Below are positions 1-64,000 of a DNA stretch of 64,000 nucleotides, piece by piece. The stretch is from Maribacter flavus (lineage in GTDB: Bacteria > Bacteroidota > Bacteroidia > Flavobacteriales > Flavobacteriaceae): assembly GCF_008386635.1 (NCBI RefSeq), contig NZ_VUOE01000002.1, positions 1-64,000 on the forward strand. The letters run 5' to 3'. The position numbers and the translations under genes were made by a program. Positions within the stretch are counted from its first letter, which is position 1. Every line of letters begins with the position of its first letter. A model generated the notes under the pieces. That model searched no databases and had not been told where the DNA came from. It saw nothing but the letters and a program-made list of their open reading frames with translations.

Positions 1-753
1 TTGCCAACGGCCGATGGTTCTGAGACGATAGTGAACAGTGGCACGAACATCAACGTAACTGGAAGCGGAACATCGGGCGACCCGTATGTTGTGAACAATA
101 CCTTCACGGAAGTAGACGGTAGCGTCACGAACGAGATACAGGATTTGAGCATCAGTGGTAATACACTTAGTTTAAGCAGTGATGCTACAACGGTTGATTT
201 AAGCGGCTATTTGGACAATACCGATGACCAAACTGCGTCTGAGGTGACTATCTCGGACGCTGGGGGCAATTTTACTGCAACAGACGTAGAAGGAGCCTTA
301 TCGGAATTGGCGGCAGCCAGCACCGATGACCAATTAGCTTCCGAAGTGGATTCTGATGCGCCAGTGGATGTAGATGGAGACGGTGTGACAGATGATACAG
401 TTGAAGATGTAATACAAGCAATCGCACCTATTACATCGAAGGCAGCACGGATTTTCTATCCCCCCTCTATAGCAATTGATGCTTCTGTATTAGTGAATAA
501 TGCAACAGTAGACCTTTATCAGGAATATCTAGATCAATACGGTGGTTCGGCAGCAAACTTTACCGCGAGCGCAGGTGCACCAGGAACTGTTCCTACCTAC
601 GGAAGAACAGAACTATATTACTATGTAACCTTTGCAGATCCGGCAGTCCTCAACATCGATCTTATTGATGCAAACGGTAACATGCAATACGATGTAATTG
701 GTACACCTCCGGATTACAACTCCTTGATCAATGTGGTATTCGTAGTAAAGTAA
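1..753 (+). CDS. Large exported/surface protein, C-terminal part (5' truncated by window)
   Basis: The frame is open at the left window edge, so only the last 250 residues are visible and the real start lies upstream; the TTG at base 1 is not a credible start. The visible part is rich in Asp, Thr, Ser and Gly and has degenerate repeated blocks such as [12 protein letters not shown] and [18 protein letters not shown] associate these with very large exported Flavobacteriaceae proteins that have low-complexity repeat regions. The last 100 residues (from about [11 protein letters not shown]) look like a separate folded domain, and no T9SS sorting signal is recognisable. It ends 22 bases before the next gene, an adhesin with a T9SS signal, so it probably belongs to the same surface locus. 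Function is not identifiable. Confidence 0.6.
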
Positions 754-775
754 TCAGCTAAAGACCCAAATCGGT

Positions 776-2797
776 TTGAAAATAATCAATCAACATACAG
801 CCATATTCCTGGGCATTGTTTTTACAATGTTCGGGATGTTGGTGTCCAATGCCCAGTTTTTGCTACAGGCACCCAACTCGACCGATGAGAACAATTATCG
901 CTGGTACGAGGCCTCGGATAACGGTACCGTTTTGGGTACGGATTTTTTCTACGAAGTAACCGCACCGGGTATTTACTTTGCCACCTATGATGGAACGCTT
1001 TGCGGCTCCAATGCCACAGGCTATTTCATCGTTACGGATTGTAACAATCCAGATAATCAGGTAACCCTGGATATCACCAATAACGTAAGTGGAGGGGCTA
1101 CGGTAAGCTGGTCGCCTGCGGTCAGTGGAGACCCCACAAGGCCCATCGTTACGGCTACGGATGCCGTGGTGAAATATACGGCTACGGTGACCAAGGCCGG
1201 TAATGATTTTGCCTTGCCCAACTTTACCGTTGTTTGTCTGCCCCAGGCCGCAAACTTGGTAGATGATGTCGTTTCCTTGGACGAGGATACATCGGTAATA
1301 GTGGATATCTATGCCAATGATTCGGATTTACCCAATCCGGGTACTTTGACCACGACGTCGCCATCCAATGGTACGGTCACTATAGATGACAATGGCACAC
1401 CCAATAATCCTTTGGACGATGTGCTAACCTATACGCCGAACCCAGATTTTAATGGTGCGGACAGTTTTGATTACACCGTCTGCAATAGTTTTGGCGACTG
1501 TAGTATGGCGACCGTGACTATAGATGTGCTCCCTATTGTGGATACTTTTGATGATACTATCGCCATTTTGGTGAACGAAATTAGGGTCATCGATGAGTGG
1601 GCATTGAACGACAACGATATTCCAACGCTAGGAACCTTCAGTATTACACAGCCTACAAACGGATCTGCGACTATTGATGATAATGGTACGCCCAATGATC
1701 CATCGGACGATACCATTACTTATTTCCCCAACAATGATTTTGTAGGATCGGATGCTTTCGAATATACATTATGCGACGATGCAGGAAACTGCAGTACGTC
1801 AACGATTACTATGATCGTAAGTCCGTCCAATACCGATTTGGATAGTGACAACGACGGCATACTCGATAGTTTTGAGGACCTTAACTTGGACGCCGATAAT
1901 GATCCCGCTACCAATCCAACGGATACCGATTTGGACGGCTACCCCGATTATCTGGACATCGATAGTGACAATGATGGTATCCCGGACAATGTGGAAGCAC
2001 AGACAACTTCAGGATACATCGCCCCAAGTGGTACCGATGCCAATGGAAATGGTGTGGACGATGCCTATGAGACTGGTGGAAACCTAGGATTGTTCCCAAT
2101 AGATACCGATGGGGATAGCCTGCCCGATTACTTGGACGATGACAGTGATAATGACAACGTACCTGATAGTATCGAAGCACACGACCAAAACCATGACGGT
2201 ATAGCCGATCTAACCTTGTTCGGGTCCGATCAGGATGGAGACGGTCTGGACGATGGTTACGAAGGAAGCAATGTTAATGATATAGACGTGAACGATGAGT
2301 TGGATGATCCTTTTGGACAATTACCAAATACGGATAGTGATTTGGAATCCGACTATCGTGACACCGATGATGATGACGATGGCATCGAAACCATCGACGA
2401 GGATTTGAATATGGACGGTGATTATAGCAACGATGATTCGGACGGAGATGGTACACCTAACTATTTGGATTCCGATCTGGGAGAACTATCGGAACAGATA
2501 GAAGTATTCAACGTTATCACACCCAATGGTGATGGTGTACACGATGTGCTTCGAATAGATGGTCTAGAAAATTTCCCCAACAATACCATCAGAATTTATA
2601 ACAGATGGGGCGTATCCGTCTTTACCACAAGGGCTTACAACACGGAGGGTAATGTTTTTGACGGAACTTCCCAGGGTAGGGTTACTGTTGATCAAAGTAA
2701 CAGGTTACCAGTAGGAACGTATTTCTACATCTTGGATTACGAAGAGCCTAACGGTACCATGAAACAGCTCTCAGGCTACATATATATTAATAGATAG
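776..2797 (+). CDS. T9SS type B sorted surface adhesin (gliding motility-associated C-terminal domain)
   Basis: Predicted exported protein of 673 residues, starting at TTG (MKIINQHT); no ATG is suitably placed. A signal peptide covers about residues 1-26 (cleavage near SNA/Q). Two tandem cadherin/Ig-like modules of the tandem-95 type follow at about 162-250 and 252-348, each with the pattern [23 protein letters not shown]. Residues 350-570 are a run of thrombospondin type 3 calcium-binding repeats ([37 protein letters not shown]). The last 100 residues ([15 protein letters not shown], then IRIYNRWG and GTYFYILDY) are the gliding-motility-associated C-terminal domain used as a type B sorting signal. 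It is expected to cross the outer membrane through the type IX system and sit on the cell surface. A PorP/SprF gene follows after 4 bases, the usual partner for this sorting class. Confidence 0.93.
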
Positions 2798-2801
2798 AAG
2801 G

Positions 2802-3758
2802 ATGTTGGACATTAAATTTTTAGAACCTAAGCGTGGCTTTTTACCAAAAGGTCTTTTAATCCTAGTATTTATTTGGAGCGGGAACTCCTTGTTCGCACAA
2901 CAGGATGCCCAGTATACCCAATATATGTACAACACGGTAAGTGTGAATCCTGGTTACGCCGGGTCTAGGGGTCAAATAAGTATTGCCGCCTTGCACCGCT
3001 CCCAATGGTTGGGATTGGAGGGGGCTCCCACAACACAAACTTTCAACATTCATTCTCCTATTGGCTACAATGGATTGGGCTTGGGACTATCCATCGTTAA
3101 CGATAGAATTGGCCCCACCTCAGAAACCAATTTTGATATCGATTTTAGTTATACGCTCACATTGGCCGAGGAAAGTAGATTAAGTTTCGGATTGAAGGCA
3201 AGTGCCAATTTATTGGATATTCGTTTTTCGGAACTCAACCAGTTTACGACGGACCAGACACTTCAGCAAGATATAGACAATCGACTTTCGCCAAACGTTG
3301 GAGCCGGTATTTATTATCACACGGAAAAATTCTACGCTGGACTTTCCGTTCCCAGAATTTTGGAAACATCCCATTTTCAGGAATCATCTTTGAGTACTGC
3401 CAAAGAGCAAATGAACTTTTACTTTATTACGGGGTACGTCTGGGATTTAAACCCCATGTTGAAATTTAAGCCCACGTTACTTACCAAGGTCGTTCAAGGA
3501 GCGCCGTTACAGGTAGACCTTTCGGCCAATTTCATGTTGAATGAACGGTTCATTTTAGGAGGTGCCTATCGATGGGATGCCGCTTTCAGTGGTATGGTGG
3601 GATTTAATATAAATGGCAATTTTTTAATAGGTCTAGCCTATGACCGCGAAACTACGGAACTTGGAAATGCGGCGTTCAATGACGGTTCATTCGAAGTAAT
3701 CCTTAGATATGATTTTATTTCAAGTAAGAACAACCTTAAATCTCCAAGGTTCTTCTAA
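2802..3758 (+). CDS. PorP/SprF family type IX secretion membrane protein
   Basis: Protein of 318 residues beginning at ATG 2802, four bases after the adhesin stop, so the two are almost certainly co-transcribed. It has an N-terminal hydrophobic segment (about 15-32, ending SLFAQQ). The family hallmark follows at once: QQDAQYTQYMYNTVSVNPGYAGSRG, then repeated amphipathic beta strands ending in a C-terminal strand (FEVILRYDF). Proteins of this family are outer-membrane components. In Flavobacterium johnsoniae, SprF is specifically needed for secretion of the type B protein SprB encoded beside it. By that precedent this copy should serve the adhesin at 776-2797. About 237 bases without a gene follow, up to idi. 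Confidence 0.93.
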   Translation: MLDIKFLEPKRGFLPKGLLILVFIWSGNSLFAQQDAQYTQYMYNTVSVNPGYAGSRGQISIAALHRSQWLGLEGAPTTQTFNIHSPIGYNGLGLGLSIVNDRIGPTSETNFDIDFSYTLTLAEESRLSFGLKASANLLDIRFSELNQFTTDQTLQQDIDNRLSPNVGAGIYYHTEKFYAGLSVPRILETSHFQESSLSTAKEQMNFYFITGYVWDLNPMLKFKPTLLTKVVQGAPLQVDLSANFMLNERFILGGAYRWDAAFSGMVGFNINGNFLIGLAYDRETTELGNAAFNDGSFEVILRYDFISSKNNLKSPRFF

Positions 3759-3995
3759 AACCGAATTTTTGGCGCTTTCTTGCATCTGATTATTTTTTTA
3801 TAGGCCATGCTTCGGCTATGGTCAACACAGGATTGTAATTATTCAAATCAATTCTATTTTATTTACATGGGTGTTCATGAATCTTCGATTTCGTCAATAG
3901 CCATCTCGGCGTGCATTAAGACTTTTTAAGTCTCATTTCTTATTTTTTTCCTAAAGCCTTCGAACAGTATAGCGCAAAGGGCTTATTTTTACTGA

Positions 3996-4535
3996 ATGAA
4001 GGAAGAAGAAGTAATTCTAGTTGATAAAGACGATAATCCAAGGGGAACCATGCCAAAAATGGAAGCCCATGAAAAAGCCGAGTTACACCGGGCTTTCTCC
4101 GTTTTTATTCTCAATGACAAAAATGAAATTATGTTGCAGCAAAGGGCGGCCCATAAATACCATTCCCCATTGTTATGGACCAATACCTGTTGCAGCCACC
4201 AAAGGGTAGGGGAGTCCAATTTGCAAGCGGGAAAGCGAAGGCTCCAAGAGGAAATGGGGTTTGAAACCAATTTAAAGGAACTTTTTTCTTTTATCTACAA
4301 AGCACCTTTTGATAATGGATTGACGGAGCACGAACTTGATCATGTCATGATCGGATATTTCAATGATGTTCCAAATATCAATAAAGATGAAGTCGCGGAT
4401 TGGAAATGGATGACGCCCAAAGCGATTAAATTGGATATGGTGGAGCACCCGGAAATCTACACGGCTTGGTTTAAGATAATTTTCGAGAAATTTTATCAGC
4501 ATTTAATCGATAATCTGGTTGAAAATGAAAGTTAA
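3996..4535 (+). CDS. idi: Isopentenyl-diphosphate delta-isomerase, type I
   Basis: A 179-residue Nudix-fold enzyme that interconverts isopentenyl and dimethylallyl diphosphate in isoprenoid synthesis (cytosolic, metal dependent). The catalytic cysteine region is clear: WTNTCCSHQR, residues 61-70. So is the second active-site motif EHELDHVMIG, residues 111-120, which supplies the catalytic glutamate. The Nudix-like stretch RRLQEEMGFE is at 81-90. Length matches type I bacterial enzymes (about 180). The start MKEEEVILVDKDDNP is the only sensible one. It overlaps the following pterin synthase gene by 11 bases, which suggests translational coupling. Confidence 0.96.
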   Translation: MKEEEVILVDKDDNPRGTMPKMEAHEKAELHRAFSVFILNDKNEIMLQQRAAHKYHSPLLWTNTCCSHQRVGESNLQAGKRRLQEEMGFETNLKELFSFIYKAPFDNGLTEHELDHVMIGYFNDVPNINKDEVADWKWMTPKAIKLDMVEHPEIYTAWFKIIFEKFYQHLIDNLVENES

Positions 4536-4932
4536 GGTAAGCCGAAAAGCACATTTTAATGCGGCCCATAGGCTTTATAGGCCGGATTGGGAAGATTCCA
4601 AAAATTGGGAAGTGTTTGGAAAATGCAATAATCCCAGCTTTCACGGGCACAACTATGAATTGATTGTTAGCGTTACCGGGGAAATCGACCCAGAAACTGG
4701 TTTTGTAATGGATATGAAGGAGTTGAAAGACCTTATAAAGGAAAAAATCGAAGATGCTTTCGACCACAAGAATCTGAACGTGGAAGTGCCTGAGTTCAGG
4801 GAATTAAATCCTACCGCCGAAAATATTGCCGTTGTTATATGGAACAGGTTGCGACCCAGTATACAAGACAACAAGGAATTGGAGGTTGTGCTCTATGAGA
4901 CACCCAGAAATTTTGTCACATACACCGGATAA
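4525..4932 (+). CDS. 6-pyruvoyl / 6-carboxytetrahydropterin synthase family protein
   Basis: A 135-residue tunnelling-fold pterin enzyme. The zinc histidines are H15 (NAAHRL), H40 and H42 (HGHNY); the catalytic cysteine is C34 in FGKCNNP. DHKNLN and PTAENIAVVIWNRL are the other family blocks. Both PTPS (tetrahydrobiopterin) and QueD (queuosine precursor) share this fold. The CNNP-x-x-HGHNY spacing and the GEIDPETGFVMD block look closer to animal-type PTPS than to E. coli QueD, but I cannot assign the product and so give no symbol. I chose ATG 4525 over TTG 4519, two codons upstream. It overlaps idi by 11 bases and is read in a different frame. Confidence 0.9.
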   Translation: MKVKVSRKAHFNAAHRLYRPDWEDSKNWEVFGKCNNPSFHGHNYELIVSVTGEIDPETGFVMDMKELKDLIKEKIEDAFDHKNLNVEVPEFRELNPTAENIAVVIWNRLRPSIQDNKELEVVLYETPRNFVTYTG

Positions 4933-5050
4933 TGGCTTGCCTTCAAAACGTAATCCATAATACAGTATTGATTTATTAAGTTTTTTCCTACCTCTTCAAA
5001 TAATTTAGTTGTTCCTTTCGTTACGATTATGGAAACTTTTTAATCAAAAA

Positions 5051-6019
5051 ATGAATTTATACCCTTTAAAATTTAATCCCATACTCAAAGAAAGGCTTTG
5101 GGGAGGAACCAAATTAAAAACGCTCTTTGGGAAACCCAGTACAAGTGAAATTACAGGGGAAAGTTGGGAGCTTTCCACTGTTACCGGAGATATTTCGGTT
5201 ATATCAAACGGTGATTTTGCAGGTACTTCCTTACAGGAATTGATCGATACATATCCCACACAGCTTTTAGGGAAAAGTGTTGTGGAACGTTTTGGAACGG
5301 ATTTTCCTATACTGATCAAATTCATCGATGCCAAACAGGACCTTTCCATTCAGTTGCACCCCAACGACGCATTGGCAAAGGAACGGCATAACTCTTTTGG
5401 CAAAACGGAGATGTGGTACATTATGGATGCCGATCCCGGAGCCGAATTGATCGTAGGCTTTAATAAGGACGTGTCAAAGCAGGAATATGAAAATAGTCTG
5501 GAAAATGACACTTTGTTGGATTTGTTGAACTATGAAAAAGTCCGGGAAGGAGATACGTTTTTCATAAATACCGGTAAAATCCATGCGATTGGCGCAGGGG
5601 TTCTTTTGGCCGAAATCCAGCAGACATCTGATGTTACCTATCGTGTTTTCGATTTTAATAGAAAGGACAAAGAAGGCAACTTACGGGAATTACATACGGA
5701 ACTGGCCTTTGATGCAATCGATTATGAAAAGAAGGACGACTTTAAGGTGTCCTACCCAAAGGAAAGGAATGCGGTGAATGCAATGGTGGACTGTCCGTAT
5801 TTTAAGACCAACTTTTTGGATTTGGACAAGGATATTGTTTTAGATATAAAGCATCGGGATACCTTTACCATTTTCATGTGCGTAGCGGGAACGGCCGCGA
5901 TTGGGAACACGTTTGGTGAAGTAACTATTCAAAAAGGGGAAACTACTTTGCTACCGGCCAATTCGGATCAAATCGAAATACGTACCAAAGGCACCAAACT
6001 ATTGGAAGTTACAATTTAG
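5051..6019 (+). CDS. manA: Mannose-6-phosphate isomerase, class I
   Basis: A 322-residue zinc enzyme that interconverts mannose 6-phosphate and fructose 6-phosphate. Metal ligands are recognisable: Q101 and H103 in SIQLHPND, E120 in FGKTEMWYI, and a histidine near residue 178 in GKIHAIGAG. The WGG motif near residue 17 and GESWELS near 37 are typical of the short bacterial type I family (about 315-325 residues). The frame stays open upstream to 5009, but ATG 5051 (MNLYPLKFNP) aligns with the family start. It stands alone, with 118 bases on the left and 53 on the right, so it is probably its own unit. Confidence 0.95.
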   Translation: MNLYPLKFNPILKERLWGGTKLKTLFGKPSTSEITGESWELSTVTGDISVISNGDFAGTSLQELIDTYPTQLLGKSVVERFGTDFPILIKFIDAKQDLSIQLHPNDALAKERHNSFGKTEMWYIMDADPGAELIVGFNKDVSKQEYENSLENDTLLDLLNYEKVREGDTFFINTGKIHAIGAGVLLAEIQQTSDVTYRVFDFNRKDKEGNLRELHTELAFDAIDYEKKDDFKVSYPKERNAVNAMVDCPYFKTNFLDLDKDIVLDIKHRDTFTIFMCVAGTAAIGNTFGEVTIQKGETTLLPANSDQIEIRTKGTKLLEVTI

Positions 6020-6048
6020 GCAAATACAATTATTCAACGGTTTAATTG

Positions 6049-6056
6049 TACTTTTG
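6049..6056 (+). promoter_or_regulatory. Bacteroidota -7 box (TACTTTTG)
   Basis: TACTTTTG matches TAnnTTTG exactly and lies 16 bases before the start of the 90-residue gene at 6073. No clear TTG element is seen 19-21 bases upstream. The box sits between manA and this gene, so the small gene probably has its own promoter. Confidence 0.55.
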
Positions 6057-6072
6057 TATAAAATTATAAGAT

Positions 6073-6345
6073 ATGGCAAGTATTAAAAATTTGAAAAAAG
6101 ATATAAATAACGTCCTTGGGGATATTATTGAAGGGGTTTATATAGTGGAAGCAACGAACGGTGGTGGACCTTCAAAAGAGGGAACTGCCATTATCGATGG
6201 TGCCATTAGCACTTTTGATGAACTAATAGCCAAGGTAAATCAAGCCGATATTGAGAACAAAAAGGTACATTTTAATGGTATCAGAACAGAATTGGAAACT
6301 AAGGCAAATAAATTGGTCGACCAATTGAACAGCATGGCTGAATAG
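6073..6345 (+). CDS. Small conserved protein of unknown function (90 aa)
   Basis: Protein MASIKNLKKDINNVLGD... of 90 residues, cytosolic, without signal peptide or membrane segment. Heptad-like spacing of Ile/Leu around 4-22 and 55-85 suggests a short helical bundle. A glycine-rich turn (ATNGGGPSKEG) lies near residue 28. I recognise it as a small protein common in Flavobacteriaceae but know no function. It has its own -7 box at 6049 and is followed by a strong terminator at 6364-6392, so it appears to be monocistronic and probably well expressed. Confidence 0.8.
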   Translation: MASIKNLKKDINNVLGDIIEGVYIVEATNGGGPSKEGTAIIDGAISTFDELIAKVNQADIENKKVHFNGIRTELETKANKLVDQLNSMAE

Positions 6346-6363
6346 ATTCCTTCTAACTTAAAT

Positions 6364-6392
6364 AAAAAAGCATCCTTAAGGGATGCTTTTTT
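6364..6392. terminator. Bidirectional intrinsic terminator
   Basis: The stem AAAAAAGCATCC pairs with GGATGCTTTTTT around the loop TTAAG. A and T tracts on the two sides let it act in both directions: for the small gene ending at 6345 (+) and for the lipoprotein gene ending at 6394 (-). Confidence 0.88.
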
Positions 6393-6393
6393 A

Positions 6394-7089
6394 TTATTGA
6401 TCCGATTCCAATAATTGCTTCAAGTCCTTGCCGTATTTGGAATTGGCCACTTCGGGAGGAAGACTTCTATAAATGGAATCCAGATATTTTATGTTTGCAT
6501 CGGGAATTTCTTTTGCCGCAATATATGGGGCAATGTAGGAATCCGTATTGTTCAAAGCATAGTTTATGGAATAGGCATACGCGCGCTGAGTGTTTCTGGT
6601 ACCTACGCGTTCTAAGGAATCAATGGTATTTTGGTCTGCATTTGCCTGTAATTGCGATGCCTTCAGCATAATCTCCATATTCCTTAAATTAAGGTTGGAT
6701 AGTGCCTTTTGATATTCCTCGAGTTTTTCGTGCGTTGGAGATCCCTTTATTTCGGCCGTAGTATCAAAAGTATTCCAGTCCGTATTAATGGTAATGGTAC
6801 CTGGTTCGGCAAAAAAAGTTATCCGGTCGTTGATCGCATTGTTATCCTTCTTATTTAGATACAGATAATAGATTTCCGGACTTTCCAATTCCGCTGAAAG
6901 ACTGAAAGTTCCTTCACCATCAATTTCAAGGGAATCCACCGTTACAAGCGTCGTATCCATCAGGTGCTGCAAATAAAGCGTTCCCTTTTTTAAACCTCGA
7001 ACCTTTCCATTTACCACAAGGTTGGCTTCCGTATCGCTTCCGCAGGAAACAAAAAATACAGCAATGAAGATATAGGCTAATTTTTTCAC
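6394..7089 (-). CDS. DUF4369 domain lipoprotein
   Basis: A 231-residue predicted lipoprotein. The signal peptide MKKLAYIFIAVFFVSCG ends in a lipobox with the acylated cysteine at C16. Residues 23-110 (NLVVNGKVRGLKKGTLYLQ, then FAEPGTITI) match the DUF4369 beta-sandwich domain, which elsewhere in Bacteroidota precedes thioredoxin-like domains. Here no thioredoxin CxxC domain follows; the C-terminal half is helical (NLNLRNMEIMLKASQLQANA). The start codon is GTG. It is the last gene of a minus-strand series and lies 141 bases after the DUF819 gene, so it may have its own promoter. Role unknown; an envelope location is likely. Confidence 0.82.
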   Translation of the reverse strand: MKKLAYIFIAVFFVSCGSDTEANLVVNGKVRGLKKGTLYLQHLMDTTLVTVDSLEIDGEGTFSLSAELESPEIYYLYLNKKDNNAINDRITFFAEPGTITINTDWNTFDTTAEIKGSPTHEKLEEYQKALSNLNLRNMEIMLKASQLQANADQNTIDSLERVGTRNTQRAYAYSINYALNNTDSYIAPYIAAKEIPDANIKYLDSIYRSLPPEVANSKYGKDLKQLLESDQ

Positions 7090-7119
7090 GTGTTATTTTA
7101 TTCTTTTTAGGTTAGTTGA

Positions 7120-7161
7120 AACATCCATAACTATCGATTCCAATTCTTGGACATGGATGTT
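7120..7161. repeat. Inverted repeat between DUF819 and DUF4369 genes
   Basis: AACATCCAT at 7120-7128 is perfectly complementary to ATGGATGTT at 7153-7161, with a 24-base loop. No T tract follows in either direction, so it is not an ordinary terminator. It could be a processing or regulatory hairpin in the leader of the DUF4369 gene. Confidence 0.4.
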
Positions 7162-7230
7162 CCGTTCAAAATGATTCAGGGGGCAAATATCATTAAATTT
7201 TCAAAGAAAATACAATTCAAAAAGTAAATA

Positions 7231-8505
7231 CTACAAACTGGAAGCTACCTCCATTAGATAGGCACATAACAGTGCGCCTGCCGTACCTACCACATAGCCC
7301 AAAACGGCCAATAAAACCCCCACCGACGTTAAGGACGGATGGAATTCCGCTGCAACTACCGGTGCAGAAGCAGCGCCTCCCACATTGGCCTGGCTACCTA
7401 CCGCCAAGAAAAAGTAAGGGGCCTTTATAAGTTTGGCCACTAAAATTAGCAATAAGGCATGGATAGCTATCCAAACAAAGCCGATGGCGATAAGGCCGGG
7501 GTTTTCCAAAACCTTACCCAAGTCCATTTTCATGCCAATCGTTGCCACTAGAATATAGATAAACATACCACCAATTTTACTCGCTCCGGCACCTTCATAG
7601 TTCTTAGCTTTTGTAAATGACATGGCAATTCCCGCACAGGTAGATAGTACTACCATCCAAAAGAATCCCGATCCCAAAAAGGAAAGAAAACTTTTTTTGT
7701 CGCTTATAGCCTCAAAATTTGATGTTAGGAATTCGCTAATATGGTCTCCAAAAAAATGGGAAATTCCCACAGCCGTAAATGCTATACATAACATAATCAT
7801 ATAATCCTGTAGTGTTGGTACACGGGTAATTTTTTCCGTAAACTCCGTTACCTTTAGCTTTAAGGTCTCAATGGCCGATGTATCGGCCTTAAGCCACTTG
7901 TCGATACTTTTCGTTTTGCCCACACCTAAAAGAATGACCGCCATCCAGATATTGGCGACTACGATATCGATTAGAACCATTCCCCCATATTTTTCTGGGT
8001 TGTACTTAAAAATTTCAAGCATAGCGGCCTGATTAGCCCCGCCTCCTATCCAGCTTCCGGCGATAGTAGCTAGCCCCCTCCATACGGCGTCAAAATCGTT
8101 TCCCCCCACCGTTTCCGGAGAAAATATGGAAACCAGCAAAATAGCCAATGGACCGCCTACTACAATGCCCAAACTCCCCGTTAAAAACATGATGATTGCC
8201 TTTGAACCCAAATTACTGATGGCCTTAAGGTCGATACTTAAGGTCATCAATACCAGGGCAGCGGGTAAAAGATACCTACTGGCCATGAAATAAAGATTGG
8301 AAATATCGTCCGAAATCAATCCCGCACTGGCCATAAGTGCCGGTAAAAGGTAGCACATAAGTACGGCCGGGACGACGGAATAGAATTTTTGCCAAAATCC
8401 GGTCTTGATGCCTGAAGTATAAAATATAAATCCAAGCGCAAGGGCCAAAAGACCAAAAACTACGGTATCGTTCACGATCAAGGGCTGGGGCATGGGGTTT
8501 TCCAT
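7231..8505 (-). CDS. DUF819 family membrane protein
   Basis: A 424-residue polytopic inner-membrane protein with about ten hydrophobic segments. Family features include GGGANQAAMLEIF near residue 157, preceded by GSWIGG, and a C-terminal GSQANVGGAASAPVVAAEF near 370. DUF819 proteins (YjcL-like) are integral membrane proteins of unknown substrate; the inverted-repeat glycine-rich motifs resemble those of secondary transporters. It lies 28 bases after the HAD phosphatase and probably belongs to the minus-strand operon starting at 13796. Transport activity is inference only. Confidence 0.88.
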   Translation of the reverse strand: MENPMPQPLIVNDTVVFGLLALALGFIFYTSGIKTGFWQKFYSVVPAVLMCYLLPALMASAGLISDDISNLYFMASRYLLPAALVLMTLSIDLKAISNLGSKAIIMFLTGSLGIVVGGPLAILLVSIFSPETVGGNDFDAVWRGLATIAGSWIGGGANQAAMLEIFKYNPEKYGGMVLIDIVVANIWMAVILLGVGKTKSIDKWLKADTSAIETLKLKVTEFTEKITRVPTLQDYMIMLCIAFTAVGISHFFGDHISEFLTSNFEAISDKKSFLSFLGSGFFWMVVLSTCAGIAMSFTKAKNYEGAGASKIGGMFIYILVATIGMKMDLGKVLENPGLIAIGFVWIAIHALLLILVAKLIKAPYFFLAVGSQANVGGAASAPVVAAEFHPSLTSVGVLLAVLGYVVGTAGALLCAYLMEVASSL

Positions 8506-8533
8506 AATACTATTCCTTCAGCATCAAATATAC

Positions 8534-9337
8534 TTAAATTAATAGATGTTGTTCAATGTATTTGGCGACCCCATCATCGGTATTGCTGGCGGTAACAAAC
8601 TTTGCGATTTGTTTTACTTCCTCCCTTCCATTGGATACGGCAACGCCCCACCCCACGTTGCTCAACATTTCCAAATCATTATAATTGTCGCCAAATGCAA
8701 TGACATCCTCCAAAAGCTCCCCGGTGCGCAACAGTTTTTGTATGGCCGTTAGTTTGGATACGGATTTAGGTGAAATTTCGATAAGGGTATCGTTAGATCG
8801 GTATACATTAATTTCTTTCCCGAAATCTTCTTGTAGTATTGGCATTAATGCATCAGAGGTGGGTTTTGTACCCATCAACATGATTTTATGTACCCCACTT
8901 TTTTGGGTGGTCCACTGTTCCAGAGTGGCTTGGGTCGGTTGAAATACTGGGCTGGTCTTGGTATATTTTATTTCTTTTTCGACCCTTTCAGACATTCTGG
9001 GTACATGCCATTCGTCAAAGGCATATAGGCCCAGTTCCGTCCTGTTCGCTTCACAAACTTCATGGATTTTACCTACCATATCCATTGGAATGGTTACCGA
9101 GAGCAGTTCCTCAGCCCCATCCAGCACCAGTGCGCCGTTGAAACAGACAATGGGCTGTTCCAAGATGCCCAGATCTTTTTGGATGTAGTACATGCCATTG
9201 GGCATTCTTGCCGAGACCAACATGATTCTGGCTATTTCCTTGATTCTACTGAATTGGGAAATGGTGTATTTTGAAACATCGCTTTTAGTGGACAATAAGG
9301 TTCCGTCCAGATCAGAGCAAAGCAATTTGAACTTCAT
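8534..9337 (-). CDS. Cof-type HAD-IIB phosphatase
   Basis: A 267-residue cytosolic HAD hydrolase. Motif I is CSDLDGTLLST with nucleophile D9 and acid D11. Motif II is the serine in MLVSARMP. The C-terminal motif is VIAFGDNYNDLEML with the metal-binding acidic pair. A C2-type cap lies between motifs II and III, as in the Cof/YidA sugar-phosphatase group. Substrates in this group are small phosphorylated metabolites (sugar phosphates, pyridoxal phosphate, FMN) and cannot be predicted from sequence. Its start lies one base after the stop of the DUF5916 gene, so the two are translationally coupled. Confidence 0.92.
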   Translation of the reverse strand: MKFKLLCSDLDGTLLSTKSDVSKYTISQFSRIKEIARIMLVSARMPNGMYYIQKDLGILEQPIVCFNGALVLDGAEELLSVTIPMDMVGKIHEVCEANRTELGLYAFDEWHVPRMSERVEKEIKYTKTSPVFQPTQATLEQWTTQKSGVHKIMLMGTKPTSDALMPILQEDFGKEINVYRSNDTLIEISPKSVSKLTAIQKLLRTGELLEDVIAFGDNYNDLEMLSNVGWGVAVSNGREEVKQIAKFVTASNTDDGVAKYIEQHLLI

Positions 9338-9338
9338 A

Positions 9339-11552
9339 TCAAATATTTAACCAGTAAGATAATTTTAAATTTACAGACCTGAATTTTGGCTCGAATTGAC
9401 TTACGGCATAGTTATCATTGTATACTATAAACAAGTCTGAAAGCGGTGCAAATCGCCATTGTAACCGGGAATTGATGCCCAAGTTATCCCGCTGATTACT
9501 ATACTGAACCAAGGTTGACCAGAATATGGATTTACTAAAGGTAAGGTCCATCCGTGGACTTACCAGCCAAATATTGGCACTTGAATAGGGCAGCGGCAGA
9601 TTTATTTGGTCATAATTGAATTGAAGAGAAATGGATGCCTTTGGTTGAAACCGCATGGTCATGGAGCCTTCCATGGAAAATCGGTTTCCATTAAAAAACC
9701 GGCCTATGGTAGACTGTAAGTCGTAGGAGAAAAGCTTTCGCTGATCGGATTGATAGCCGGCCTGGACACTATTGTAATGATAGTTTTGATTGGCCGGGAG
9801 CGGTATGGCACCTTCGGTCCGCGTTGGATCAAAAGTATCAAAAAGGAAGGTAAACGTGTTTGTGTATTCTATCTGTGCCTGCGATTGATTATTGAATTGG
9901 ACTTGATAGCTATATTGAAGGTCATAATCCGTATTTTTAAAATCCATACTGGGGCTCCAACGTATATTTGTAAATGACCGTAGCGTATGGTTCTGGACAA
10001 TACCTTTTCTTGGCCAGAATACCCGCTCTAAACTAAAGAGCGTCTTAAAAAGATCGGTTCTTCGCACAAAACCCAGATCTGAACGAAAGTCCTCATCTAT
10101 AAAAGTACCTTTGGCGAATACATTTAATTTTCTGGTATTATATCGAATTAGAGCACTAGAAGCAAAGTTTCCCACATTATCATCAGGTTGAAAGGATTTA
10201 TGGGTTATGAATGATCCATTCCAAGTATTATCCTTGGATGCCAGATTATAATCCACTCCTAAAACACGATTGTATTCATCTTCCCGTTCTACAAAATCAT
10301 AATTTTTGAACGATTCCTTATTTATAAAAAATACTCCTATGTTAGACCGTGAGAAAACACGCTGTTGCAATGCCAGCATCGTATTATTGTTCGATGGAAT
10401 TTCATTTTCCAAATCCTCTGCCGTCTGTATGTTCAATAGCCCAACCCTGAGATCGTTGGTCAGCTTTCCGCTAAGCCGTACGCCACCAATAATATTGTTC
10501 TCTATGGTATTCCCAACGGTGTCCCTAGCGATACCAATACGTCTTGAAAAAAATGGACTAAAATCAAAACCGTTTCCAAAACTTGCAAAGAGATCATTGT
10601 TGTCAATAAAAAATTGACGACGCTCCGGTAAAGCAATTTCAAAACGGGTGAGGTTGGTAATAAAATTATCCACCTCTACGGTGGAAAAGTCGGGGTTTAT
10701 AGTGAGATCCAGATTTAAGCTGTTTCCAACGGAGACCTTGGCATCTGCACCTACCTTAAAATTGTCCAGGTTTTCACCATTGTCAAAGTCCCTGGCACTA
10801 ATTCCGTTTACATAGGGTATAATCGCAAAAGGAGTCCTGGATTTGCCAAGAGGCTTCTCAAAAAGGATTTCTCCCATAAAGGCAAGATTATAAATAAGTT
10901 GGTTCTGGGGAATCCTTGTCCAGGTGCTGCGTTCGTTGGATTGCGTTTCAATGCGGTACGAATTGAAACGCCATTTGGTAGCACCTTCCTCAAACTTTAG
11001 AGAGGTGAGGGGAATGACCATTTCTGCCGTGAAGTAATCATCATAAATCTTAGCATTGCCTTTCCATTTTACGTCCCAGGACAGATTAAAATCGTCCTGC
11101 GAAGCACCTCCGTTTGCAATGAGACCTTCACGGCGTACGCCATAAGGGTTGATTCCAAAAGAAAAAGCGTTGGTGCCATCATTGAAGGTATCAAAAACGA
11201 GCGTAAAGCTATCACTTCCACTTCCTCTAAAATCTCGCTGCAATGATTGGGTGGCATAATTTTTTCCGCTGGAATAGGCCTTGATTCCTACGTATAAATT
11301 CCTTTCGTCATACAGAATCTTTATTTGGGATTGCTTTTTGGCCTGAATGGAATCCAAAGGAAAATACTCCCAAAAATCTTCCGCCGCATCGGCCATGGCC
11401 CAAATGGGTTCGTCCAATAGGCCATCAGGAGTGATTTCCTCGGTAATGAACTTGACGGTGATCTGTTTCGTATGGTCTTGACCCAAGACATACATCGAAA
11501 TGATACATACAAGAAAGTTTAGCGTAAATTTTTTGGTAGAATTTTTGGACAT
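9339..11552 (-). CDS. DUF5916 protein with N-terminal carbohydrate-binding family 9-like domain (copy 2 of tandem pair)
   Basis: A 737-residue exported protein. I start it at ATG 11552 (MSKNSTKKFTLNFL), which places a signal peptide at about 5-25 (ending MYVLGQ); the frame is open further upstream but without a signal-like sequence. Residues 30-190 are a CBM9-like domain (EITPDGLLDEPIWAMADAAEDF). The rest is DUF5916, with many alternating amphipathic strands and a terminal LKLSYWLNI, consistent with an outer-membrane beta barrel. It is a paralogue of the gene immediately upstream on the same strand (45 bases away), sharing blocks such as SRLQWRFAPLSDLFIVYND and LGKSRTPFAIIPYVN. Ligand and function are unknown. 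Confidence 0.9.
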   Translation of the reverse strand: MSKNSTKKFTLNFLVCIISMYVLGQDHTKQITVKFITEEITPDGLLDEPIWAMADAAEDFWEYFPLDSIQAKKQSQIKILYDERNLYVGIKAYSSGKNYATQSLQRDFRGSGSDSFTLVFDTFNDGTNAFSFGINPYGVRREGLIANGGASQDDFNLSWDVKWKGNAKIYDDYFTAEMVIPLTSLKFEEGATKWRFNSYRIETQSNERSTWTRIPQNQLIYNLAFMGEILFEKPLGKSRTPFAIIPYVNGISARDFDNGENLDNFKVGADAKVSVGNSLNLDLTINPDFSTVEVDNFITNLTRFEIALPERRQFFIDNNDLFASFGNGFDFSPFFSRRIGIARDTVGNTIENNIIGGVRLSGKLTNDLRVGLLNIQTAEDLENEIPSNNNTMLALQQRVFSRSNIGVFFINKESFKNYDFVEREDEYNRVLGVDYNLASKDNTWNGSFITHKSFQPDDNVGNFASSALIRYNTRKLNVFAKGTFIDEDFRSDLGFVRRTDLFKTLFSLERVFWPRKGIVQNHTLRSFTNIRWSPSMDFKNTDYDLQYSYQVQFNNQSQAQIEYTNTFTFLFDTFDPTRTEGAIPLPANQNYHYNSVQAGYQSDQRKLFSYDLQSTIGRFFNGNRFSMEGSMTMRFQPKASISLQFNYDQINLPLPYSSANIWLVSPRMDLTFSKSIFWSTLVQYSNQRDNLGINSRLQWRFAPLSDLFIVYNDNYAVSQFEPKFRSVNLKLSYWLNI

Positions 11553-11597
11553 TCTTCGGTTTTTAATCGGTTTGGAGAAAATATTGGGCACGACGCG

Positions 11598-13796
11598 TTA
11601 TATGTTCAACCAATAGGTGAGTTTTAAGTTTATGGACCTGTATTTTGGTTCGATGCTATTTACCGAGTAGTTGTCGTTATAAACAATGAACAAGTCTGAA
11701 AGCGGTGCAAAACGCCATTGTAGCCTTGAATTTATGCCCAAGTTGTCCCGTTGGTTGCTGTACTGAAATAGCGTAGTCCAAAAAACCGATTTACTGAACG
11801 TAAACCCAAACCTAGGGCTTACCAACCATAGGTCCGCACTGGGATAGGGATCGGGCAAGGTGATTTTGTCATAATTCACGTTCAGGCCAATTCTTACTTT
11901 GGGCTGGATACGTAAGGTGGCCTCCCCGCCAATGGAAAACCGTTCCCCGTTGAAAAAATTCCCCAAGGAGGATTCTCCCTGAAAGGCAAAAACATTTGCC
12001 TCATTGGATTGGTAACCTACCGTAAAGGTTCCAAACCTATATTCCTGGTTGCCTGGAAGTTCTATGGCACCTTCGGTCCCTGTTGGGTCGAACGGTTCAA
12101 ATAGGTATATGTAACTGGAGGTATAGCCCGCACCAAACTCCGTGAAATTCTTCAATACGAAATTGTAATTGGCCTGTAGATCATAATCGGCCAGTTGGTA
12201 ATCCAGGGAGGTGCGCCAGTTGGAAATGGCAAAAAGTTCCAGTCCATGGTTGTTGATAGTACCCGTTTTGGGCCAATATAGGCGTTCAAGACCGGAAACG
12301 GCCTTTATAATATCCGTTCTGGGAATAAAACCCAAATCGGATCTGAAATCGGCATCGATATAGGCCAGATCTACAAACGAGTTCCAATATCTTGAATTAT
12401 AGCTCAAAAGGGCTCCGGCGGAAATGTTACCTTCATTGTCCCCAGGTTGAAAGGATTTATGGAGGTAATATTTTCCAGACCATACATTGTCCGCACTGGC
12501 CAAGTTATAATCCACTCCAAGGACCCTGTTATAGGCATCATCCGGCGATAAAAAAGGTTCATCCCCAAAGGCCTGCCTATTAAGAAAGAACATGCCTATG
12601 TTAGATCGCGCGAACACTTTCTGTTGTAGCGCTAGCATCATATTATTATTGGATGCCACTTCCTGTTCCTCGCTTCTGGCCGTTTGGATGTTCAATAGTC
12701 CTAGGCGCAAGTTCTTGTTTAGTTTACCACTGAGCCGAACGCCACCTAAAATGTCGTTCTGCACCGAATTTCCCAAGCGGTCCGTGGCGATACCGATACG
12801 TCGGGAAAAAAATGCGTTGGAATGCCTTCTACTGCCAAAATCCCCAAAAAGATCATTATTATCAATAAAAAACTGACGCCGTTCCGGCAGGGATACCTCA
12901 AAACGGGTGAGGTTTGTGATGATGGCATCTACCTCTACATTGGAGAAATCCGGATTTACGGTAACATCCAGGTTCATTCCGTTCCCTATGGCTATTTTGG
13001 CATCGCCGCCAACTTTCAACGTTGTATTACTGACATCTGAATTGAAATCCTTATCTGACAAGAGGTTCACATAGGGAATCAATGCCAATGGGGTCCTGGA
13101 TTTTCCCAAGGGCTTTTCAAAATACATATCGCCCATAAAGGCCAAGTTGATAACACTTTGGTTCTGTGGGATGACGTACCAATTGCTGCGCTCGTTGGAC
13201 TGCATATCAAAGCGATAACTTTGGAAACGCCACTTGGTCTCACCCTCGGCAAATTTTAGGGAGGTCAAGGGAATGGCCATTTCGGCGGTGTAATAGTTAT
13301 CGTATATTTTTGTTTCAGCCTTCCATTTTACGTCCCAGGAAGTCGTAAAGCCGCTTAGGTCCTGCCCACCTCCCGAAATAAGGACTTCGCGACGAACACC
13401 ATAAGGGTTTATTCCAAAAAGAAAGGCGTTTGTTCCATCATTGAAGGTATCAAAGACCAAGCTTATATTGTCATTTCCACCTGCCCTAAAATCACGTTCC
13501 AGGGAGGGTATTACGTAATTTGAGCCCGGGGTGTGAACGGTCATACCTATATAGAGGGTCGTGTCATCCGTTAGCATACGGATATCTGTTTGGTATTGGG
13601 CCGGTACATCATCCGATGGGAAATACTGTTGAAATTCGCCCGCGCTTTGTGCAAAGGTCCATACAGGCTCGTCCAAAATACCATCCAATAGTATTTTTTC
13701 GTTCGTGTACTTTACAGTGAAGGATTTTTCTGGAGTTTGAGCGTAAAGTGAAGCGCCTGTAAGCAACAGTGCTACTATACTTTTTAATTTGGTCAT
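11598..13796 (-). CDS. DUF5916 protein with N-terminal carbohydrate-binding family 9-like domain (copy 1 of tandem pair)
   Basis: A 732-residue exported protein with a signal peptide at 1-19 (MTKLKSIVALLLTGASLYA/Q). It has the same architecture as its neighbour: CBM9-like domain at about 25-185 (KILLDGILDEPVWTFAQSAGEF) and DUF5916 to the C-terminus, ending LKLTYWLNI. Alignable blocks run the whole length (for example TNLTRFEVSLPERRQFFIDNNDLFG against TNLTRFEIALPERRQFF), so the pair arose by tandem duplication. It is the first gene of the probable minus-strand operon reaching to about 7231 and has a -7 box at 13820-13827. Likely an outer-membrane protein; substrate unknown. Confidence 0.9.
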   Translation of the reverse strand: MTKLKSIVALLLTGASLYAQTPEKSFTVKYTNEKILLDGILDEPVWTFAQSAGEFQQYFPSDDVPAQYQTDIRMLTDDTTLYIGMTVHTPGSNYVIPSLERDFRAGGNDNISLVFDTFNDGTNAFLFGINPYGVRREVLISGGGQDLSGFTTSWDVKWKAETKIYDNYYTAEMAIPLTSLKFAEGETKWRFQSYRFDMQSNERSNWYVIPQNQSVINLAFMGDMYFEKPLGKSRTPLALIPYVNLLSDKDFNSDVSNTTLKVGGDAKIAIGNGMNLDVTVNPDFSNVEVDAIITNLTRFEVSLPERRQFFIDNNDLFGDFGSRRHSNAFFSRRIGIATDRLGNSVQNDILGGVRLSGKLNKNLRLGLLNIQTARSEEQEVASNNNMMLALQQKVFARSNIGMFFLNRQAFGDEPFLSPDDAYNRVLGVDYNLASADNVWSGKYYLHKSFQPGDNEGNISAGALLSYNSRYWNSFVDLAYIDADFRSDLGFIPRTDIIKAVSGLERLYWPKTGTINNHGLELFAISNWRTSLDYQLADYDLQANYNFVLKNFTEFGAGYTSSYIYLFEPFDPTGTEGAIELPGNQEYRFGTFTVGYQSNEANVFAFQGESSLGNFFNGERFSIGGEATLRIQPKVRIGLNVNYDKITLPDPYPSADLWLVSPRFGFTFSKSVFWTTLFQYSNQRDNLGINSRLQWRFAPLSDLFIVYNDNYSVNSIEPKYRSINLKLTYWLNI

Positions 13797-13819
13797 TTTG
13801 GTTTGGAAACTTTGGCTAA

Positions 13820-13827
13820 CAAAGTTA
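13820..13827 (-). promoter_or_regulatory. -7 box (TAACTTTG) for the DUF5916 operon
   Basis: On the minus strand TAACTTTG fits TAnnTTTG and lies 23 bases before the ATG at 13796. It would drive the two DUF5916 genes, the HAD phosphatase and the DUF819 gene. No matching TTG element is obvious upstream. Confidence 0.5.
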
Positions 13828-13859
13828 AAGGTTTGTACCGTTAAAAAAACCCTAAAAAA

Positions 13860-14024
13860 CTATTCCTTTTTTTTCTTGGGTTCTCTTTTCGCATCTTTTA
13901 GGCATTGCATCAACATCCACTCAATTTGACCATTGGTACTACGGAACTCGTCCGCGGCCCATTTTTCGATGGCGTTGAGCATGTCCTCGTTTACCCGCAA
14001 TGCAAATGCTTTTTTCTTACTCAT
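13860..14024 (-). CDS. Arc-like ribbon-helix-helix DNA-binding protein (54 aa)
   Basis: A short gene read on the minus strand from ATG 14024 to TAG 13860: MSKKKAFALRVNEDMLNAIE... ending in a lysine-rich tail (REPKKKKE). The N-terminal strand KAFALRV followed by two helices (EDMLNAIEKWAADEF and NGQIEWMLMQCLKDA) is the ribbon-helix-helix fold of the Arc/MetJ class. In this class the strand contacts the DNA major groove and the protein works as a dimer of dimers. In Flavobacteriaceae such a gene commonly lies downstream of an SPFH gene, as here (SPFH stop 14660, DUF4177 between). It could be an autoregulator of this group; that is inference. Confidence 0.85.
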   Translation of the reverse strand: MSKKKAFALRVNEDMLNAIEKWAADEFRSTNGQIEWMLMQCLKDAKREPKKKKE

Positions 14025-14094
14025 ATTCCTGTTTACTGTCCATCAGCAAATAAAATGACCCTTGGGATATTCAAATTCTTGATTCAAACTTAAT

Positions 14095-14188
14095 GCGTTC
14101 AAAATTAAGTCAATAGCTTAATCTTTACACATTTACTATTATAGAGGTATTTGACTTACCATGACAAATCCCTCGATGAGGGTTTCAT
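14095..14188. repeat. Dispersed intergenic repeat, copy A (about 94 bp)
   Basis: This stretch aligns without gaps to 50579-50672. By hand count 76 of 94 positions match, and 42 of 47 match in the half at 14142-14188. The best conserved part holds a small hairpin (CCCTC/GAGGG, 14169-14179). On the minus strand the repeat starts at the end of the DUF4177 gene, overlapping its stop codon, and points toward the Arc-like gene. Function unknown. Confidence 0.7.
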
Positions 14189-14343
14189 CGGTTTTTGTCC
14201 CTTTCAAATACGATACGGCTCCGGTCATGGTCCAAATCTACGACCCTCCATCCCTGTCTGCCATATTCGTTCAGGGTGTCCTCCAAACGTTGGTTATTAT
14301 TGGTTAGGCCTACGGACCAGCTTATTACTTTATATTCTTTCAC
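14185..14343 (-). CDS. DUF4177 family protein (52 aa)
   Basis: Minus-strand gene of 52 codons with a GTG start at 14343 (no ATG in frame before the upstream stop). The sequence KEYKVISWSVGLT, then LEDTLNEYGRQGWRVVDLDHD and IVFERDKNR, is the DUF4177 pattern: a strand, an amphipathic helix ending in G-x-x-G-W, then two strands. These small proteins have no assigned activity. The gene lies between the SPFH gene (stop 14660) and the Arc-like gene. The dispersed repeat copy A starts at its stop codon. A second, divergent DUF4177 protein is at 47815-48009. Confidence 0.78.
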   Translation of the reverse strand: MKEYKVISWSVGLTNNNQRLEDTLNEYGRQGWRVVDLDHDRSRIVFERDKNR

Positions 14344-14659
14344 AAATTTAAATTTTAGTAATTCCCTGATTAATATTATAAATTGACTATTAGTTATAAA
14401 TCACAACCTTGTTTGGCCTCGAGCCTTTCGTTTTGCTGCGCAAGGTGCGTTCAAAGAAAACATGTTTTCTTTTCACCCAATGCTCAGGATAAACAAAAGT
14501 CAAGAGGTAATTAACCTATTGCTCCAATATGAGGTCTCAACTGCGCTCGACCAGACATTATAGTGTGTATATGATTAGTTGGTTACATCCAATTATAACT
14601 ATAAAATTAATATTCATTAGCTATCGGGAATACACAATAATATTCAGGAAAAACACATG
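14344..14659. other. Intergenic region with a 20-bp perfect palindrome
   Basis: A 316-base gap between the SPFH stop and the DUF4177 start. I find no gene here. Positions 14453-14472 are a perfect palindrome (AAAGAAAACA joined to its reverse complement TGTTTTCTTT), which could be a dimeric operator or a hairpin about 110 bases upstream of the DUF4177 start. The rest is AT-rich and unremarkable. Confidence 0.55.
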
Positions 14660-15511
14660 TCAGTGATTTAACGTACCAGCATTTACGATGGGTGATGCAT
14701 CCTTGTCGGAACATAGGACTACCATCAAATTGCTGACCATAGCGGCTTTGCGTTCCTCGTCCAAATCTACCAATTCCTTTTTACTCAGTTCATGCAGCGC
14801 CATTTCTACCATACTTACGGCACCTTCCACAATTTTATGCCTTGCCGCCACAATGGCCGTGGCCTGTTGTCTTTTTAGCATGGCATTGGCTATTTCCTGG
14901 GCGTAGGCCAAATAACCTATACGTGCTTCCAACACCTCGATACCGGCCATGGCCAACCGCTCCTGTACCTCCGTTTCCAAAGCTTCGCTCACTTCGTTGA
15001 CACTGGAGCGTAAGGTGATATCCTCATCCAAACCTTCGTCCGCAAAGTTGTCATACGGATACATACTTGCCAATTTTCGTACGGCGGCATCGGTCTGTAC
15101 CCTCACAAAATTCTGATAGTCGTCCACATCAAAAGCGGCTTTGTAGGTATTCGTTACCCTCCAGACCAAAATGGTACTGATCATTACGGGGTTCCCCAAT
15201 TTGTCATTCACCTTCAATCGTTCGCTATCGAAATTGCTGGCGCGTAAGGAAATCTTCTTTTTGGTAAAAAAGGGGTTTACCCAAAAGAATCCGTTCTTCT
15301 TGATGGTGCCCACGTATTTCCCAAACAACAACAGGACCCTGGAACCATTGGGGTTCACCAAAACAAATCCACCAAGACTTAGGACTGCTAGTACAATTAG
15401 AAAAATACCCAAGTAAATTCTCAATAGGGCAATGCCCCCAATGATAAGCCCTAGAACAACTAAAATCATTACATAGCCATTGATAGGGCTATAGTTTTTT
15501 TCGTTTGACAT
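14660..15511 (-). CDS. SPFH (stomatin/prohibitin) domain membrane protein
   Basis: A 283-residue protein. Two hydrophobic stretches at about 13-30 and 34-50 form an N-terminal membrane anchor. The SPFH/band 7 domain follows (GFVLVNPNGSRVLLLFGKYVGTIKKNGFFWVNP, then ISLRASNFDSERLKVND) with the family ending (RLAMAGIEVLEARIGYLAYAQEIANAMLKRQQATAIVAARHKIV). Such proteins form oligomeric membrane microdomain scaffolds and often associate with proteases. It begins the group SPFH - DUF4177 - Arc-like on the minus strand. An inverted repeat lies immediately upstream of the start (15517-15537). Confidence 0.93.
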   Translation of the reverse strand: MSNEKNYSPINGYVMILVVLGLIIGGIALLRIYLGIFLIVLAVLSLGGFVLVNPNGSRVLLLFGKYVGTIKKNGFFWVNPFFTKKKISLRASNFDSERLKVNDKLGNPVMISTILVWRVTNTYKAAFDVDDYQNFVRVQTDAAVRKLASMYPYDNFADEGLDEDITLRSSVNEVSEALETEVQERLAMAGIEVLEARIGYLAYAQEIANAMLKRQQATAIVAARHKIVEGAVSMVEMALHELSKKELVDLDEERKAAMVSNLMVVLCSDKDASPIVNAGTLNH

Positions 15512-15516
15512 GGTGC

Positions 15517-15537
15517 ATGATATTAAAATGATATCAT
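15517..15537 (-). promoter_or_regulatory. Candidate operator upstream of the SPFH gene
   Basis: ATGATAT (15517-15523) and ATATCAT (15531-15537) are inverted 7-bp arms separated by 7 bases. The right arm also belongs to a 10-bp palindrome, ATGATATCAT (15528-15537). The site ends only 5 bases from the start codon at 15511, so it lies in the leader or core promoter, where a dimeric repressor could bind. Which regulator is unknown. Confidence 0.5.
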
Positions 15538-15578
15538 AAATATATCAAAAAAAATTAAAGTCGGCCTTTTTTCCTCCA

Positions 15579-17846
15579 TTAATCTTGCCCTTTAAATTTC
15601 CGGGTCTTTTTCTTATTCGGGTTTTTAAAGAGTCTTTTGAAGAAGCCATCCCGTTTTATTGGTTCACAATCCAACATTTCTTGAACGCGCCCGCTTGGTG
15701 CGGGAAATCTTGCTCGGGTTATGTGGTTGAATTGTTCGTCCTTGTTCATTTTTTGCAATAATAGGGCGTACATTGGCAATGCCGCATTGGCACCTTGGCC
15801 GATAGATGTATTCCTAAATCCAATTTCATGATGGTCCAGGCCTACCCATGTCACATGCAATAGGTTTGGTGAAAGGGCAACAAACCAGGCATCCTTATTA
15901 TTTTGGGTGGTTCCCGTTTTTCCTGCTATATCGTTTGATAGTTTATACGTAGACCGAATCCGTGAAGCGGTTCCGGAATTTATGGTCGATTTCATCATTT
16001 CCATCATAATTTGTCCGTTTTCGGCCGAAAAGGCGGCATTTTCACTTTTTTTCGGTTCAAAGCTTGCCAGAAGGGAATCCTGTTGGGTAGTGATGGTTTT
16101 TATCAAAAAAGGTTCCACAGATCTACCCTCATTCATATAACTGGTATAGGCTTTTGCCAATTCAATCAATTTGATTTCTCCCGTACCAAGGGCGATGGAG
16201 GGTTCGCTCGGTAGTCTTTCTTCGATTCCCATTTTTTTCGCAAGGGCAAGTACTTCATCGACACCTGTTTTTTCCATAACCTTCACGGCAATCGTGTTAA
16301 CGGATTTGCTAAGTCCCTCCTCCATGGAATAATTGAGGTAGGCCTCATCGGTGTCTCCGGAATTACTTGGGGACCAACCTTTTAAATTTTCATATTCTAC
16401 TTCCTGAGCTGAAAAATAAGTGCAGGGTTCTATCCCCTGTTCTAGAGCCGCGGTGTAAACGAACGGTTTGAACGTGGAACCGACTTGGCGTTTGCTCTGG
16501 GAAATATGGTCGTACTTAAACTGCTTGAAATCCACCCCGCCGATCCATGTGAGCACTTCACCGGTTTTGGGATTAAGGGATATGGAGCCTGTGTTCAAAA
16601 ACTTCATGTAGTGCTGTATGCTGTCCATGACACTTAATTCCTTTTCCGTTTCTTCCTCCCAGGAGGTTATCGTCATTTTTCGTTTGGTACGTTGCAGGCT
16701 GTCAAAAATTTCATCATCGGTGAAGCCGTCTTTTTTTAGGTTTTTATAGGCTGTACTTCTTCGGGCTACCGTTTTTATGAGGTTTTTATCCGTTAACCAT
16801 GGGGCATTTTTTCCGTAACTTTTTTCAAAATCGCTTTGCAATGGGTCCATATGCTCCACCATACTTTGCTCCGCCAGTTGTTGCATTTTATAATTTAGGG
16901 TGGTATACACTTTTAGGCCCGATGTATAAATGTTGTATTCCTTTCCTTCCTCATTTTGTGTTTTGGTCCACTCCAGTAATTGCTTGCGTACTTCTTCCCG
17001 AAAATAAGGTGCCAAGCCCGAACTATAATCGTAATCCCTATAATCCAAACCGATATCCAGTTGTTTGAGGGCATCATATTCCGTTTTCGAAATAAAATCG
17101 TTCTTGACCATCGTGGATAAGACCAGATTTCTGCGTTCCCTGCTTTTTTCCGGGAATATTCTTGGATTGTAACCGTAGGTAGCTTTAAGCATGCCTACCA
17201 GGGTAGCTGCTTGTTCCACCGATAGGTTTTTTGTTCGGGTATTGAAAAATTTTAAAGCGGCACTTTCAATGCCAAAGGTGTTGTCGCCAAAGGAAACGGT
17301 ATTTAGGTAATGGGTAAGGATTTCATTTTTATCGTAGATATCCTCCAATCTGCCGGCAATGATCATTTCCTTGATCTTATCGACCACGATATTTGTTTGC
17401 TTCCTGTCCCTCCTAGGATACAGGTTTTTTGCCAATTGCTGACTGATGGTGCTTCCTCCTCCAGACGATTCGTCACCCAAAAGTATGGTCTTTATACCTA
17501 CCCTGAACAGACTTGGGTAATCCACTCCGGAATGTTCATAAAAGCGCTCGTCTTCAATGGAAATGAGGGCCTGTAAAAGGTGTTCCGGGAATTCATCAAA
17601 AGTAATGGGCTGTCTGTCGTTGAGGTAATATTTTCCGATCAAGACGCTATCCGCCGTAAATACCTCTGAAGCCACTTGGTACTGAAAATTGGAGAGTTCC
17701 TTTTTATTGGGGACACTTCCCCAAGCTCCCAAATAGATGCTACCCACAAAAATTACCGTCAATACCAGGAACCCCGCGATTCCTACAAAAAAATACCTGA
17801 GAAACGGCGGTTTGATTTTACTTAGTATCTTTTTTATTCCCTGCAT
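15579..17846 (-). CDS. Bifunctional peptidoglycan synthase, class A penicillin-binding protein (PBP1A type)
   Basis: A 755-residue inner-membrane enzyme with one transmembrane helix (about 18-41) and a periplasmic remainder. The glycosyltransferase family 51 domain covers about 65-240: SIEDERFYEHSGVD with catalytic E98, and GGSTISQQLAKNLYPRR. The transpeptidase domain follows: SxxK in VGSTFKPFVYTAAL (near 455), SVN in LSKSVNTIAVKVM (near 510), KTG in DIAGKTGTTQNNKDAWF (near 640). The enzyme polymerises lipid II and cross-links the glycan strands. The C-terminus is basic (KNPNKKKTRKFKGQD). It stands 67 bases upstream of the SPFH gene on the same strand and is divergent from the nuclease gene. 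Confidence 0.95.
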   Translation of the reverse strand: MQGIKKILSKIKPPFLRYFFVGIAGFLVLTVIFVGSIYLGAWGSVPNKKELSNFQYQVASEVFTADSVLIGKYYLNDRQPITFDEFPEHLLQALISIEDERFYEHSGVDYPSLFRVGIKTILLGDESSGGGSTISQQLAKNLYPRRDRKQTNIVVDKIKEMIIAGRLEDIYDKNEILTHYLNTVSFGDNTFGIESAALKFFNTRTKNLSVEQAATLVGMLKATYGYNPRIFPEKSRERRNLVLSTMVKNDFISKTEYDALKQLDIGLDYRDYDYSSGLAPYFREEVRKQLLEWTKTQNEEGKEYNIYTSGLKVYTTLNYKMQQLAEQSMVEHMDPLQSDFEKSYGKNAPWLTDKNLIKTVARRSTAYKNLKKDGFTDDEIFDSLQRTKRKMTITSWEEETEKELSVMDSIQHYMKFLNTGSISLNPKTGEVLTWIGGVDFKQFKYDHISQSKRQVGSTFKPFVYTAALEQGIEPCTYFSAQEVEYENLKGWSPSNSGDTDEAYLNYSMEEGLSKSVNTIAVKVMEKTGVDEVLALAKKMGIEERLPSEPSIALGTGEIKLIELAKAYTSYMNEGRSVEPFLIKTITTQQDSLLASFEPKKSENAAFSAENGQIMMEMMKSTINSGTASRIRSTYKLSNDIAGKTGTTQNNKDAWFVALSPNLLHVTWVGLDHHEIGFRNTSIGQGANAALPMYALLLQKMNKDEQFNHITRARFPAPSGRVQEMLDCEPIKRDGFFKRLFKNPNKKKTRKFKGQD

Positions 17847-17912
17847 GGGTGCAAGTTCCCACTTAAATTTAAGCTGACCTGACTTTTAACAATACCTTAA
17901 AACTTGTTGCCC

Positions 17913-17920
17913 TATTTTTG
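17913..17920 (+). promoter_or_regulatory. -7 box (TATTTTTG) for the S1/P1 nuclease gene
   Basis: TATTTTTG fits TAnnTTTG exactly. Because the box covers the in-frame TTG at 17918, that codon cannot be the start; the ATG at 17936 lies 15 bases beyond the box, giving a short leader. Confidence 0.55.
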
Positions 17921-17935
17921 CCAAAACCGAATTCC

Positions 17936-18709
17936 ATGAAGAAGTTCACGTTCATTTTACTGGTCGTTATACAATCCGCTTTCGCCAATGACGCAATCTG
18001 GTCCAAAACCGGGCATCGGGTGGTGGGCGATGTGGCCCAGGACTATTTGAGTAGAAAGGCAAGAAAGGCCATTGATGCCCTACTGGATGGCCAAAATTTG
18101 GCAGCCGTTTCCAATTTTGCCGATGAGATCAAGGCCGATAGAAAATACAGTGAATTCAGTGCCTGGCATTACGTCAACTTCCCAGCGGACAAGGATTACA
18201 GGGACGTTGAACCCAGTGAATATGGGGATTTGGTCATAGGAATCAACAAGTGCATTGAAATATTGACTTCGCAGGAAAGTTCCAAGGAGGACAAGGCTTT
18301 TTACTTGAAATTTCTGGTGCACCTTATTGGGGATTTGCACCAACCGATGCATATTGGTCGGCTAGAGGACAAAGGAGGAAACGACATTCAGTTGCAATGG
18401 TTTGGAAGGGGCAGTAACCTACATCGGGTATGGGATTCCAATATGATTGACGACTATGGAATGAGTTTTACGGAGCTTTCAAACTCCTTACCAAAGCTTA
18501 CCAAGCAGCAGGTGAAGCAAATTCAGCAGGGCGATATCTATGATTGGATCGAGGAGACCCAGGAAATTACGAACGAAGTCTATGATTCCGTAGCAGTGGG
18601 TGAGAAATTGGGGTATCAATATAGTTACCGATGGTGGGGCACTGTTGAAAACCAATTGTTAAAAGGGGGCATACGATTGGCGGCGGTCCTGAATGATATT
18701 TTCAAATAG
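17936..18709 (+). CDS. S1/P1 family nuclease, secreted
   Basis: A 257-residue exported zinc nuclease. The start MKKFTFILLVVIQSAFAND gives a signal peptide of about 17 residues. The mature N-terminus carries the family zinc site AIWSKTGHRVVGDVAQ (Trp and His). Further ligands lie in EFSAWHYVNFP, in KFLVHLIGDLHQPMHIGR and in NLHRVWDSNMID. The family is an all-helical trinuclear zinc enzyme that cleaves single-stranded RNA and DNA and removes 3' phosphates, commonly used extracytoplasmically for nucleic-acid scavenging. Length is typical (about 260). It is monocistronic, with the DUF2805 gene convergent 7 bases downstream. Confidence 0.94.
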   Translation: MKKFTFILLVVIQSAFANDAIWSKTGHRVVGDVAQDYLSRKARKAIDALLDGQNLAAVSNFADEIKADRKYSEFSAWHYVNFPADKDYRDVEPSEYGDLVIGINKCIEILTSQESSKEDKAFYLKFLVHLIGDLHQPMHIGRLEDKGGNDIQLQWFGRGSNLHRVWDSNMIDDYGMSFTELSNSLPKLTKQQVKQIQQGDIYDWIEETQEITNEVYDSVAVGEKLGYQYSYRWWGTVENQLLKGGIRLAAVLNDIFK

Positions 18710-18716
18710 AACTAAA

Positions 18717-18995
18717 CTATCTTTTTGAAATTTTGTTTCCGCTAATGTTCTTCTGACGGGAGCTCTTGAATCGTCCGGACACATTTTCGCGTAAATTTCG
18801 GTGTTTGGTAGTCCTTCCCTGAACCCTTTTACGCCACATGCGAAAACTACTGGGTTTCATTTCCCTGCGCATGATCTCTATGGTTTCCTGTTCACTTATA
18901 CCAAACTGGAAGGTGATGGCCTCAAACGGAGTACGGTCCTCCCAGGCCATTTCTATGATTCGGTCCAATTCCCTTTCTGTAAATTCCTTTGACAT
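18717..18995 (-). CDS. DUF2805 / TIGR03643 family protein
   Basis: A 92-residue basic protein starting at ATG 18995 (MSKEFTERELDRIIEMAWEDR). The core block ELDRIIEMAWEDRTPFEAITFQFGISE, then EIMRREMKPSSFRMWRKRVQGR, is the family signature: a helix-turn-helix-like arrangement that resembles a short sigma/HTH fold. The tail is rich in Lys and Arg, suggesting nucleic-acid binding. No function is established. The frame extends six codons upstream, but a -7 box at 19003-19010 supports the shorter form. Confidence 0.88.
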   Translation of the reverse strand: MSKEFTERELDRIIEMAWEDRTPFEAITFQFGISEQETIEIMRREMKPSSFRMWRKRVQGRTTKHRNLRENVSGRFKSSRQKNISGNKISKR

Positions 18996-19002
18996 AACAA
19001 TA

Positions 19003-19010
19003 CAAATATA
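19003..19010 (-). promoter_or_regulatory. -7 box (TATATTTG) for the DUF2805 gene
   Basis: On the minus strand TATATTTG fits TAnnTTTG and ends 7 bases before ATG 18995. If transcription starts about 4 bases after the box, the 5' leader is only a few bases long. Confidence 0.45.
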
Positions 19011-19164
19011 CAAAGCCTAGGGCAAAAAGGGTTTGGCATGACCTTTGAAAATATGTTGCTAAGGTAGAAACCACGACGAGCAGATTAGTATTGGTATGCC
19101 CTGGTATTAAAGATGGTCGGTCTATAAAAAGGCATAAAAAATTGGTCCTCTGGGCCGATTTTTT

Positions 19165-19761
19165 TTATTTGATTATCCTAAACGTCAGGTTTATCCGTTC
19201 CCCAATCGGTTTGGCCGTTTTTGGAATCTGATGCTTCCAAGTATGTTGGGTCTCACCCTGCATCACCAACAAACTGCCATGCTCCAATATCATTTTGTGC
19301 TTTGCAGAAGGGTCTATGTTGTGTTTTAGATAGAACATGCGTTCCGCACCTAGACTCACTGATGCAATTACAGGGTTTTTACCCAGTTCCTTTTCATTAT
19401 CAGCGTGCCAACCGTTACTATCCTTGCCATCCCTATATAGATTTAGTAAACAAGTAGTAAATTCTGGGGAAACATACTTTTCTATTTCCGATTTTATTTC
19501 CAATAAAACTTTACTGAAACGATGGGGTTTCATGGTAATGTTGGAATAGGAGTAGGGCCTTCCATTATTTCCATACAATGCGGTAAGTCTTGGCTGGGCG
19601 TATAACTTTCCGAATACTTTAATATCATCCTGTTGCCAGGGTGTTTCAGACCTTAACTTTTTGAAATAGGTATCCGCAATTTTACTAGGAATAAAATTTG
19701 GGTAATATCGTATGTCACAATCGGGCAAATCCAATTGTGAGTATTCCTTGTTTTCTGGCAT
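19165..19761 (-). CDS. AlkB family 2-oxoglutarate/Fe(II) dioxygenase
   Basis: A 198-residue enzyme that oxidatively removes alkyl groups from nucleic-acid bases. The iron site is visible: H119 and D121 in GWHADNEKELG, with the distal histidine at H173 (QHTWKHQIP). The 2-oxoglutarate arginine lies in RINLTFR at 189-195. The nucleotide lid region (PRLTALYGNNGRPYSYSN) is also typical and resembles the ALKBH2/3-like bacterial group. Its ATG overlaps the stop of the AraC-type gene by one base (TGATG), so the two are co-translated. This suggests control by, or at least joint expression with, that regulator. Confidence 0.93.
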   Translation of the reverse strand: MPENKEYSQLDLPDCDIRYYPNFIPSKIADTYFKKLRSETPWQQDDIKVFGKLYAQPRLTALYGNNGRPYSYSNITMKPHRFSKVLLEIKSEIEKYVSPEFTTCLLNLYRDGKDSNGWHADNEKELGKNPVIASVSLGAERMFYLKHNIDPSAKHKMILEHGSLLVMQGETQHTWKHQIPKTAKPIGERINLTFRIIK

Positions 19762-20633
19762 CAGACCAAAACGGCTTTTAGCTCATTCCTATATTCACTG
19801 GGGTTCTGTCCCGTAAATGCTTTGAACGACTTATTAAAGTGGGAAAAGTTGTTGAATCCACATTCAAAACAGACTTCCGTGATGCTCATGGGTTTTTCCG
19901 CCAATAATTTAGAGGCATGCACCAAGCGGTATTCATTTACAAATTGTACAAAGGTTTTATTTGTAAGCTTTTTAAAGTATCTGCAGAAAGACGGAATGGT
20001 CATGCTCACCATGGAAGATATTTCCTCCAGCGTTATTTCTTCCTTGAAGTTGTTCTTTACATGATTGAAAACGATGTTGATGCGGTCATTGTCCTTGACA
20101 TCGGTTGCCAAGGAAAAACCATCCGCATTCAGGAGTTTCATTTCTTGTGAACCGCCCAATTCGTTCAGAATGTTCAGAATACTCAAAAGACGTTGGAAAT
20201 CGGTCTGATATTCCAGCACCTCCATTTTATCGCCTATTTTTCTTTTGGTCTTCCCATAAAAGGCGATTCCTCCACTCGCTATTTCAAACAACTTTTTGAT
20301 TTTCTTCATTTCGGGAATGGTAAAAAAGTCGGTTCCCAAAAAATCGAGCTTCATCTGTACGACGGTTTCACTGGTATTGCCCGTGAGTGCATCGGTAAAA
20401 CCGCAATGGGGAAGATTACTGCCTATCAATATAAGATCGCCATCGGTATAATAGGAAACATGGCTACCTATTTGGCGCTTACCGGAACCGCCGTTTACAT
20501 AGACCAGTTCCAATTCTGGATGGTAATGCCAAACATTGTTCTTGTTCACCCGGTGCTCATCGAACCTTTGATAGGTAAACGAATGCCCAAAATCTGGTTC
20601 AATAGCCTCAAACGTAGGTTTTTGTGTAATCAT
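19761..20633 (-). CDS. AraC family transcriptional regulator with cupin-like sensor domain
   Basis: A 290-residue regulator. Residues 15-120 form a cupin-like N-terminal domain (NNVWHYHPELELVYVNGGSG, IGSNLPHCGF). Residues 190-285 contain the double helix-turn-helix of the AraC/XylS class: LEEISSMVSMTIPSFCRYFKKLTNK, then SITEVCFECGFNNFSHFNKSFK, FTGQNPSEYR. The WHYHPELEL motif is typical of sugar or small-ligand sensing members. It is the first gene of a two-gene unit with alkB (1-base overlap). It lacks the Ada-type methyl-acceptor domain, so direct sensing of alkylation is not shown. Confidence 0.93.
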   Translation of the reverse strand: MITQKPTFEAIEPDFGHSFTYQRFDEHRVNKNNVWHYHPELELVYVNGGSGKRQIGSHVSYYTDGDLILIGSNLPHCGFTDALTGNTSETVVQMKLDFLGTDFFTIPEMKKIKKLFEIASGGIAFYGKTKRKIGDKMEVLEYQTDFQRLLSILNILNELGGSQEMKLLNADGFSLATDVKDNDRINIVFNHVKNNFKEEITLEEISSMVSMTIPSFCRYFKKLTNKTFVQFVNEYRLVHASKLLAEKPMSITEVCFECGFNNFSHFNKSFKAFTGQNPSEYRNELKAVLV

Positions 20634-20803
20634 CTATTTGGTGTTTACTAATGTAAAGTTAGATAACCTTTTTTGCAGGTCACTTTGCAAAATTAACTCA
20701 AATATGTGGAAAATTAACATCACTATATTAAAAGTGTGTTAAGGTTGGTAAAATAGCACATAAATCGGAAAAATCCGCTGTAGTGGCAACGACATAACGG
20801 GTG

Positions 20804-20811
20804 TATGTTTG
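20804..20811 (+). promoter_or_regulatory. -7 box (TATGTTTG)
   Basis: TATGTTTG fits TAnnTTTG and lies 39 bases before ATG 20851, giving a leader of about 35 bases for the secreted protein gene. No clear TTG element is seen upstream. Confidence 0.5.
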
Positions 20812-20850
20812 TATCGTAAATTATTAATTAATCCTTTAAAGTAATTTATT

Positions 20851-21435
20851 ATGAAAACAATTGTAAAAATCACAACCGTAGTTGCCTTTATGTTCGCTAC
20901 AGTAGCGGGTATGGCAAGAGAGCCCAAATTGGACGTTGTTACCTTAAATAATTCCAAAAGTGTCCTATTGACCTTGGACGCACTGGACCAAAGTGTCACT
21001 GTTAGGCTTTTGGATTCGGATTCTAATAGTATCTATTTCGAAAAGCTTTCAAAAGGTCGTTTCAGTAAAAAACTGAATTTGAAAGATTTGGAAGATGGAT
21101 ATTATTATTTGGTAGCCGAAAGCGGACTAAAAAGCAACATGTACACCATTTCCTTAAAGGATGGTATCATTAAGATCATCGATTCTGAGGTAGATGCCAA
21201 ACCGTTTTTTAGAAAAACAGAAAATAGGGTTTTCATGAACTTTTTGAACTTGGATAAATCTGAGATTACCTTAAAAGTTTATGACCAAAACTATAGATTG
21301 GTGTTCTCCGAAACCGTATCCAATAAACTTATCGTAGAAAAGGCCTTTAACTTTCAAGGAGCCTATCCGGGAAGTTATATGGTAGTAGTATCCGATGATA
21401 CCAAAATTTACAGTGAAGAATTTGTTGTTAATTAA
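20851..21435 (+). CDS. Secreted protein of unknown function (194 aa)
   Basis: A signal peptide (MKTIVKITTVVAFMFATVAGMA/R) is followed by two tandem beta-sandwich-like units. Unit 1 is at about 25-110 (VVTLNNSKSVLLTLDALDQSVTVRLLDSD) and unit 2 at 120-194 (RVFMNFLNLDKSEITLKVYDQNYRLVFSE). The units share the pattern of a strand, a D/N-K/Q-S turn, V-x-L/V-x-V-x-D, then a GxY motif (EDGYYYLV; PGSYMVVV). This resembles the C-terminal beta domains of Bacteroidota exported proteins, but I cannot assign it to T9SS sorting with confidence. It has its own promoter and terminator. Function unknown. Confidence 0.8.
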   Translation: MKTIVKITTVVAFMFATVAGMAREPKLDVVTLNNSKSVLLTLDALDQSVTVRLLDSDSNSIYFEKLSKGRFSKKLNLKDLEDGYYYLVAESGLKSNMYTISLKDGIIKIIDSEVDAKPFFRKTENRVFMNFLNLDKSEITLKVYDQNYRLVFSETVSNKLIVEKAFNFQGAYPGSYMVVVSDDTKIYSEEFVVN

Positions 21436-21457
21436 GTTGGTTTAAGTTAATTTCAAG

Positions 21458-21484
21458 AAAAGGGGGCTGGAGAGCCCTCTTTTT
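21458..21484 (+). terminator. Intrinsic terminator
   Basis: AAAAGGGGGCT pairs with AGCCCTCTTTT around a GGAG loop and is followed by TTTGTTTTT. It lies 23 bases after the secreted protein gene and may also act for the DoxX-like gene ending at 21489 on the other strand. Confidence 0.8.
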
Positions 21485-21488
21485 GTTT

Positions 21489-21854
21489 TTATACGCTTAG
21501 GTAAGCGTACGCCCAGCACATCAAAAGGAATTGCAACGGAATGCGCAGTAATAATAACCATTTTGGAAATCCGGCCGATTCCTTTTCGCCCTTGAGCATA
21601 TAAAAGTGGACCAACAAAAAAACCGATAACATGGCCATAATTCCATAAATAGCTAAATCTTTGGTTTCCTGAAAGCATAGTCCAATGCCCAAAAGGATTT
21701 CAAATACGCCACTTAGAAGTACCAAAAATTTTGGAGAAGGTAGATAGTTGGGCATGACCCGCAAGTATATTTTGGGCCGTATAAAATGCATGAGGCCTGC
21801 GAACATATATAGCGCGGCCATCAAGTACAAGTGCCAAGGAAAATGAAGTTCCAT
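21489..21854 (-). CDS. DoxX-like small membrane protein
   Basis: A 121-residue membrane protein with four hydrophobic segments (about 8-25, 43-62, 70-87 and 100-118). The sequence LMAALYMFAGLMHFIRPKIYLRVMPNYLP followed by LLSGVFEILLGIGL is the DoxX/MauE-like pattern. Members of this broad family have been linked to quinone-dependent or redox functions, but most are unassigned. It overlaps the preceding MOSC gene by one base (TAATG), so the pair is translationally coupled. Confidence 0.85.
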   Translation of the reverse strand: MELHFPWHLYLMAALYMFAGLMHFIRPKIYLRVMPNYLPSPKFLVLLSGVFEILLGIGLCFQETKDLAIYGIMAMLSVFLLVHFYMLKGEKESAGFPKWLLLLRIPLQFLLMCWAYAYLSV

Positions 21855-22489
21855 TAAAGGTATTTTTGCATTCTTTCCTTTTTATACAGGGGTACTGCCG
21901 GATTGTCCATAAACCTTTGCAGCAAGTCCTTCGGCTTTTCTTTTAGGAACATCAGTTCATAGAATTCCTGGACCGTTAAGGTGTTCTCCGATTGTTGAAT
22001 CAATTTCAGTTCATCGCCCATACTTACTTCCCCTTCCTCCAGAATTTTCACATACGTTCCGGGGTGATTCTGATCGATGAATTCTTTCAGGATTTGTTGG
22101 GTGCCAAAACGGATTCCCAGTTTATAACAAGGTTCCCTAGGCTGGGAAACCTGAACCAGGGCACTTCCCATTTTATAAACGTTCCCTATACGTATTTGGG
22201 ACTCATCCAATCCGGTAATCGTCAGGTTTTCGCCGAACATACCCCAATTCCATTCATGATTAGGATATTTTTCCTTCCAAAAAGGGTACTGATCCGCGGA
22301 AAAAAGATAACAGGCCTTGTTCTCCCCCCCATGGTTTACCCTATTGATAATCGTATCCTTCTGAACATCGCTTTTGGTCAAGAACAATTTTTCAGATGTG
22401 GGAAATTTAAAAATGCCCGTCTGTTCTTCGGTGCCGTTCCAAACAAAGGTTCTAGGCTCGTTGCAGATATTGGTGGAGATTATCTTCAT
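21854..22489 (-). CDS. MOSC domain protein
   Basis: A 211-residue cytosolic protein of the YiiM type. The MOSC region spans about 45-170: NRVNHGGENKACYLFSADQYPFW, GMFGENLTITGLDE and VQVSQPREPCYKLG, whose cysteine (about residue 137) is the predicted molybdenum-cofactor ligand. A C-terminal extension (TVQEFYELMFLKEKP) follows. YiiM-like proteins detoxify hydroxylated or N-oxidised bases; the substrate here is not determined. It is first in a two-gene unit with the DoxX-like gene. Its start lies only 11 bases after the T tract of the terminator for the upstream gene, so its promoter must overlap that hairpin or it depends on readthrough. Confidence 0.9.
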   Translation of the reverse strand: MKIISTNICNEPRTFVWNGTEEQTGIFKFPTSEKLFLTKSDVQKDTIINRVNHGGENKACYLFSADQYPFWKEKYPNHEWNWGMFGENLTITGLDESQIRIGNVYKMGSALVQVSQPREPCYKLGIRFGTQQILKEFIDQNHPGTYVKILEEGEVSMGDELKLIQQSENTLTVQEFYELMFLKEKPKDLLQRFMDNPAVPLYKKERMQKYL

Positions 22490-22500
22490 TGTGTGAAGAT

Positions 22501-22532
22501 AAAAAAAACCACCAGAAGAAATCTGGTGGTTT
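22501..22532 (-). terminator. Intrinsic terminator of the small membrane protein gene
   Basis: AAACCACCAGA and TCTGGTGGTTT form an 11-bp stem with a 5-base loop. Read on the minus strand it ends in a run of eight U. It lies 20 bases after the stop at 22553. Confidence 0.88.
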
Positions 22533-22552
22533 ACAATTTTACTGGATAGTTG

Positions 22553-22906
22553 CTATACTTCCTTTTCCAACTTTTTGGTAAGATAGAAACCTAACAATAA
22601 TCCAATTCCGGCCATTAAAAATATGGATCCGGGATAGGCAACATTCTCTTCGACTCCCAAACTGTAGACCATAATCGAAGCTAAAAAGATTGCACAACCA
22701 ATTCCTATGAGCAGAAGGGAAAGGTTTAAGACTAGGATTTTCCAAAAGGGCGCGGCATGTTCCTTTTTTGTTTTTACAAAAATACTGGCATCGGCACCTT
22801 TTTCTATAAGAGCCATGCGTTCTTTGTTTCTAGTTGAAAAGAATAAATAGGCTATTCCAAAAATAACCCCAAAGATTAACGTGAAAATAATTACTTCTCC
22901 TCCCAT
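22553..22906 (-). CDS. Small membrane protein, DUF6249-like
   Basis: A 117-residue protein starting at ATG 22906 (MGGEVIIFTLIFGVIFG). Three hydrophobic segments are seen: about 3-22, 55-77 and 88-108. A cytosolic loop between the first two contains RNKERMALIEKGADASIF, a motif I associate with the DUF6249 family. The frame extends to 22966, but the longer form would begin inside the ECF promoter at 22948-22973, so I reject it. It is divergent from the ECF sigma factor and has the same promoter type, which makes it a likely target of that sigma factor. Confidence 0.82.
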   Translation of the reverse strand: MGGEVIIFTLIFGVIFGIAYLFFSTRNKERMALIEKGADASIFVKTKKEHAAPFWKILVLNLSLLLIGIGCAIFLASIMVYSLGVEENVAYPGSIFLMAGIGLLLGFYLTKKLEKEV

Positions 22907-22947
22907 TGATTTGTTTTTTAATTGATAAATAAACTGTTTACTTCTTT

Positions 22948-22973
22948 GACGACGATAAATTTCCATAGGTTAC
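22948..22973 (-). promoter_or_regulatory. ECF-type promoter, minus direction (GTAACC-N16-CGTC)
   Basis: On the minus strand GTAACC (22973-22968) is followed after exactly 16 bases by CGTC (22951-22948). The same element with the same spacing occurs in the opposite direction at 23000-23025. It places transcription about 35 bases before ATG 22906. Confidence 0.72.
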
Positions 22974-22999
22974 AATTTTTTTAGTTTTTCTTTAAAACT

Positions 23000-23025
23000 G
23001 TAACCTTTGCCTAAAGCAGTTCGTC
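23000..23025 (+). promoter_or_regulatory. ECF-type promoter, plus direction (GTAACC-N16-CGTC)
   Basis: GTAACC (23000-23005), 16 bases, then CGTC (23022-23025), 12 bases before ATG 23038. Identical hexamer, tetramer and spacing to the divergent copy point to autoregulation by the sigma factor encoded just downstream. Confidence 0.72.
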
Positions 23026-23037
23026 CAATAAATGTAA

Positions 23038-23628
23038 ATGAACAAGCCTAGCGACCAACTATTGATAGAACGTGCCCAAAAAAGGGATATATCCGCTTAT
23101 GAAAAATTAGTGGATAGATATAAGCATATGGTCTTTACTTTGGCGCTAAGGTTGGTTGGAAATAGGGAGGATGCGGAAGAGGTAGCACAAGATACCTTTA
23201 TAAAGGTATATAGTGCATTGACTACATTTAAAGGAGAGAGCAAGTTCTCTACCTGGTTATATAAAATAGCCTATAGAAAGGGTCTTGATTGTCTTAAAAA
23301 ACATAAATCGCAGCCCCAAACGAAAGGTTTTGATATGCAAGATACATCTGCCTTGTACCTATCTCCGGAAATATGGAATAAAATAGAAATAAAAGAAAGA
23401 AGAAAGACAATAAAAAGGGCTATAGAGGAACTGGATAATGAAGATAGTGTATTAATAACCCTATTTTATTATCAGGAGCTTTCCCTTGTTGAAATTTCCG
23501 AAATAATGGGTATTGAAGCCAACACCGTAAAGGTGAAAATACATAGGGCCAGAAAAAAATTGGCATTAATTTTAAGAAATTCACTAGAACCGGAAACAAT
23601 TCATAGCTATGAAAGAACAAGAAGATAA
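23038..23628 (+). CDS. ECF-type RNA polymerase sigma factor
   Basis: A 196-residue group 4 sigma factor. Region 2 spans about 10-95: KLVDRYKHMVFTLALRLVGNREDAEEVAQDTFIKVY, with the -10 contact part STWLYKIAYRKGLDCLKKHK. Region 4 spans about 125-180: ALEE-like EELDNEDSVLITLFYYQELSL, then the helix-turn-helix SEIMGIEANTVKVKIHRARKKL. The linker is short and there is no C-terminal extension. It overlaps the next gene by 20 bases, typical of a sigma/anti-sigma pair. The promoter at 23000-23025 has a GTAACC/CGTC structure of the kind recognised by ECF factors and probably gives positive autoregulation. Confidence 0.94.
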   Translation: MNKPSDQLLIERAQKRDISAYEKLVDRYKHMVFTLALRLVGNREDAEEVAQDTFIKVYSALTTFKGESKFSTWLYKIAYRKGLDCLKKHKSQPQTKGFDMQDTSALYLSPEIWNKIEIKERRKTIKRAIEELDNEDSVLITLFYYQELSLVEISEIMGIEANTVKVKIHRARKKLALILRNSLEPETIHSYERTRR

Positions 23629-24019
23629 AGAATTGGATTTATTCCTAAAAAACGCAATCAAAGAGCTAAGACCTGAAGAAGTTTCTGAAAATTTTAATGA
23701 AAGACTGTTTCAAAGGATAGCACAATTAAATACAAAGGAATTAAAATACAAGCCTTTAATATCCAAAACAGTGTGGTTCTCACTTGCGCTTGTACTCATA
23801 GGCCTTTTAGGATTTGGATTCATTATGGAGCCAAATACCAACTTTTGGCTTTTTTCTTTAAAATACAATACAATTGGTAATCTAGATTTTTTTGATGTCA
23901 GATTTGAAGAAATCAAATGGAATTCGTCCAGTTATGCTGTGCTAGGATTCGTCATTTTTATCTTGTTTCAAATTCTTTTTTTAAAGCATTATTTTTCTAA
24001 ACACAGGGTGATAATCTAA
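23609..24019 (+). CDS. Membrane protein, probable partner (anti-sigma-like) of the ECF sigma factor
   Basis: A 136-residue protein starting 20 bases inside the sigma gene. A charged cytosolic N-terminus (EDKELDLFLKNAIKELRPEEVSENFNERLF, about 4-35) precedes a transmembrane helix at about 50-71 and a second at about 108-126. This layout, with a short helical cytosolic region joined to a membrane anchor, fits small membrane anti-sigma factors. I see no zinc-binding HxxxCxxC motif, so it is not a ZAS-domain protein and the assignment rests on position and topology. It could instead be an unrelated co-regulated membrane protein. Confidence 0.7.
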   Translation: MKEQEDKELDLFLKNAIKELRPEEVSENFNERLFQRIAQLNTKELKYKPLISKTVWFSLALVLIGLLGFGFIMEPNTNFWLFSLKYNTIGNLDFFDVRFEEIKWNSSSYAVLGFVIFILFQILFLKHYFSKHRVII

Positions 24020-24056
24020 ATATGGGGATTTAAAATTTATCACTACATTTAAATCC

Positions 24057-25655
24057 ATGACCTTCCTATCCTTTTTACTCTTCACCGGTTTTGTCGCTTT
24101 TTATGCGACCTATCAACTTCGTAAGGATAAACTAAATACCAAGGACGGTTACTTTTTGGGAGGACGTTCCTTAACGGGCATCGTAATTGCGGGCTCTTTG
24201 TTATTGACCAACATTTCTACGGAGCATTTGGTGGGAATGAACGGTTCCTCGTATAGAAATGGGGCCATAATCATCGCCTGGGAGGTAACCTCAGCACTCG
24301 CATTGGTCATTGGGGCCCTCTATTTTGCCCCAAGGTATCTGAAAATGGGGTTGACGACCATTCCCGAGTTTTTGGAAAAAAGGTTTGACGGCCTAACTCG
24401 GACCATCGTTGCAATGCTCCTCATCATTTCCTTTGTCGCTACGTTATTGCCCATAGTATTATACACAGGGGCGCTGAACATTGAGGCTATTTTTGATATT
24501 TCCAACCTATTGAACATAAGTAAGTCGCAAGGTATTTGGGTGACTATTTTGGTCGTTGGAACCATTGGGGCCATATATGCCATTTTTGGGGGACTCAAGA
24601 TGGTAGCATATACGGATACCATTAACGGTTTTGGTTTGTTGGTCGCTGGTCTGTTGGTTCCCATTTTAGCACTTTTGGCCATTGGCGAAGGAAATTTATT
24701 CCATGGTTTGGGAGCGGTTTTTAAAAACAGTCCGGAAAAGTTCAATGTAATCAGCACGGAATCCGGTGTGGGGGAAGGGGCAAGGTCTGCCATTCTACCT
24801 TTTGAAGTACTGTTTACGGGACTGATGGTCAACCAAATCTATTTCTGGACCATGCACCAGTCGATAATTCAACGGGTTTTAGGGGCCGTTAGCTTAAAGG
24901 AAGCACAAAAAGGATTGCTTTATACGGGCTTTTTAAAAATATTGGTACCGCTCATCATTGTATTGCCAGGGCTGATTGCCTTTTATTTTTTTGGGGATTC
25001 GTACTATGATAATCCGGATAGCGTATATCCCGAACTTGTAAAAAAAGTGATGCCCCTTTGGTTGACCGGTTTCTTTGTGGCGGTTATGATGGGTGCTATT
25101 TTGAGTACTTTCAACAGTGCCCTGAACAGTGCGGCTACCGTTTTTAGTTTGGGTATTTATAAGCGTTATATTTTTAAGGAATCCAGCGACCAAAAGTTGG
25201 TAGGCATCGGGAAGTGGACCTCCTTGTTGCTGGCAGTTTTCGCAATTGGAATTGCTCCATTTGTGGCCAATGCGCCAGACGGTCTGTACCAGCTCCTACA
25301 GCAACTGAACGGAATTTTCTTTATTCCCATTGCCAGCGTCATTGCGGCCGGCTTTCTTTTTCCCAGGGTTTCAGCGTTTGGGGCCAAGGTGGGACTCTGT
25401 TTCGGACTTGTTTTCTATGTCCTCATGTACTTCATTTTGGAGGTGAACCTACATTTCGTTCATATTTGGGGCATTGAGTTTGTACTCAATATCGGTATTA
25501 TGCATTTGGCTTCTCTGTATCGGCCCACAAAAGAACGATTTTCGATACAGGATGCCAACGTCTTGGATTTGAAACCATGGAAATATGCCAAACCTTTCAG
25601 CATTTTTCTTGTCCTCGTAACGGTTCTTATTTATTTTTTATTGGGAAATGTCTAG
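24057..25655 (+). CDS. Sodium:solute symporter (SSS/SLC5 family), probably for myo-inositol or a sugar
   Basis: A 532-residue membrane protein with about 13-14 helices and the LeuT-type fold. Recognisable blocks are KDGYFLGGRSLTGIVIAGSLLLTNISTEHLVG (helix 1 region), GLTTIPEFLEKRFD, and GAILSTFNSALNSAATVFSLGIYKRY, whose small hydroxyl residues line the sodium site. It resembles the sugar/inositol transporter branch. A myo-inositol oxygenase gene follows 112 bases downstream, which makes myo-inositol the best guess for the substrate; this is inference from context. No ligand-binding regulator is adjacent. Confidence 0.88.
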   Translation: MTFLSFLLFTGFVAFYATYQLRKDKLNTKDGYFLGGRSLTGIVIAGSLLLTNISTEHLVGMNGSSYRNGAIIIAWEVTSALALVIGALYFAPRYLKMGLTTIPEFLEKRFDGLTRTIVAMLLIISFVATLLPIVLYTGALNIEAIFDISNLLNISKSQGIWVTILVVGTIGAIYAIFGGLKMVAYTDTINGFGLLVAGLLVPILALLAIGEGNLFHGLGAVFKNSPEKFNVISTESGVGEGARSAILPFEVLFTGLMVNQIYFWTMHQSIIQRVLGAVSLKEAQKGLLYTGFLKILVPLIIVLPGLIAFYFFGDSYYDNPDSVYPELVKKVMPLWLTGFFVAVMMGAILSTFNSALNSAATVFSLGIYKRYIFKESSDQKLVGIGKWTSLLLAVFAIGIAPFVANAPDGLYQLLQQLNGIFFIPIASVIAAGFLFPRVSAFGAKVGLCFGLVFYVLMYFILEVNLHFVHIWGIEFVLNIGIMHLASLYRPTKERFSIQDANVLDLKPWKYAKPFSIFLVLVTVLIYFLLGNV

Positions 25656-25686
25656 AATTCAGTAATTTGTTGTATCAAATTTAATA

Positions 25687-25741
25687 ATCTCGAAAAAAAC
25701 GGTACTGCCGGTTGAGCTGTTATATCGAGTGGAGTCGAGAT
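25687..25741. repeat. REP-like intergenic hairpin element
   Basis: ATCTCGA (25687-25693) and TCGAGAT (25735-25741) close a 55-base imperfect hairpin; within it lie an inner AAC/GTT and GG/CC stem and the phrase TCGAGTGGAGTCGAGA. Sequences of this GTCGAG-rich type recur in Flavobacteriaceae intergenic spaces. Only one copy is in this window, so the repeat status rests on recollection of the type. Confidence 0.4.
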
Positions 25742-25767
25742 GCGAGATCTAATTTATAAGTGATATT

Positions 25768-26580
25768 ATGGAAGAAAAAACATTCAGGAATTACGATGCG
25801 CCCGATGTCTCCGTGGCCGTAAAAGAACATTATAGAAAAATGCGTCAAAACCAGACCTACGATTATGTGAAGCGCATGCATAAAAAATACCTCACTTTTG
25901 ATAAGCCGATGGACCTTTGGGAAGCCATGGGACACTTGAACAGTTTGATAGATGTGAGCGATCCCGATCTCGATCTTCCCAATGTACAGCACCTGATTCA
26001 GAGTGCGGAGGCCATTAGGGCGGATAATAGACCCGATTGGATGCAGCTTACCGGACTTATCCACGATCTAGGTAAAATCATGTTCATGTGGGGCAGTGAT
26101 GCCGATGGGACAAGTCAGGCCGAGCAATGGGGCATGGTGGGCGATGTATTCGTTGTGGGATGCAAGTTGCCTTCTTCCTGCGTATATCCCGAATTCAATG
26201 CCTTAAACCCTGATATGACCGATGCACGTTACAATACAACTACCGGTATCTATGAAGAAGGCTGTGGGTTGGACAATCTGGAACTTGCTTGGGGACATGA
26301 TGAGTACCTGTATCAGGTACTAAACAACCACAAGGAGAATTCATTACCCGACGAGGCAATGGTGATGATCAGATATCATTCTTTTTATCCGTGGCATAGT
26401 GGCGGTAGTTACAAGGAATTGACCAATGAAAAGGACAAGGAATATCTTGAGATCATCAAGGATTTCAATAAATATGATTTGTATACAAAAAGTCAAAAGA
26501 TATATGATCTAGAGGATGTGCGGGAGTACTACCAGCCCATTGCCGAAAAATATTTGGGTAAAGGGCCTATTTATTGGTAA
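25768..26580 (+). CDS. myo-Inositol oxygenase
   Basis: A 270-residue HD-domain di-iron enzyme that converts myo-inositol and oxygen to D-glucuronate. The family signature is strong: LTGLIHDLGKIMFMWG (metal His-Asp pair), QWGMVGDVFVVGC, WGHDEYLYQVL (metal ligands) and MIRYHSFYPWHSGG. The C-terminus ends YLGKGPIYW, as in the eukaryote-like enzymes. The family is common in animals and plants and patchy in bacteria. The upstream sodium symporter suggests uptake followed by oxidation; uronate-degrading genes are not in this window. Start ATG 25768 (MEEKTFRNYDAPDVS). Confidence 0.94.
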   Translation: MEEKTFRNYDAPDVSVAVKEHYRKMRQNQTYDYVKRMHKKYLTFDKPMDLWEAMGHLNSLIDVSDPDLDLPNVQHLIQSAEAIRADNRPDWMQLTGLIHDLGKIMFMWGSDADGTSQAEQWGMVGDVFVVGCKLPSSCVYPEFNALNPDMTDARYNTTTGIYEEGCGLDNLELAWGHDEYLYQVLNNHKENSLPDEAMVMIRYHSFYPWHSGGSYKELTNEKDKEYLEIIKDFNKYDLYTKSQKIYDLEDVREYYQPIAEKYLGKGPIYW

Positions 26581-26596
26581 TTATAATTGAAAAATT

Positions 26597-26627
26597 AAAA
26601 AGGGCCTCGTCATTGAGGCCCTTTTTT
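26597..26627. terminator. Bidirectional intrinsic terminator
   Basis: AAAAAGGGCCTC pairs with GAGGCCCTTTTTT around GTCATT. It ends the inositol oxygenase transcript and, with its A tract, could also serve htpG, whose stop is at 26698 on the other strand. Confidence 0.88.
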
Positions 26628-26648
26628 ATAGCTATGTTTCCTACTTTA

Positions 26649-26694
26649 CCTCTCCTTTAGAGAGGTCAAAACTGCAGAGCAGTTTTGGGAGAGG
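26649..26694. repeat. Nested inverted repeat between the inositol oxygenase gene and htpG
   Basis: CAAAACTGC (26667-26675) and GCAGTTTTG (26679-26687) form a perfect 9-bp stem with an AGA loop. They are flanked by CCTCTCC (26649-26655) and GGAGAGG (26688-26694), with an alternative local pairing CCTCTCC/AGAGAGG on the left. No U tract follows. The structure looks like a palindromic repetitive unit rather than a terminator. Confidence 0.55.
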
Positions 26695-26697
26695 CTC

Positions 26698-28584
26698 CTA
26701 TTTCACCATTTCATAACTCCGCTTGATAAAGTTTGTTAGATCCGCGCCTTTCAGCAAGCCCTTGGAAAGTTTGGCCAAATCCAAGGATTGATTGATCAAA
26801 CGCTCTTTTTTCTTGGCGGTCTTGGTATTCAGGATTTCGCCTATCAATTCATGATTGGTGTTTACGATGAGGTTGTACATCTCCGGCATATGCCCCATCC
26901 CGAACATTCCGCCCCCGGTCTGTTGCATTTCCTTCATACGGCGCAGGAATTCCGGCTCGGTGATCACGAATGGGGAAGCATCGCTATCCATGGCCTCCAA
27001 TTGTATGGTATAATTGCTTTTTTCACCAAAAACAGCCTCCAAGTCGGCTTTTAGCTTTTCCTTCTCCTCATCGGATAATTTGGAGATTTGGGTATCCTCT
27101 TTTTGGATCAGCTTGTCTATATGGTCCGCATCTACCCTGGCAAAGGATATTTTCTCTTTGGTGGTTTCTAGTTTTTGCATCAGATGGCCGATAATGGGCG
27201 AATCCAACAACAATACCTCGTAACCCTTGGACTTGGCGGTCTCTATATAGCTATGCTGCGCCTCTTTATCGGAAGCATACAGAATGACCAATTTATCGTC
27301 CTTGTCCGTTTGGTTGGCCTTGATTTTCTCCTGAAGCTCCTCAAACGTATAATAAGCACCGTCTATAGTCGGGAAGAGCGCAAACTTGTCCGCTTTTTCA
27401 AAGAACTTGTCTTCGGACAACATACCGTATTCAATGACGATTTTTATATCGTTCCATTTCTTTTCAAAATCCTCACGGTTGTTCTTGAAAAGGGAAGTCA
27501 GCTTATCAGCAACCTTTCTTGTAATGTAAGAGGATATTTTCTTAACGGCACCATCAGCCTGTAGATAGGACCTTGAGACATTCAAAGGAATATCCGGTGA
27601 ATCGATGACACCACGCAGCATGGTCAAGAATTCCGGTACAATACCTTCCACATTGTCAGTAACGAAGACTTGGTTCTGGTACAATTGAATCTTATCTTTT
27701 TGTATGTTCAGGTCGTTCGTAAGCTTCGGAAAATATAGGATTCCCGTCAAGTTAAAGGGATAATCCACATTCAAATGAATGTGGAACAGCGGTTCCTCGA
27801 ACTGCATGGGGTATAGCTCTCTATAAAAACTCTTATAATCTTCGTCCTTTAAATCCGTTGGCTGTTTGGTCCACGCCGGATTTGGATTGTTGATGATATT
27901 GTCCACTTCCTTGGTAGGGGCGGGATCGTCCTCTTTGGCACCTTCGGGTTTGGGCAAGGTCTCCGTTTTGGTCCCAAATTTAATGGGGACCGGCATAAAC
28001 TTATTGTATTTTCTTAATAGCTCACGAATCCTACTGTCTTCCAAAAACTCGGTGGAATCATCGGCTATATGAAGTATGATTTCCGTTCCGCGTTCTTTTT
28101 TATCCGATGGTTCAATGGTAAAGTTGGGTGAACCGTCGCAGGACCAATGCACTGCCGGTTCGTCCTGATAGCTTTTCGTGATAATCTCCACTTTATGGGC
28201 GACCATAAAGGCGGAATAGAACCCAAGGCCAAAGTGCCCGATAATACCGGCATCCTTGGCGGAATCCTCATACTTGTTGATGAACTCCTCGGCACCGGAA
28301 AAGGCAACCTCGTTGATGTATTTTTTAACTTCTTCCTCGGTCATACCCAGACCTTGGTCAATGACGTGAAGTTTTTTTCCCTTTTTGTCGACCTTAATTT
28401 CGATCAAAGGATTGCCATACTCCACTTTTGCCTCTCCAATAGCGGTTAAATGCTTTAGTTTAAGGGTAGCATCCGTAGCATTGGATACCAATTCTCGAAG
28501 AAAGATTTCATGATCGGAATACAAAAACTTCTTTATGAGCGGAAATATATTGTCTACCGAAACATTGATTTTACCTGTAGCCAT
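26698..28584 (-). CDS. htpG: Molecular chaperone HtpG (Hsp90)
   Basis: A 628-residue cytosolic ATP-dependent chaperone. The N-terminal GHKL ATPase is clear: FLRELVSNATDATLKL (catalytic Glu and Mg-binding Asn near 31-38), VIDQGLGMTEEEV and IGHFGLGFYSAFMVA. The middle domain includes NVSRSYLQADGAVKKIS (catalytic-loop Arg). The C-terminal dimerisation domain ends KGLLKGADLTNFIKRSYEMVK. Residues 210-240 hold a charged linker (PEGAKEDDPAPTKEVD). Length is close to other bacterial HtpG proteins. It is monocistronic, with a 320-base upstream region shared with a divergent small-RNA-like element. Confidence 0.97.
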   Translation of the reverse strand: MATGKINVSVDNIFPLIKKFLYSDHEIFLRELVSNATDATLKLKHLTAIGEAKVEYGNPLIEIKVDKKGKKLHVIDQGLGMTEEEVKKYINEVAFSGAEEFINKYEDSAKDAGIIGHFGLGFYSAFMVAHKVEIITKSYQDEPAVHWSCDGSPNFTIEPSDKKERGTEIILHIADDSTEFLEDSRIRELLRKYNKFMPVPIKFGTKTETLPKPEGAKEDDPAPTKEVDNIINNPNPAWTKQPTDLKDEDYKSFYRELYPMQFEEPLFHIHLNVDYPFNLTGILYFPKLTNDLNIQKDKIQLYQNQVFVTDNVEGIVPEFLTMLRGVIDSPDIPLNVSRSYLQADGAVKKISSYITRKVADKLTSLFKNNREDFEKKWNDIKIVIEYGMLSEDKFFEKADKFALFPTIDGAYYTFEELQEKIKANQTDKDDKLVILYASDKEAQHSYIETAKSKGYEVLLLDSPIIGHLMQKLETTKEKISFARVDADHIDKLIQKEDTQISKLSDEEKEKLKADLEAVFGEKSNYTIQLEAMDSDASPFVITEPEFLRRMKEMQQTGGGMFGMGHMPEMYNLIVNTNHELIGEILNTKTAKKKERLINQSLDLAKLSKGLLKGADLTNFIKRSYEMVK

Positions 28585-28754
28585 TATTTTGAATTTTTAT
28601 ATTAGTTGCAAACACCTTTAGACAAAAAAAATACCATACTTAAAGAAGGTGACAAACTGACACCCTGGTATAGCACAAAACTTTAACAAAACTTTTGTTT
28701 AATTATTTTTCATAAACATTAAACATTATTTAATTTTACTTGTGATTAGGAAAG

Positions 28755-28850
28755 AAAATGCTATGAAAAAGTTTTAATCATAATCACGTTTGATTATTTA
28801 TTGGTTAGGTTGTTTGAAAACGTGCTTTCCCCCCGAAGGCACGTTTTTTA
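28755..28850 (+). ncRNA. Candidate small RNA, family copy 1
   Basis: This lies in the 320-base gap between htpG and the TetR-like gene. It contains TGCTATGAAA (28759-28768), then after 36 bases TTAGGTTG (28805-28812). A terminator hairpin follows: AAAACGTGC (28817-28825) paired with GCACGTTTT (28839-28847), then a T run. Both boxes and the terminal hairpin recur in the same order at 54401-54501 and 54547-54632. The terminator ends 54 bases before ATG 28905, so it could be an independent RNA or an attenuated leader for that gene. The rest of the gap is AT-rich with no other feature seen. Confidence 0.55.
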
Positions 28851-28904
28851 GTCTAACATCAATACATTTTTTGCTATAAATCTTTACACGCAATACTACA
28901 TATT

Positions 28905-29558
28905 ATGGCTACCAAGAATAAAAAGATTACCAAGGAAGAAATTATTTCAAAGTACATGGACTATGTTTTGGAACATGAAAAGGAGCCCAAAACGGTCTAT
29001 AAATTCTGTAAGCAGCATGAAATTCCGGAAGCGGATTTTTACAAATTCTTTGCCTCCATTCCCGCTATTAAGAAGGGTATTTGGGACACCTTTTTCACCA
29101 ATACGCTTGCATTGATGCAAAAGAACAAGGACTATGAATCCTTTGCAAACAGGGAAAAATTGTTGACGTTTTTCTACACATTTTTCGAGATGTTGACCCT
29201 CAACAGAAGTTATGCCCTCTTTACATTGAACCAAGGCGGCAACCAGCTTAAGAACATGGAGCAACTAAAGGGATTACGAAAGAACCTGAAGGAGTTTGCC
29301 AAAGAGTTGATTGCTGATGGTAATAAGCAAAAAACGTATAAAATAACCAAGCACAATCCTTCTATTTTTTCGGAGGGAGCTTGGGTGCAATTTCTTTTTC
29401 TGTTGAGATTTTGGATGAACGATGAATCCCAAGGATTCGAAAAAACTGATTTGGCCATTGAAAAATCCGTAAATACGGTATTTGACCTTTTTGACAATAC
29501 TCCATTGGACAACATCGTAGATTTTGGGAAATTTCTTTACAAGGAAACATTTGCTTAA
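28905..29558 (+). CDS. TetR-like regulator (TetR C-terminal domain protein)
   Basis: A 217-residue helical protein. Residues 7-60 (ITKEEIISKYMDYVLEHEKEPKTVYKFCKQHEIPEADFYKFF) have the arrangement of a TetR helix-turn-helix, with EADFYKFF where the usual recognition helix stands. Residues 80-200 form the helical C-terminal domain. Similar proteins in Flavobacteriaceae are annotated as TetR family C-terminal domain proteins and lie immediately before an ABC1/AarF kinase gene, as here (17 bases). Ligand and targets are unknown; it might regulate the downstream kinase and KAS III genes. Confidence 0.82.
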   Translation: MATKNKKITKEEIISKYMDYVLEHEKEPKTVYKFCKQHEIPEADFYKFFASIPAIKKGIWDTFFTNTLALMQKNKDYESFANREKLLTFFYTFFEMLTLNRSYALFTLNQGGNQLKNMEQLKGLRKNLKEFAKELIADGNKQKTYKITKHNPSIFSEGAWVQFLFLLRFWMNDESQGFEKTDLAIEKSVNTVFDLFDNTPLDNIVDFGKFLYKETFA

Positions 29559-29575
29559 CCTAATTTCATTTAAAA

Positions 29576-30883
29576 TTGAAGACTCTCGATAAAATCCCTT
29601 CCGGAAAAATTGAACGCGCCAGCAAACTGATCAAGACCGGTGTAAAAATTGGCGGGAATTATGCCAAATATTATGGCAAGAAAATAGTGAACCCTGATTT
29701 AACGAGGGATGAACTGGATAACGATAATGCCGGTGATATCTATGACGGACTTAAAAGTCTAAAGGGCAGTGCATTGAAGGTTGCACAAATGTTGAGCATG
29801 GAGAAAAACCTATTGCCCAATGCCTATGTAGAAAAATTTTCACTTTCACAGTTTTCCGTACCGCCCTTATCCGCGCCACTGGTACGAAAAACGTTTAAAA
29901 AATACCTGGATAAATATCCAGAGGAAGTGTTCGATTCCTTTGAAAAGGATTCCGTCAACGCGGCGAGTATCGGGCAGGTGCACAGAGCCACCAAGGACGG
30001 TAAGGACTTGGCCGTTAAAATCCAGTATCCGGGTGTGGCGGAAAGCATAAGTAGTGATTTGGCCTTGGTAAAGCCTGTAGCGTTACGTATGTTCAACCTT
30101 CAGGGAAAGGATTCTGATAAATACTTCAAGGAAGTGGAAGACAAATTATTGGAGGAAACCAATTATCTGCTGGAAATTGCGCAAAGCAAGGAAATTACAA
30201 ACAAATGTAGCCATATAGAAAACTTGCGATTTCCTAACTACTACGAGACGCTTTCCAGTGAGCGTATCATCACCATGGATTGGATGACAGGTACCCATCT
30301 TGGGGAATTCACTAAGACCAATTTTTCTCAAGAAATGGGTAACAAATTGGGCCAGACCCTTTGGGATTTCTATATGTTTCAAATTCACGGTTTGCGCAAG
30401 GTGCATGCCGACCCGCATCCAGGTAATTTTTTGGTAAATGCCAATGGGGAGTTGGTCGTCATCGATTTTGGTTGTATCAAGGAAGTTCCGGACGATTTCT
30501 ATAACCCCTATTTTGAATTGGCCAAGAAGGAGAATATTTCAAACGACGCCATTTTCACCCAAAAGCTCTATGAACTTGAAATTTTGACCCCTTCCGATAC
30601 CGATACCGAAATAACCTTTTTCAAGAATCTTTTTCACGAAATGTTAAGCCTATTCACATCGCCGTTCCATGAGGAGACTTTTGACTTTGGCAGTGCCGAT
30701 TTCTGGGGGAAAATTGCGGCACTTAGTGAGCAATATGCATCAGATAAACAGATACGTAAAATGAACGGAAACCGGGGTTCCAAGCACTTTTTATATATGA
30801 ACCGGACCTTCTTTGGACTCTATAATCTCCTCAACGACCTAAAGGCGGTAATTCAGGTAAATCATTTTCAAAAGTATTTATAG
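29576..30883 (+). CDS. ABC1/AarF (UbiB-like) atypical kinase family protein
   Basis: A 435-residue protein with an atypical kinase domain. Recognisable parts are GSALKVAQMLSMEKNLLP (the KxGQ-like region, here KVAQ), AASIGQVHRATKDGKDLAVKIQYPG (A-rich loop and ATP-binding lysine), KVHADPHPGNFLV (catalytic loop) and VVIDFGCIKEVP (the DFG-like metal site). The family acts in ubiquinone and lipid metabolism in other organisms. Flavobacteria use menaquinone, so the role here is open. It starts at TTG 29576, 17 bases after the TetR-like gene, and is followed by a KAS III gene 92 bases later. The G-to-V change in the KxGQ motif is worth noting. Confidence 0.9.
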   Translation: MKTLDKIPSGKIERASKLIKTGVKIGGNYAKYYGKKIVNPDLTRDELDNDNAGDIYDGLKSLKGSALKVAQMLSMEKNLLPNAYVEKFSLSQFSVPPLSAPLVRKTFKKYLDKYPEEVFDSFEKDSVNAASIGQVHRATKDGKDLAVKIQYPGVAESISSDLALVKPVALRMFNLQGKDSDKYFKEVEDKLLEETNYLLEIAQSKEITNKCSHIENLRFPNYYETLSSERIITMDWMTGTHLGEFTKTNFSQEMGNKLGQTLWDFYMFQIHGLRKVHADPHPGNFLVNANGELVVIDFGCIKEVPDDFYNPYFELAKKENISNDAIFTQKLYELEILTPSDTDTEITFFKNLFHEMLSLFTSPFHEETFDFGSADFWGKIAALSEQYASDKQIRKMNGNRGSKHFLYMNRTFFGLYNLLNDLKAVIQVNHFQKYL

Positions 30884-30975
30884 TGTAACAAGCTTCTCCA
30901 AAATGAATGTGAAATTCGGAATTGTTGTTATATTGCACTGCCTGAACAGCAGTGAATTCGGCTAAATTTTACACT

Positions 30976-31983
30976 ATGTACAATTCAAAAATTACAGGTC
31001 TAGGATATTATGTTCCTGAAAATGTGGTAACCAACGACGATTTATCCAAAATAATGGATACGAATGACGCTTGGATTCAGGAGCGGACGGGAATCAAGGA
31101 ACGAAGGCATGTCATAAAGGGCGAGGATACCACCACGACCATGGGCGTAAAAGCGGCCAAAATTGCAATTGAACGTGCCGGAATCGATAAGGATGAAATT
31201 GATTTTATTGTATTCGCCACCTTGAGTCCGGATTATTATTTTCCCGGGCCAGGGGTTTTGGTACAGCGAGATTTGGGGATAAAGACCGTTGGTGCCTTGG
31301 ACGTGAGAAACCAATGTTCCGGATTTGTCTATGCGATTTCGGTGGCGGATCAGTACATAAAAACCGGAATGTACAAGAATATTCTTGTTATTGGTTCAGA
31401 ACTTCATTCCCACGGATTGGATATGACGACACGTGGTAGGGCTGTTTCCGTAATTTTTGGCGACGGTGCCGGTGCCGCCGTTTTGAGTAGGGCAGAAGGT
31501 CAGGATCAGGGAATACTTTCGACCCACTTGCATTCAGAAGGACAACACGCAGAAGAACTCTCACTAATTGCGCCCGGAATGGGAAAAAGATGGGTTTCTG
31601 ACATAATTGCCGATAACGACCCAAACGATGAGTCTTATTTCCCCTATATGAACGGACAATTCGTATTTAAAAATGCAGTGGTACGTTTTAGCGAAGTTAT
31701 CATGGAGGGCCTTAAGAAAAATGGATTGCAACCAACGGATATAAATTTATTGGTTCCGCATCAGGCGAATCTTAGGATATCACAGTTTATCCAAAATAAA
31801 TTTGGCCTTACCGATGATCAGGTGTTCAACAACATTATGCGTTACGGAAACACAACAGCTGCTTCTATACCCATCGCGCTGACCGAAGCTTGGGAAGCTG
31901 GAAAGGTAAAGTCTGGAGACTTGGTGGTATTGGCCGCATTTGGAAGCGGCTTTACGTGGGGCAGTGTCATTATCAGATGGTAG
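30976..31983 (+). CDS. 3-oxoacyl-[acyl-carrier-protein] synthase III family protein (FabH-like)
   Basis: A 335-residue thiolase-fold condensing enzyme. The catalytic triad is intact: C114 in VRNQCSGFVYA, His in LLVPHQANLRI (near 257) and Asn in MRYGNTTAASIP (near 289). GDGAGAAVLS and the C-terminal FGSGFTWGSVIIRW are standard. I start it at ATG 30976 (MYNSKITGLGYYVPENV), because the eight residues encoded upstream do not fit the family. KAS III enzymes start fatty-acid synthesis or make related beta-keto products. Since the gene lies beside an ABC1 kinase and not in a fab cluster, I leave the symbol open; it could be an accessory paralogue. Confidence 0.92.
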   Translation: MYNSKITGLGYYVPENVVTNDDLSKIMDTNDAWIQERTGIKERRHVIKGEDTTTTMGVKAAKIAIERAGIDKDEIDFIVFATLSPDYYFPGPGVLVQRDLGIKTVGALDVRNQCSGFVYAISVADQYIKTGMYKNILVIGSELHSHGLDMTTRGRAVSVIFGDGAGAAVLSRAEGQDQGILSTHLHSEGQHAEELSLIAPGMGKRWVSDIIADNDPNDESYFPYMNGQFVFKNAVVRFSEVIMEGLKKNGLQPTDINLLVPHQANLRISQFIQNKFGLTDDQVFNNIMRYGNTTAASIPIALTEAWEAGKVKSGDLVVLAAFGSGFTWGSVIIRW

Positions 31984-32446
31984 ATAAGCCACTTCTAACA
32001 ATTTCTTGGCTTGTGTAGTTGAAGACCAAGATATTTTTCCTCGGATTAAGCTGGGAAGGCTTGTAAACACTGTATATAGAATAAAAAACCCGCAACCTAG
32101 GCCACGGGTTTTCCTGAGGATAAACACTTGAGGGGAAACCAACCAATCCCCTGGCAAAGAGCATTCCTTGGTATAATAGACTTATAAAATGGTTTAATGT
32201 TACAGGTTCGGCAATCTTTAAATGTCCATTATGCCCTTAAAAAGTGAAACCCGGACAAATGCCCGGGTTTCTTGCTGATAAGCTATACTAAACACTAACC
32301 ATTAACTATAAATATATAGCAATATCAACGTCTTCAATATTTTGCAACAAATAAATGTAAACCTTCTTGTAAGAAGTATAACAATTTAAAGACTATTATT
32401 ACTTTAAAAAGTTACAGAACTTATAAAATTTAACACCCTGATAAAG
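31984..32446. other. 463-base intergenic region with three hairpins, no gene found
   Basis: Three inverted repeats stand in a row. AAAACCCG/CGGGTTTT is at 32085-32112, probably the terminator for the KAS III gene or a minus-strand transcript. AGGGGA/TCCCCT is at 32131-32152. GAAACCCGG/CCGGGTTTC is at 32246-32271. The last is not near any gene end. A 16-codon frame (ATG 32198) ends just before the third hairpin but has no support. The remainder to 32446 is AT-rich. Confidence 0.55.
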
Positions 32447-32806
32447 ATGGATACAACATTAGTATTTGGAGCATCCTTAAAACCAAACCGTTATAGTAAT
32501 TTGGTGATTCATAGATTGGTCGGTCAAGGAATAAAAACCGAAGCTTTCGGTTTAAAATCTGGAATTATCGGGGGAGTGCAAGTTAAAACCAAAATAGAAG
32601 ATTTCCAAAATATTCAGACCATAACTCTTTATTTAAATCCAAATAATCAAAAAGGATATTACGATGCCATTATCGGTTTACGTCCAAGGCGCGTAATCTT
32701 TAACCCAGGCACTGAGAATCCTGATTTTCAGAGATTACTGGAATCCCAAGGTATAGAAGCCCAAGTTGCCTGTACTTTGGTTTTGCTGGCGACCGGTCAA
32801 TATTGA
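32447..32806 (+). CDS. CoA-binding domain protein (YccU-like)
   Basis: A 119-residue Rossmann-fold protein. It opens with LVFGASLKPNRYSNLVIHRLVGQG, the nucleotide-binding glycine turn of the CoA_binding family, and ends with the family blocks PRRVIFNPGTENPDFQRLLESQG and ACTLVLLATGQY. It is a stand-alone version of the domain found in succinyl-CoA synthetase; the physiological role of the stand-alone proteins is not known. Convergent with the sodium symporter gene, whose stop is only 7 bases away, so the two transcripts may overlap. Confidence 0.9.
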   Translation: MDTTLVFGASLKPNRYSNLVIHRLVGQGIKTEAFGLKSGIIGGVQVKTKIEDFQNIQTITLYLNPNNQKGYYDAIIGLRPRRVIFNPGTENPDFQRLLESQGIEAQVACTLVLLATGQY

Positions 32807-32813
32807 AGTTAAT

Positions 32814-34295
32814 TTAATTGCTTATAGTTTCCGTATCAGGATTTTTTCTGATAAGCCATAGGCCAATGAAGGTTAAAAGTCCGTTCAAGGGCAGTAGCTC
32901 ATATCCAAATTCGTAGCCACCTAAATAGTCGGTCGGTATTTTCGCCAAACCGATTATTATCAATACAGCAACCAAAGCCACGGCCCAAGCAAAATTATCC
33001 CTTATTTGATGTTTGGTGAAAATCCCAAAGGCGAATAATCCAAGTAGGGGTCCGTAGGTGTAGGAGGCAACCGTCAATAATCCGTCGATAACGTTTCTAT
33101 CCAATACGTATTTAAAGGTAATTACCACCAAAATCAACAAGATGCTCATGCCAATATGTGTTCGCCTGCGAATTTTCCTTGCCGCTACTTCAGATTTTTT
33201 TGCCGTCCCCAAAAAATCTACACAAAAGGAGGTGGTCAATGAAGTCAGGGCACTGTCAGCACTACTATAGGCCGCAGCTATAAGGCCTAGCATAAAAGTA
33301 ATGGCCACGGTAATTCCCAATCCGCTGTTCAGGGCAATTTCAGGAAAAAGTAGGTCGGTCTTTGGTTCACCGTCCATTAGAGGCATTTCAATTTGATATT
33401 TATCGGCGTAGATAAACAAAAGGGCTCCCAAGAGCATAAATAGAAAGGTCACAAAAACAAGGACAAAACTAAAGGACACCATGTTTTTTTGAGCCTCCTT
33501 CAAATTTCTACAGGTGAGGTTTTTTTGCATCATGTCCTGATCCAATCCGGTCATACAAATAGTCACGAACATCCCCCCGATAAAGGATTTTAGAAAGTGG
33601 TTTTTTGCAAAGAGATCATCCAAGACAAAGGTCTGGCTGTATTTGGCAAGTTCTTCGGATTGTAGAAAATCCCCCAAACTCCATTCTAGTTTGTTTAGGA
33701 TAAAGTAGATGGAAAGCCCAACGGAAACCAACATGAACAAGGTCTGCAAGGTATCCGTCCAAACGATGGTTTTTATACCCCCTTTAAAAGTATAGATCCA
33801 GATCAATAGGATGGAAAGAGTAACCGTAATTTCAAACGGCACATTCCACGCGTCGAATACGAATTGCTGCAAAACGATGGCGACCAGAAAGAGTCGAAAG
33901 GCGGCACCCAAAACTCGGGATACAAAAAAGGAAATCGCCCCAACTTTATAACTTACAAAACCGAACCGGCTATCCAGGTATTCGTAAATGGAGGTCACAT
34001 TTTGCCTGTAGTAGATGGGAAGCAGCACATATGCCGTTACAAAGTACCCCACCAAATAACCAAAAACCACTTGTAGGTAACTGAATTTGGATGCGTCCAC
34101 CCACCCTGGAACGGATATAAAGGTAACCCCCGATAACGAAGCGCCCACCATTCCAAATGCAACCAAATACCAAGGGGATTGCTTTCCTGCCTTGAAGAAA
34201 TCCTCATTGGAATCGTTCTTTCCCGTAAAGTAGGAAATCAGGAGTAGTAATGCAAAATAGCTTCCTATAAGAAGCAGAATATGGGATGCAGTCAT
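32814..34295 (-). CDS. Sodium:solute symporter (SSS family)
   Basis: A 493-residue membrane protein with about 13 helices. Family blocks are [35 protein letters not shown] near the N-terminus, [16 protein letters not shown], and a sodium-site region [21 protein letters not shown]. It belongs to the same superfamily as the transporter at 24057 but to a different branch, and there is no close similarity between them. Substrate unknown, and neighbours give no hint: recR is divergent 68 bases away and the CoA-binding gene is convergent. Confidence 0.9.
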
Positions 34296-34363
34296 GGGAA
34301 TTTATTTGTGGTCAAAGTACAAAAAGTAAAAATAGTGCGTAATTTTACCGGAAACTCAAAGGA

Positions 34364-34984
34364 ATGGATTTTTCTTCCAAATTACTTGAAAATGCCGTCT
34401 ATGAAATGTCACAATTGCCTGGAATTGGTAAGCGAACTGCGCTACGATTGGTGTTGCACTTGCTAAAGCAGCCGGAGCGCCAGACAGAAAATCTATCCAA
34501 TGCTTTGACGAAATTGAGAACTATGGTGCAGTTCTGTAAGAAGTGCCATAACATTAGTGATACGGCACTTTGTGAAATTTGTTCCAATCCAAAAAGGGAT
34601 GCCTCCCTAGTCTGTGTGGTAGAAGATATAAGGGATGTAATGGCCATTGAAAATACTGGCCAGTATAGGGGATTGTATCATGTGTTGGGCGGTAAGATTT
34701 CACCCATAGAAGGCATGGGCCCCCAGGATTTGACCATATCCTCTTTGATAAATAAGGTGAAAGAAGGGGAAGTACAAGAGTTGATTCTTGCGTTGAGCTC
34801 TACTATGGAAGGGGACACTACCAATTTCTATATCTTTAAACAACTGGAGGGTACAGGGGTCAAAACCTCTACCATTGCCCGAGGGATTGCCATAGGGGAC
34901 GAGTTGGAATATGCTGATGAGGTTACCTTGGGGCGAAGTATTTTAAATAGGATTCCGTTTGAAGGAAGTTTTAGTAACAAGTAA
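34364..34984 (+). CDS. recR: Recombination mediator protein RecR
   Basis: A 206-residue DNA-repair protein of the RecFOR pathway, which loads RecA at gaps. An N-terminal helix-hairpin-helix ([17 protein letters not shown]) is followed by a four-cysteine zinc finger ([16 protein letters not shown]) and a Toprim domain starting [20 protein letters not shown] with the acidic motif. Length is slightly above the usual 200. Start ATG 34364 ([15 protein letters not shown]). Divergent from the sodium symporter. Confidence 0.96.
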
Positions 34985-35030
34985 TCCACTTAATTCTGAT
35001 ATAAATTCAGTAAAGGGTGTTGTATTTTAT

Positions 35031-35038
35031 TATTTTTG
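35031..35038 (+). promoter_or_regulatory. -7 box (TATTTTTG) for the E2 gene
   Basis: TATTTTTG fits TAnnTTTG exactly and is 37 bases upstream of ATG 35076. It lies between recR and the E2 gene, so the latter appears to have its own promoter. Confidence 0.5.
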
Positions 35039-35075
35039 CAAAAACAGTATAAAAAATAGACCTTAGATTATTGAT

Positions 35076-36434
35076 ATGTCAAAATTCGAATTGAAATTGC
35101 CAAGAATGGGTGAAAGTGTTGCCGAGGCTACATTGACCTCTTGGTTAAAGGAAGTAGGCGAAAAGGTTGAAATGGATGAGGCCATCTTCGAAATAGCAAC
35201 GGATAAAGTGGATAGTGAGGTTCCCAGTGAGGTGGATGGTGTGCTTATCGAAAAAAGATTTGAAGTTGATGATATTGTCAAAGTAGGGCAGGTAGTCGCT
35301 GTAATCGAAATTGCAGGGGAAGCAGACGGATTAGTTGAAGATACGGACAATACGGAGGAAACGTCAGATGAGGAACTGGCTTCCATGGCAGAAGAGGCCA
35401 TTGAGAAGGGCCGTGAAACGTTGGGAAGTCCTGTTCCCGATTATACTTCTACGGAACGATTTTATTCACCCTTGGTAAAGAACATTGCTAAGGAGGAAGG
35501 GGTTTCCCTTGCCGAACTGGAGGCCATATCCGGTACCGGGAAAGAGGGAAGAGTAACAAAGAATGATATTTTGGATTATATTTCGGGAAGAAGCAATGGG
35601 GCCCAGGTCGCGCCCCAACCCAAGAAAACTCCCGAAGCCCCCCAGCCCGTCCAAACCAAAAAGGAAGAGGTATCGGCACCACCAAAAATTGTGGAAAAGG
35701 AAGAATCCCAGATAAAAGTTGGAGCAGGCGACGAGATTATTCCCATGTCAAGAATGGGCAAATTGATTGCCAAGCATATGTCTGACAGCGTCTCCACTTC
35801 GGCGCACGTTCAAAGTTTTATAGAGGTAGACGTAACAAATATCGTAAACTGGAGAAACAAGGTGAAGGATGCCTTTGAAAAGCAGGAAGGTGAAAAACTG
35901 ACCTTTACGCCTATTTTCATGGAAGCCGTAGCCAAGGCCTTGAAGAAATACCCCATGATGAATATTTCCGTGGATGGGGACAATGTGATTAAAAAGAAAA
36001 ACATCAATATAGGGATGGCGGCCGCCCTGCCGGATGGCAACTTGATAGTGCCCGTAATCAAAAATGCGGATCAATTAAACCTTGTAGGTATGGCCAGGGT
36101 AGTCAATGATTTGGCGGAGCGGTCTAGAAAAAATGCCTTAAAACCGGATGAGGTGCAGGACGGTACCTATACCGTGACCAATGTAGGTACCTTTGGAAGT
36201 GTTTTTGGGACGCCCATAATCAATCAGCCGCAAGTAGGAATCATGGCCCTGGGTGCAATACGAAAGATTCCTTCAGTAATAGAAACGAAGGAAGGTGATT
36301 TCATTGGCGTAAGAAGTAAGATGTTTTTGTCTCACAGCTATGATCATAGGGTGGTAAACGGAGCTTTGGGCAGTATGTTCGCCAAGGCAGTTGCGGATTA
36401 CCTCGAGGCTTGGGACGTAGACAGGGAAATCTGA
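35076..36434 (+). CDS. 2-oxoacid dehydrogenase E2 component (dihydrolipoamide acyltransferase)
   Basis: A 452-residue acyltransferase core of a 2-oxoacid dehydrogenase complex. It has one lipoyl domain (about 1-77) with lipoyl lysine K44 in EIATDKVDSEVPSEV, and an acidic linker at 88-115. The peripheral subunit-binding domain at about 125-170 contains FYSPLVKNIAKEEGVSL and GRVTKNDILDYI. A proline-rich linker (TPEAPQPVQTKKEEVSAPP) leads to the catalytic domain at about 225-450. The catalytic motif near the C-terminus reads SYDHRVVNGALG, with Asn where the textbook HxxxDG motif has Asp. Single-lipoyl architecture fits branched-chain or 2-oxoglutarate types, and I cannot choose between them. No E1 or E3 gene is nearby. 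Confidence 0.92.
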   Translation: MSKFELKLPRMGESVAEATLTSWLKEVGEKVEMDEAIFEIATDKVDSEVPSEVDGVLIEKRFEVDDIVKVGQVVAVIEIAGEADGLVEDTDNTEETSDEELASMAEEAIEKGRETLGSPVPDYTSTERFYSPLVKNIAKEEGVSLAELEAISGTGKEGRVTKNDILDYISGRSNGAQVAPQPKKTPEAPQPVQTKKEEVSAPPKIVEKEESQIKVGAGDEIIPMSRMGKLIAKHMSDSVSTSAHVQSFIEVDVTNIVNWRNKVKDAFEKQEGEKLTFTPIFMEAVAKALKKYPMMNISVDGDNVIKKKNINIGMAAALPDGNLIVPVIKNADQLNLVGMARVVNDLAERSRKNALKPDEVQDGTYTVTNVGTFGSVFGTPIINQPQVGIMALGAIRKIPSVIETKEGDFIGVRSKMFLSHSYDHRVVNGALGSMFAKAVADYLEAWDVDREI

Positions 36435-36504
36435 AAGTAATAAGTATTTTAAATAAAATGTTAGGATTAACACAAAACTAACATCTTTTTTATTCATTAG
36501 ATTT

Positions 36505-36512
36505 TAGCTTTG
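36505..36512 (+). promoter_or_regulatory. -7 box (TAGCTTTG)
   Basis: TAGCTTTG fits TAnnTTTG and lies 19 bases before ATG 36532 of the predicted barrel protein gene. Confidence 0.5.
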
Positions 36513-36531
36513 TGTCTTACCAAGCCCACAA

Positions 36532-37803
36532 ATGTTAAGACCATTATCCTTATTTTTCAAACATCATTTTGAAATCCTAGTTTATTTATTTATTTATTTT
36601 CTGATTCCATTTTCTACAATTGCTCAAGAAATCAAGAAGGAAGAGACTCAAATGAGGCTTTTCATTGATTGTAATTGTGATGGAAACTATGTAAGGCAGG
36701 AAATTCCATTCGTTGACCATGTCAGGGATCAATCCTTGGCAAACGTACAATTGTTTATCTATGATGTTGGCAACGGAAGTGGAGGGCGGACTTATTTATT
36801 GGATTTTAAAGGAGCACAAAACTATACCGAAATTCAAGGTGAGATTTCTTATGAAACCACTCCCAATATGACCCCGGATGAGATAAGGAAAGGTTTGGTA
36901 GCCAAAATAAAACTGGGTTTGCTTAAATATCTTCTAGAATCGGATTTGGCCTATGAAGTTACATATTCCATAAATAGCAAAGGTAACAGTACAATAGAGC
37001 AGATGAGTGTTGAAGATCCATGGAACAATTGGATTTTTGAAATTTATGGTGAAGCTGAGCTCTCTAAGGAGTCCAGTAGGAATGAGTTCGAATATGAAGT
37101 CGGATTTGAGAGTGATAGGGTAACTGAAAAATGGAGAATTCGTGCGGATTTGGAACTAAACCAGGCCACGAGCAGGTTTAAGCAGAATAATGAAACGTTC
37201 ACTAGTGATAGGCTTCGTTATTCTGCAGATGGTAGTATAGTTAGAAGCTTGACAGATCACTGGTCGGCGGGTATTTTCGCAGGTGCACGTCACAATACTT
37301 TTACGAATCAAAATCTTTTTACTTATATACGCCCGGCAATAGAGTATAATATTTTTCCTTATCGTGAGGTTTTACAACGGGAACTGGTTTTCGCATATCG
37401 TATCGGCTACTTTTACAATAACTATATTGATACAACTATTTTTGAGAAAGATAGCGAAGGTGTATTAGACCACTCTTTGGATGTTCAACTTAGATATCGT
37501 CAACCATGGGGTAATATTTTCACAAGATTAAGGGGTTCGACTTTCATAAAGGATTTTAATAAAAATAGAATTCAATTATTTTCAAGACTTTCCGTTCGTA
37601 TATTCAAAGGTCTAGGTGTCACCTTTTCTGGTAATTTTGAAGTAATCCGTGATCAAATCAATTTGCCTGCAGGCGATGCTTCCATTGAGGATGTTTTACT
37701 ACAACAAAAACAGATTGCTACGGATTTTGAACTTGGTTTTAGGGTGGGATTAAGCTATACTTTCGGTTCTGCGTTCAATAATATTATCAACAATAGACTA
37801 TAA
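36532..37803 (+). CDS. Predicted outer-membrane beta-barrel protein of unknown function
   Basis: A 423-residue exported protein with a signal peptide at about 13-32 (ILVYLFIYFLIPFSTIAQ). Residues 40-150 form an alpha/beta domain that begins MRLFIDCNCDGNYVRQEIPFV; the CNC pair and QSLANVQLFIYDVGNGSGGRTYLLDF are conserved-looking. From about residue 165 a series of alternating strands (EIYGEAELSKES, EKWRIRADLELNQATSRF, FRVGLSYTFGS) suggests a barrel of about 12 strands, ending in FNNIINNRL. It resembles DUF481-type barrels, but I do not recognise the N-terminal domain. No co-oriented gene lies close; the exonuclease follows 74 bases later. Confidence 0.75.
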   Translation: MLRPLSLFFKHHFEILVYLFIYFLIPFSTIAQEIKKEETQMRLFIDCNCDGNYVRQEIPFVDHVRDQSLANVQLFIYDVGNGSGGRTYLLDFKGAQNYTEIQGEISYETTPNMTPDEIRKGLVAKIKLGLLKYLLESDLAYEVTYSINSKGNSTIEQMSVEDPWNNWIFEIYGEAELSKESSRNEFEYEVGFESDRVTEKWRIRADLELNQATSRFKQNNETFTSDRLRYSADGSIVRSLTDHWSAGIFAGARHNTFTNQNLFTYIRPAIEYNIFPYREVLQRELVFAYRIGYFYNNYIDTTIFEKDSEGVLDHSLDVQLRYRQPWGNIFTRLRGSTFIKDFNKNRIQLFSRLSVRIFKGLGVTFSGNFEVIRDQINLPAGDASIEDVLLQQKQIATDFELGFRVGLSYTFGSAFNNIINNRL

Positions 37804-37877
37804 ATTTTATAAAAAAGAGGTGTCGGGCATTCTAGGGCCTAACTCTTAAAACCTATATTTGCCATAAATTGGAATTC

Positions 37878-38654
37878 ATGGAGCTAAAGCTTACCAGACC
37901 TATTTGTTTTTTTGATTTGGAAACTACCGGAACTAATGTGGCCAAGGATCGGATCGTGGAGATATCCATACTGAAGGTTTTTCCCAACGGCAATAAGGAA
38001 AGCAGGACCTGGTTGGTAAATCCGGAAATGGAAATTCCTGAAGATGTAGTAGCCATCCATGGCATTTCAAACGAAAAGGTGGCCAATGAACCTACATTTA
38101 AACAATTGTCCAAGGATATTCATCGCATGATAAAGGACAGTGATCTGGCCGGTTTTAATTCCGATAGATTCGATATTCCCTTATTGGCAGAGGAGCTTTT
38201 GAGGGCCGATATCGATTTTGATATGAAGAACACCGTTTCGGTAGATGTGCAGACTATATTCCACAAAAAGGAGAAAAGGACCTTGGAGGCAGCTTATAAG
38301 TTCTATTGCGATAAGGACCTTACCGATGCCCATAGTGCGGAGGCCGATACAACCGCAACCTATGAAGTATTGCTTTCCCAACTGGAGCGTTACCCGGATC
38401 TTGAAAACAACATTAAAAAGCTTTCTGAATTCTCCAAAAGGAAGCAGTTCGTGGACTTTGCCGGTTTTATTGCGTTGGACGAGGAAGGCGATGAAATTTT
38501 TTCCTTTGGAAAGCATAAGGGAAGAAAAGTCCATGATGTGCTCGATAAGGAGCCTGGATATTTCGGGTGGATTCTGAATGCCGATTTTCCCCTGTACACC
38601 AAAAAGATTCTTACCCAGATAAAGTTGAGCAAACTCAACAATAAGCTTAGTTAG
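37878..38654 (+). CDS. DnaQ-family 3'-5' exonuclease with C-terminal DUF3820-like domain
   Basis: A 258-residue protein. The DEDD exonuclease occupies about 1-165: ExoI FFDLETTGTNVAKDRIVEI, the HGIS block, ExoII LAGFNSDRFDIPLLAEEL and ExoIII DAHSAEADTTATYEVLLSQL with the DEDDh histidine. Residues 195-250 (FSFGKHKGRKVHDVLDKEPGYFGWILNADF) match the DUF3820 pattern of F-x-F/M-G-K-x-K-G followed by W-I/F. This combination is a proofreading-type nuclease joined to a small domain of unknown role. A stand-alone DUF3820 protein occurs at 60890. Start ATG 37878 is preferred over TTG 37869. Confidence 0.92.
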   Translation: MELKLTRPICFFDLETTGTNVAKDRIVEISILKVFPNGNKESRTWLVNPEMEIPEDVVAIHGISNEKVANEPTFKQLSKDIHRMIKDSDLAGFNSDRFDIPLLAEELLRADIDFDMKNTVSVDVQTIFHKKEKRTLEAAYKFYCDKDLTDAHSAEADTTATYEVLLSQLERYPDLENNIKKLSEFSKRKQFVDFAGFIALDEEGDEIFSFGKHKGRKVHDVLDKEPGYFGWILNADFPLYTKKILTQIKLSKLNNKLS

Positions 38655-38664
38655 TAGAATAATT

Positions 38665-39276
38665 ATGAAGATAATCTGTATCGGTAGAAATTACACCGAG
38701 CACATAGAGGAACTTAAAAACGAAAAACCTACGGAGCCCGTCATTTTCATTAAACCGGATTCCGCAGTACTTCCCAAAGAGCAGGACTTTTACATACCTG
38801 AATTTTCCAACGACGTTCATTACGAGGTGGAGGTGTTGGTCAAGATAAAGCGCGTAGGGAAACATATTAAGGAGGAATTCGCGGGAACCTATTACGATGA
38901 AATAGGTCTAGGAATCGATTTTACCGCAAGGGACCTACAGTCGAAATTGAAGGATAAAGGCTTGCCCTGGGAAAAGGCGAAAGGTTTTGATGGTGCAGCT
39001 GTCATTGGTGAATGGATGCCAAAATCCAACTTTAAGGACCTGAACAACCTAAATTTTAGTTTGTTGAAGAACGGGGAGGCCGTTCAAAAGGGAAATACCT
39101 CGCTGATGTTGTGGAAAATAGACGAAATAATATCCTATGTGTCCACGTTCTTTATGCTGAAAAAGGGAGATGTTATTTTCACGGGAACACCTGCCGGAGT
39201 TGGCAAAGTAAGTGCAAATGACTACCTTACAGGTTACTTGGAAGAAGCGGAACTTTTTAACGTCAAAATAAGATAA
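38665..39276 (+). CDS. Fumarylacetoacetate hydrolase family protein
   Basis: A 203-residue cytosolic enzyme with the FAH fold. The metal-binding acidic residues are in VHYEVEVLVKIKRVG (two Glu) and GLGIDFTARDLQ. PWEKAKGFDGAAVIGEW and VIFTGTPAGVGKV are family blocks. Short members like this include acylpyruvases and oxaloacetate decarboxylases (FAHD1-like); the exact substrate is undetermined. It begins 10 bases after the exonuclease and overlaps the Hpt gene by one base (TAATG), so the group from 37878 to 40864 is probably one operon. Confidence 0.92.
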   Translation: MKIICIGRNYTEHIEELKNEKPTEPVIFIKPDSAVLPKEQDFYIPEFSNDVHYEVEVLVKIKRVGKHIKEEFAGTYYDEIGLGIDFTARDLQSKLKDKGLPWEKAKGFDGAAVIGEWMPKSNFKDLNNLNFSLLKNGEAVQKGNTSLMLWKIDEIISYVSTFFMLKKGDVIFTGTPAGVGKVSANDYLTGYLEEAELFNVKIR

Positions 39277-39614
39277 TGATATATAGTTTGGACAAGATCA
39301 ACGAGATGGCAGATGGGGACCAGGAATTTATACTATCCGTCATTTCTGTTTTTTTGGACGAGGTCCCCGAGGATTTGGAGGGACTTGAAGCCGCTATACA
39401 GGAGCGGGATTATGAAAGGACCTACCAACTGGCCCATAAGATAAAGCCCAATGTGGATTTGTTGGGTATGGAGCAGACTAGGGCCGCAGCTCTGGAAGTG
39501 GAGACCCTAGCGAAACAAAGTGCTCCATGGGAAGCTATTGAAAAAACCTTTCCTATTCTTAAAACCGATATCCATCAGGTCATCGGGGAGTTAAAAAACG
39601 ACTTTGAGCTCTAA
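39276..39614 (+). CDS. Hpt domain histidine phosphotransfer protein
   Basis: A 112-residue four-helix bundle. The phosphorylatable histidine is H54 in [17 protein letters not shown], the typical Hpt motif AHKxK with a downstream LG. Acidic residues after the first helix are also typical. It would carry phosphate between response-regulator receiver domains in a phosphorelay. No histidine kinase or response regulator is nearby, so its partners lie elsewhere. It overlaps the upstream FAH gene and the downstream cinA by one base each. Confidence 0.93.
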
Positions 39615-40864
39615 TGTTCGCTGATATCATTACCATTGGCGATGAGATACTCATTGGTCAGATTATTGATACCAATTCGGCGTTCATTGCCAAGGAACTC
39701 AATAAAATTGGTATTTCCGTATACCAGATTACTTCGGTTCAGGATGATCGCGAACACATACTACAGGCTTTGGTGGAATCCAAGGCCCATGCGGACATCG
39801 TCATCGTTACCGGGGGGTTGGGCCCTACCAAAGACGATATCACCAAGCATACCTTCTGTGAATTTTTCAATGACGAACTTGTAGAGGACAAAAAGGTTCT
39901 GGCACATGTTGAAAACCTGTTCGCCAAGTATATTTCCAATACCCCAATTTCAGATTTGAACAGAAAGCAGGCCTGGGTTCCCAGCAAGGCAAAAGTTTTG
40001 CACAATGAAAACGGAACGGCTCCCGGCATGTGGTTCTATGAGGATGGGACTACCTTTATTTCGCTGCCAGGGGTTCCTTTTGAGATGAAACACCTCATAA
40101 GGGAAGTAGTGGTTCCAGAGTTGGTCAGGTTCTACGATAGACCGCATATCATCCATAAAACCATTCATACCTACGGAATGGGAGAGAGCGCCATTGCCCA
40201 AATAATAGAGGAATGGGAAAATAACCTTCCAAATTTCGTCAAATTGGCCTACTTGCCCAGTTTGGGTAAGGTACGGTTGCGGCTTACCGCCAAAGGGACG
40301 GACTATTCAATCCTTTCAAGTGCCATAGAATTGGAATCACAGAAACTATTTCCATTGATAGGAGATATCATTCTAGGCTCTGAAGAGGACGAGGAGCTGG
40401 AAGAGACAATTTCTAAACTGTTGATCGAGAAAGGATTGACTTTGTCCACTGCCGAAAGTTTTACAGGAGGGACCATCGCCAGTCATCTTACGGCCATACC
40501 GGGAGCTTCGGCCTATTTTAAAGGGAGCGTGGTCAGTTATGCCACGGAGACAAAAGTGAACGTATTAGGCGTACCCCAAGCATTGGTGGATACCTATTCC
40601 GTCGTGAGCGAGCAAGTGGCCATGGCCATGGCGCAAGGCGTTAAAAAGTTGTTGGATACTGATTTTGCTATTGCAACTACGGGCAATGCCGGTCCCACAA
40701 AAGGTGACTCAGATGCCAATGTTGGAATAGTCTACATTGGTATTGCATCGCCCACCCATGTTTTTGCCCTTAAATTCACCATGGGAAGCCAACGGGAAAG
40801 GATAGTGCAAAAGTCTGTAAACAAAGCACTTGAGTTGCTTCAAAAAGAAATTATAAAAATGTGA
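39614..40864 (+). CDS. cinA: CinA family protein (nicotinamide-nucleotide amidase / MoCF-binding fold)
   Basis: A 416-residue two-domain protein. The N-terminal MoCF-binding/COG1058 domain (about 1-170) contains [18 protein letters not shown] and [16 protein letters not shown]. The C-terminal PncC amidase domain (about 258-412) contains [22 protein letters not shown] and [12 protein letters not shown]. PncC recycles NMN to nicotinate mononucleotide; the N-terminal domain can act as an ADP-ribose pyrophosphatase. The usual AESCTGG reads AESFTGG here: the serine is kept and the cysteine replaced. It overlaps the Hpt gene by one base. Confidence 0.95.
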
Positions 40865-40873
40865 GTTGTATTG

Positions 40874-40904
40874 TTGGCTGAAAGATAAAAATGATATAAA
40901 TTTG
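40874..40904 (+). promoter_or_regulatory. Promoter for the rpmB-rpmG-DUF4295 unit
   Basis: A complete Bacteroidota-type promoter: TTG at 40874-40876 (-33), a 20-base spacer, and TAAATTTG at 40897-40904 (-7), which fits TAnnTTTG. It gives a leader of about 27 bases before ATG 40935. Confidence 0.72.
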
Positions 40905-40934
40905 CACCCTGTTTAAAAGAAAAAATTCGGCATA

Positions 40935-41171
40935 ATGTCAAAAGTTTGTGAAATTACGGGAAAGAAGGCGATGGTAGGTAATAATGTTTCCTTCTCCATC
41001 AATAAGACGAAAAGAAGGTTTGATGTAAATCTTTCCAAAAAGAGATTTTACATTCCGGAGGAAGACCGATGGGTTACTTTGAAAGTTTCCGCAAGAGCGG
41101 TAAAACTTATCAACAAGAAAGGTATCTCTGCCGTTTTGAAGGATGCAAAAGCTAATGGGTTGGTAAAGTAA
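40935..41171 (+). CDS. rpmB: 50S ribosomal protein L28
   Basis: A 78-residue ribosomal protein: MSKVCEITGKKAMVGNNVSFS, then KTKRRFDVNLSKKRFYIPEEDRWVTLKVS and a C-terminal KLINKKGISAVLKDAKANG. This is the standard Bacteroidota L28 in length and sequence. Only one cysteine is present in the N-terminal region, so no zinc ribbon is formed. First gene of the three-gene ribosomal unit, with the promoter at 40874-40904 and the terminator at 41553-41583. Confidence 0.97.
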   Translation: MSKVCEITGKKAMVGNNVSFSINKTKRRFDVNLSKKRFYIPEEDRWVTLKVSARAVKLINKKGISAVLKDAKANGLVK

Positions 41172-41190
41172 CCTATAATTATAGAGTATA

Positions 41191-41373
41191 ATGGCAAAGA
41201 AAGGTAATAGAATACAGGTAATTTTAGAGTGCACCGAGCACAAGGAGTCCGGAAAACCTGGAACTTCTAGATATGTTACTACAAAAAACAAAAAAAATAC
41301 TCCTGAGAGATTAGAGATTAAAAAATTCAATCCTATCTTGAAGCGTATGACAGTTCATAAAGAAATTAAATAA
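41191..41373 (+). CDS. rpmG: 50S ribosomal protein L33
   Basis: A 60-residue ribosomal protein: [21 protein letters not shown], then [24 protein letters not shown] and a C-terminal [10 protein letters not shown]. The zinc-binding CxxC pairs of some L33 forms are absent (only one cysteine), so this is a cysteine-poor variant that does not need zinc. It lies 19 bases after rpmB and 7 bases before the DUF4295 gene. Confidence 0.97.
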
Positions 41374-41380
41374 GTAGGCC

Positions 41381-41533
41381 ATGGCAAAGAAGACGGTAGC
41401 AAGTTTACAGACAAGTTCAAAAAGATTGACAAAAGCCATTAAAATGGTTAAGTCACCAAAAAGTGGTGCCTACGTTTTTGTTGAATCGGTTATGGCCCCT
41501 GAAATGGTCAATGAGTGGTTGGATAAAAAATAA
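41381..41533 (+). CDS. DUF4295 protein, small ribosome-associated candidate (50 aa)
   Basis: A 50-codon gene from ATG 41381 to TAA 41531-41533: MAKKTVASLQTSSKRLTKAI, then KMVKSPKSGAYVFVESVMAP and a C-terminal NEWLDKK. It is the DUF4295 family, found across Bacteroidota directly after rpmB and rpmG. The protein is small and basic and its genomic position is fixed, which suggests a ribosomal or ribosome-associated role. That is inference from context. Confidence 0.92.
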   Translation: MAKKTVASLQTSSKRLTKAIKMVKSPKSGAYVFVESVMAPEMVNEWLDKK

Positions 41534-41552
41534 CCAACTTTTGAAAAGTTTT

Positions 41553-41583
41553 AAAAGCCCCTTTCCCTACGAAAGGGGCTTTT
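41553..41583 (+). terminator. Intrinsic terminator after the ribosomal protein unit
   Basis: AAAAGCCCCTTTC and GAAAGGGGCTTTT form a 13-bp stem with loop CCTAC and a T tract to 41584. It lies 19 bases after the DUF4295 stop and separates this unit from ftsY. Confidence 0.9.
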
Positions 41584-41590
41584 TAATTTT

Positions 41591-41598
41591 TATATTTG
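41591..41598 (+). promoter_or_regulatory. -7 box (TATATTTG) for ftsY
   Basis: TATATTTG fits TAnnTTTG, lies directly after the terminator and 19 bases before ATG 41618. It indicates that ftsY has its own promoter. Confidence 0.55.
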
Positions 41599-41617
41599 AT
41601 AATCTATTGCATACAAG

Positions 41618-42580
41618 ATGAGCTTATTTAAAAAGATTTTTTCTTCCGAAAAGAAGGAAACCTTGGACAAGGGACTGGAAAAGACAAAAACCAGTTTCTT
41701 TACCAAATTAGGAAAGGCCGTTGCAGGTAAATCCAGGGTAGATGATGACGTATTGGACAATCTTGAGGAAGTGTTGGTGACTTCGGATGTGGGGGTAAAT
41801 ACAACCTTAAAAATTATTGAACGGATCGAGGCCCGGGTCGCCAAGGATAAATACATGGGCACTGATGAACTTAATACGATTTTAAGGGAGGAAATTGCCG
41901 GATTGCTTTCTGAGACACATTCCGGTGAGGACTCTGAAGTTCATATTCCATCGGATAAAAAACCTTATGTGATCATGGTCGTGGGCGTCAATGGGGTTGG
42001 TAAGACCACTACTATTGGAAAATTGGCCTATCAATTTAAAAAACAGGGACTTAAGGTAGTGTTGGGTGCGGCAGATACATTCAGGGCGGCCGCTATAGAC
42101 CAATTGCAGGTTTGGGCCGATCGCGTAGAGGTACCCATTGTAAAACAACAGATGGGAAGTGACCCCGCATCGGTCGCTTTTGACACCCTTAGCTCTGCCG
42201 TAAAGCAGGATGCGGACGTCGTCATCATCGATACGGCAGGAAGGTTGCACAACAAGGTCAATTTGATGAACGAACTTAGCAAGGTAAAAAGGGTCATGCA
42301 AAAAGTGGTGGAGAATACCCCGCATGAAGTACTCTTGGTATTGGACGGTTCCACCGGCCAAAATGCGTTTGAGCAGGCCAAGCAATTTACAAAAGCTACA
42401 GAAGTAACTTCTTTGGCCGTCACAAAATTGGATGGTACGGCAAAAGGAGGTGTCGTCATTGGTATTTCGGACCAATTTAAGATTCCCGTCAAATATATTG
42501 GGGTAGGAGAGGGCATGGAAGATCTTCAGGTTTTCAATAAATACGAGTTCGTGGATTCATTCTTTAATATGAATAGTTGA
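41618..42580 (+). CDS. ftsY: Signal recognition particle receptor FtsY
   Basis: A 320-residue SRP receptor GTPase at the inner membrane that takes ribosome-nascent-chain complexes from SRP to the translocon. The N domain (about 25-100) follows a very short acidic-poor A region, as in compact FtsY proteins. The G domain has G1 GVNGVGKTTTIGKLA (about 124-138), GAADTFRAAAIDQL, DTAGRLHNK (G3) and VTKLDGTAKGG (G4), with the closing GVGEGMEDLQVFN. Downstream a DUF2911 gene overlaps its stop by 4 bases. Confidence 0.97.
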   Translation: MSLFKKIFSSEKKETLDKGLEKTKTSFFTKLGKAVAGKSRVDDDVLDNLEEVLVTSDVGVNTTLKIIERIEARVAKDKYMGTDELNTILREEIAGLLSETHSGEDSEVHIPSDKKPYVIMVVGVNGVGKTTTIGKLAYQFKKQGLKVVLGAADTFRAAAIDQLQVWADRVEVPIVKQQMGSDPASVAFDTLSSAVKQDADVVIIDTAGRLHNKVNLMNELSKVKRVMQKVVENTPHEVLLVLDGSTGQNAFEQAKQFTKATEVTSLAVTKLDGTAKGGVVIGISDQFKIPVKYIGVGEGMEDLQVFNKYEFVDSFFNMNS

Positions 42581-43458
42581 GAAAAATTGGGTTATTACTA
42601 CTTGTTTTTAATGTATCCATTTGCACTTGGTCGCAAATAACCTACCCGAAGGCAAGCCCTTTTTCAAAACTGGAGCAGGAAATAGGGCTTTCAAAAATCA
42701 CCTTGGAATACTCTAGGCCGGCGGTACGGGGAAGGGAATTATTTGGCGAGCAGGCAGATGGTCAACCGGCACTGGTACCTTATGATCGAATATGGCGCGT
42801 GGGTGCCAATGAATCTACAAAGATTACTTTTGAACATGATTTTGTTGTAGACGGACATACCTTGCCCCAAGGAAAATATGCCCTCTATATTTTTCCATAC
42901 AGGGAGTATTGGGAGGTGGTCTTTCATAAAAATACCGGCCATTGGGGCGATGGTCGTGCCAATTACGACCCAAGCGAGGACGCATTGCGGGTAAAGGTCG
43001 TACCCATCAAAACAATGCAATATCATGAAAACCTGCTGTTAACCTTTGAAAACATTACCCATAACAGTGCCCAGCTGATCATTCAATGGGCACGTACCAA
43101 AGCTGTTGTATCATTTGCTACGGATACCAAGCGAATCATGGAAAATGAAATCAGGGAAAAATTAGCAAATTCGCCAACTGGGCAGACCTATTATGAAATT
43201 GCCCGCTATTATCAAGAGGAAGGAATACGCCTTGATGAAGCCCTCTCCTATTTGGGAAAAGCCTTGCAAATGAATGGAAAGACCTATTATTTTTATAGGG
43301 TAAAGGCCCTGGTCGAAGGTGATTTGGGCGATTATACAGCTGCCATTGAATCGGCAAAAAAATCAATTCAATTAGCCGAAAAGGAAAATAAGGATGAATT
43401 TGTGCGGCTCAATCAGAAGGATATCAAGGTCTGGCAAGAAGAACTGAAGAATAATTGA
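42577..43458 (+). CDS. DUF2911 secreted protein with C-terminal TPR-like helices
   Basis: A 293-residue exported protein. The TTG start at 42577 overlaps the ftsY stop (TTGA). A signal peptide is at about 1-19 (IGLLLLVFNVSICTWS). Residues 30-170 match DUF2911: LEYSRPAVRGRELFG, PYDRIWRVGANESTKITFEHD, LPQGKYALYIFP. This domain is frequent in Bacteroidota with no known activity. Residues 205-285 form helical TPR-like repeats (YYEIARYYQEEGIRLDEALSYLGKAL). It lies upstream of an exported amidase and may share a transcript. Confidence 0.9.
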   Translation: MRKIGLLLLVFNVSICTWSQITYPKASPFSKLEQEIGLSKITLEYSRPAVRGRELFGEQADGQPALVPYDRIWRVGANESTKITFEHDFVVDGHTLPQGKYALYIFPYREYWEVVFHKNTGHWGDGRANYDPSEDALRVKVVPIKTMQYHENLLLTFENITHNSAQLIIQWARTKAVVSFATDTKRIMENEIREKLANSPTGQTYYEIARYYQEEGIRLDEALSYLGKALQMNGKTYYFYRVKALVEGDLGDYTAAIESAKKSIQLAEKENKDEFVRLNQKDIKVWQEELKNN

Positions 43459-43469
43459 AAACTAATGTT

Positions 43470-45143
43470 ATGAAGAAATTAAGTATGCTCTTTGTTATTG
43501 GACTTCTCTTATCGTGTAAAAATGAGTCGGCCGAACAGAAGGGCATTGTACTGTGGGAGCCCTACAATGATTCCGCCGAAGTGGCTGCAAATGCGGACCA
43601 TGAGATATCCAGAATGCGCTACAAACTCATCCAATCCAAAGTGCTGGACAAGAACGATGTTTTTCTACCCCTATATCATGAGGTTTCCAAAATGACGGAA
43701 ACCGAGTATGAGGCCTTGAAGCCTTTGATATTGGAGCAGGATATTTTCAGTATCCAGAAACATATTGATGCCAATACCCTGTCTTACGAAAAGCTGGTGT
43801 TGTTCTATCTCTATCGGATTTATAAATACGAGTTGAACAATGAAACAACCCTGAACACGATAATTGCACTGAATAAAGAGGTTGTGGCGGAAGCTCGAAA
43901 ATTGGACGAACAAAAGAAAAAGGGGACACTCCCCGAAGTTCGACATCCTATTTTCGGGATGCCCATCCTGTTAAAGGACAACATCAATACGACCGGGATG
44001 AAAACCACGGCAGGCAGTATCGCGCTGATGAACAATGAGGTAGCTGATTCGTTTATAGTTCAACGTTTAAAGGAAAACGGTGCCTTGATTTTAGGGAAAG
44101 TAAATCTCAGTGAATGGGCCTATTTCCTGTGCAGCGGCTGTCCCGTGGGGTATAGTGCCGTGGGTGGGCAGACCTTGAACCCGTATGGAAGAAGGATATT
44201 TGAAACAGGTGGTTCCAGCTCGGGAAGTGGTACTTCGGTGGCCGCAAATTATGGGGTTGCAGCCGTAGGAACGGAAACTTCGGGATCTATCCTCTCGCCA
44301 AGCAGTCAAAATTCGGTCGTCGGTTTAAAACCTACGATCGGACTTTTAAGCAGATCCGGAATTGTTCCTATCTCAAGTACCTTGGATACCCCGGGTCCCA
44401 TGACCAAAAATGTAGTCGATAATGGGATATTGTTATCGGCCATGTTGGGATTTGATACATCGGATTCAAAATCCGTCAGAGAAGAATTTCCCGGGATACT
44501 TTCGGCCGGTCTACAGCCGGAAGATTTTTCCGTTATGCGTCTTGGCGCCATGGTACCTTTGATGGAACGGGACAGCATTTATAAGGAAACTATTGAAGCG
44601 TTAAAATCGGCTGGGGCCCATATTGTTGAATTTACGCCGCCTGAGGTGGATATGGATGGTTTTTTGAGCATTCTTAACATTGACATGCGAAATGACTTAC
44701 CTGAATATTTAAAGGCGTATTCGAACCCTGAATCTGTAAAAATATCTTCCGTTGCCGATGCAGTTCATTTTAACAATACCGATTCCCTGACCCGAATTCC
44801 CTACGGTCAGGAGCTGTTTGAGGGTATTTTGGCCGACTCCACCACGGCGGAAGGTTTGGAGGAAATTAAGGCCAAGTTGGAAAATAGTGGAAGGACTTTT
44901 TTTGACACGGCGATGGATGCACATAATCTTGATGCTATTTTATCCATCAACAATTACCACGCGGGATATGCGGCCGTGGCAAAATACCCGGCCTTGACCA
45001 TACCCATGGGGTATAAATCAAGTGGGGAACCCATTGGCCTTACCTTTATTGGTAAGCCTTTCTCAGAGGCACATTTGCTGCGGATTGGAAAAGCTTTTGA
45101 AACATCGTTTCCAAAAAGGAAAATGCCCAAGGATTATCAATAA
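43470..45143 (+). CDS. Amidase signature family protein, lipoprotein
   Basis: A 557-residue predicted lipoprotein. The signal MKKLSMLFVIGLLLSCKN carries a lipobox with the cysteine near residue 16. The amidase signature is intact: catalytic lysine in MPILLKDNINTTGMKTTAGS (near residue 168) and serines in GGSSSGSGTSVAANYGVAAVGTETSGSI (near 247-265). The N-terminal 120 residues form a separate helical region. Amidase-signature enzymes hydrolyse amides, nitriles or carbamates, and the substrate here is unknown. I use ATG 43470; the frame opens at 43455 with TTG. It sits 11 bases before the P1-family peptidase gene, so both are probably co-expressed. Confidence 0.92.
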   Translation: MKKLSMLFVIGLLLSCKNESAEQKGIVLWEPYNDSAEVAANADHEISRMRYKLIQSKVLDKNDVFLPLYHEVSKMTETEYEALKPLILEQDIFSIQKHIDANTLSYEKLVLFYLYRIYKYELNNETTLNTIIALNKEVVAEARKLDEQKKKGTLPEVRHPIFGMPILLKDNINTTGMKTTAGSIALMNNEVADSFIVQRLKENGALILGKVNLSEWAYFLCSGCPVGYSAVGGQTLNPYGRRIFETGGSSSGSGTSVAANYGVAAVGTETSGSILSPSSQNSVVGLKPTIGLLSRSGIVPISSTLDTPGPMTKNVVDNGILLSAMLGFDTSDSKSVREEFPGILSAGLQPEDFSVMRLGAMVPLMERDSIYKETIEALKSAGAHIVEFTPPEVDMDGFLSILNIDMRNDLPEYLKAYSNPESVKISSVADAVHFNNTDSLTRIPYGQELFEGILADSTTAEGLEEIKAKLENSGRTFFDTAMDAHNLDAILSINNYHAGYAAVAKYPALTIPMGYKSSGEPIGLTFIGKPFSEAHLLRIGKAFETSFPKRKMPKDYQ

Positions 45144-45154
45144 ACAGGCGTTTT

Positions 45155-46282
45155 ATGAACCTCAGGATTTTTATATTACTTTTTCTAATTCAAGTCGGCA
45201 TCATGAATGCACAAAAAAGAATACGGGATTACGGAATCGAGGTCGGGGTCTTGAAAACCGGAAAATTCAATGCCATTACGGATGTTGAAGGAGTTTCAGT
45301 GGGGCACGAAACCCTGGTGGAAGGTGAAAATATAAGGACCGGAGTTACGGCCATTCTACCCCATTCCGGGAACATCTTCCAATCAAAGGTTCCCGCGGCG
45401 ATTTACATTGGCAACGGTTTTGGAAAATTGGCAGGCTATACTCAGGTAAAGGAATTGGGGACTATTGAAACCCCGATCATCTTGACCAATACGTTGAGCG
45501 TTCCTACAGCCTCCGAGACCTTGATTTCCTATACCTTGGATTTACCCGGCAATGAAGACGTGCGCTCCGTAAATTCGGTAGTAGGGGAAACAAATGACGG
45601 TTGGCTGAACGACATTCGAGGCAGACATGTACAACGGGAACACGTAATGAGTGCCATAAGAAACGCATCTTCCGGCCCGGTCAAGGAGGGAAATGTGGGT
45701 GCCGGCACAGGAACGATTTGTTTTGGATATAAAGGCGGAATTGGGACTTCGTCAAGGGTACTTCCAAAATCCTTGGGCGGATTCACCGTTGGGGTTTTGG
45801 TGCAAACGAATTTTGGCGGCGTGTTGGAAATCAATGGCGCACCTGTTGGGAAGGAACTGAATACATATCCATATCGGGACAAAATTATGAACGATGCCGA
45901 TGGTTCCTGTATGATTGTCATTATGACCGATGCCCCACTCGACGCCAGAAACCTGGAGCGTTTGGCCAAAAGAGGTATGATGGGATTGGCGAAAACCGGT
46001 GGTATCGCCTCCAATGGAAGTGGGGATTATGTCATGGCGGTTTCCACCAATGAGGCTGTGAGGATAGCCCATACCAGTAATCGTAGGTTTAATACCATGG
46101 AATTGTTGCGAAACGATGAAATGTCACCCTTGTTTTTGGCCGCCATCGAGGCAACGGAAGAAGCCATACTGAATTCCTTATTTTCGGCCAGTACCATGAC
46201 CGGAAGGGACGGACATCAAATAGAAGCCTTGCCGTTGGGTGAGGTGTTGCCAATACTTAAGAAGTATCGGAAAATTGAGTAA
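45155..46282 (+). CDS. P1 family (DmpA-like) N-terminal nucleophile aminopeptidase, exported
   Basis: A 375-residue exported hydrolase of peptidase family S58. A signal peptide (MNLRIFILLFLIQVGIMNA/Q) precedes the conserved ITDVEGVSVGHETLVEGENIRTGVTAILP. The presumed autocleavage serine lies in GGIGTSSRVLP (near residue 200), and the C-terminal half has MIVIMTDAPLDARNLERLAKRG. Members are cleaved autocatalytically into two chains and act as aminopeptidases or beta-peptidases. Coupled after the amidase gene, so the pair may form a small periplasmic degradation unit. Confidence 0.92.
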   Translation: MNLRIFILLFLIQVGIMNAQKRIRDYGIEVGVLKTGKFNAITDVEGVSVGHETLVEGENIRTGVTAILPHSGNIFQSKVPAAIYIGNGFGKLAGYTQVKELGTIETPIILTNTLSVPTASETLISYTLDLPGNEDVRSVNSVVGETNDGWLNDIRGRHVQREHVMSAIRNASSGPVKEGNVGAGTGTICFGYKGGIGTSSRVLPKSLGGFTVGVLVQTNFGGVLEINGAPVGKELNTYPYRDKIMNDADGSCMIVIMTDAPLDARNLERLAKRGMMGLAKTGGIASNGSGDYVMAVSTNEAVRIAHTSNRRFNTMELLRNDEMSPLFLAAIEATEEAILNSLFSASTMTGRDGHQIEALPLGEVLPILKKYRKIE

Positions 46283-46378
46283 TAGGAAAAGTTGCCATTC
46301 AATTTTTTCACGGACTTTGGGTACATCTAAAATCCGAAGAAATAGTTGGTTAAAGCCCATTTTTAACATTCCAAATCG

Positions 46379-46386
46379 TACTTTTG
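46379..46386 (+). promoter_or_regulatory. -7 box (TACTTTTG) for rimO
   Basis: TACTTTTG fits TAnnTTTG and lies 38 bases before ATG 46425. No TTG element is seen at the usual spacing. Confidence 0.5.
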
Positions 46387-46424
46387 CACCCGCCTTGTAA
46401 AAAAGGGATAAAGTAAGATAGGTC

Positions 46425-47726
46425 ATGCGGACAAAGACGCTAAAGAAGCATAAAATCAATGTAGTAACTTTGGGATGTAGCAAAAATGTCTACGATTCTG
46501 AGGTACTTATGGGCCAATTACGTGCCAATGACAAAGAAGTGGTACACGAGGAGGAAGGCAATGTGGTGGTCATTAATACCTGCGGATTCATCGCCAATGC
46601 CAAACAGGAAAGCGTAAATACCATTTTGGAATACGTCCAAAAAAAGGAAGAAGGCTTGGTAGACAAGGTTTTTGTGACCGGATGCTTGAGCGAACGTTAC
46701 AAGCCAGATTTACAGAAGGAAATACCCAATGTGGACGAATACTTTGGAACCAGTGAACTTCCCAATCTTTTAAAGGCTTTGGGGGCGGACTATAAGCATG
46801 AGCTTATTGGCGAACGTTTGACCACAACGCCTAAAAATTATGCTTATTTAAAAATTGCGGAAGGGTGCGATAGGCCCTGTTCCTTTTGTGCCATACCCCT
46901 AATGCGCGGGAAACATAAAAGCAAACCGATTGAGGAACTTGTTACCGAAGCGGAAAAACTTGCCAGTAAAGGCGTAAAGGAATTGATTCTTATAGCCCAG
47001 GACCTTACCTATTATGGGTTAGACCTCTACAAGAAAAGAAACCTGGCAGAACTATTGCGGCAGCTGGTCAAGGTTGAAGGTATTGAATGGATACGGTTAC
47101 ACTATGCCTTTCCAACGGGGTTTCCTATGGATGTTTTGGAGGTGATGCGGGAAGAACCCAAAATCTGCAACTATTTGGATATTCCGTTGCAGCATATTTC
47201 CGATAGCATCCTTAAAAGTATGCGCAGGGGAACTACCAAGGAAAAAACCACACAATTACTAAAGGATTTTAGGGAAGCGGTACCCGGAATGGCCATCCGT
47301 ACTACGTTGATCGTTGGGTATCCAGGCGAGATGGAAGCCGATTTTGAAACCCTAAAGTCATGGGTCGAGGAAATGAGGTTCGAGCGGTTGGGCTGTTTTA
47401 CCTATAGCCATGAGGAAAATACCCATGCCTACAATTTGGTGGATGATGTTCCCGAAGAAGTGAAGCAGGAACGTGCCAATACAATTATGGAGATACAGTC
47501 CCAAATCTCGTGGGAATTGAACCAGGAAAAAATAGGACGGACCTTCCGATGCATTATCGACAGAAAGGAAGGCAACTATTTTGTGGGCAGGACCGAGTTC
47601 GATTCACCGGATGTGGATAACGAAGTCTTGGTAGATGCAACTAAACACTATCTAAAACAAGGTGAATTCGTAGACCTTAAAATAACCGATGCGGCCGATT
47701 TTGATCTGTACGGGGAGCCCGCTTGA
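46425..47726 (+). CDS. rimO: Ribosomal protein S12 methylthiotransferase RimO
   Basis: A 433-residue radical SAM enzyme that methylthiolates the conserved aspartate of S12. The UPF0004 N-terminal domain has the three cluster cysteines (VTLGCSKNVYDSE, INTCGFI, VTGCLSERY). The radical SAM triad is EGCDRPCSFCAIPLMRG near residue 147. A C-terminal TRAM domain follows (IGRTFRCIIDRKEGNYFVGRTEFDSPDVD). The alternative MiaB is excluded by the CSKN N-terminal motif and the RimO-like ISWELNQEKIG region. Confidence 0.96.
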   Translation: MRTKTLKKHKINVVTLGCSKNVYDSEVLMGQLRANDKEVVHEEEGNVVVINTCGFIANAKQESVNTILEYVQKKEEGLVDKVFVTGCLSERYKPDLQKEIPNVDEYFGTSELPNLLKALGADYKHELIGERLTTTPKNYAYLKIAEGCDRPCSFCAIPLMRGKHKSKPIEELVTEAEKLASKGVKELILIAQDLTYYGLDLYKKRNLAELLRQLVKVEGIEWIRLHYAFPTGFPMDVLEVMREEPKICNYLDIPLQHISDSILKSMRRGTTKEKTTQLLKDFREAVPGMAIRTTLIVGYPGEMEADFETLKSWVEEMRFERLGCFTYSHEENTHAYNLVDDVPEEVKQERANTIMEIQSQISWELNQEKIGRTFRCIIDRKEGNYFVGRTEFDSPDVDNEVLVDATKHYLKQGEFVDLKITDAADFDLYGEPA

Positions 47727-47814
47727 CATAGAAAATAGATATTGACATATTTTAATTTATTTCCATTCCCTGTTTCTTTGAGCGCAATCGAGAGGTTAAC
47801 TGGTAAGAAGTATA

Positions 47815-48009
47815 TTATTTCTCGAAATACAGATAAATATAAATCGCCGCCCCAAAACTAACGGCATCCGTGGAGGTCAACTTCCAACCGTCTTTTGAAT
47901 AGGCATCCAGTTTTTCCTGGATTTCCTTTTGGGAGGATTTTACGATGTGTTTCGTATCCAGTGTAATTTTGCTGTAATAGATGAGGGTCTCTACCTTATA
48001 ATCGGCCAT
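47815..48009 (-). CDS. DUF4177-like protein (64 aa)
   Basis: A 64-residue protein: MADYKVETLIYYSKITLDTK, then SSQKEIQEKLDAYSKDGWKLTSTDA and IYIYLYFEK. The strand, helix ending G-W, and two strands match DUF4177. It is divergent in detail from the copy at 14185-14343 (helix QEKLDAYSKDGWKL against LEDTLNEYGRQGWRV). It is 18 bases downstream of the M14 peptidase gene on the same strand and probably co-transcribed. No function known. Confidence 0.75.
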   Translation of the reverse strand: MADYKVETLIYYSKITLDTKHIVKSSQKEIQEKLDAYSKDGWKLTSTDAVSFGAAIYIYLYFEK

Positions 48010-48027
48010 AACAGTATTGATTTTAGA

Positions 48028-50478
48028 CTAATTGACCATAAAGAGGGCATTGGCGAAAAATAATTTACCGTTTTCCCAAAAACCTCGGAACAGCGGGTTG
48101 TCTATCATGTAGATTACATGACCCCTTCCCATTCGTTCCGTTCCAAAAATCAGGGTTTCGGCAATTTTCTTCTTGGCCTCGCTACCTGCAAAACCGGAAA
48201 CTGGTATGTTCTGGCCTTCGGCTAGATACACGGCGTTTCCACCATCCAGATACTCGTATGAGCGATCACCCAGCTTTAGTGTAAAATAAGGTTCCTCATA
48301 TCCATAGGCCAAAGGGTTTGTGGTATCTACCGTAGTTTTAAAAATAGCGCCCGAAATGGTGGATTTGATATACTCCCGCTCCGAAGTGTCGAATGCCTGA
48401 AGGTTCACGGTACTGTCCCGTTGGTATTCCTTTTCCTTGACCCCAAATCCTTTTTGTTTTGCCAGTCCGTCCACAGCACCGCCCATGGCAATCAATTTTC
48501 CACCGTTGCTTACCCAGTCCTTGATTTTTTGGGCCACTTTCTCGGTAATAAAGCTATAGTACCCCCAGCCGTCGGGTAAAATGAGTATGTCATATTTAGA
48601 TAGATCCACCCGGTTAAAATAGCTTTCGTCCAATACGGTAATGGGATAATTGAGCTGTTGCTCAAAAAAGTGCCAGATTTCCCCAAACCGGAGGGTGGAT
48701 GCTGGCTCACCGGACAAAACGGCAATTTTTAGTTCTTGGAGCACTTCAACATAACTTGATCCAAAATCCTTTCCGCTTTCCACAAATCCGGTATTGGCGG
48801 GGGTTAGACTTTTTGCAAATTTTTTGGAGGCTCGGTCTAGTATTTGTGTAAAATCCGGAACATTCTTATTATCGGCACTTATTATGATCAAACTTCCACG
48901 GTCATAGTTTACTCCATCCAAACTAAAGGGTTTTTGGGCATATCGTACCCGTATTTTATGGTTCAGAAGTTCCGCCAGGAATTTGGCATCCTTCATACTG
49001 TTCCAATCCGCTAAATACCCATAGCTATTGGTATCGCCTATTCCATAGGTGCTGTTGGATGGTTGGAAGGTAGTTTTCTGAACATTGCTTTCCGTGGCAA
49101 GGGCATCCAGACCATAGGCATAGGGCAAGGACCACGCGGTAATGTCATAAGTTACGGAGTCGCTCAACATTGCCTTGGGTTCGAACAGCACCTTGGCCAA
49201 GCTTCCCCTGGTCTGGTCCGTGGAAACTATTAGGCTGTTTTCCGATGCCCTGAGGGTGCCTGTTTTAGAGGTAGCGTAATAGAATCCCTTGTAGCTTGCA
49301 TTGGTCCCTTTATCATATTTTATTTGGTGCTGATCTAATAAATTGGCCAGCGCTTCCAGCTTATCCGTATTTCCATTGAGAATAAAATTCTGATGGGTAA
49401 AATTCTTTTGGCTATAAAACTTTCTGAATTCTGTGTTCAACTTTTCCACATTTTTGCTGGCTACCTCCACGGTAGATAGTCCGGTAGTGTGGTGATGTGC
49501 AATACGGTCCTTGAGCGTAAGTGTGTCGCCAATACGGTTGATGATTCCCAGACCGGCCCTGCCGCTTCCGCCTTGTTCATAGGTCATTCCAATACCGCCA
49601 TTGTAGGTTGGATACGTATCCCCATAACTAGGATAGAGGAGGTCAAACCTTTCTTTGGTGAAATAGAACCAGCCGTTGGCATCAAAATACTTGGCGTGGT
49701 TTTTCCCTATGGTTTCCTGAAAATCGCGTTGAAAATCGGTAATGACCTCATGATAGGGTTCCGCCGCCGGGGCAAAGTAATAGGGATTGTCCACGCCCTG
49801 TTCGTGAAAATCGACATGTACGTGGGGCAGCCATTTATTGTACTGTTTTAATCGATGCCGACTCTCCACTTGGGTAAGCCAGGCCCAATCACGGTTGAGA
49901 TCGAACATATAGTGATTGCTTCGGCCACTCCACCAACCTTCATGGTGTTCCTTACTGTTTGGGTCCACATTGAAGGGCGAATTTTTATATTGGTTGTACC
50001 AGTTTACGTATCGGTCCCTACCATCTGGATTGATACACGGGTCCATGATGATCACAAGGTCTTCCAGATAATCCTTCTTATTGGTCAACAGTTCGTAAAT
50101 GGTCTGCATAGAGGCCTCCGTACTTACACTTTCGTTCCCATGAACATTGTAACTTAACCAGACAATGGCCTTGTTGGGTGCTGCTTCCCCATGAATATTT
50201 TTCAAGTGCACTTTCCTTATTTCCTCCAAATTCTTCATATTGGATTCCGTAGAAATGTAGGCCAATAGTAAGGGCCTTCTTTCGTTGGTCTCACCATATT
50301 GCATAAGTTGCATCCGCTTTGGTTCCTGTTGGGCCAGATATTGATAATAGTCCACAACTTGATGGTGCCTGGTGAATTGGGTGCCCAATTCATAACCTAA
50401 AAATTCCGAGGGTGATTTCAGCTGGCCAATTAACGCCAAGGGCAAGATAAAGAGAAGAGCGTGTACTAATTTTTTCAT
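48028..50478 (-). CDS. M14 family zinc carboxypeptidase, secreted
   Basis: An 816-residue exported metallopeptidase. A signal peptide covers about 1-18 (LLFILPLALIGQ). The M14 catalytic domain lies at about 40-330: zinc ligands H113 and E116 in NVHGNESVSTEA, and the third histidine in HVHVDFHEQGVDNPYYF near residue 225. The C-terminal half ends in a flavodoxin/glutamine-amidotransferase-like part (KYDILILPDGWGYYSF, VSNGGKLIAMGGAVDGLA). Members of this architecture cleave peptides or cell-wall peptides; the substrate is not known. A -7 box lies at 50507-50514 on the same strand, and repeat copy B is about 150 bases upstream. Confidence 0.93.
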   Translation of the reverse strand: MKKLVHALLFILPLALIGQLKSPSEFLGYELGTQFTRHHQVVDYYQYLAQQEPKRMQLMQYGETNERRPLLLAYISTESNMKNLEEIRKVHLKNIHGEAAPNKAIVWLSYNVHGNESVSTEASMQTIYELLTNKKDYLEDLVIIMDPCINPDGRDRYVNWYNQYKNSPFNVDPNSKEHHEGWWSGRSNHYMFDLNRDWAWLTQVESRHRLKQYNKWLPHVHVDFHEQGVDNPYYFAPAAEPYHEVITDFQRDFQETIGKNHAKYFDANGWFYFTKERFDLLYPSYGDTYPTYNGGIGMTYEQGGSGRAGLGIINRIGDTLTLKDRIAHHHTTGLSTVEVASKNVEKLNTEFRKFYSQKNFTHQNFILNGNTDKLEALANLLDQHQIKYDKGTNASYKGFYYATSKTGTLRASENSLIVSTDQTRGSLAKVLFEPKAMLSDSVTYDITAWSLPYAYGLDALATESNVQKTTFQPSNSTYGIGDTNSYGYLADWNSMKDAKFLAELLNHKIRVRYAQKPFSLDGVNYDRGSLIIISADNKNVPDFTQILDRASKKFAKSLTPANTGFVESGKDFGSSYVEVLQELKIAVLSGEPASTLRFGEIWHFFEQQLNYPITVLDESYFNRVDLSKYDILILPDGWGYYSFITEKVAQKIKDWVSNGGKLIAMGGAVDGLAKQKGFGVKEKEYQRDSTVNLQAFDTSEREYIKSTISGAIFKTTVDTTNPLAYGYEEPYFTLKLGDRSYEYLDGGNAVYLAEGQNIPVSGFAGSEAKKKIAETLIFGTERMGRGHVIYMIDNPLFRGFWENGKLFFANALFMVN

Positions 50479-50506
50479 ATAGTGATTCTAAAGTGTCCAA
50501 AAGTCT

Positions 50507-50514
50507 CAAAGCTA
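50507..50514 (-). promoter_or_regulatory. -7 box (TAGCTTTG) for the M14 peptidase gene
   Basis: On the minus strand TAGCTTTG fits TAnnTTTG and lies 28 bases upstream of ATG 50478. It supports an independent promoter just before the M14 gene. Confidence 0.5.
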
Positions 50515-50578
50515 CCAAATTATTGATAATTTTTATCATGTGAAATGGGGTTTTCGACGATTATATGGGCTATTCCAA

Positions 50579-50672
50579 GCCTTTAAATTTAGGTCAATAG
50601 TTAGATTTTTAAACATTTCTTTTTGTAGAGTTATTTAACTTACCATTGCAAATCCCTCTATGAGGGTTTCAT
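50579..50672. repeat. Dispersed intergenic repeat, copy B (about 94 bp)
   Basis: Aligns gaplessly with 14095-14188 (76 of 94 matches by hand count). It carries the same small hairpin, CCCTC/GAGGG (50653-50663). On the minus strand its far end is about 100 bases upstream of the M14 peptidase start, pointing toward it. On the plus strand bshC starts 73 bases downstream. Confidence 0.7.
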
Positions 50673-50745
50673 TTGGGCTAATTAACGTATTTTTTGGAAC
50701 TCTAAAGTAGGAACGTTTTATATTTACGCGTACTAAGCATTTTAT

Positions 50746-52350
50746 ATGGAAATTGATTGTTTGCCTTTTCGAAAGACCGGTTATTTTTCTAAACTGATTT
50801 GTGATTATATAGAGGAAAAAGAAACACTTACATCCCTTTACGGTCAATTTCCAAAACTGGAAAATTTTGAAAGGCAGATACGGGAGAAAAACGCAAATTT
50901 TTCGGTTTCCGGAAGGAAGACTTTGGTAAAGAGCCTGAAAGCACAATACGTGGACGTTAAAACTTCCAGTTTGACATCGGAAAATATTCAATCCTTACAT
51001 GATGAAAATACCTTTACGGTAACCACAGGGCATCAACTTAACCTCTTTACGGGACCTTTGTATTTTCTGTATAAAATCGTTTCGACAATCAACCTTTCCA
51101 AGGTTTTAAAGGAGACCTATGGCGATTATAATTTTGTTCCCGTGTATTGGATGGCGACAGAAGATCACGATTTTGAGGAAATCAACTATTTCAATTTTAA
51201 AGGGAAGAAGATACAGTGGAACAAAAATGCATCGGGGGCGGTTGGACATCTTTCAACGGAAGGCCTGGATGAAGTCTTCGAGATATTTTCAAATACCATC
51301 GGAGGAAGTAAAAATGCCGATTACCTAAAAAATCTTTTCACGAAAGCCTACCTGAAACATAAAAATCTGACAAGGGCCACACGCTATTTGACAAATGAAT
51401 TGTTCAAGGAGCAGGGGCTGGTAATAGTAGATGGTGACGATCATCATTTGAAGGAATTATTGGTTCCCTATATTAAAAAGGACCTATTCGAACAAGTCTC
51501 CTTTACATCGGTATCAAAAAAAATATCGGAAATACAGCAAATGGACCCAGATTATGGTATCCAGGTAAACCCTAGGGAAATTAACTACTTCTATCTTAAG
51601 GATGGCATTAGGGAGCGCATTGTGGAAAGGGATGGCAAATTTTATATCAACGATACCCAATTGTCTTTTACAAAAGAGGAATTACTGGAAGAGCTCCAAA
51701 CGTATCCAGAACGATTTTCGCCCAATGTGGTGGCAAGACCTTTGTATCAGGAAGTAATATTACCCAATTTGTGCTATATAGGCGGGGGCGGTGAGCTGGC
51801 GTATTGGTTACAGTTAAAGGCCTCTTTCCAAGCCATGGAAGTACCGTTTCCTATACTATTATTACGAAATTCTGTCTTGATAATTACCGAAAAACAGAAT
51901 GAAAAGCTGGACAAATTGAACGTGAGCCATGAAGACATTTTTTTAAAACGGCACAGTTTGATCAATAAGAAAATCAGGGAGGTATCGAACATCGACATAG
52001 ATTTTTCACCGCAAAAAAAGTTTTTGGAAGAACAGTTCAAGGGGTTGTACGATTTGGCCGAACAGACGGACAAGTCCTTTTTGGGAGCGGTAAAGGCCCA
52101 GGAAGTAAAGCAGAAGAAAGGCCTTGATAAATTGGAAAAACGACTGTTAAAGGCCCAAAAAAGAAAATTGGAGGACCATGTGGTCCGGTTGACGGATATT
52201 CAGAACCAACTCTTTCCAGGTCAGTCCCTTCAGGAACGCCAATTGAACTTTTCAGAACTGTATTTGGAATATGGTGAGGAATTGATACCAATGCTTCTAA
52301 AGCACTTAAATCCATTGGATTTGAATTTTTTTGTACTCTCCATAAAGTAA
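50746..52350 (+). CDS. bshC: Bacillithiol biosynthesis cysteine-adding enzyme BshC
   Basis: A 534-residue cytosolic enzyme that adds cysteine to glucosaminyl-malate in the last step of bacillithiol synthesis. Recognisable features are TVTTGHQLNLFTGPLYFLYKI near residue 92, VYWMATEDHDFEEINYF near 135 and LCYIGGGGELAYWLQLKASF near 345. A long coiled-coil stretch lies at about 430-500 (KAQEVKQKKGLDKLEKRLLKAQKRKLEDHVVRL). BshA and BshB are not in this window. Bacillithiol is the main low-molecular-weight thiol in many Bacteroidota and is tied to redox and metal homeostasis. Confidence 0.95.
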   Translation: MEIDCLPFRKTGYFSKLICDYIEEKETLTSLYGQFPKLENFERQIREKNANFSVSGRKTLVKSLKAQYVDVKTSSLTSENIQSLHDENTFTVTTGHQLNLFTGPLYFLYKIVSTINLSKVLKETYGDYNFVPVYWMATEDHDFEEINYFNFKGKKIQWNKNASGAVGHLSTEGLDEVFEIFSNTIGGSKNADYLKNLFTKAYLKHKNLTRATRYLTNELFKEQGLVIVDGDDHHLKELLVPYIKKDLFEQVSFTSVSKKISEIQQMDPDYGIQVNPREINYFYLKDGIRERIVERDGKFYINDTQLSFTKEELLEELQTYPERFSPNVVARPLYQEVILPNLCYIGGGGELAYWLQLKASFQAMEVPFPILLLRNSVLIITEKQNEKLDKLNVSHEDIFLKRHSLINKKIREVSNIDIDFSPQKKFLEEQFKGLYDLAEQTDKSFLGAVKAQEVKQKKGLDKLEKRLLKAQKRKLEDHVVRLTDIQNQLFPGQSLQERQLNFSELYLEYGEELIPMLLKHLNPLDLNFFVLSIK

Positions 52351-52419
52351 TTCTTAGCTTTCAAAGGCTGTAAAGGAAATTAACTTCCCGGGTCGAATCG
52401 GGAAATTCAAAACATAATA

Positions 52420-53790
52420 ATGCACGATATAGATATAGACATGGTCGAAATGACCTTGGACGTGGTCAAGTATGCCATTAACAGAATTACCCAGACCAAT
52501 CCGGAACTAGGGAAACCAAAAACCGAATCCGAACTCAGAAAACTGGTAGGGGAGACGGTCACCAATTCTGGTATTGGGGGCGAGAAGGCCTTTGAACTCT
52601 TTCGGCAAGTACTGGTCAAGGCAACGGTACCTATTGATCATCCCAGGCATTTGGCCTTTGTACCTGCGGCCCCCACTAGGGCGGCCATACTTTTTGATCT
52701 GGTGACTTCCGCGTCCAGTATCCACGGTGCGTATTGGATGGAAGGGGCAGGGGGCATATTTTGTGAGAACGAGGCCATGAAGTGGTTGGTTTCCCTCACC
52801 GGGATGCCAGAACCTGCCTTTGGTGTATTCACCAGCGGGGGAACGGCCGCAAATTTATCTGCTATTGTCACCGCTAGGGAAAAATGGAGAAAAAACCCAA
52901 AAAATATAAATCAGAAAGGCTTGTTGATAACCTCCATAGGCGCGCATTCGTCCATTAAGGCGATGGCCAAGGTAATTGACGCGGATGTGGTTTTGGTACC
53001 TTCCGAAGATGCCATGAACGAGCCCCAATTGGAACACTTTTATCAAAACCTTACGGCCTCCCAAAAAAATCGGGTTTTTGCGGTGGTTGGTACAGGAGGT
53101 ACCACCAATGCGGGTATTATTGATGATTTGGAAGGAATAGCCAATTTCTGCAGCTCCCATTCGATTTGGTTTCACGTGGATGCGGCCTATGGCGGCGGTG
53201 CTTTGGCATCCAAGTCGGTCAGACATCTTTTTAAAGGTATAGAAAGGGCTGATAGTGTTACCATCGACCCGCACAAATGGTTGTTTTCACCTTACGATTG
53301 TGGTGCTGTGCTTTATAAGAATCCGGAAGAGGCCAAGGAAGCCCATGCCCAAGAAGGCAGCTATTTGGAAATTTTTAAGGATGAAGGCGCCCATGGATTT
53401 AATCCGTCCGACTACCAAATACAACTCACCAGAAGACTTAGGGGACTCCCATTGTGGTTTTCCTTGGCCACCCATGGTACCGAAAAATACGAGTGGGCCG
53501 TAGAGCAGGGGATAAAACTGGCAAAAATAGCTGGCGAGCTCATCGAACAAAATCCTGTCACGGAATTGGTGCGGGAACCCAGTCTTTCCTGTGTGCTTTA
53601 TCGCAGGATTGGATGGTCTGCCGAGGATTATAGAAATTGGACCTATAGGAACCATGAAACTGGCTTTGCATTGGTAACGCCTACCAAATGGAAATCCGGC
53701 GATGGCTATGAAACGGTGTCCCGCTTCTGCTTTATAAATCCTGATACGACGAAAAACGATATTGAGGAAATTCTAAAAAGTATGGAATAA
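52420..53790 (+). CDS. PLP-dependent group II decarboxylase (glutamate / aromatic amino-acid family)
   Basis: A 456-residue enzyme of the pyridoxal-dependent decarboxylase family. The PLP-binding lysine lies in TIDPHKWLFSPYDCGAVLY (about residue 287); the aspartate contacting the ring nitrogen lies in FHVDAAYGGGAL (near 252). FTSGGTAANLSAI forms the phosphate-binding loop near 140. The substrate (aromatic amino acid, glutamate, aspartate or diaminobutyrate) cannot be told apart from these motifs. It stands alone 69 bases after bshC. Convergent with the PNPOx-family gene 7 bases away. Confidence 0.92.
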   Translation: MHDIDIDMVEMTLDVVKYAINRITQTNPELGKPKTESELRKLVGETVTNSGIGGEKAFELFRQVLVKATVPIDHPRHLAFVPAAPTRAAILFDLVTSASSIHGAYWMEGAGGIFCENEAMKWLVSLTGMPEPAFGVFTSGGTAANLSAIVTAREKWRKNPKNINQKGLLITSIGAHSSIKAMAKVIDADVVLVPSEDAMNEPQLEHFYQNLTASQKNRVFAVVGTGGTTNAGIIDDLEGIANFCSSHSIWFHVDAAYGGGALASKSVRHLFKGIERADSVTIDPHKWLFSPYDCGAVLYKNPEEAKEAHAQEGSYLEIFKDEGAHGFNPSDYQIQLTRRLRGLPLWFSLATHGTEKYEWAVEQGIKLAKIAGELIEQNPVTELVREPSLSCVLYRRIGWSAEDYRNWTYRNHETGFALVTPTKWKSGDGYETVSRFCFINPDTTKNDIEEILKSME

Positions 53791-53797
53791 GTTGCCA

Positions 53798-54340
53798 CTA
53801 AGGAACCAAGAACTCACCTTTCCAATTGTCTTCCTTCGCATAGGCTATTCGAATATGGTTAGGTCTTTTTAACTTTAAGTATTCGATTCTAAAAGGTTCA
53901 ATTTCAATCATGGAGAAAAAATGGTCTCCGGTAAGGTATTCCAAGTTATCCGGATTTTTTAAGGTGCTTCCCGGTGCAGTATCGGTCGTGTAATCCTTTT
54001 TATTGCTCTCGGGGATGTCCTTCCACATGGTCTGAAGTTTGTTTTCATCGGTGACTACGGAAGCTAGTCCCTCGATCTTTACCTGTAAAAGTTTTTCGGG
54101 ATGATAAAAAAGAAGGCTAACGTTCGGGTTTTCCGTAATATGGATGACTTTTTTGGAACGCTTATCAGTATAAAAACAAAGATGCCCGTTTTCATAGACG
54201 TGCCTTAGAACTATGGTGCGCAATCTTGGCAATTTGTCCACGCCCACGGTTGCAAATGTCCCAAATCTAAAGGGGTGTCCTTTTTCCTCAACGCCCTTTT
54301 TAAGTTCGTCCTGAAGTTCGTTCCAAAAGTAATCCATCAT
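53798..54340 (-). CDS. Pyridoxamine 5'-phosphate oxidase family protein
   Basis: A 180-residue FMN-binding split-barrel protein. Blocks: PRLRTIVLRHVYENGHLCFYTDKRSKKV (about 37-65), NPNVSLLFYHPEKLLQVKIEG and the C-terminal FRIEYLKLKRPNHIRIAY. It belongs to the general PNPOx-like group rather than clearly being PdxH, since the typical PdxH C-terminal RPGR-type block is absent. Possible roles are pyridoxal-phosphate salvage or a flavin-linked reductase. Two ATG codons in a row open it; the outer one is used. Confidence 0.87.
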   Translation of the reverse strand: MMDYFWNELQDELKKGVEEKGHPFRFGTFATVGVDKLPRLRTIVLRHVYENGHLCFYTDKRSKKVIHITENPNVSLLFYHPEKLLQVKIEGLASVVTDENKLQTMWKDIPESNKKDYTTDTAPGSTLKNPDNLEYLTGDHFFSMIEIEPFRIEYLKLKRPNHIRIAYAKEDNWKGEFLVP

Positions 54341-54400
54341 TTTTTTAATAAAAATACAAAATCAGGGTAGGGTTTTTTATGCCTTGGTTGTTATAAATAC

Positions 54401-54501
54401 AAATTGCTATGAAAAAGAAGATTTAGTTAATGATTCATTTTTAGGTTGGTTTTTGATTTTAATTAGTAAGCTCGGGGTGGTTCCCGAGCTTTTCTTTTTT
54501 T
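54401..54501 (+). ncRNA. Candidate small RNA, family copy 2
   Basis: TGCTATGAAA (54405-54414), 26 bases, TTAGGTTG (54441-54448), 19 bases, then the hairpin AAGCTCGGG (54468-54476) / CCCGAGCTT (54483-54491) followed by a T-rich tail to 54501. The next plus-strand gene is far away, because the SIMPL gene downstream is on the minus strand. A plus-strand transcript here therefore cannot be a leader for a gene. Confidence 0.6.
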
Positions 54502-54546
54502 AAATGTAAGGTTTGTGAATTTTTGACGACTAAAAATGCGGAATAC

Positions 54547-54632
54547 AAAGTGCTATGAAAGAGAAATTTTTCAATATTGTATTCCAATTAGGTTGGTTGA
54601 GAAAGCCCGGTATTGGCCGGGCTTTTGTTTTT
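54547..54632 (+). ncRNA. Candidate small RNA, family copy 3
   Basis: TGCTATGAAA (54551-54560), 27 bases, TTAGGTTG (54588-54595), 6 bases, then AAAGCCCGG (54602-54610) / CCGGGCTTT (54617-54625) and a T-rich tail. It is in tandem with copy 2, and both lie in the 389-base gap between the PNPOx and SIMPL genes. Apart from these two elements and AT-rich spacers I see nothing else in that gap. Confidence 0.6.
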
Positions 54633-54729
54633 CCATAATTATTTTAAGTGGGAAATTCAATTTGTAGGAATTGATTCAACTATTTTATTTCCAGTTGATT
54701 GTATCTGCTTATTTGAATTGATAAATAAA

Positions 54730-55455
54730 CTACTTGACCTTGTAGTCCAGTCGCATGGTAATGGAGGCCGTTTTGTTTTTTGAATCGGTATTATAGGCCC
54801 CGCCCCAAGAATAATCCTCTCCGGAATTCTGACCTGTGATTTGAAAAACGCCCATTTTAGCGGAAATCAATTCACCTAAGTCACTACCTGAATTTTCAGC
54901 AATTTTTTCGGCTCTCAACCGGGCATCTTCGGTGGCCTTGGAAATCATTTCTATTTTAAGGTCGGCCAACTTGGTGTAATAATACCTTGGCGGATAGGAA
55001 TTGAATTGAACCCCTTTGTTTAAAAGTTCCGTAATTTCCCTAGAGACGCTTTCTATCAGACTTACATCTTGTGACTCTATTTTTACGGTCTGCATAAGTT
55101 GGTACCCCCTAAAGATGCTGCCAATATAATTTCCGTTTTCGTATTTGTTGTCCCTTTGCTCAATGGTTTGCACGCTATTGAAAATAATCTGGTCGTCCTT
55201 GATGCCCTTGGAGGTCAAATAGTCCCGTACGATACTTTTATCGTTGTTCAATTGGTCAAAGGCCGATTTAAGATCCGTACTGTTGGCCGAAAACTGGCCT
55301 TCCCAGACAATTAGATCTGATGTAAAGTTTTCATTGCCCAACCCCGTAACCGAAATTATCTGTGGCGGATTGGCCCTTTTTACGTACGCATTGCCCAAGA
55401 AAAAAGCTGCAATTACGATGGCGGCCGCAAAGATTATCGCTGAAATATGTTTCAA
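54730..55455 (-). CDS. SIMPL domain (DUF541) periplasmic protein
   Basis: A 241-residue protein starting at TTG 55455 (MKHISAIIFAAAIVIAAFF), which gives a membrane anchor or signal at about 4-22. The SIMPL domain follows: ISVTGLGNENFTSDLIVWEG, FNSVQTIEQRDNKYENGNYIG, and the C-terminal ASITMRLDYKVK. SIMPL proteins are linked to oxidative stress and outer-membrane or periplasmic assembly, but their mechanism is unknown. The frame is open to 55743, but the longer form would run through guaA in antisense and is rejected. Confidence 0.88.
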   Translation of the reverse strand: MKHISAIIFAAAIVIAAFFLGNAYVKRANPPQIISVTGLGNENFTSDLIVWEGQFSANSTDLKSAFDQLNNDKSIVRDYLTSKGIKDDQIIFNSVQTIEQRDNKYENGNYIGSIFRGYQLMQTVKIESQDVSLIESVSREITELLNKGVQFNSYPPRYYYTKLADLKIEMISKATEDARLRAEKIAENSGSDLGELISAKMGVFQITGQNSGEDYSWGGAYNTDSKNKTASITMRLDYKVK

Positions 55456-55517
55456 AACAATTGTCTTTAATTCTGATAAATATACCAAAAGATAGTTTTC
55501 AAAAAACTTCAAATTGC

Positions 55518-55525
55518 TATTTTTG
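55518..55525 (+). promoter_or_regulatory. -7 box (TATTTTTG) directly before guaA
   Basis: TATTTTTG fits TAnnTTTG and ends only 3 bases before ATG 55529. With transcription starting about 4 bases after the box, the mRNA would begin at or very near the start codon, that is, leaderless. Confidence 0.5.
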
Positions 55526-55528
55526 CCC

Positions 55529-57061
55529 ATGCAAAATAATGTTCTTATACTGGATTTTGGTTCCCAATACACACAACTCATCGCTAGACGGGTTAGGGAA
55601 TTGAATATTTTCTGTGAAATAAAACCGTACAATAAGCTGCCGGATGATTTAACCGAGTACAAGGCCGTTATCCTTTCCGGGTCGCCACACTCCGTTAGGG
55701 CAGAAGATGCTCCGCATCCTGATTTAAGTAATATTAAGGGCAAGAAACCACTTTTGGGAGTTTGTTACGGAGCCCAGTATCTGGCACATTTTAATGGCGG
55801 TAAAGTTGAAAAATCCAATACCAGGGAATACGGGAGGGCCAAGTTGGCCAAATTGTACGAACAGGACCCCTTTTTAAGGCATATTGAGGTAGGTAGCCAG
55901 GTGTGGATGAGCCATGCAGATACCATAAAAAATCTCCCTGAAAAATCAATTTTATTGGCCAGTACACACGATGTTGAAAATGCTGCGTTTAAGTTTATAG
56001 GGGAGGATACTTACGGAATACAATTTCACCCAGAAGTATATCACTCAACGGATGGAAAACAGATTTTGGAAAACTTTTTGGTACACATAGCCAAAGTAGC
56101 GCAAACTTGGACACCTGCCGCTTTTGTGGAAACCACGGTGGCCGAACTGAAGGCTAAGATCGGTGATGAGAAAGTAATCCTTGGACTATCCGGTGGGGTA
56201 GATTCTTCCGTGGCCGCCGTTCTATTGAACAAGGCCATAGGCGATAATTTGCACTGTATTTTTGTAAATAACGGCCTGCTTAGGAAGAACGAATTTGATG
56301 ATGTACTGCATCAGTATAAGGATATGGGGCTGAATGTTAAGGGAGTGGATGCTTCGGCACGCTTTTTGGACGCGTTGGAAGGGGAAAGTGACCCGGAAAA
56401 GAAACGAAAGACCATTGGTAGGGTTTTTATTGAAGTTTTTGATGACGAAGCACATAAGGTTGAAAATGCAAAGTGGTTGGCACAAGGAACTATTTATCCA
56501 GATGTTATAGAATCGGTTTCCGCAACGGGAGGCCCATCGGCTACTATAAAAAGTCACCATAACGTAGGTGGTCTCCCAGATTTTATGAAGCTTAAGGTAG
56601 TGGAGCCCCTAAAAATGCTTTTTAAGGACGAAGTGAGAAGAGTTGGTAAAAGTATGGGATTGGAACCAAACCTATTAGGAAGGCACCCCTTCCCAGGACC
56701 CGGTTTGGCAATACGAATTTTGGGAGATATAACTCGGGAAAAAGTTGCCATATTACAGGAAGTAGACCATATTTTTATACAAGGTTTGAAGGATTGGGGT
56801 CTTTATGATCAGATTTGGCAGGCCGGAGCCATGCTTTTGCCCGTAAATAGTGTAGGGGTGATGGGCGATGAGCGTACCTATGAAAAGTGTGTCGCTTTGA
56901 GAGCCGTAGAAAGTACGGATGGTATGACCGCGGATTGGGTAAATTTACCGTACGAGTTTTTGCAAAAAACTTCAAACGATATAATCAATAAAGTGCCCGG
57001 TATAAATAGAGTCGTATACGACATTAGCTCCAAACCGCCGGCCACCATTGAATGGGAATAA
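55529..57061 (+). CDS. guaA: GMP synthase (glutamine-hydrolysing)
   Basis: A 510-residue two-domain enzyme that converts XMP to GMP. The glutaminase domain is at 5-190: [19 protein letters not shown], nucleophile C79 in [13 protein letters not shown] and the His-Glu pair in [12 protein letters not shown]. The ATP pyrophosphatase domain has [14 protein letters not shown] near residue 218. The C-terminal dimerisation domain has [16 protein letters not shown] and ends [10 protein letters not shown] use ATG 55529 ([10 protein letters not shown]); the frame opens five codons upstream. Two bases downstream the LysM gene begins. Confidence 0.97.
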
Positions 57062-57063
57062 TT

Positions 57064-59286
57064 ATGAGAGGATTTATTAAGGTTTTTCTAACTGTTTGCT
57101 TTTGCACGTTTTTGGGGTGTAAGGCCCTTGGCCAAAAATTTACGACCCATTCGGTAAAGCAAAATGAAACTTTATACAGTATAGCCAAACAATACGGTGT
57201 TTCACAGGAAGAAATCCTAAAATATAACAAAGAGCTTAAAAACGGAGCGTCCTTGAGCATCAATACCATATTGGTAATTCCCAGTTCAAGCGGTGCCGTA
57301 ACCAATACCAAGTCAAACCAAAAGGAAAAGGGCCAGGTCGCAAACGGGGAAGTGGCGGAACTGGTCAATCGAATAATGAACGATTCCGTTGCCAAAAGGG
57401 AGCCCATAGGTTTTGTGGAACATAAGGTCAAGAAAAAAGAAACTTTGTATGGTATTGCAAAGGAATATGGAGTAGCCGAGGAGGAAATCAAAAAGTACAA
57501 CACCCAATTGTATGCTGCTCAATTGGACCGTAAAATGGTGATAAGAATCCCCAAATACAGAAAACCAACGGAACCTCAAAACACTATTGATATCGGGGAT
57601 TTTGAGAAATATATCGTGGCGCCCAAGGAGACACGGTGGAGTATTGCCCATAAGTACGGAATTACCATAGATAGTATGTTGGTGCTGAACCCCTCGCTGT
57701 CCAAAACATCCAACTACTTACAGGAAGGTTACGAACTGTTGCTACCTCGAATAGCCGGCTCCACAGTGGAGAATCAGGAGACACAACTGTTTACTTCCTA
57801 CACGGTACCACCAAAAATGAACTTTTACAGGCTTGAAAAGGAATTTGGGGTCAAATCCGATGAAGTCGTGCGCCTAAATCCCGAGATTACGGAGCGTGGA
57901 GGGCTTAAAGAAGGTATGGTAATCCGTTTGCCAGAAAGAAGATTGGATCCAGGGGAAATTAATACGGATAATTATATTTTTTACGAAGTTAAACCCAAGC
58001 AGAACGAATTTCGATTGACCCGAAAGTTTGGAATGAGCTGGGAAGAGTTGATTCAGCTGAACCCAGAACTTAGGGATGGGCTAAAGGCCGGAATGGTACT
58101 CAAATTGCCCAAAAACCAAGTGGGCGATTTTGAGGTACGAAACTCCCTTGTATTGGATAAGATAAATCTTCTGGATAGTATCAATGTGGAAAACAGGCCC
58201 AAAATCATGTTCCTGTTGCCATTTAGATTGGATAAATTGGATTTAAACGATGCCGAAACAGTTGAGTGGACCATACAAAACAGGAATAGTCTAAAATACA
58301 GTCTTGGTCTCTATTCAGGTGCTTTGGTGGCGCTGGATTCCATAAAATCACTAGGAGTATCAGTTGATGTGAAGACCTTTGACAATCGGCTGGACCTTCA
58401 AAGGACCAAGGAAATTCTACAGCGCGAAAATTTAGGGTCCTACAATGCCATTTTTGGGCCTTTGGATGTTCTGTCCCTAAAAGAGGCCTCAACGCAGGCG
58501 GCCAGTTACAATTTGCCCGTTATCGCACCTGTACCCGCAAAAAGCGATATAAGTCTAGGCAATGTATTTTTCTCCTATACGCCAGAGGAGACCTTACGGG
58601 AGCACCTGTTGAAATTTATATCGGATAAACGGGAGGACGAGAATATTATCATTATCGCAGATGCCAAAAACAGGATTGTAAAGGATTCTATTTTAAGCAA
58701 ATTTCCATCGGCGAAATTGGTCACCGTAAAGGAAGAGGAGGAAAACATCGGTATCAACCGTGATAAATTGGAACAGCAATTGTCCAATGAAACAGAGAAC
58801 TGGGTTTTTGTGGAGTCGGATAATTTTAAACTGATTTCCAGTGTGGTTTCTATTTTGAATTCCTTCCATAATTCCGTTTTGGAGATGGAGGACCCCAAGG
58901 CGAAAAAAATCCGTGTTCGCATGTTTACGACCGATAAAAACAATGCCTTTGACAACGACGTAATCTCAAGTACCCATTTGTCCAATCTACGATTTACATA
59001 TCCATCCGTCTACAGGGAAGCCCCTTCAGATGCCTTTGAGCGAAGATATAAGGCAAAATACGGGGTCGTGCCGGACAGATTCGCGGTGCGAGGTTTCGAT
59101 GTTACCTTTGATCTCCTATTAAAACTGGCATATAAGAACGATTTGTTGGGTGTTTCAAAATTCATAGGGGAGACCCAATATAGTGGAAGTAAATTTGACT
59201 ATGAAAAGGATATCTCTTCTGGATATTTCAACAAGGCTTCCTACATCATGGGGTATGACAATATGTATATCAAGGAATTGGAGTAA
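57064..59286 (+). CDS. LysM-repeat periplasmic protein with type 1 periplasmic-binding-protein-like domain
   Basis: A 740-residue exported protein. A signal peptide spans about 1-20 (VFLTVCFCTFLGCKALGQ). Five LysM repeats follow at about 27-70, 117-160, 181-228, 242-290 and 303-348, each with a pattern like QNETLYSIAKQYGVSQEEILKYN and ending in V-I/L-x-I/L-P. They bind N-acetylglucosamine-containing polymers such as peptidoglycan. Residues 377-735 form a leucine/branched-amino-acid-binding-like domain (RPKIMFLLPFRLDKLD, YNAIFGPLDVLSLKEA). The architecture recalls activators of penicillin-binding proteins (LpoA-like), but this is only an analogy. It starts 2 bases after guaA, so the two may be co-transcribed. 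Confidence 0.9.
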   Translation: MRGFIKVFLTVCFCTFLGCKALGQKFTTHSVKQNETLYSIAKQYGVSQEEILKYNKELKNGASLSINTILVIPSSSGAVTNTKSNQKEKGQVANGEVAELVNRIMNDSVAKREPIGFVEHKVKKKETLYGIAKEYGVAEEEIKKYNTQLYAAQLDRKMVIRIPKYRKPTEPQNTIDIGDFEKYIVAPKETRWSIAHKYGITIDSMLVLNPSLSKTSNYLQEGYELLLPRIAGSTVENQETQLFTSYTVPPKMNFYRLEKEFGVKSDEVVRLNPEITERGGLKEGMVIRLPERRLDPGEINTDNYIFYEVKPKQNEFRLTRKFGMSWEELIQLNPELRDGLKAGMVLKLPKNQVGDFEVRNSLVLDKINLLDSINVENRPKIMFLLPFRLDKLDLNDAETVEWTIQNRNSLKYSLGLYSGALVALDSIKSLGVSVDVKTFDNRLDLQRTKEILQRENLGSYNAIFGPLDVLSLKEASTQAASYNLPVIAPVPAKSDISLGNVFFSYTPEETLREHLLKFISDKREDENIIIIADAKNRIVKDSILSKFPSAKLVTVKEEEENIGINRDKLEQQLSNETENWVFVESDNFKLISSVVSILNSFHNSVLEMEDPKAKKIRVRMFTTDKNNAFDNDVISSTHLSNLRFTYPSVYREAPSDAFERRYKAKYGVVPDRFAVRGFDVTFDLLLKLAYKNDLLGVSKFIGETQYSGSKFDYEKDISSGYFNKASYIMGYDNMYIKELE

Positions 59287-59346
59287 AAAACCATTTCAAT
59301 TCTTAGTCATTTTACCAAGATAAATCGCCAAATCCCAGTAATTAGG

Positions 59347-59880
59347 ATGAGATGCATATCGGTATTCATACTACTTTTTACAATGTCATGCTCCCTTATT
59401 AGGGCTCAGGAAGAGGTTCCATGGTCTCCCCAAGGTAAATTGGAATGGAAGGACTTTAAAGGGGATGTTCCCTTAGGCGCCAAAGCAGCGGCCACTACGG
59501 CTAGCGGGATCAGTTACAGTTTTTCCACTTTTTATGAAAAGGGCGAGATGAAAGTGGATTACCAAGTGCAGGCATTTTTTTATCCCACCAAATCTTGGTA
59601 CAGGCCCCAAATTTGCAACGATATAACCCTGCTCCACGAACAGTTGCATTTTGATATTTCCGAAGTATTTGCCAGAAAAATGGATCGTGAAATGTCCGAA
59701 ACAAAATTTACAAAAAACATCAAACAGGAAGTACGCGTGCTTTACAAACGTATTTTAAAGGAGTTGGATGTATTCCAGCGGCGCTACGATTTGGAAACCG
59801 ATTTTTCCCGAAATATCGAGAAACAAAAACTATGGCAAAAGCAAATAAACAGTCTTTTAAAAGGGGAAAGTAGTTCTTGA
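59347..59880 (+). CDS. DUF922 family protein, exported, with HExxH motif
   Basis: A 177-residue exported protein with a signal peptide at about 1-20 (ISVFILLFTMSCSLIRAQ). Residues 25-150 contain LEWKDFKGDVP, then LLHEQLHFDISEVFARKM. HEQLH is an HExxH zinc-peptidase motif (near residue 98), and DUF922 is predicted to be a metallopeptidase-like family. Activity is not shown. It lies 60 bases after the LysM gene and before the terminator at 59921-59950. Confidence 0.82.
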   Translation: MRCISVFILLFTMSCSLIRAQEEVPWSPQGKLEWKDFKGDVPLGAKAAATTASGISYSFSTFYEKGEMKVDYQVQAFFYPTKSWYRPQICNDITLLHEQLHFDISEVFARKMDREMSETKFTKNIKQEVRVLYKRILKELDVFQRRYDLETDFSRNIEKQKLWQKQINSLLKGESSS

Positions 59881-59920
59881 AGTATACGGGCTTTTAATGG
59901 TTGTCAAATCGGTCCAAATA

Positions 59921-59950
59921 AAAAATCCCTTTTTTATGAAAAGGGATTTT
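59921..59950. terminator. Bidirectional intrinsic terminator
   Basis: AAAAATCCCTTTT and AAAAGGGATTTT form a stem around the loop TTATG, with A and T tracts on both sides. It serves the DUF922 gene (+, ends 59880) and the TIM-barrel gene (-, ends 59970). Confidence 0.87.
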
Positions 59951-59969
59951 AAGTAATGATCCAAAGATA

Positions 59970-60839
59970 TTAAACGTCGCAGATGGTCACACCTTGTTTC
60001 AAAGCGGCTATTTTATCTTCCCAACTTGGCACAAACTCCTGCGCTACATGTCCGGTATATCCGGTTTCCAAAATAGCTTTCATGACCGCTGGATAGAATA
60101 TCTCCTGTGTTTCGTCAATCTCGTGCCTGCCAGGGTTTCCACCCGTGTGATAGTGACCGTAATATTGATGGTAGTCCTGTATGTTCCTAATTATATCACC
60201 CTCCATGATTTGCATGTGGTAGATATCGTACAATAATTTAAAGTTGTCCGAACCAATGGTCTCGCAAAGGGATACCCCCCATTGGGTGGTATCGCACATG
60301 TAATCCTTATGGTTTACCTTACTGTTCAAAAGCTCCATCTGAATGACAACGCCGTGCTCTTCGGCCATCGGTATTATTTCCTTAAGCCCTTTGGCGCAAT
60401 TGCGTAGGCCCACCATGTCGTTCATACCGTTTCTATTCCCACTAAAACAAATCAGGTTGGTATATCCTCCTTCGGCTACCAAAGGAATGACCCTTTTGTA
60501 ATCTTCAATGAGTTCTTTATGATATTGTGGGTCGTTCCACCCTTTTTCAATACCAAGACCGGCTCCCCAACACATGGAGGCGTGTATGTTATATTTTTTT
60601 AACAGGGGAAACTGTTCCGCGTCCACCAAATCGATGGCCCTAATGTCCAATTTATTCAGTTCCTGCAAAAAGGTTTCAAAGGGAATGGAACCATAACACC
60701 AATAACAAGCGCTATGGTTGATATTATGCTTTAATTTAAATGGTTTTTCAGTAAGGTTTGCGCCCGTACCTGTACTAGCGGAAGCCATAAAACCTACGGA
60801 TGCCACCGCAGAAGTACCTATAAAGTCCCGTCGTTTCAT
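59970..60839 (-). CDS. Hydroxypyruvate isomerase-like TIM-barrel protein, exported
   Basis: A 289-residue protein starting at ATG 60839 with a twin-arginine-like signal: MKRRDFIGTSAVASVGFMAS. The barrel of the xylose-isomerase-like AP endonuclease 2 type follows: IDLVDAEQFPLLKKYNI, NLICFSGNRNGMND, VVIQMELLNSKVNHKDYMCD, LLYDIYHMQIMEGD, GHYHTGGNPGRHEID and GYTGHVAQEFVPSW. The metal-binding Glu, Asp and His residues (ELLNSK, YDIYHMQ, QEF) are kept. Hydroxypyruvate isomerases convert hydroxypyruvate to tartronate semialdehyde, but related periplasmic Bacteroidota proteins act on other sugars. The frame extends 62 codons upstream without a signal sequence. Confidence 0.9.
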   Translation of the reverse strand: MKRRDFIGTSAVASVGFMASASTGTGANLTEKPFKLKHNINHSACYWCYGSIPFETFLQELNKLDIRAIDLVDAEQFPLLKKYNIHASMCWGAGLGIEKGWNDPQYHKELIEDYKRVIPLVAEGGYTNLICFSGNRNGMNDMVGLRNCAKGLKEIIPMAEEHGVVIQMELLNSKVNHKDYMCDTTQWGVSLCETIGSDNFKLLYDIYHMQIMEGDIIRNIQDYHQYYGHYHTGGNPGRHEIDETQEIFYPAVMKAILETGYTGHVAQEFVPSWEDKIAALKQGVTICDV

Positions 60840-60889
60840 AATGGTTTTAAATTGTTGATTTCCTAAAGATAATTTTTTTAGATTTAAAA

Positions 60890-61123
60890 ATGGAATTAAA
60901 GCCCGATAACCGAAAATTAATAGAATTGGCCCATTACAGGATGCCTTTTGGAAAATACAAGGGCCGCTATTTGGTGGATTTGCCAGAGGCTTATTTGGTC
61001 TGGTTCCAGCAAAAGGGTTTTCCAAATGGAAAATTGGGTGAATTATTGCGTTCTATGCTTGAAATAAAGACAAATAATTTGGAATCCCTAATTCGGGGAA
61101 TTCAAAAACATTTTCCAAAGTAA
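60890..61123 (+). CDS. DUF3820 family protein (77 aa)
   Basis: A 77-residue cytosolic protein. Its core is YRMPFGKYKGRYLVDLPEAYLVWFQQKGFPNGKLGE; the pattern M-P-F-G-K-Y-K-G followed by P-E-x-Y-L-x-W-F defines DUF3820. The same pattern is present as a C-terminal domain on the exonuclease at 37878-38654. It lies 59 bases upstream of pyrG and is divergent from the TIM-barrel gene by 50 bases. Function unknown; a DNA-metabolism link is suggested only by the domain fusion. Confidence 0.87.
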   Translation: MELKPDNRKLIELAHYRMPFGKYKGRYLVDLPEAYLVWFQQKGFPNGKLGELLRSMLEIKTNNLESLIRGIQKHFPK

Positions 61124-61149
61124 AGTCGGTTAGTTCTGTTCTCAATTTG

Positions 61150-61157
61150 TACCTTTG
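61150..61157 (+). promoter_or_regulatory. -7 box (TACCTTTG) for pyrG
   Basis: TACCTTTG fits TAnnTTTG and lies 25 bases upstream of ATG 61183. No clear TTG element is seen 20 bases upstream. Confidence 0.5.
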
Positions 61158-61167
61158 TGTCCCGTAA

Positions 61168-62820
<1,653 letters not shown>

Positions 62821-62836
62821 ACTACGTATTTGGGCA

Positions 62837-62844
62837 TATATTTG
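62837..62844 (+). promoter_or_regulatory. -7 box (TATATTTG) for yidC
   Basis: TATATTTG fits TAnnTTTG and lies 42 bases before ATG 62887, between pyrG and yidC, so yidC probably has its own promoter in addition to any readthrough. Confidence 0.5.
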
Positions 62845-62886
62845 CTCCTTGAGAACCAAACATTTACTATCACATAGTATACTTAA

Positions 62887-64000
62887 ATGGAAGAGAAGAA
62901 ATTAGATGTAAAGTCTATCATTGGGTTTGTCTTGATTTTTGGAATCTTGATTTTTATGTTCTATCAAAACAAACCTACCCCGGAAGAATTGGAGGCACAG
63001 AAGGCGAAACAGGAACAAATGGATGCAGCGGCCGCGGAAGAGTCATCTCCTGAGGATATTGTAATCGACGATACGCCGGCCGTAAACCTAAATGATTCTA
63101 CAGCCGTTGCAGGCTACAAGAGTCAAATAGGTGCATTTGGATTTACCACGCCAAAAGGGGGAACCACGGTCTTGGAGAATGATGTGCTTTATTTGGAGAT
63201 AAGTAACAAAGGAGGTCATGTGGTAGAGGCAAAAATGAAAAATTTTGTAACCTATGATTCGGTCCCCGTTTATCTGGTAAAGGATGGCAACTCAGCCTAT
63301 TCCATTGATTTTTCCACCACGGATAACAGGGTCTTGAATACAAAGGACCTATTCTTTGAACCTACATTGACCAAATCTGGGGACAACCAAGTGCTTTCCA
63401 TGAAAGCCAAAACCTCCAACAACCAGTTTTTGGAATATCGATATGAAATGAAGCCCGGTGAATATTTGGTGGATTTCACAGTGCGTACCCAAAGGCTGGA
63501 CAGAATCCTCAACAGTAGCAAGCCTGTTACACTGGATTGGAAGATGAAAGGTATCCGGCATTCCAAGAGTATCGAATATGAAAATAGATATACCCGTTTA
63601 ACCTACCATCATGAGGATGGCAAATTAAGTAAACTTTCCGCCGGAGGCGATGATGAGGAAACCGAGGAGGACATCAAATGGATTTCCTACAGACAGCATT
63701 TCTTTAGCTCCATTTTAGGTACCGATGAACCCTTTAAAACAGGGGAGTTGAAATCCCAAGATTTGGTAGAGGAGGAAAGTAGGACCTTTGGCTTTACCAA
63801 AAATTATGCATCCAAACTCCCGTTGGAAATTAAGGGAGGGGAAATTGCCAAAAATTTGTACCTCTATTATGGTCCCACGGACTTGGAAGTACTTTCCCAA
63901 TACAAGGAGGCTGGCCTCGCAGACTCCATACCCTTTGGATGGGGAATTTTTGGATGGATAAACAGATATGTTTTTACTCCTTTTTATGGATTTTTGAGTA
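62887..64000 (+). CDS. yidC: Membrane protein insertase YidC (3' end beyond the window)
   Basis: The gene starts at ATG 62887 and is open to the right edge; 371 residues are visible. An N-terminal transmembrane helix (IIGFVLIFGILIFMFYQ, about 11-27) is followed by an acidic linker (PEELEAQKAKQEQMDAAAA) and the periplasmic P1 beta-supersandwich domain at about 60-355 (ISNKGGHVVEAKMKNF, FEPTLTKSGDNQVLS, KNLYLYYGPTDLEVLSQYK). The visible end (GWGIFGWINRYVFTPFYGFL) leads into the first of the conserved insertase helices. YidC inserts membrane proteins with or without SecYEG. Confidence 0.93.
   Translation, partial: MEEKKLDVKSIIGFVLIFGILIFMFYQNKPTPEELEAQKAKQEQMDAAAAEESSPEDIVIDDTPAVNLNDSTAVAGYKSQIGAFGFTTPKGGTTVLENDVLYLEISNKGGHVVEAKMKNFVTYDSVPVYLVKDGNSAYSIDFSTTDNRVLNTKDLFFEPTLTKSGDNQVLSMKAKTSNNQFLEYRYEMKPGEYLVDFTVRTQRLDRILNSSKPVTLDWKMKGIRHSKSIEYENRYTRLTYHHEDGKLSKLSAGGDDEETEEDIKWISYRQHFFSSILGTDEPFKTGELKSQDLVEEESRTFGFTKNYASKLPLEIKGGEIAKNLYLYYGPTDLEVLSQYKEAGLADSIPFGWGIFGWINRYVFTPFYGFLS

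Follow-up and report, generated by a model that had tools for sequence, protein, structure and literature searches.

Putative small RNAs of three types with shared boxes and different promoter-like sequences in Maribacter flavus and other Flavobacteriaceae

The window, that is, the whole 64,000-nt stretch of Maribacter flavus DNA that was analysed, carries three short elements on its plus strand. Two of them (copies 2 and 3) stand side by side between a PNPOx-domain gene and a SIMPL-domain gene; the other (copy 1) lies at 28742-28850. Each contains a first box, TGCTATGAAA, a second box with the core TTAGGTTG (28805-28812, 54441-54448 and 54588-54595, respectively) and a terminator hairpin. The features are as follows.

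28696..28738 (+): region upstream of copy 1, with the inverted repeat TGTTTAA (28696-28702) / TTAAACA (28719-28725), 16 nt between the arms, and the -7-like box TAATTTTA (28731-28738)
28742..28850 (+): copy 1, putative type A small RNA of about 109 nt, start predicted; counterparts lie beside htpG or after an AarF-like gene
28742-28748 with 28781-28787 (+): pairing P1 of copy 1
28759-28768 (+): box 1 of copy 1, TGCTATGAAA
28794-28812 (+): box 2 of copy 1, including TTAGGTTG
28817-28849 (+): terminator hairpin of copy 1
53798-54340 (-): PNPOx-domain gene flanking copies 2 and 3
54367..54395 (+): promoter-like pair of copy 2 (type B), GTAGGG-N16-TGTTATA, a family pattern and putative promoter
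54400..54497 (+): copy 2, putative type B small RNA of about 98 nt; start predicted within 3 nt from the promoter-like pair, end set at the T tail
54405..54414 (+): box 1 of copy 2, TGCTATGAAA
54441..54453 (+): box 2 of copy 2, TTAGGTTGGTTTT, which extends TTAGGTTG
54468..54491 (+): terminator hairpin of copy 2 (from folding), with a T tail
54505..54530 (+): ECF-sigma-like putative promoter of copy 3, TGTAAG-N16-CGAC, spacing equal in 8/8 aligned loci
54537..54632 (+): copy 3, putative type C small RNA of about 96 nt, start predicted within 2 nt; folding z = -4.3
54540..54585 (+): 5' hairpin P1 of copy 3 with box 1 inside; 54540-54548 pairs with 54577-54585
54551..54560 (+): box 1 of copy 3, TGCTATGAAA
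54588..54598 (+): box 2 of copy 3, TTAGGTTGGTT, which extends TTAGGTTG
54601..54626 (+): terminator hairpin of copy 3 (from folding), with a T tail to 54632
54730-55581 (-): SIMPL-domain gene flanking copies 2 and 3

The original prediction had described copies 2 and 3 as a tandem pair of autonomous short RNAs. Both boxes, the spacers of 26 and 27 nt and two different terminators were found where it had placed them, and its length of about 80-100 nt agrees with the 98 and 96 nt counted from the predicted starts. Its first 5' end, 54400, equals ours, while the second, 54547, is only near our 54537; in copy 2 the T run goes on to 54501. Since both flanking genes are on the minus strand, copies 2 and 3 lead into no gene, as had been argued, and the reading frames from the box 1 ATGs do have the claimed 5 and 27 codons. 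The two copies indeed stand side by side, but they belong to different conserved types and are not a simple tandem duplication. These distinct types, the differing promoters and the 5' hairpin of copy 3 had been overlooked. In copies 1 and 3 a hairpin encloses box 1; copy 2 has no hairpin of that kind.

Taken singly, neither box is clearly in excess over chance in the window: box 1 with at most one mismatch occurs 5 times against 6.2 expected, and box 2 occurs 4 times against 2.8. Together, as TGCTATGAAA-N15..45-TTAGGTTG, they occur three times in the 4.3-Mb genome, all inside the window (at 28759, 54405 and 54551), and the reversed control gives 0. Compared with dinucleotide shuffles, the folding of 54405-54503 and 54551-54632 has z = -2.8 and -3.4, respectively; from the predicted starts the values are -2.8 for copy 2 and -4.3 for copy 3. 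Judged from the sequence, the marks of an intergenic sRNA gene are present, namely a putative promoter of its own, an intrinsic terminator and no gene following on the same strand, with the exception of the plus-strand gene that follows copy 1.

A search for GCTATGAAA-N15..45-TTAGGTTG found the pattern in 37 of 199 genomes of the family (about one per genus), and the reversed pattern in 12 of 199. In three of the 37 (L022, L038 and L042) the matches lack the shared neighbours. These were excluded from the seed alignments and from R1, a covariance model of six copy-1-like sequences with a structure set by hand, in which L023 is misregistered in the terminator. With E <= 0.01, R1 has matches in 75 of the 199 family genomes, which represent 74 of the 198 sampled genera, some of the matches being weak; with E <= 0.001 it has matches in 11 of 296 genomes drawn order-wide. 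Forty loci taken from the R1 matches (one of which, L092, is the same as the earlier locus L060) comprise 25 in type A places, one in the pair's own place, six of type C by sequence and eight unplaced. Like arrangements recur at conserved loci across many genera of Flavobacteriaceae. Named genomes among the matches listed include Maribacter, Muricauda/Flagellimonas, Croceitalea, Croceivirga, Cellulophaga, Galbibacter, Eudoraea, Aequorivita and others; the box scan of named genomes covered at least 118 stretches and at least 80 loci. The invariance of the boxes among the box-pattern and named-genome loci is no evidence, because these loci were picked by their boxes. At the level of the class, a box 2 pattern was found in 5 of 395 genomes, our own and four outside the family; at these four a hairpin is absent, and they are chance matches.

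R1 is a type A model. It gives copy 1 98.1 bits (E = 1.3e-15 over the whole genome), copy 3 32.2 bits (E = 0.015) and copy 2 28.2 bits (E = 0.086), and in a stricter family scan copy 1 was its only match in the M. flavus genome. For copies 2 and 3, with such weak scores, the case for membership is made by boxes, places and promoters. Copies 1, 2 and 3 are three types (A, B and C), each conserved at its own places in other Flavobacteriaceae. Box 1 lies in a loop in type A, near the 5' end in type B and in a hairpin arm in many type C members. With box 1 placed so differently, descent of the three types from a single ancestor is presumed, not proved.

Among 30 type A loci, our own included, 22 adjoin htpG and face away from it, 7 come after a gene for an AarF-like ABC1 protein and 1 is elsewhere. 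The gene that follows is not constant (TetR, FabH and others). In the window, a TetR-family gene (28905-29558, plus strand) begins about 55 nt after copy 1. Of 76 type A loci, 71 have a TAnnTTT[GA] that begins 20-40 nt ahead of GCTATG; the reversed-string control, in a narrower window than the test, gave 3. TGTTTAA-N8..30-TTAAACA is present in 32 of the 76, and the inverted repeat upstream of copy 1 could be an operator.

In type A, the spacer is complementary to the stretch ahead of box 1, and pairing of the two leaves GCUAUGAAA in the loop of a hairpin, P1. For two type A groups aligned with MAFFT, RNAalifold returned the terminator only, or nothing. This poor yield reflects the shifting register of the stem among sequences, and therefore tests with re-dealt spacers and the hand-structured covariance model were used. 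For the first 32 matches of all types, L022 still among them, the mean stem score is 19.2, compared with 15.8 for re-dealt spacers (sd 0.54, maximum 16.9 of 40 re-dealings). For 76 distinct named type A loci, it is 19.8 compared with 15.2 (sd 0.38, maximum 16.1 of 200). Ten of these loci were already in earlier sets, and a repeat on the 66 loci new to the test gave 19.7 compared with 15.3 (sd 0.39, maximum 16.5). When 77 distinct type A sequences were fitted to R1, all 9 pairs of P1 and all 11 pairs of the terminator were found changed on both sides, and P1 was 90.4% paired. The covariation score is 0.773, compared with 0.221 for shuffled sequences and at most 0.172 when the structure is slid; an alignment fitted to R1 is biased toward the structure, and the re-dealing tests are independent of any alignment. 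The 5' hairpin of type A is strongly covarying, with compensatory base changes throughout. Likeness by chance is refuted for type A by this covariation.

With the start predicted from a box at -12 to -5, as described in PMC9723704, the best stem starts within 3 nt of the predicted start in 58 of the 71 loci with TAnnTTT[GA]. In 44 of the 71 the stem reaches at least 1 nt upstream of it, so the outermost pairs of P1 may lie outside the RNA. By eye, ATTGGTTAGGTTG is exact in 17 of the 25 type A loci from R1, a model that itself favours that sequence.

Nine type B sequences have GTAGGG-N16-TGTTNTA in common; box 1 follows it at once, and then come a spacer that varies and box 2 ahead of the terminator. 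The box 2 consensus is TTCATGTGTTTAGGTTGGTTTTTTGATTTTGAT, from which copy 2 deviates in the 5' part. Of 199 family genomes, 16 contain GTAGGGN16TGTTNTAN{6,16}GCTATGA and none its reversed control, and GTAGGGN15-17TGTTNTA has a single occurrence in the 1.52 Mb searched of the M. flavus genome. Neighbours were surveyed in 10 of these 16 genomes. Of 8 type B loci from other genera, 7 adjoin the PNPOx-domain gene; the eighth lies in the same neighbourhood, between genes for BshC and a decarboxylase. Taken as a promoter, the pair would place the start of the RNA at about 54400, with box 1 near the 5' end and no leader left for P1. Upstream-spacer stems of type B score under the control mean in 4 of 4, which agrees with the absence of such a leader; hairpins within the spacer appear in single folds. 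A gene for BshC (bacillithiol biosynthesis) is also found near the B-C pair in the window (50746-52350), and a homologue near type B in 7 of the 8 other-genus loci.

Type C is preceded by TGTAAG exactly 16 nt before CGAC in all 8 aligned loci, a layout like that of an ECF-sigma promoter. Requiring GGTTGG 20-50 nt on left 30 matching genomes among the 199 of the family (reversed control 4); these 30 do not include copy 3 and its same-genus counterpart, in which the gap is longer. The tyrS gene is convergent just downstream in 29 of the 30 other-genus loci, and a LuxE-domain gene is often upstream. In the same-genus genome a B-C tandem stands at the same place as in the window, and there the hairpin GGAATACAA/TTGTATTCC of copy 3 is replaced by TTGAATACA/TGTATTCAA (L068), changed on both sides. 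Over 28 loci (of the 30, L149 was left out as lying away from tyrS and L142 was lost to a position filter), the mean folding energy is -6.46 kcal/mol, compared with -3.73 when halves are swapped between loci (sd 0.42, best -5.12). Compared with shuffles, z is below -1 in 21 of the 28 and above 0 in 4 (L131, L132, L134 and L153). By this swap test and by copy 3 against L068, type C has compensatory base changes. Box 1 reads CTAAG in 9 of the 30 loci and, by eye, keeps its ATG in 12; in the folds of the CTAAG members box 1 is often the 5' arm.

In the M. flavus genome, TGTAAG-N16-CGAC occurs five times (reversed control 2): at copy 3, inside genes twice and before msrB twice. The latter are its only other intergenic occurrences: the first base of the motif lies 64 nt ahead of the msrB-msrA operon in one case and 95 nt ahead of another msrB in the other. 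The 15 other type C genomes have 39 matches, of which 15 are the type C loci themselves; the reversed control gives 74, so the motif has no numerical excess. The remaining 24 have msrB 67-80 nt on in five cases (5 of the 15 genomes), a Crp-type regulator 54-59 nt on in three, a Spondin_N protein 49-59 nt on in three and a DM13 protein in one, with no recurrent gene behind the other 12. Here, msrB was named by BLAST, and the Crp-type, Spondin_N and DM13 genes by Pfam on one each, with the others assigned by matching protein starts. That the same genes recur at like distances would speak for a regulon, and the genes preceded by this motif may form an uncharacterised flavobacterial ECF regulon. 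The promoter of copy 3 would resemble in kind that of msrB, whose products repair oxidised proteins. As far as sequence can speak, it supports the family together with its structure and loci, and also the promoter match between type C and msrB. In other genera (L324, L301, L371 and their partners), the motif was seen before the genes for the Crp-type regulator, Spondin_N and DM13 proteins.

No Rfam family matches the window or 14 related loci of all types at gathering score, in line with the original prediction, which knew of no described family with these boxes. This includes Flavo-1, likewise an RNA motif of Flavobacteriaceae, which has no match in 54340-54660 even at E up to 5. The nearest in kind among known families is FopS (RF04319), which scores 16.9 and 16.4 bits here against a gathering score of 56 and has no gathering match in the 14 further loci. 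FopS RNAs are described as paralogous, multi-copy short sRNAs of Bacteroides with their own promoters and terminators, which associate with RbpB, an RRM-1 protein (PMC11697453). Copies 1-3 would likewise be multi-copy short sRNAs of Bacteroidota with their own promoters and terminators. They differ in that FopS promoters are described as canonical (PMC11697453) while three promoter types are predicted here, and in that the M. flavus genome has no RRM_1 match that could stand for the RbpB partner.

Among flavobacterial sRNAs, those of Flavobacterium psychrophilum named Rfp are comparable, some being described as structured and as shared by several species. An ECF-type promoter, SM6, is given for the start of Rfp11, and Rfp18 is described as pairing through its third stem-loop (PMC9723704). 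SM6 is described with a CGT box (PMC9723704), whereas type C has CGAC. The main text of PMC9723704 mentions HtpG once, and TyrS, PdxH and methionine sulfoxide are not named there. One of types A-C may already have been seen as a transcript of F. psychrophilum. In the open-access literature the family was not recognised; full-text matches to the three box strings were potato papers.

If box 2 pairs with mRNAs, its complements might be frequent near start codons. In 1136 translation-initiation regions, AACCAA (the complement of UUGGUU) was counted 78 times against 30 expected and AACCTA (the complement of UAGGUU) 35 times against 16; CCAACC is not enriched in these regions (13 against 14.6). Other words of four A and two C are nearly as common as AACCAA, which is in 67 of the 1136 regions, with AAAACC in 58 and AAACCA in 54, and the counts of 8-mer complements are tiny (AACCAACC 4 against 1.1, CAACCTAA 3 against 0.9, AACCTAAC 0). 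Given AT-rich 5' UTRs, words of like composition that are nearly as common and longer complements that are not clearly enriched, the target signal is only a lead. Hfq (PF17209) was not found in the M. flavus genome, and RRM_1 (PF00076) has 0 matches there (control genomes 2/14, one of them a Bacteroides). GGUU as a general 3'-end module was also considered and rejected: before 119 other terminator-like hairpins (464 kb; a first, stricter finder had given 24), TTAGGTT occurs 0 times, GTTGGTT once and GGTT 21 times against 15.3 expected.

We consider it rather probable that copies 1-3 are paralogous, independently transcribed sRNAs with their own promoters, most likely acting in trans through box 2. 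The autonomous short RNAs of the original prediction, taken as neither leaders nor peptide genes, fit all tests run. Transcription itself, the sigma factor, the pairing of box 2 and the stress signal are what the sequences lead us to propose. For each RNA, a separate promoter would be followed by a box like UUGCUAUGAAAAAG close to the 5' end, and a GGUU-rich box would stand just ahead of an intrinsic terminator; in types A and C a hairpin would open the RNA, from about nucleotide 1. The promoter of type A would be of the housekeeping-sigma kind, in part with an operator-like repeat, that of type B a private bipartite element, and that of type C an ECF-type promoter common to msrB. Since the promoters differ by type, different signals may feed a common output. 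Box 2 (UUGGUU with extensions) would pair in trans with mRNA 5' UTRs, and in the case of type C this might happen under oxidative-type stress.

A shared output with separate inputs is the layout of sibling sRNAs in other bacteria. MicA and RybB are sigma-E-dependent sRNAs that depend on Hfq. An ECF sigma factor that drives an sRNA beside its protein regulon would also be the logic of type C, if type C is ECF-driven; no sequence relation is claimed, and Hfq, on which MicA and RybB depend, was not found here. In its fullest form our proposal is tentative and perhaps somewhat short of an even chance. One output module (box 1, the GGUU box and the terminator) would have come under three or more promoter systems unrelated to each other; housekeeping, private and ECF oxidative-repair signals would then converge on the same mRNAs with neither an Hfq nor an RRM_1 chaperone found, and the methionine sulfoxide reductase regulon would have its noncoding arm in type C.

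The main rival to mRNA pairing is a protein-binding role, in which box 2 or box 1 would sequester an RNA-binding protein or recruit it, in the manner of 6S or CsrB-type RNAs. Box 2 is long, ATTGGTTAGGTTG (exact in 17 of 25 loci) being longer than a usual seed, the M. flavus genome has up to three members and target enrichment is not clear, all of which would suit such a role; against it, neither of the two candidate proteins tested, Hfq and RRM_1, was found in the genome. We regard it as rather unlikely, if well ahead of the other alternatives. That box 1 is a translation start, the elements encoding short MKK peptides or regulatory mini-ORFs, is suggested by the ATG or GTG at box 1 in most type A members, though most were selected by box 1, and by the ATG in 12 of 30 type C loci. 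No conserved reading frame is found: over the 76 type A loci the frame runs from 2 to 37 codons, with 2-3 codons in 28, and 9 of 30 type C loci have CTAAG at box 1. Moreover, each of the three frames occurs across box 2 (...CLFIG, ...YLLVRL, ...NWLGC), and the longer peptides are alike only among some members, which makes coding very improbable.

A role as leader or attenuator of the gene downstream is largely refuted already. It would suit copy 1, which ends shortly before the plus-strand TetR-family gene, but the gene after type A varies, the next gene after copies 2 and 3 is on the minus strand and 29 of 30 type C loci have a convergent tyrS; there is little chance that it holds. Likewise, we give very little weight to a chance or convergent likeness of ordinary terminators and AT-rich intergenic DNA. 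Single boxes do occur at about chance frequency in the window, the reversed control of the looser box pattern reached 12 of 199 genomes, four class-level box 2 matches fall outside the family, and copies 2 and 3 score weakly when the whole genome is searched. Conserved loci, compensatory pairs and fixed promoter spacing stand against such an origin.

Regulation by sRNAs is little known in Flavobacteriaceae, a major group of marine bacteria; the transcriptome study of F. psychrophilum reports one sRNA deletion (PMC9723704). A covarying family with a predicted stress link for one type offers defined RNAs, start sites and a sigma-factor hypothesis, and raises the question of how sRNAs act where neither Hfq nor an RRM_1 protein is found.

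Three weak R1 matches elsewhere in the genome (C2:349380, C1:1395520 and C1:201761) were left out of the member count. At C2:349380-349476 on the minus strand (L047, 30.4 bits), a hairpin GATCGATA/TATTGATC is followed by ATTGGTTGGTTGTTTAAAGG and a terminator-like hairpin, without box 1; this is a possible fourth relative. At C1:201761-201826 on the plus strand (L050, 20.4 bits), AATTGCTATGAAAAAG is followed by a hairpin AATATTGG/CCAATATT, without box 2. Finally, GTTGGTTTAAGTT stands ahead of a terminator hairpin at 21432-21490 of the window, directly after the ORF 20851-21432.
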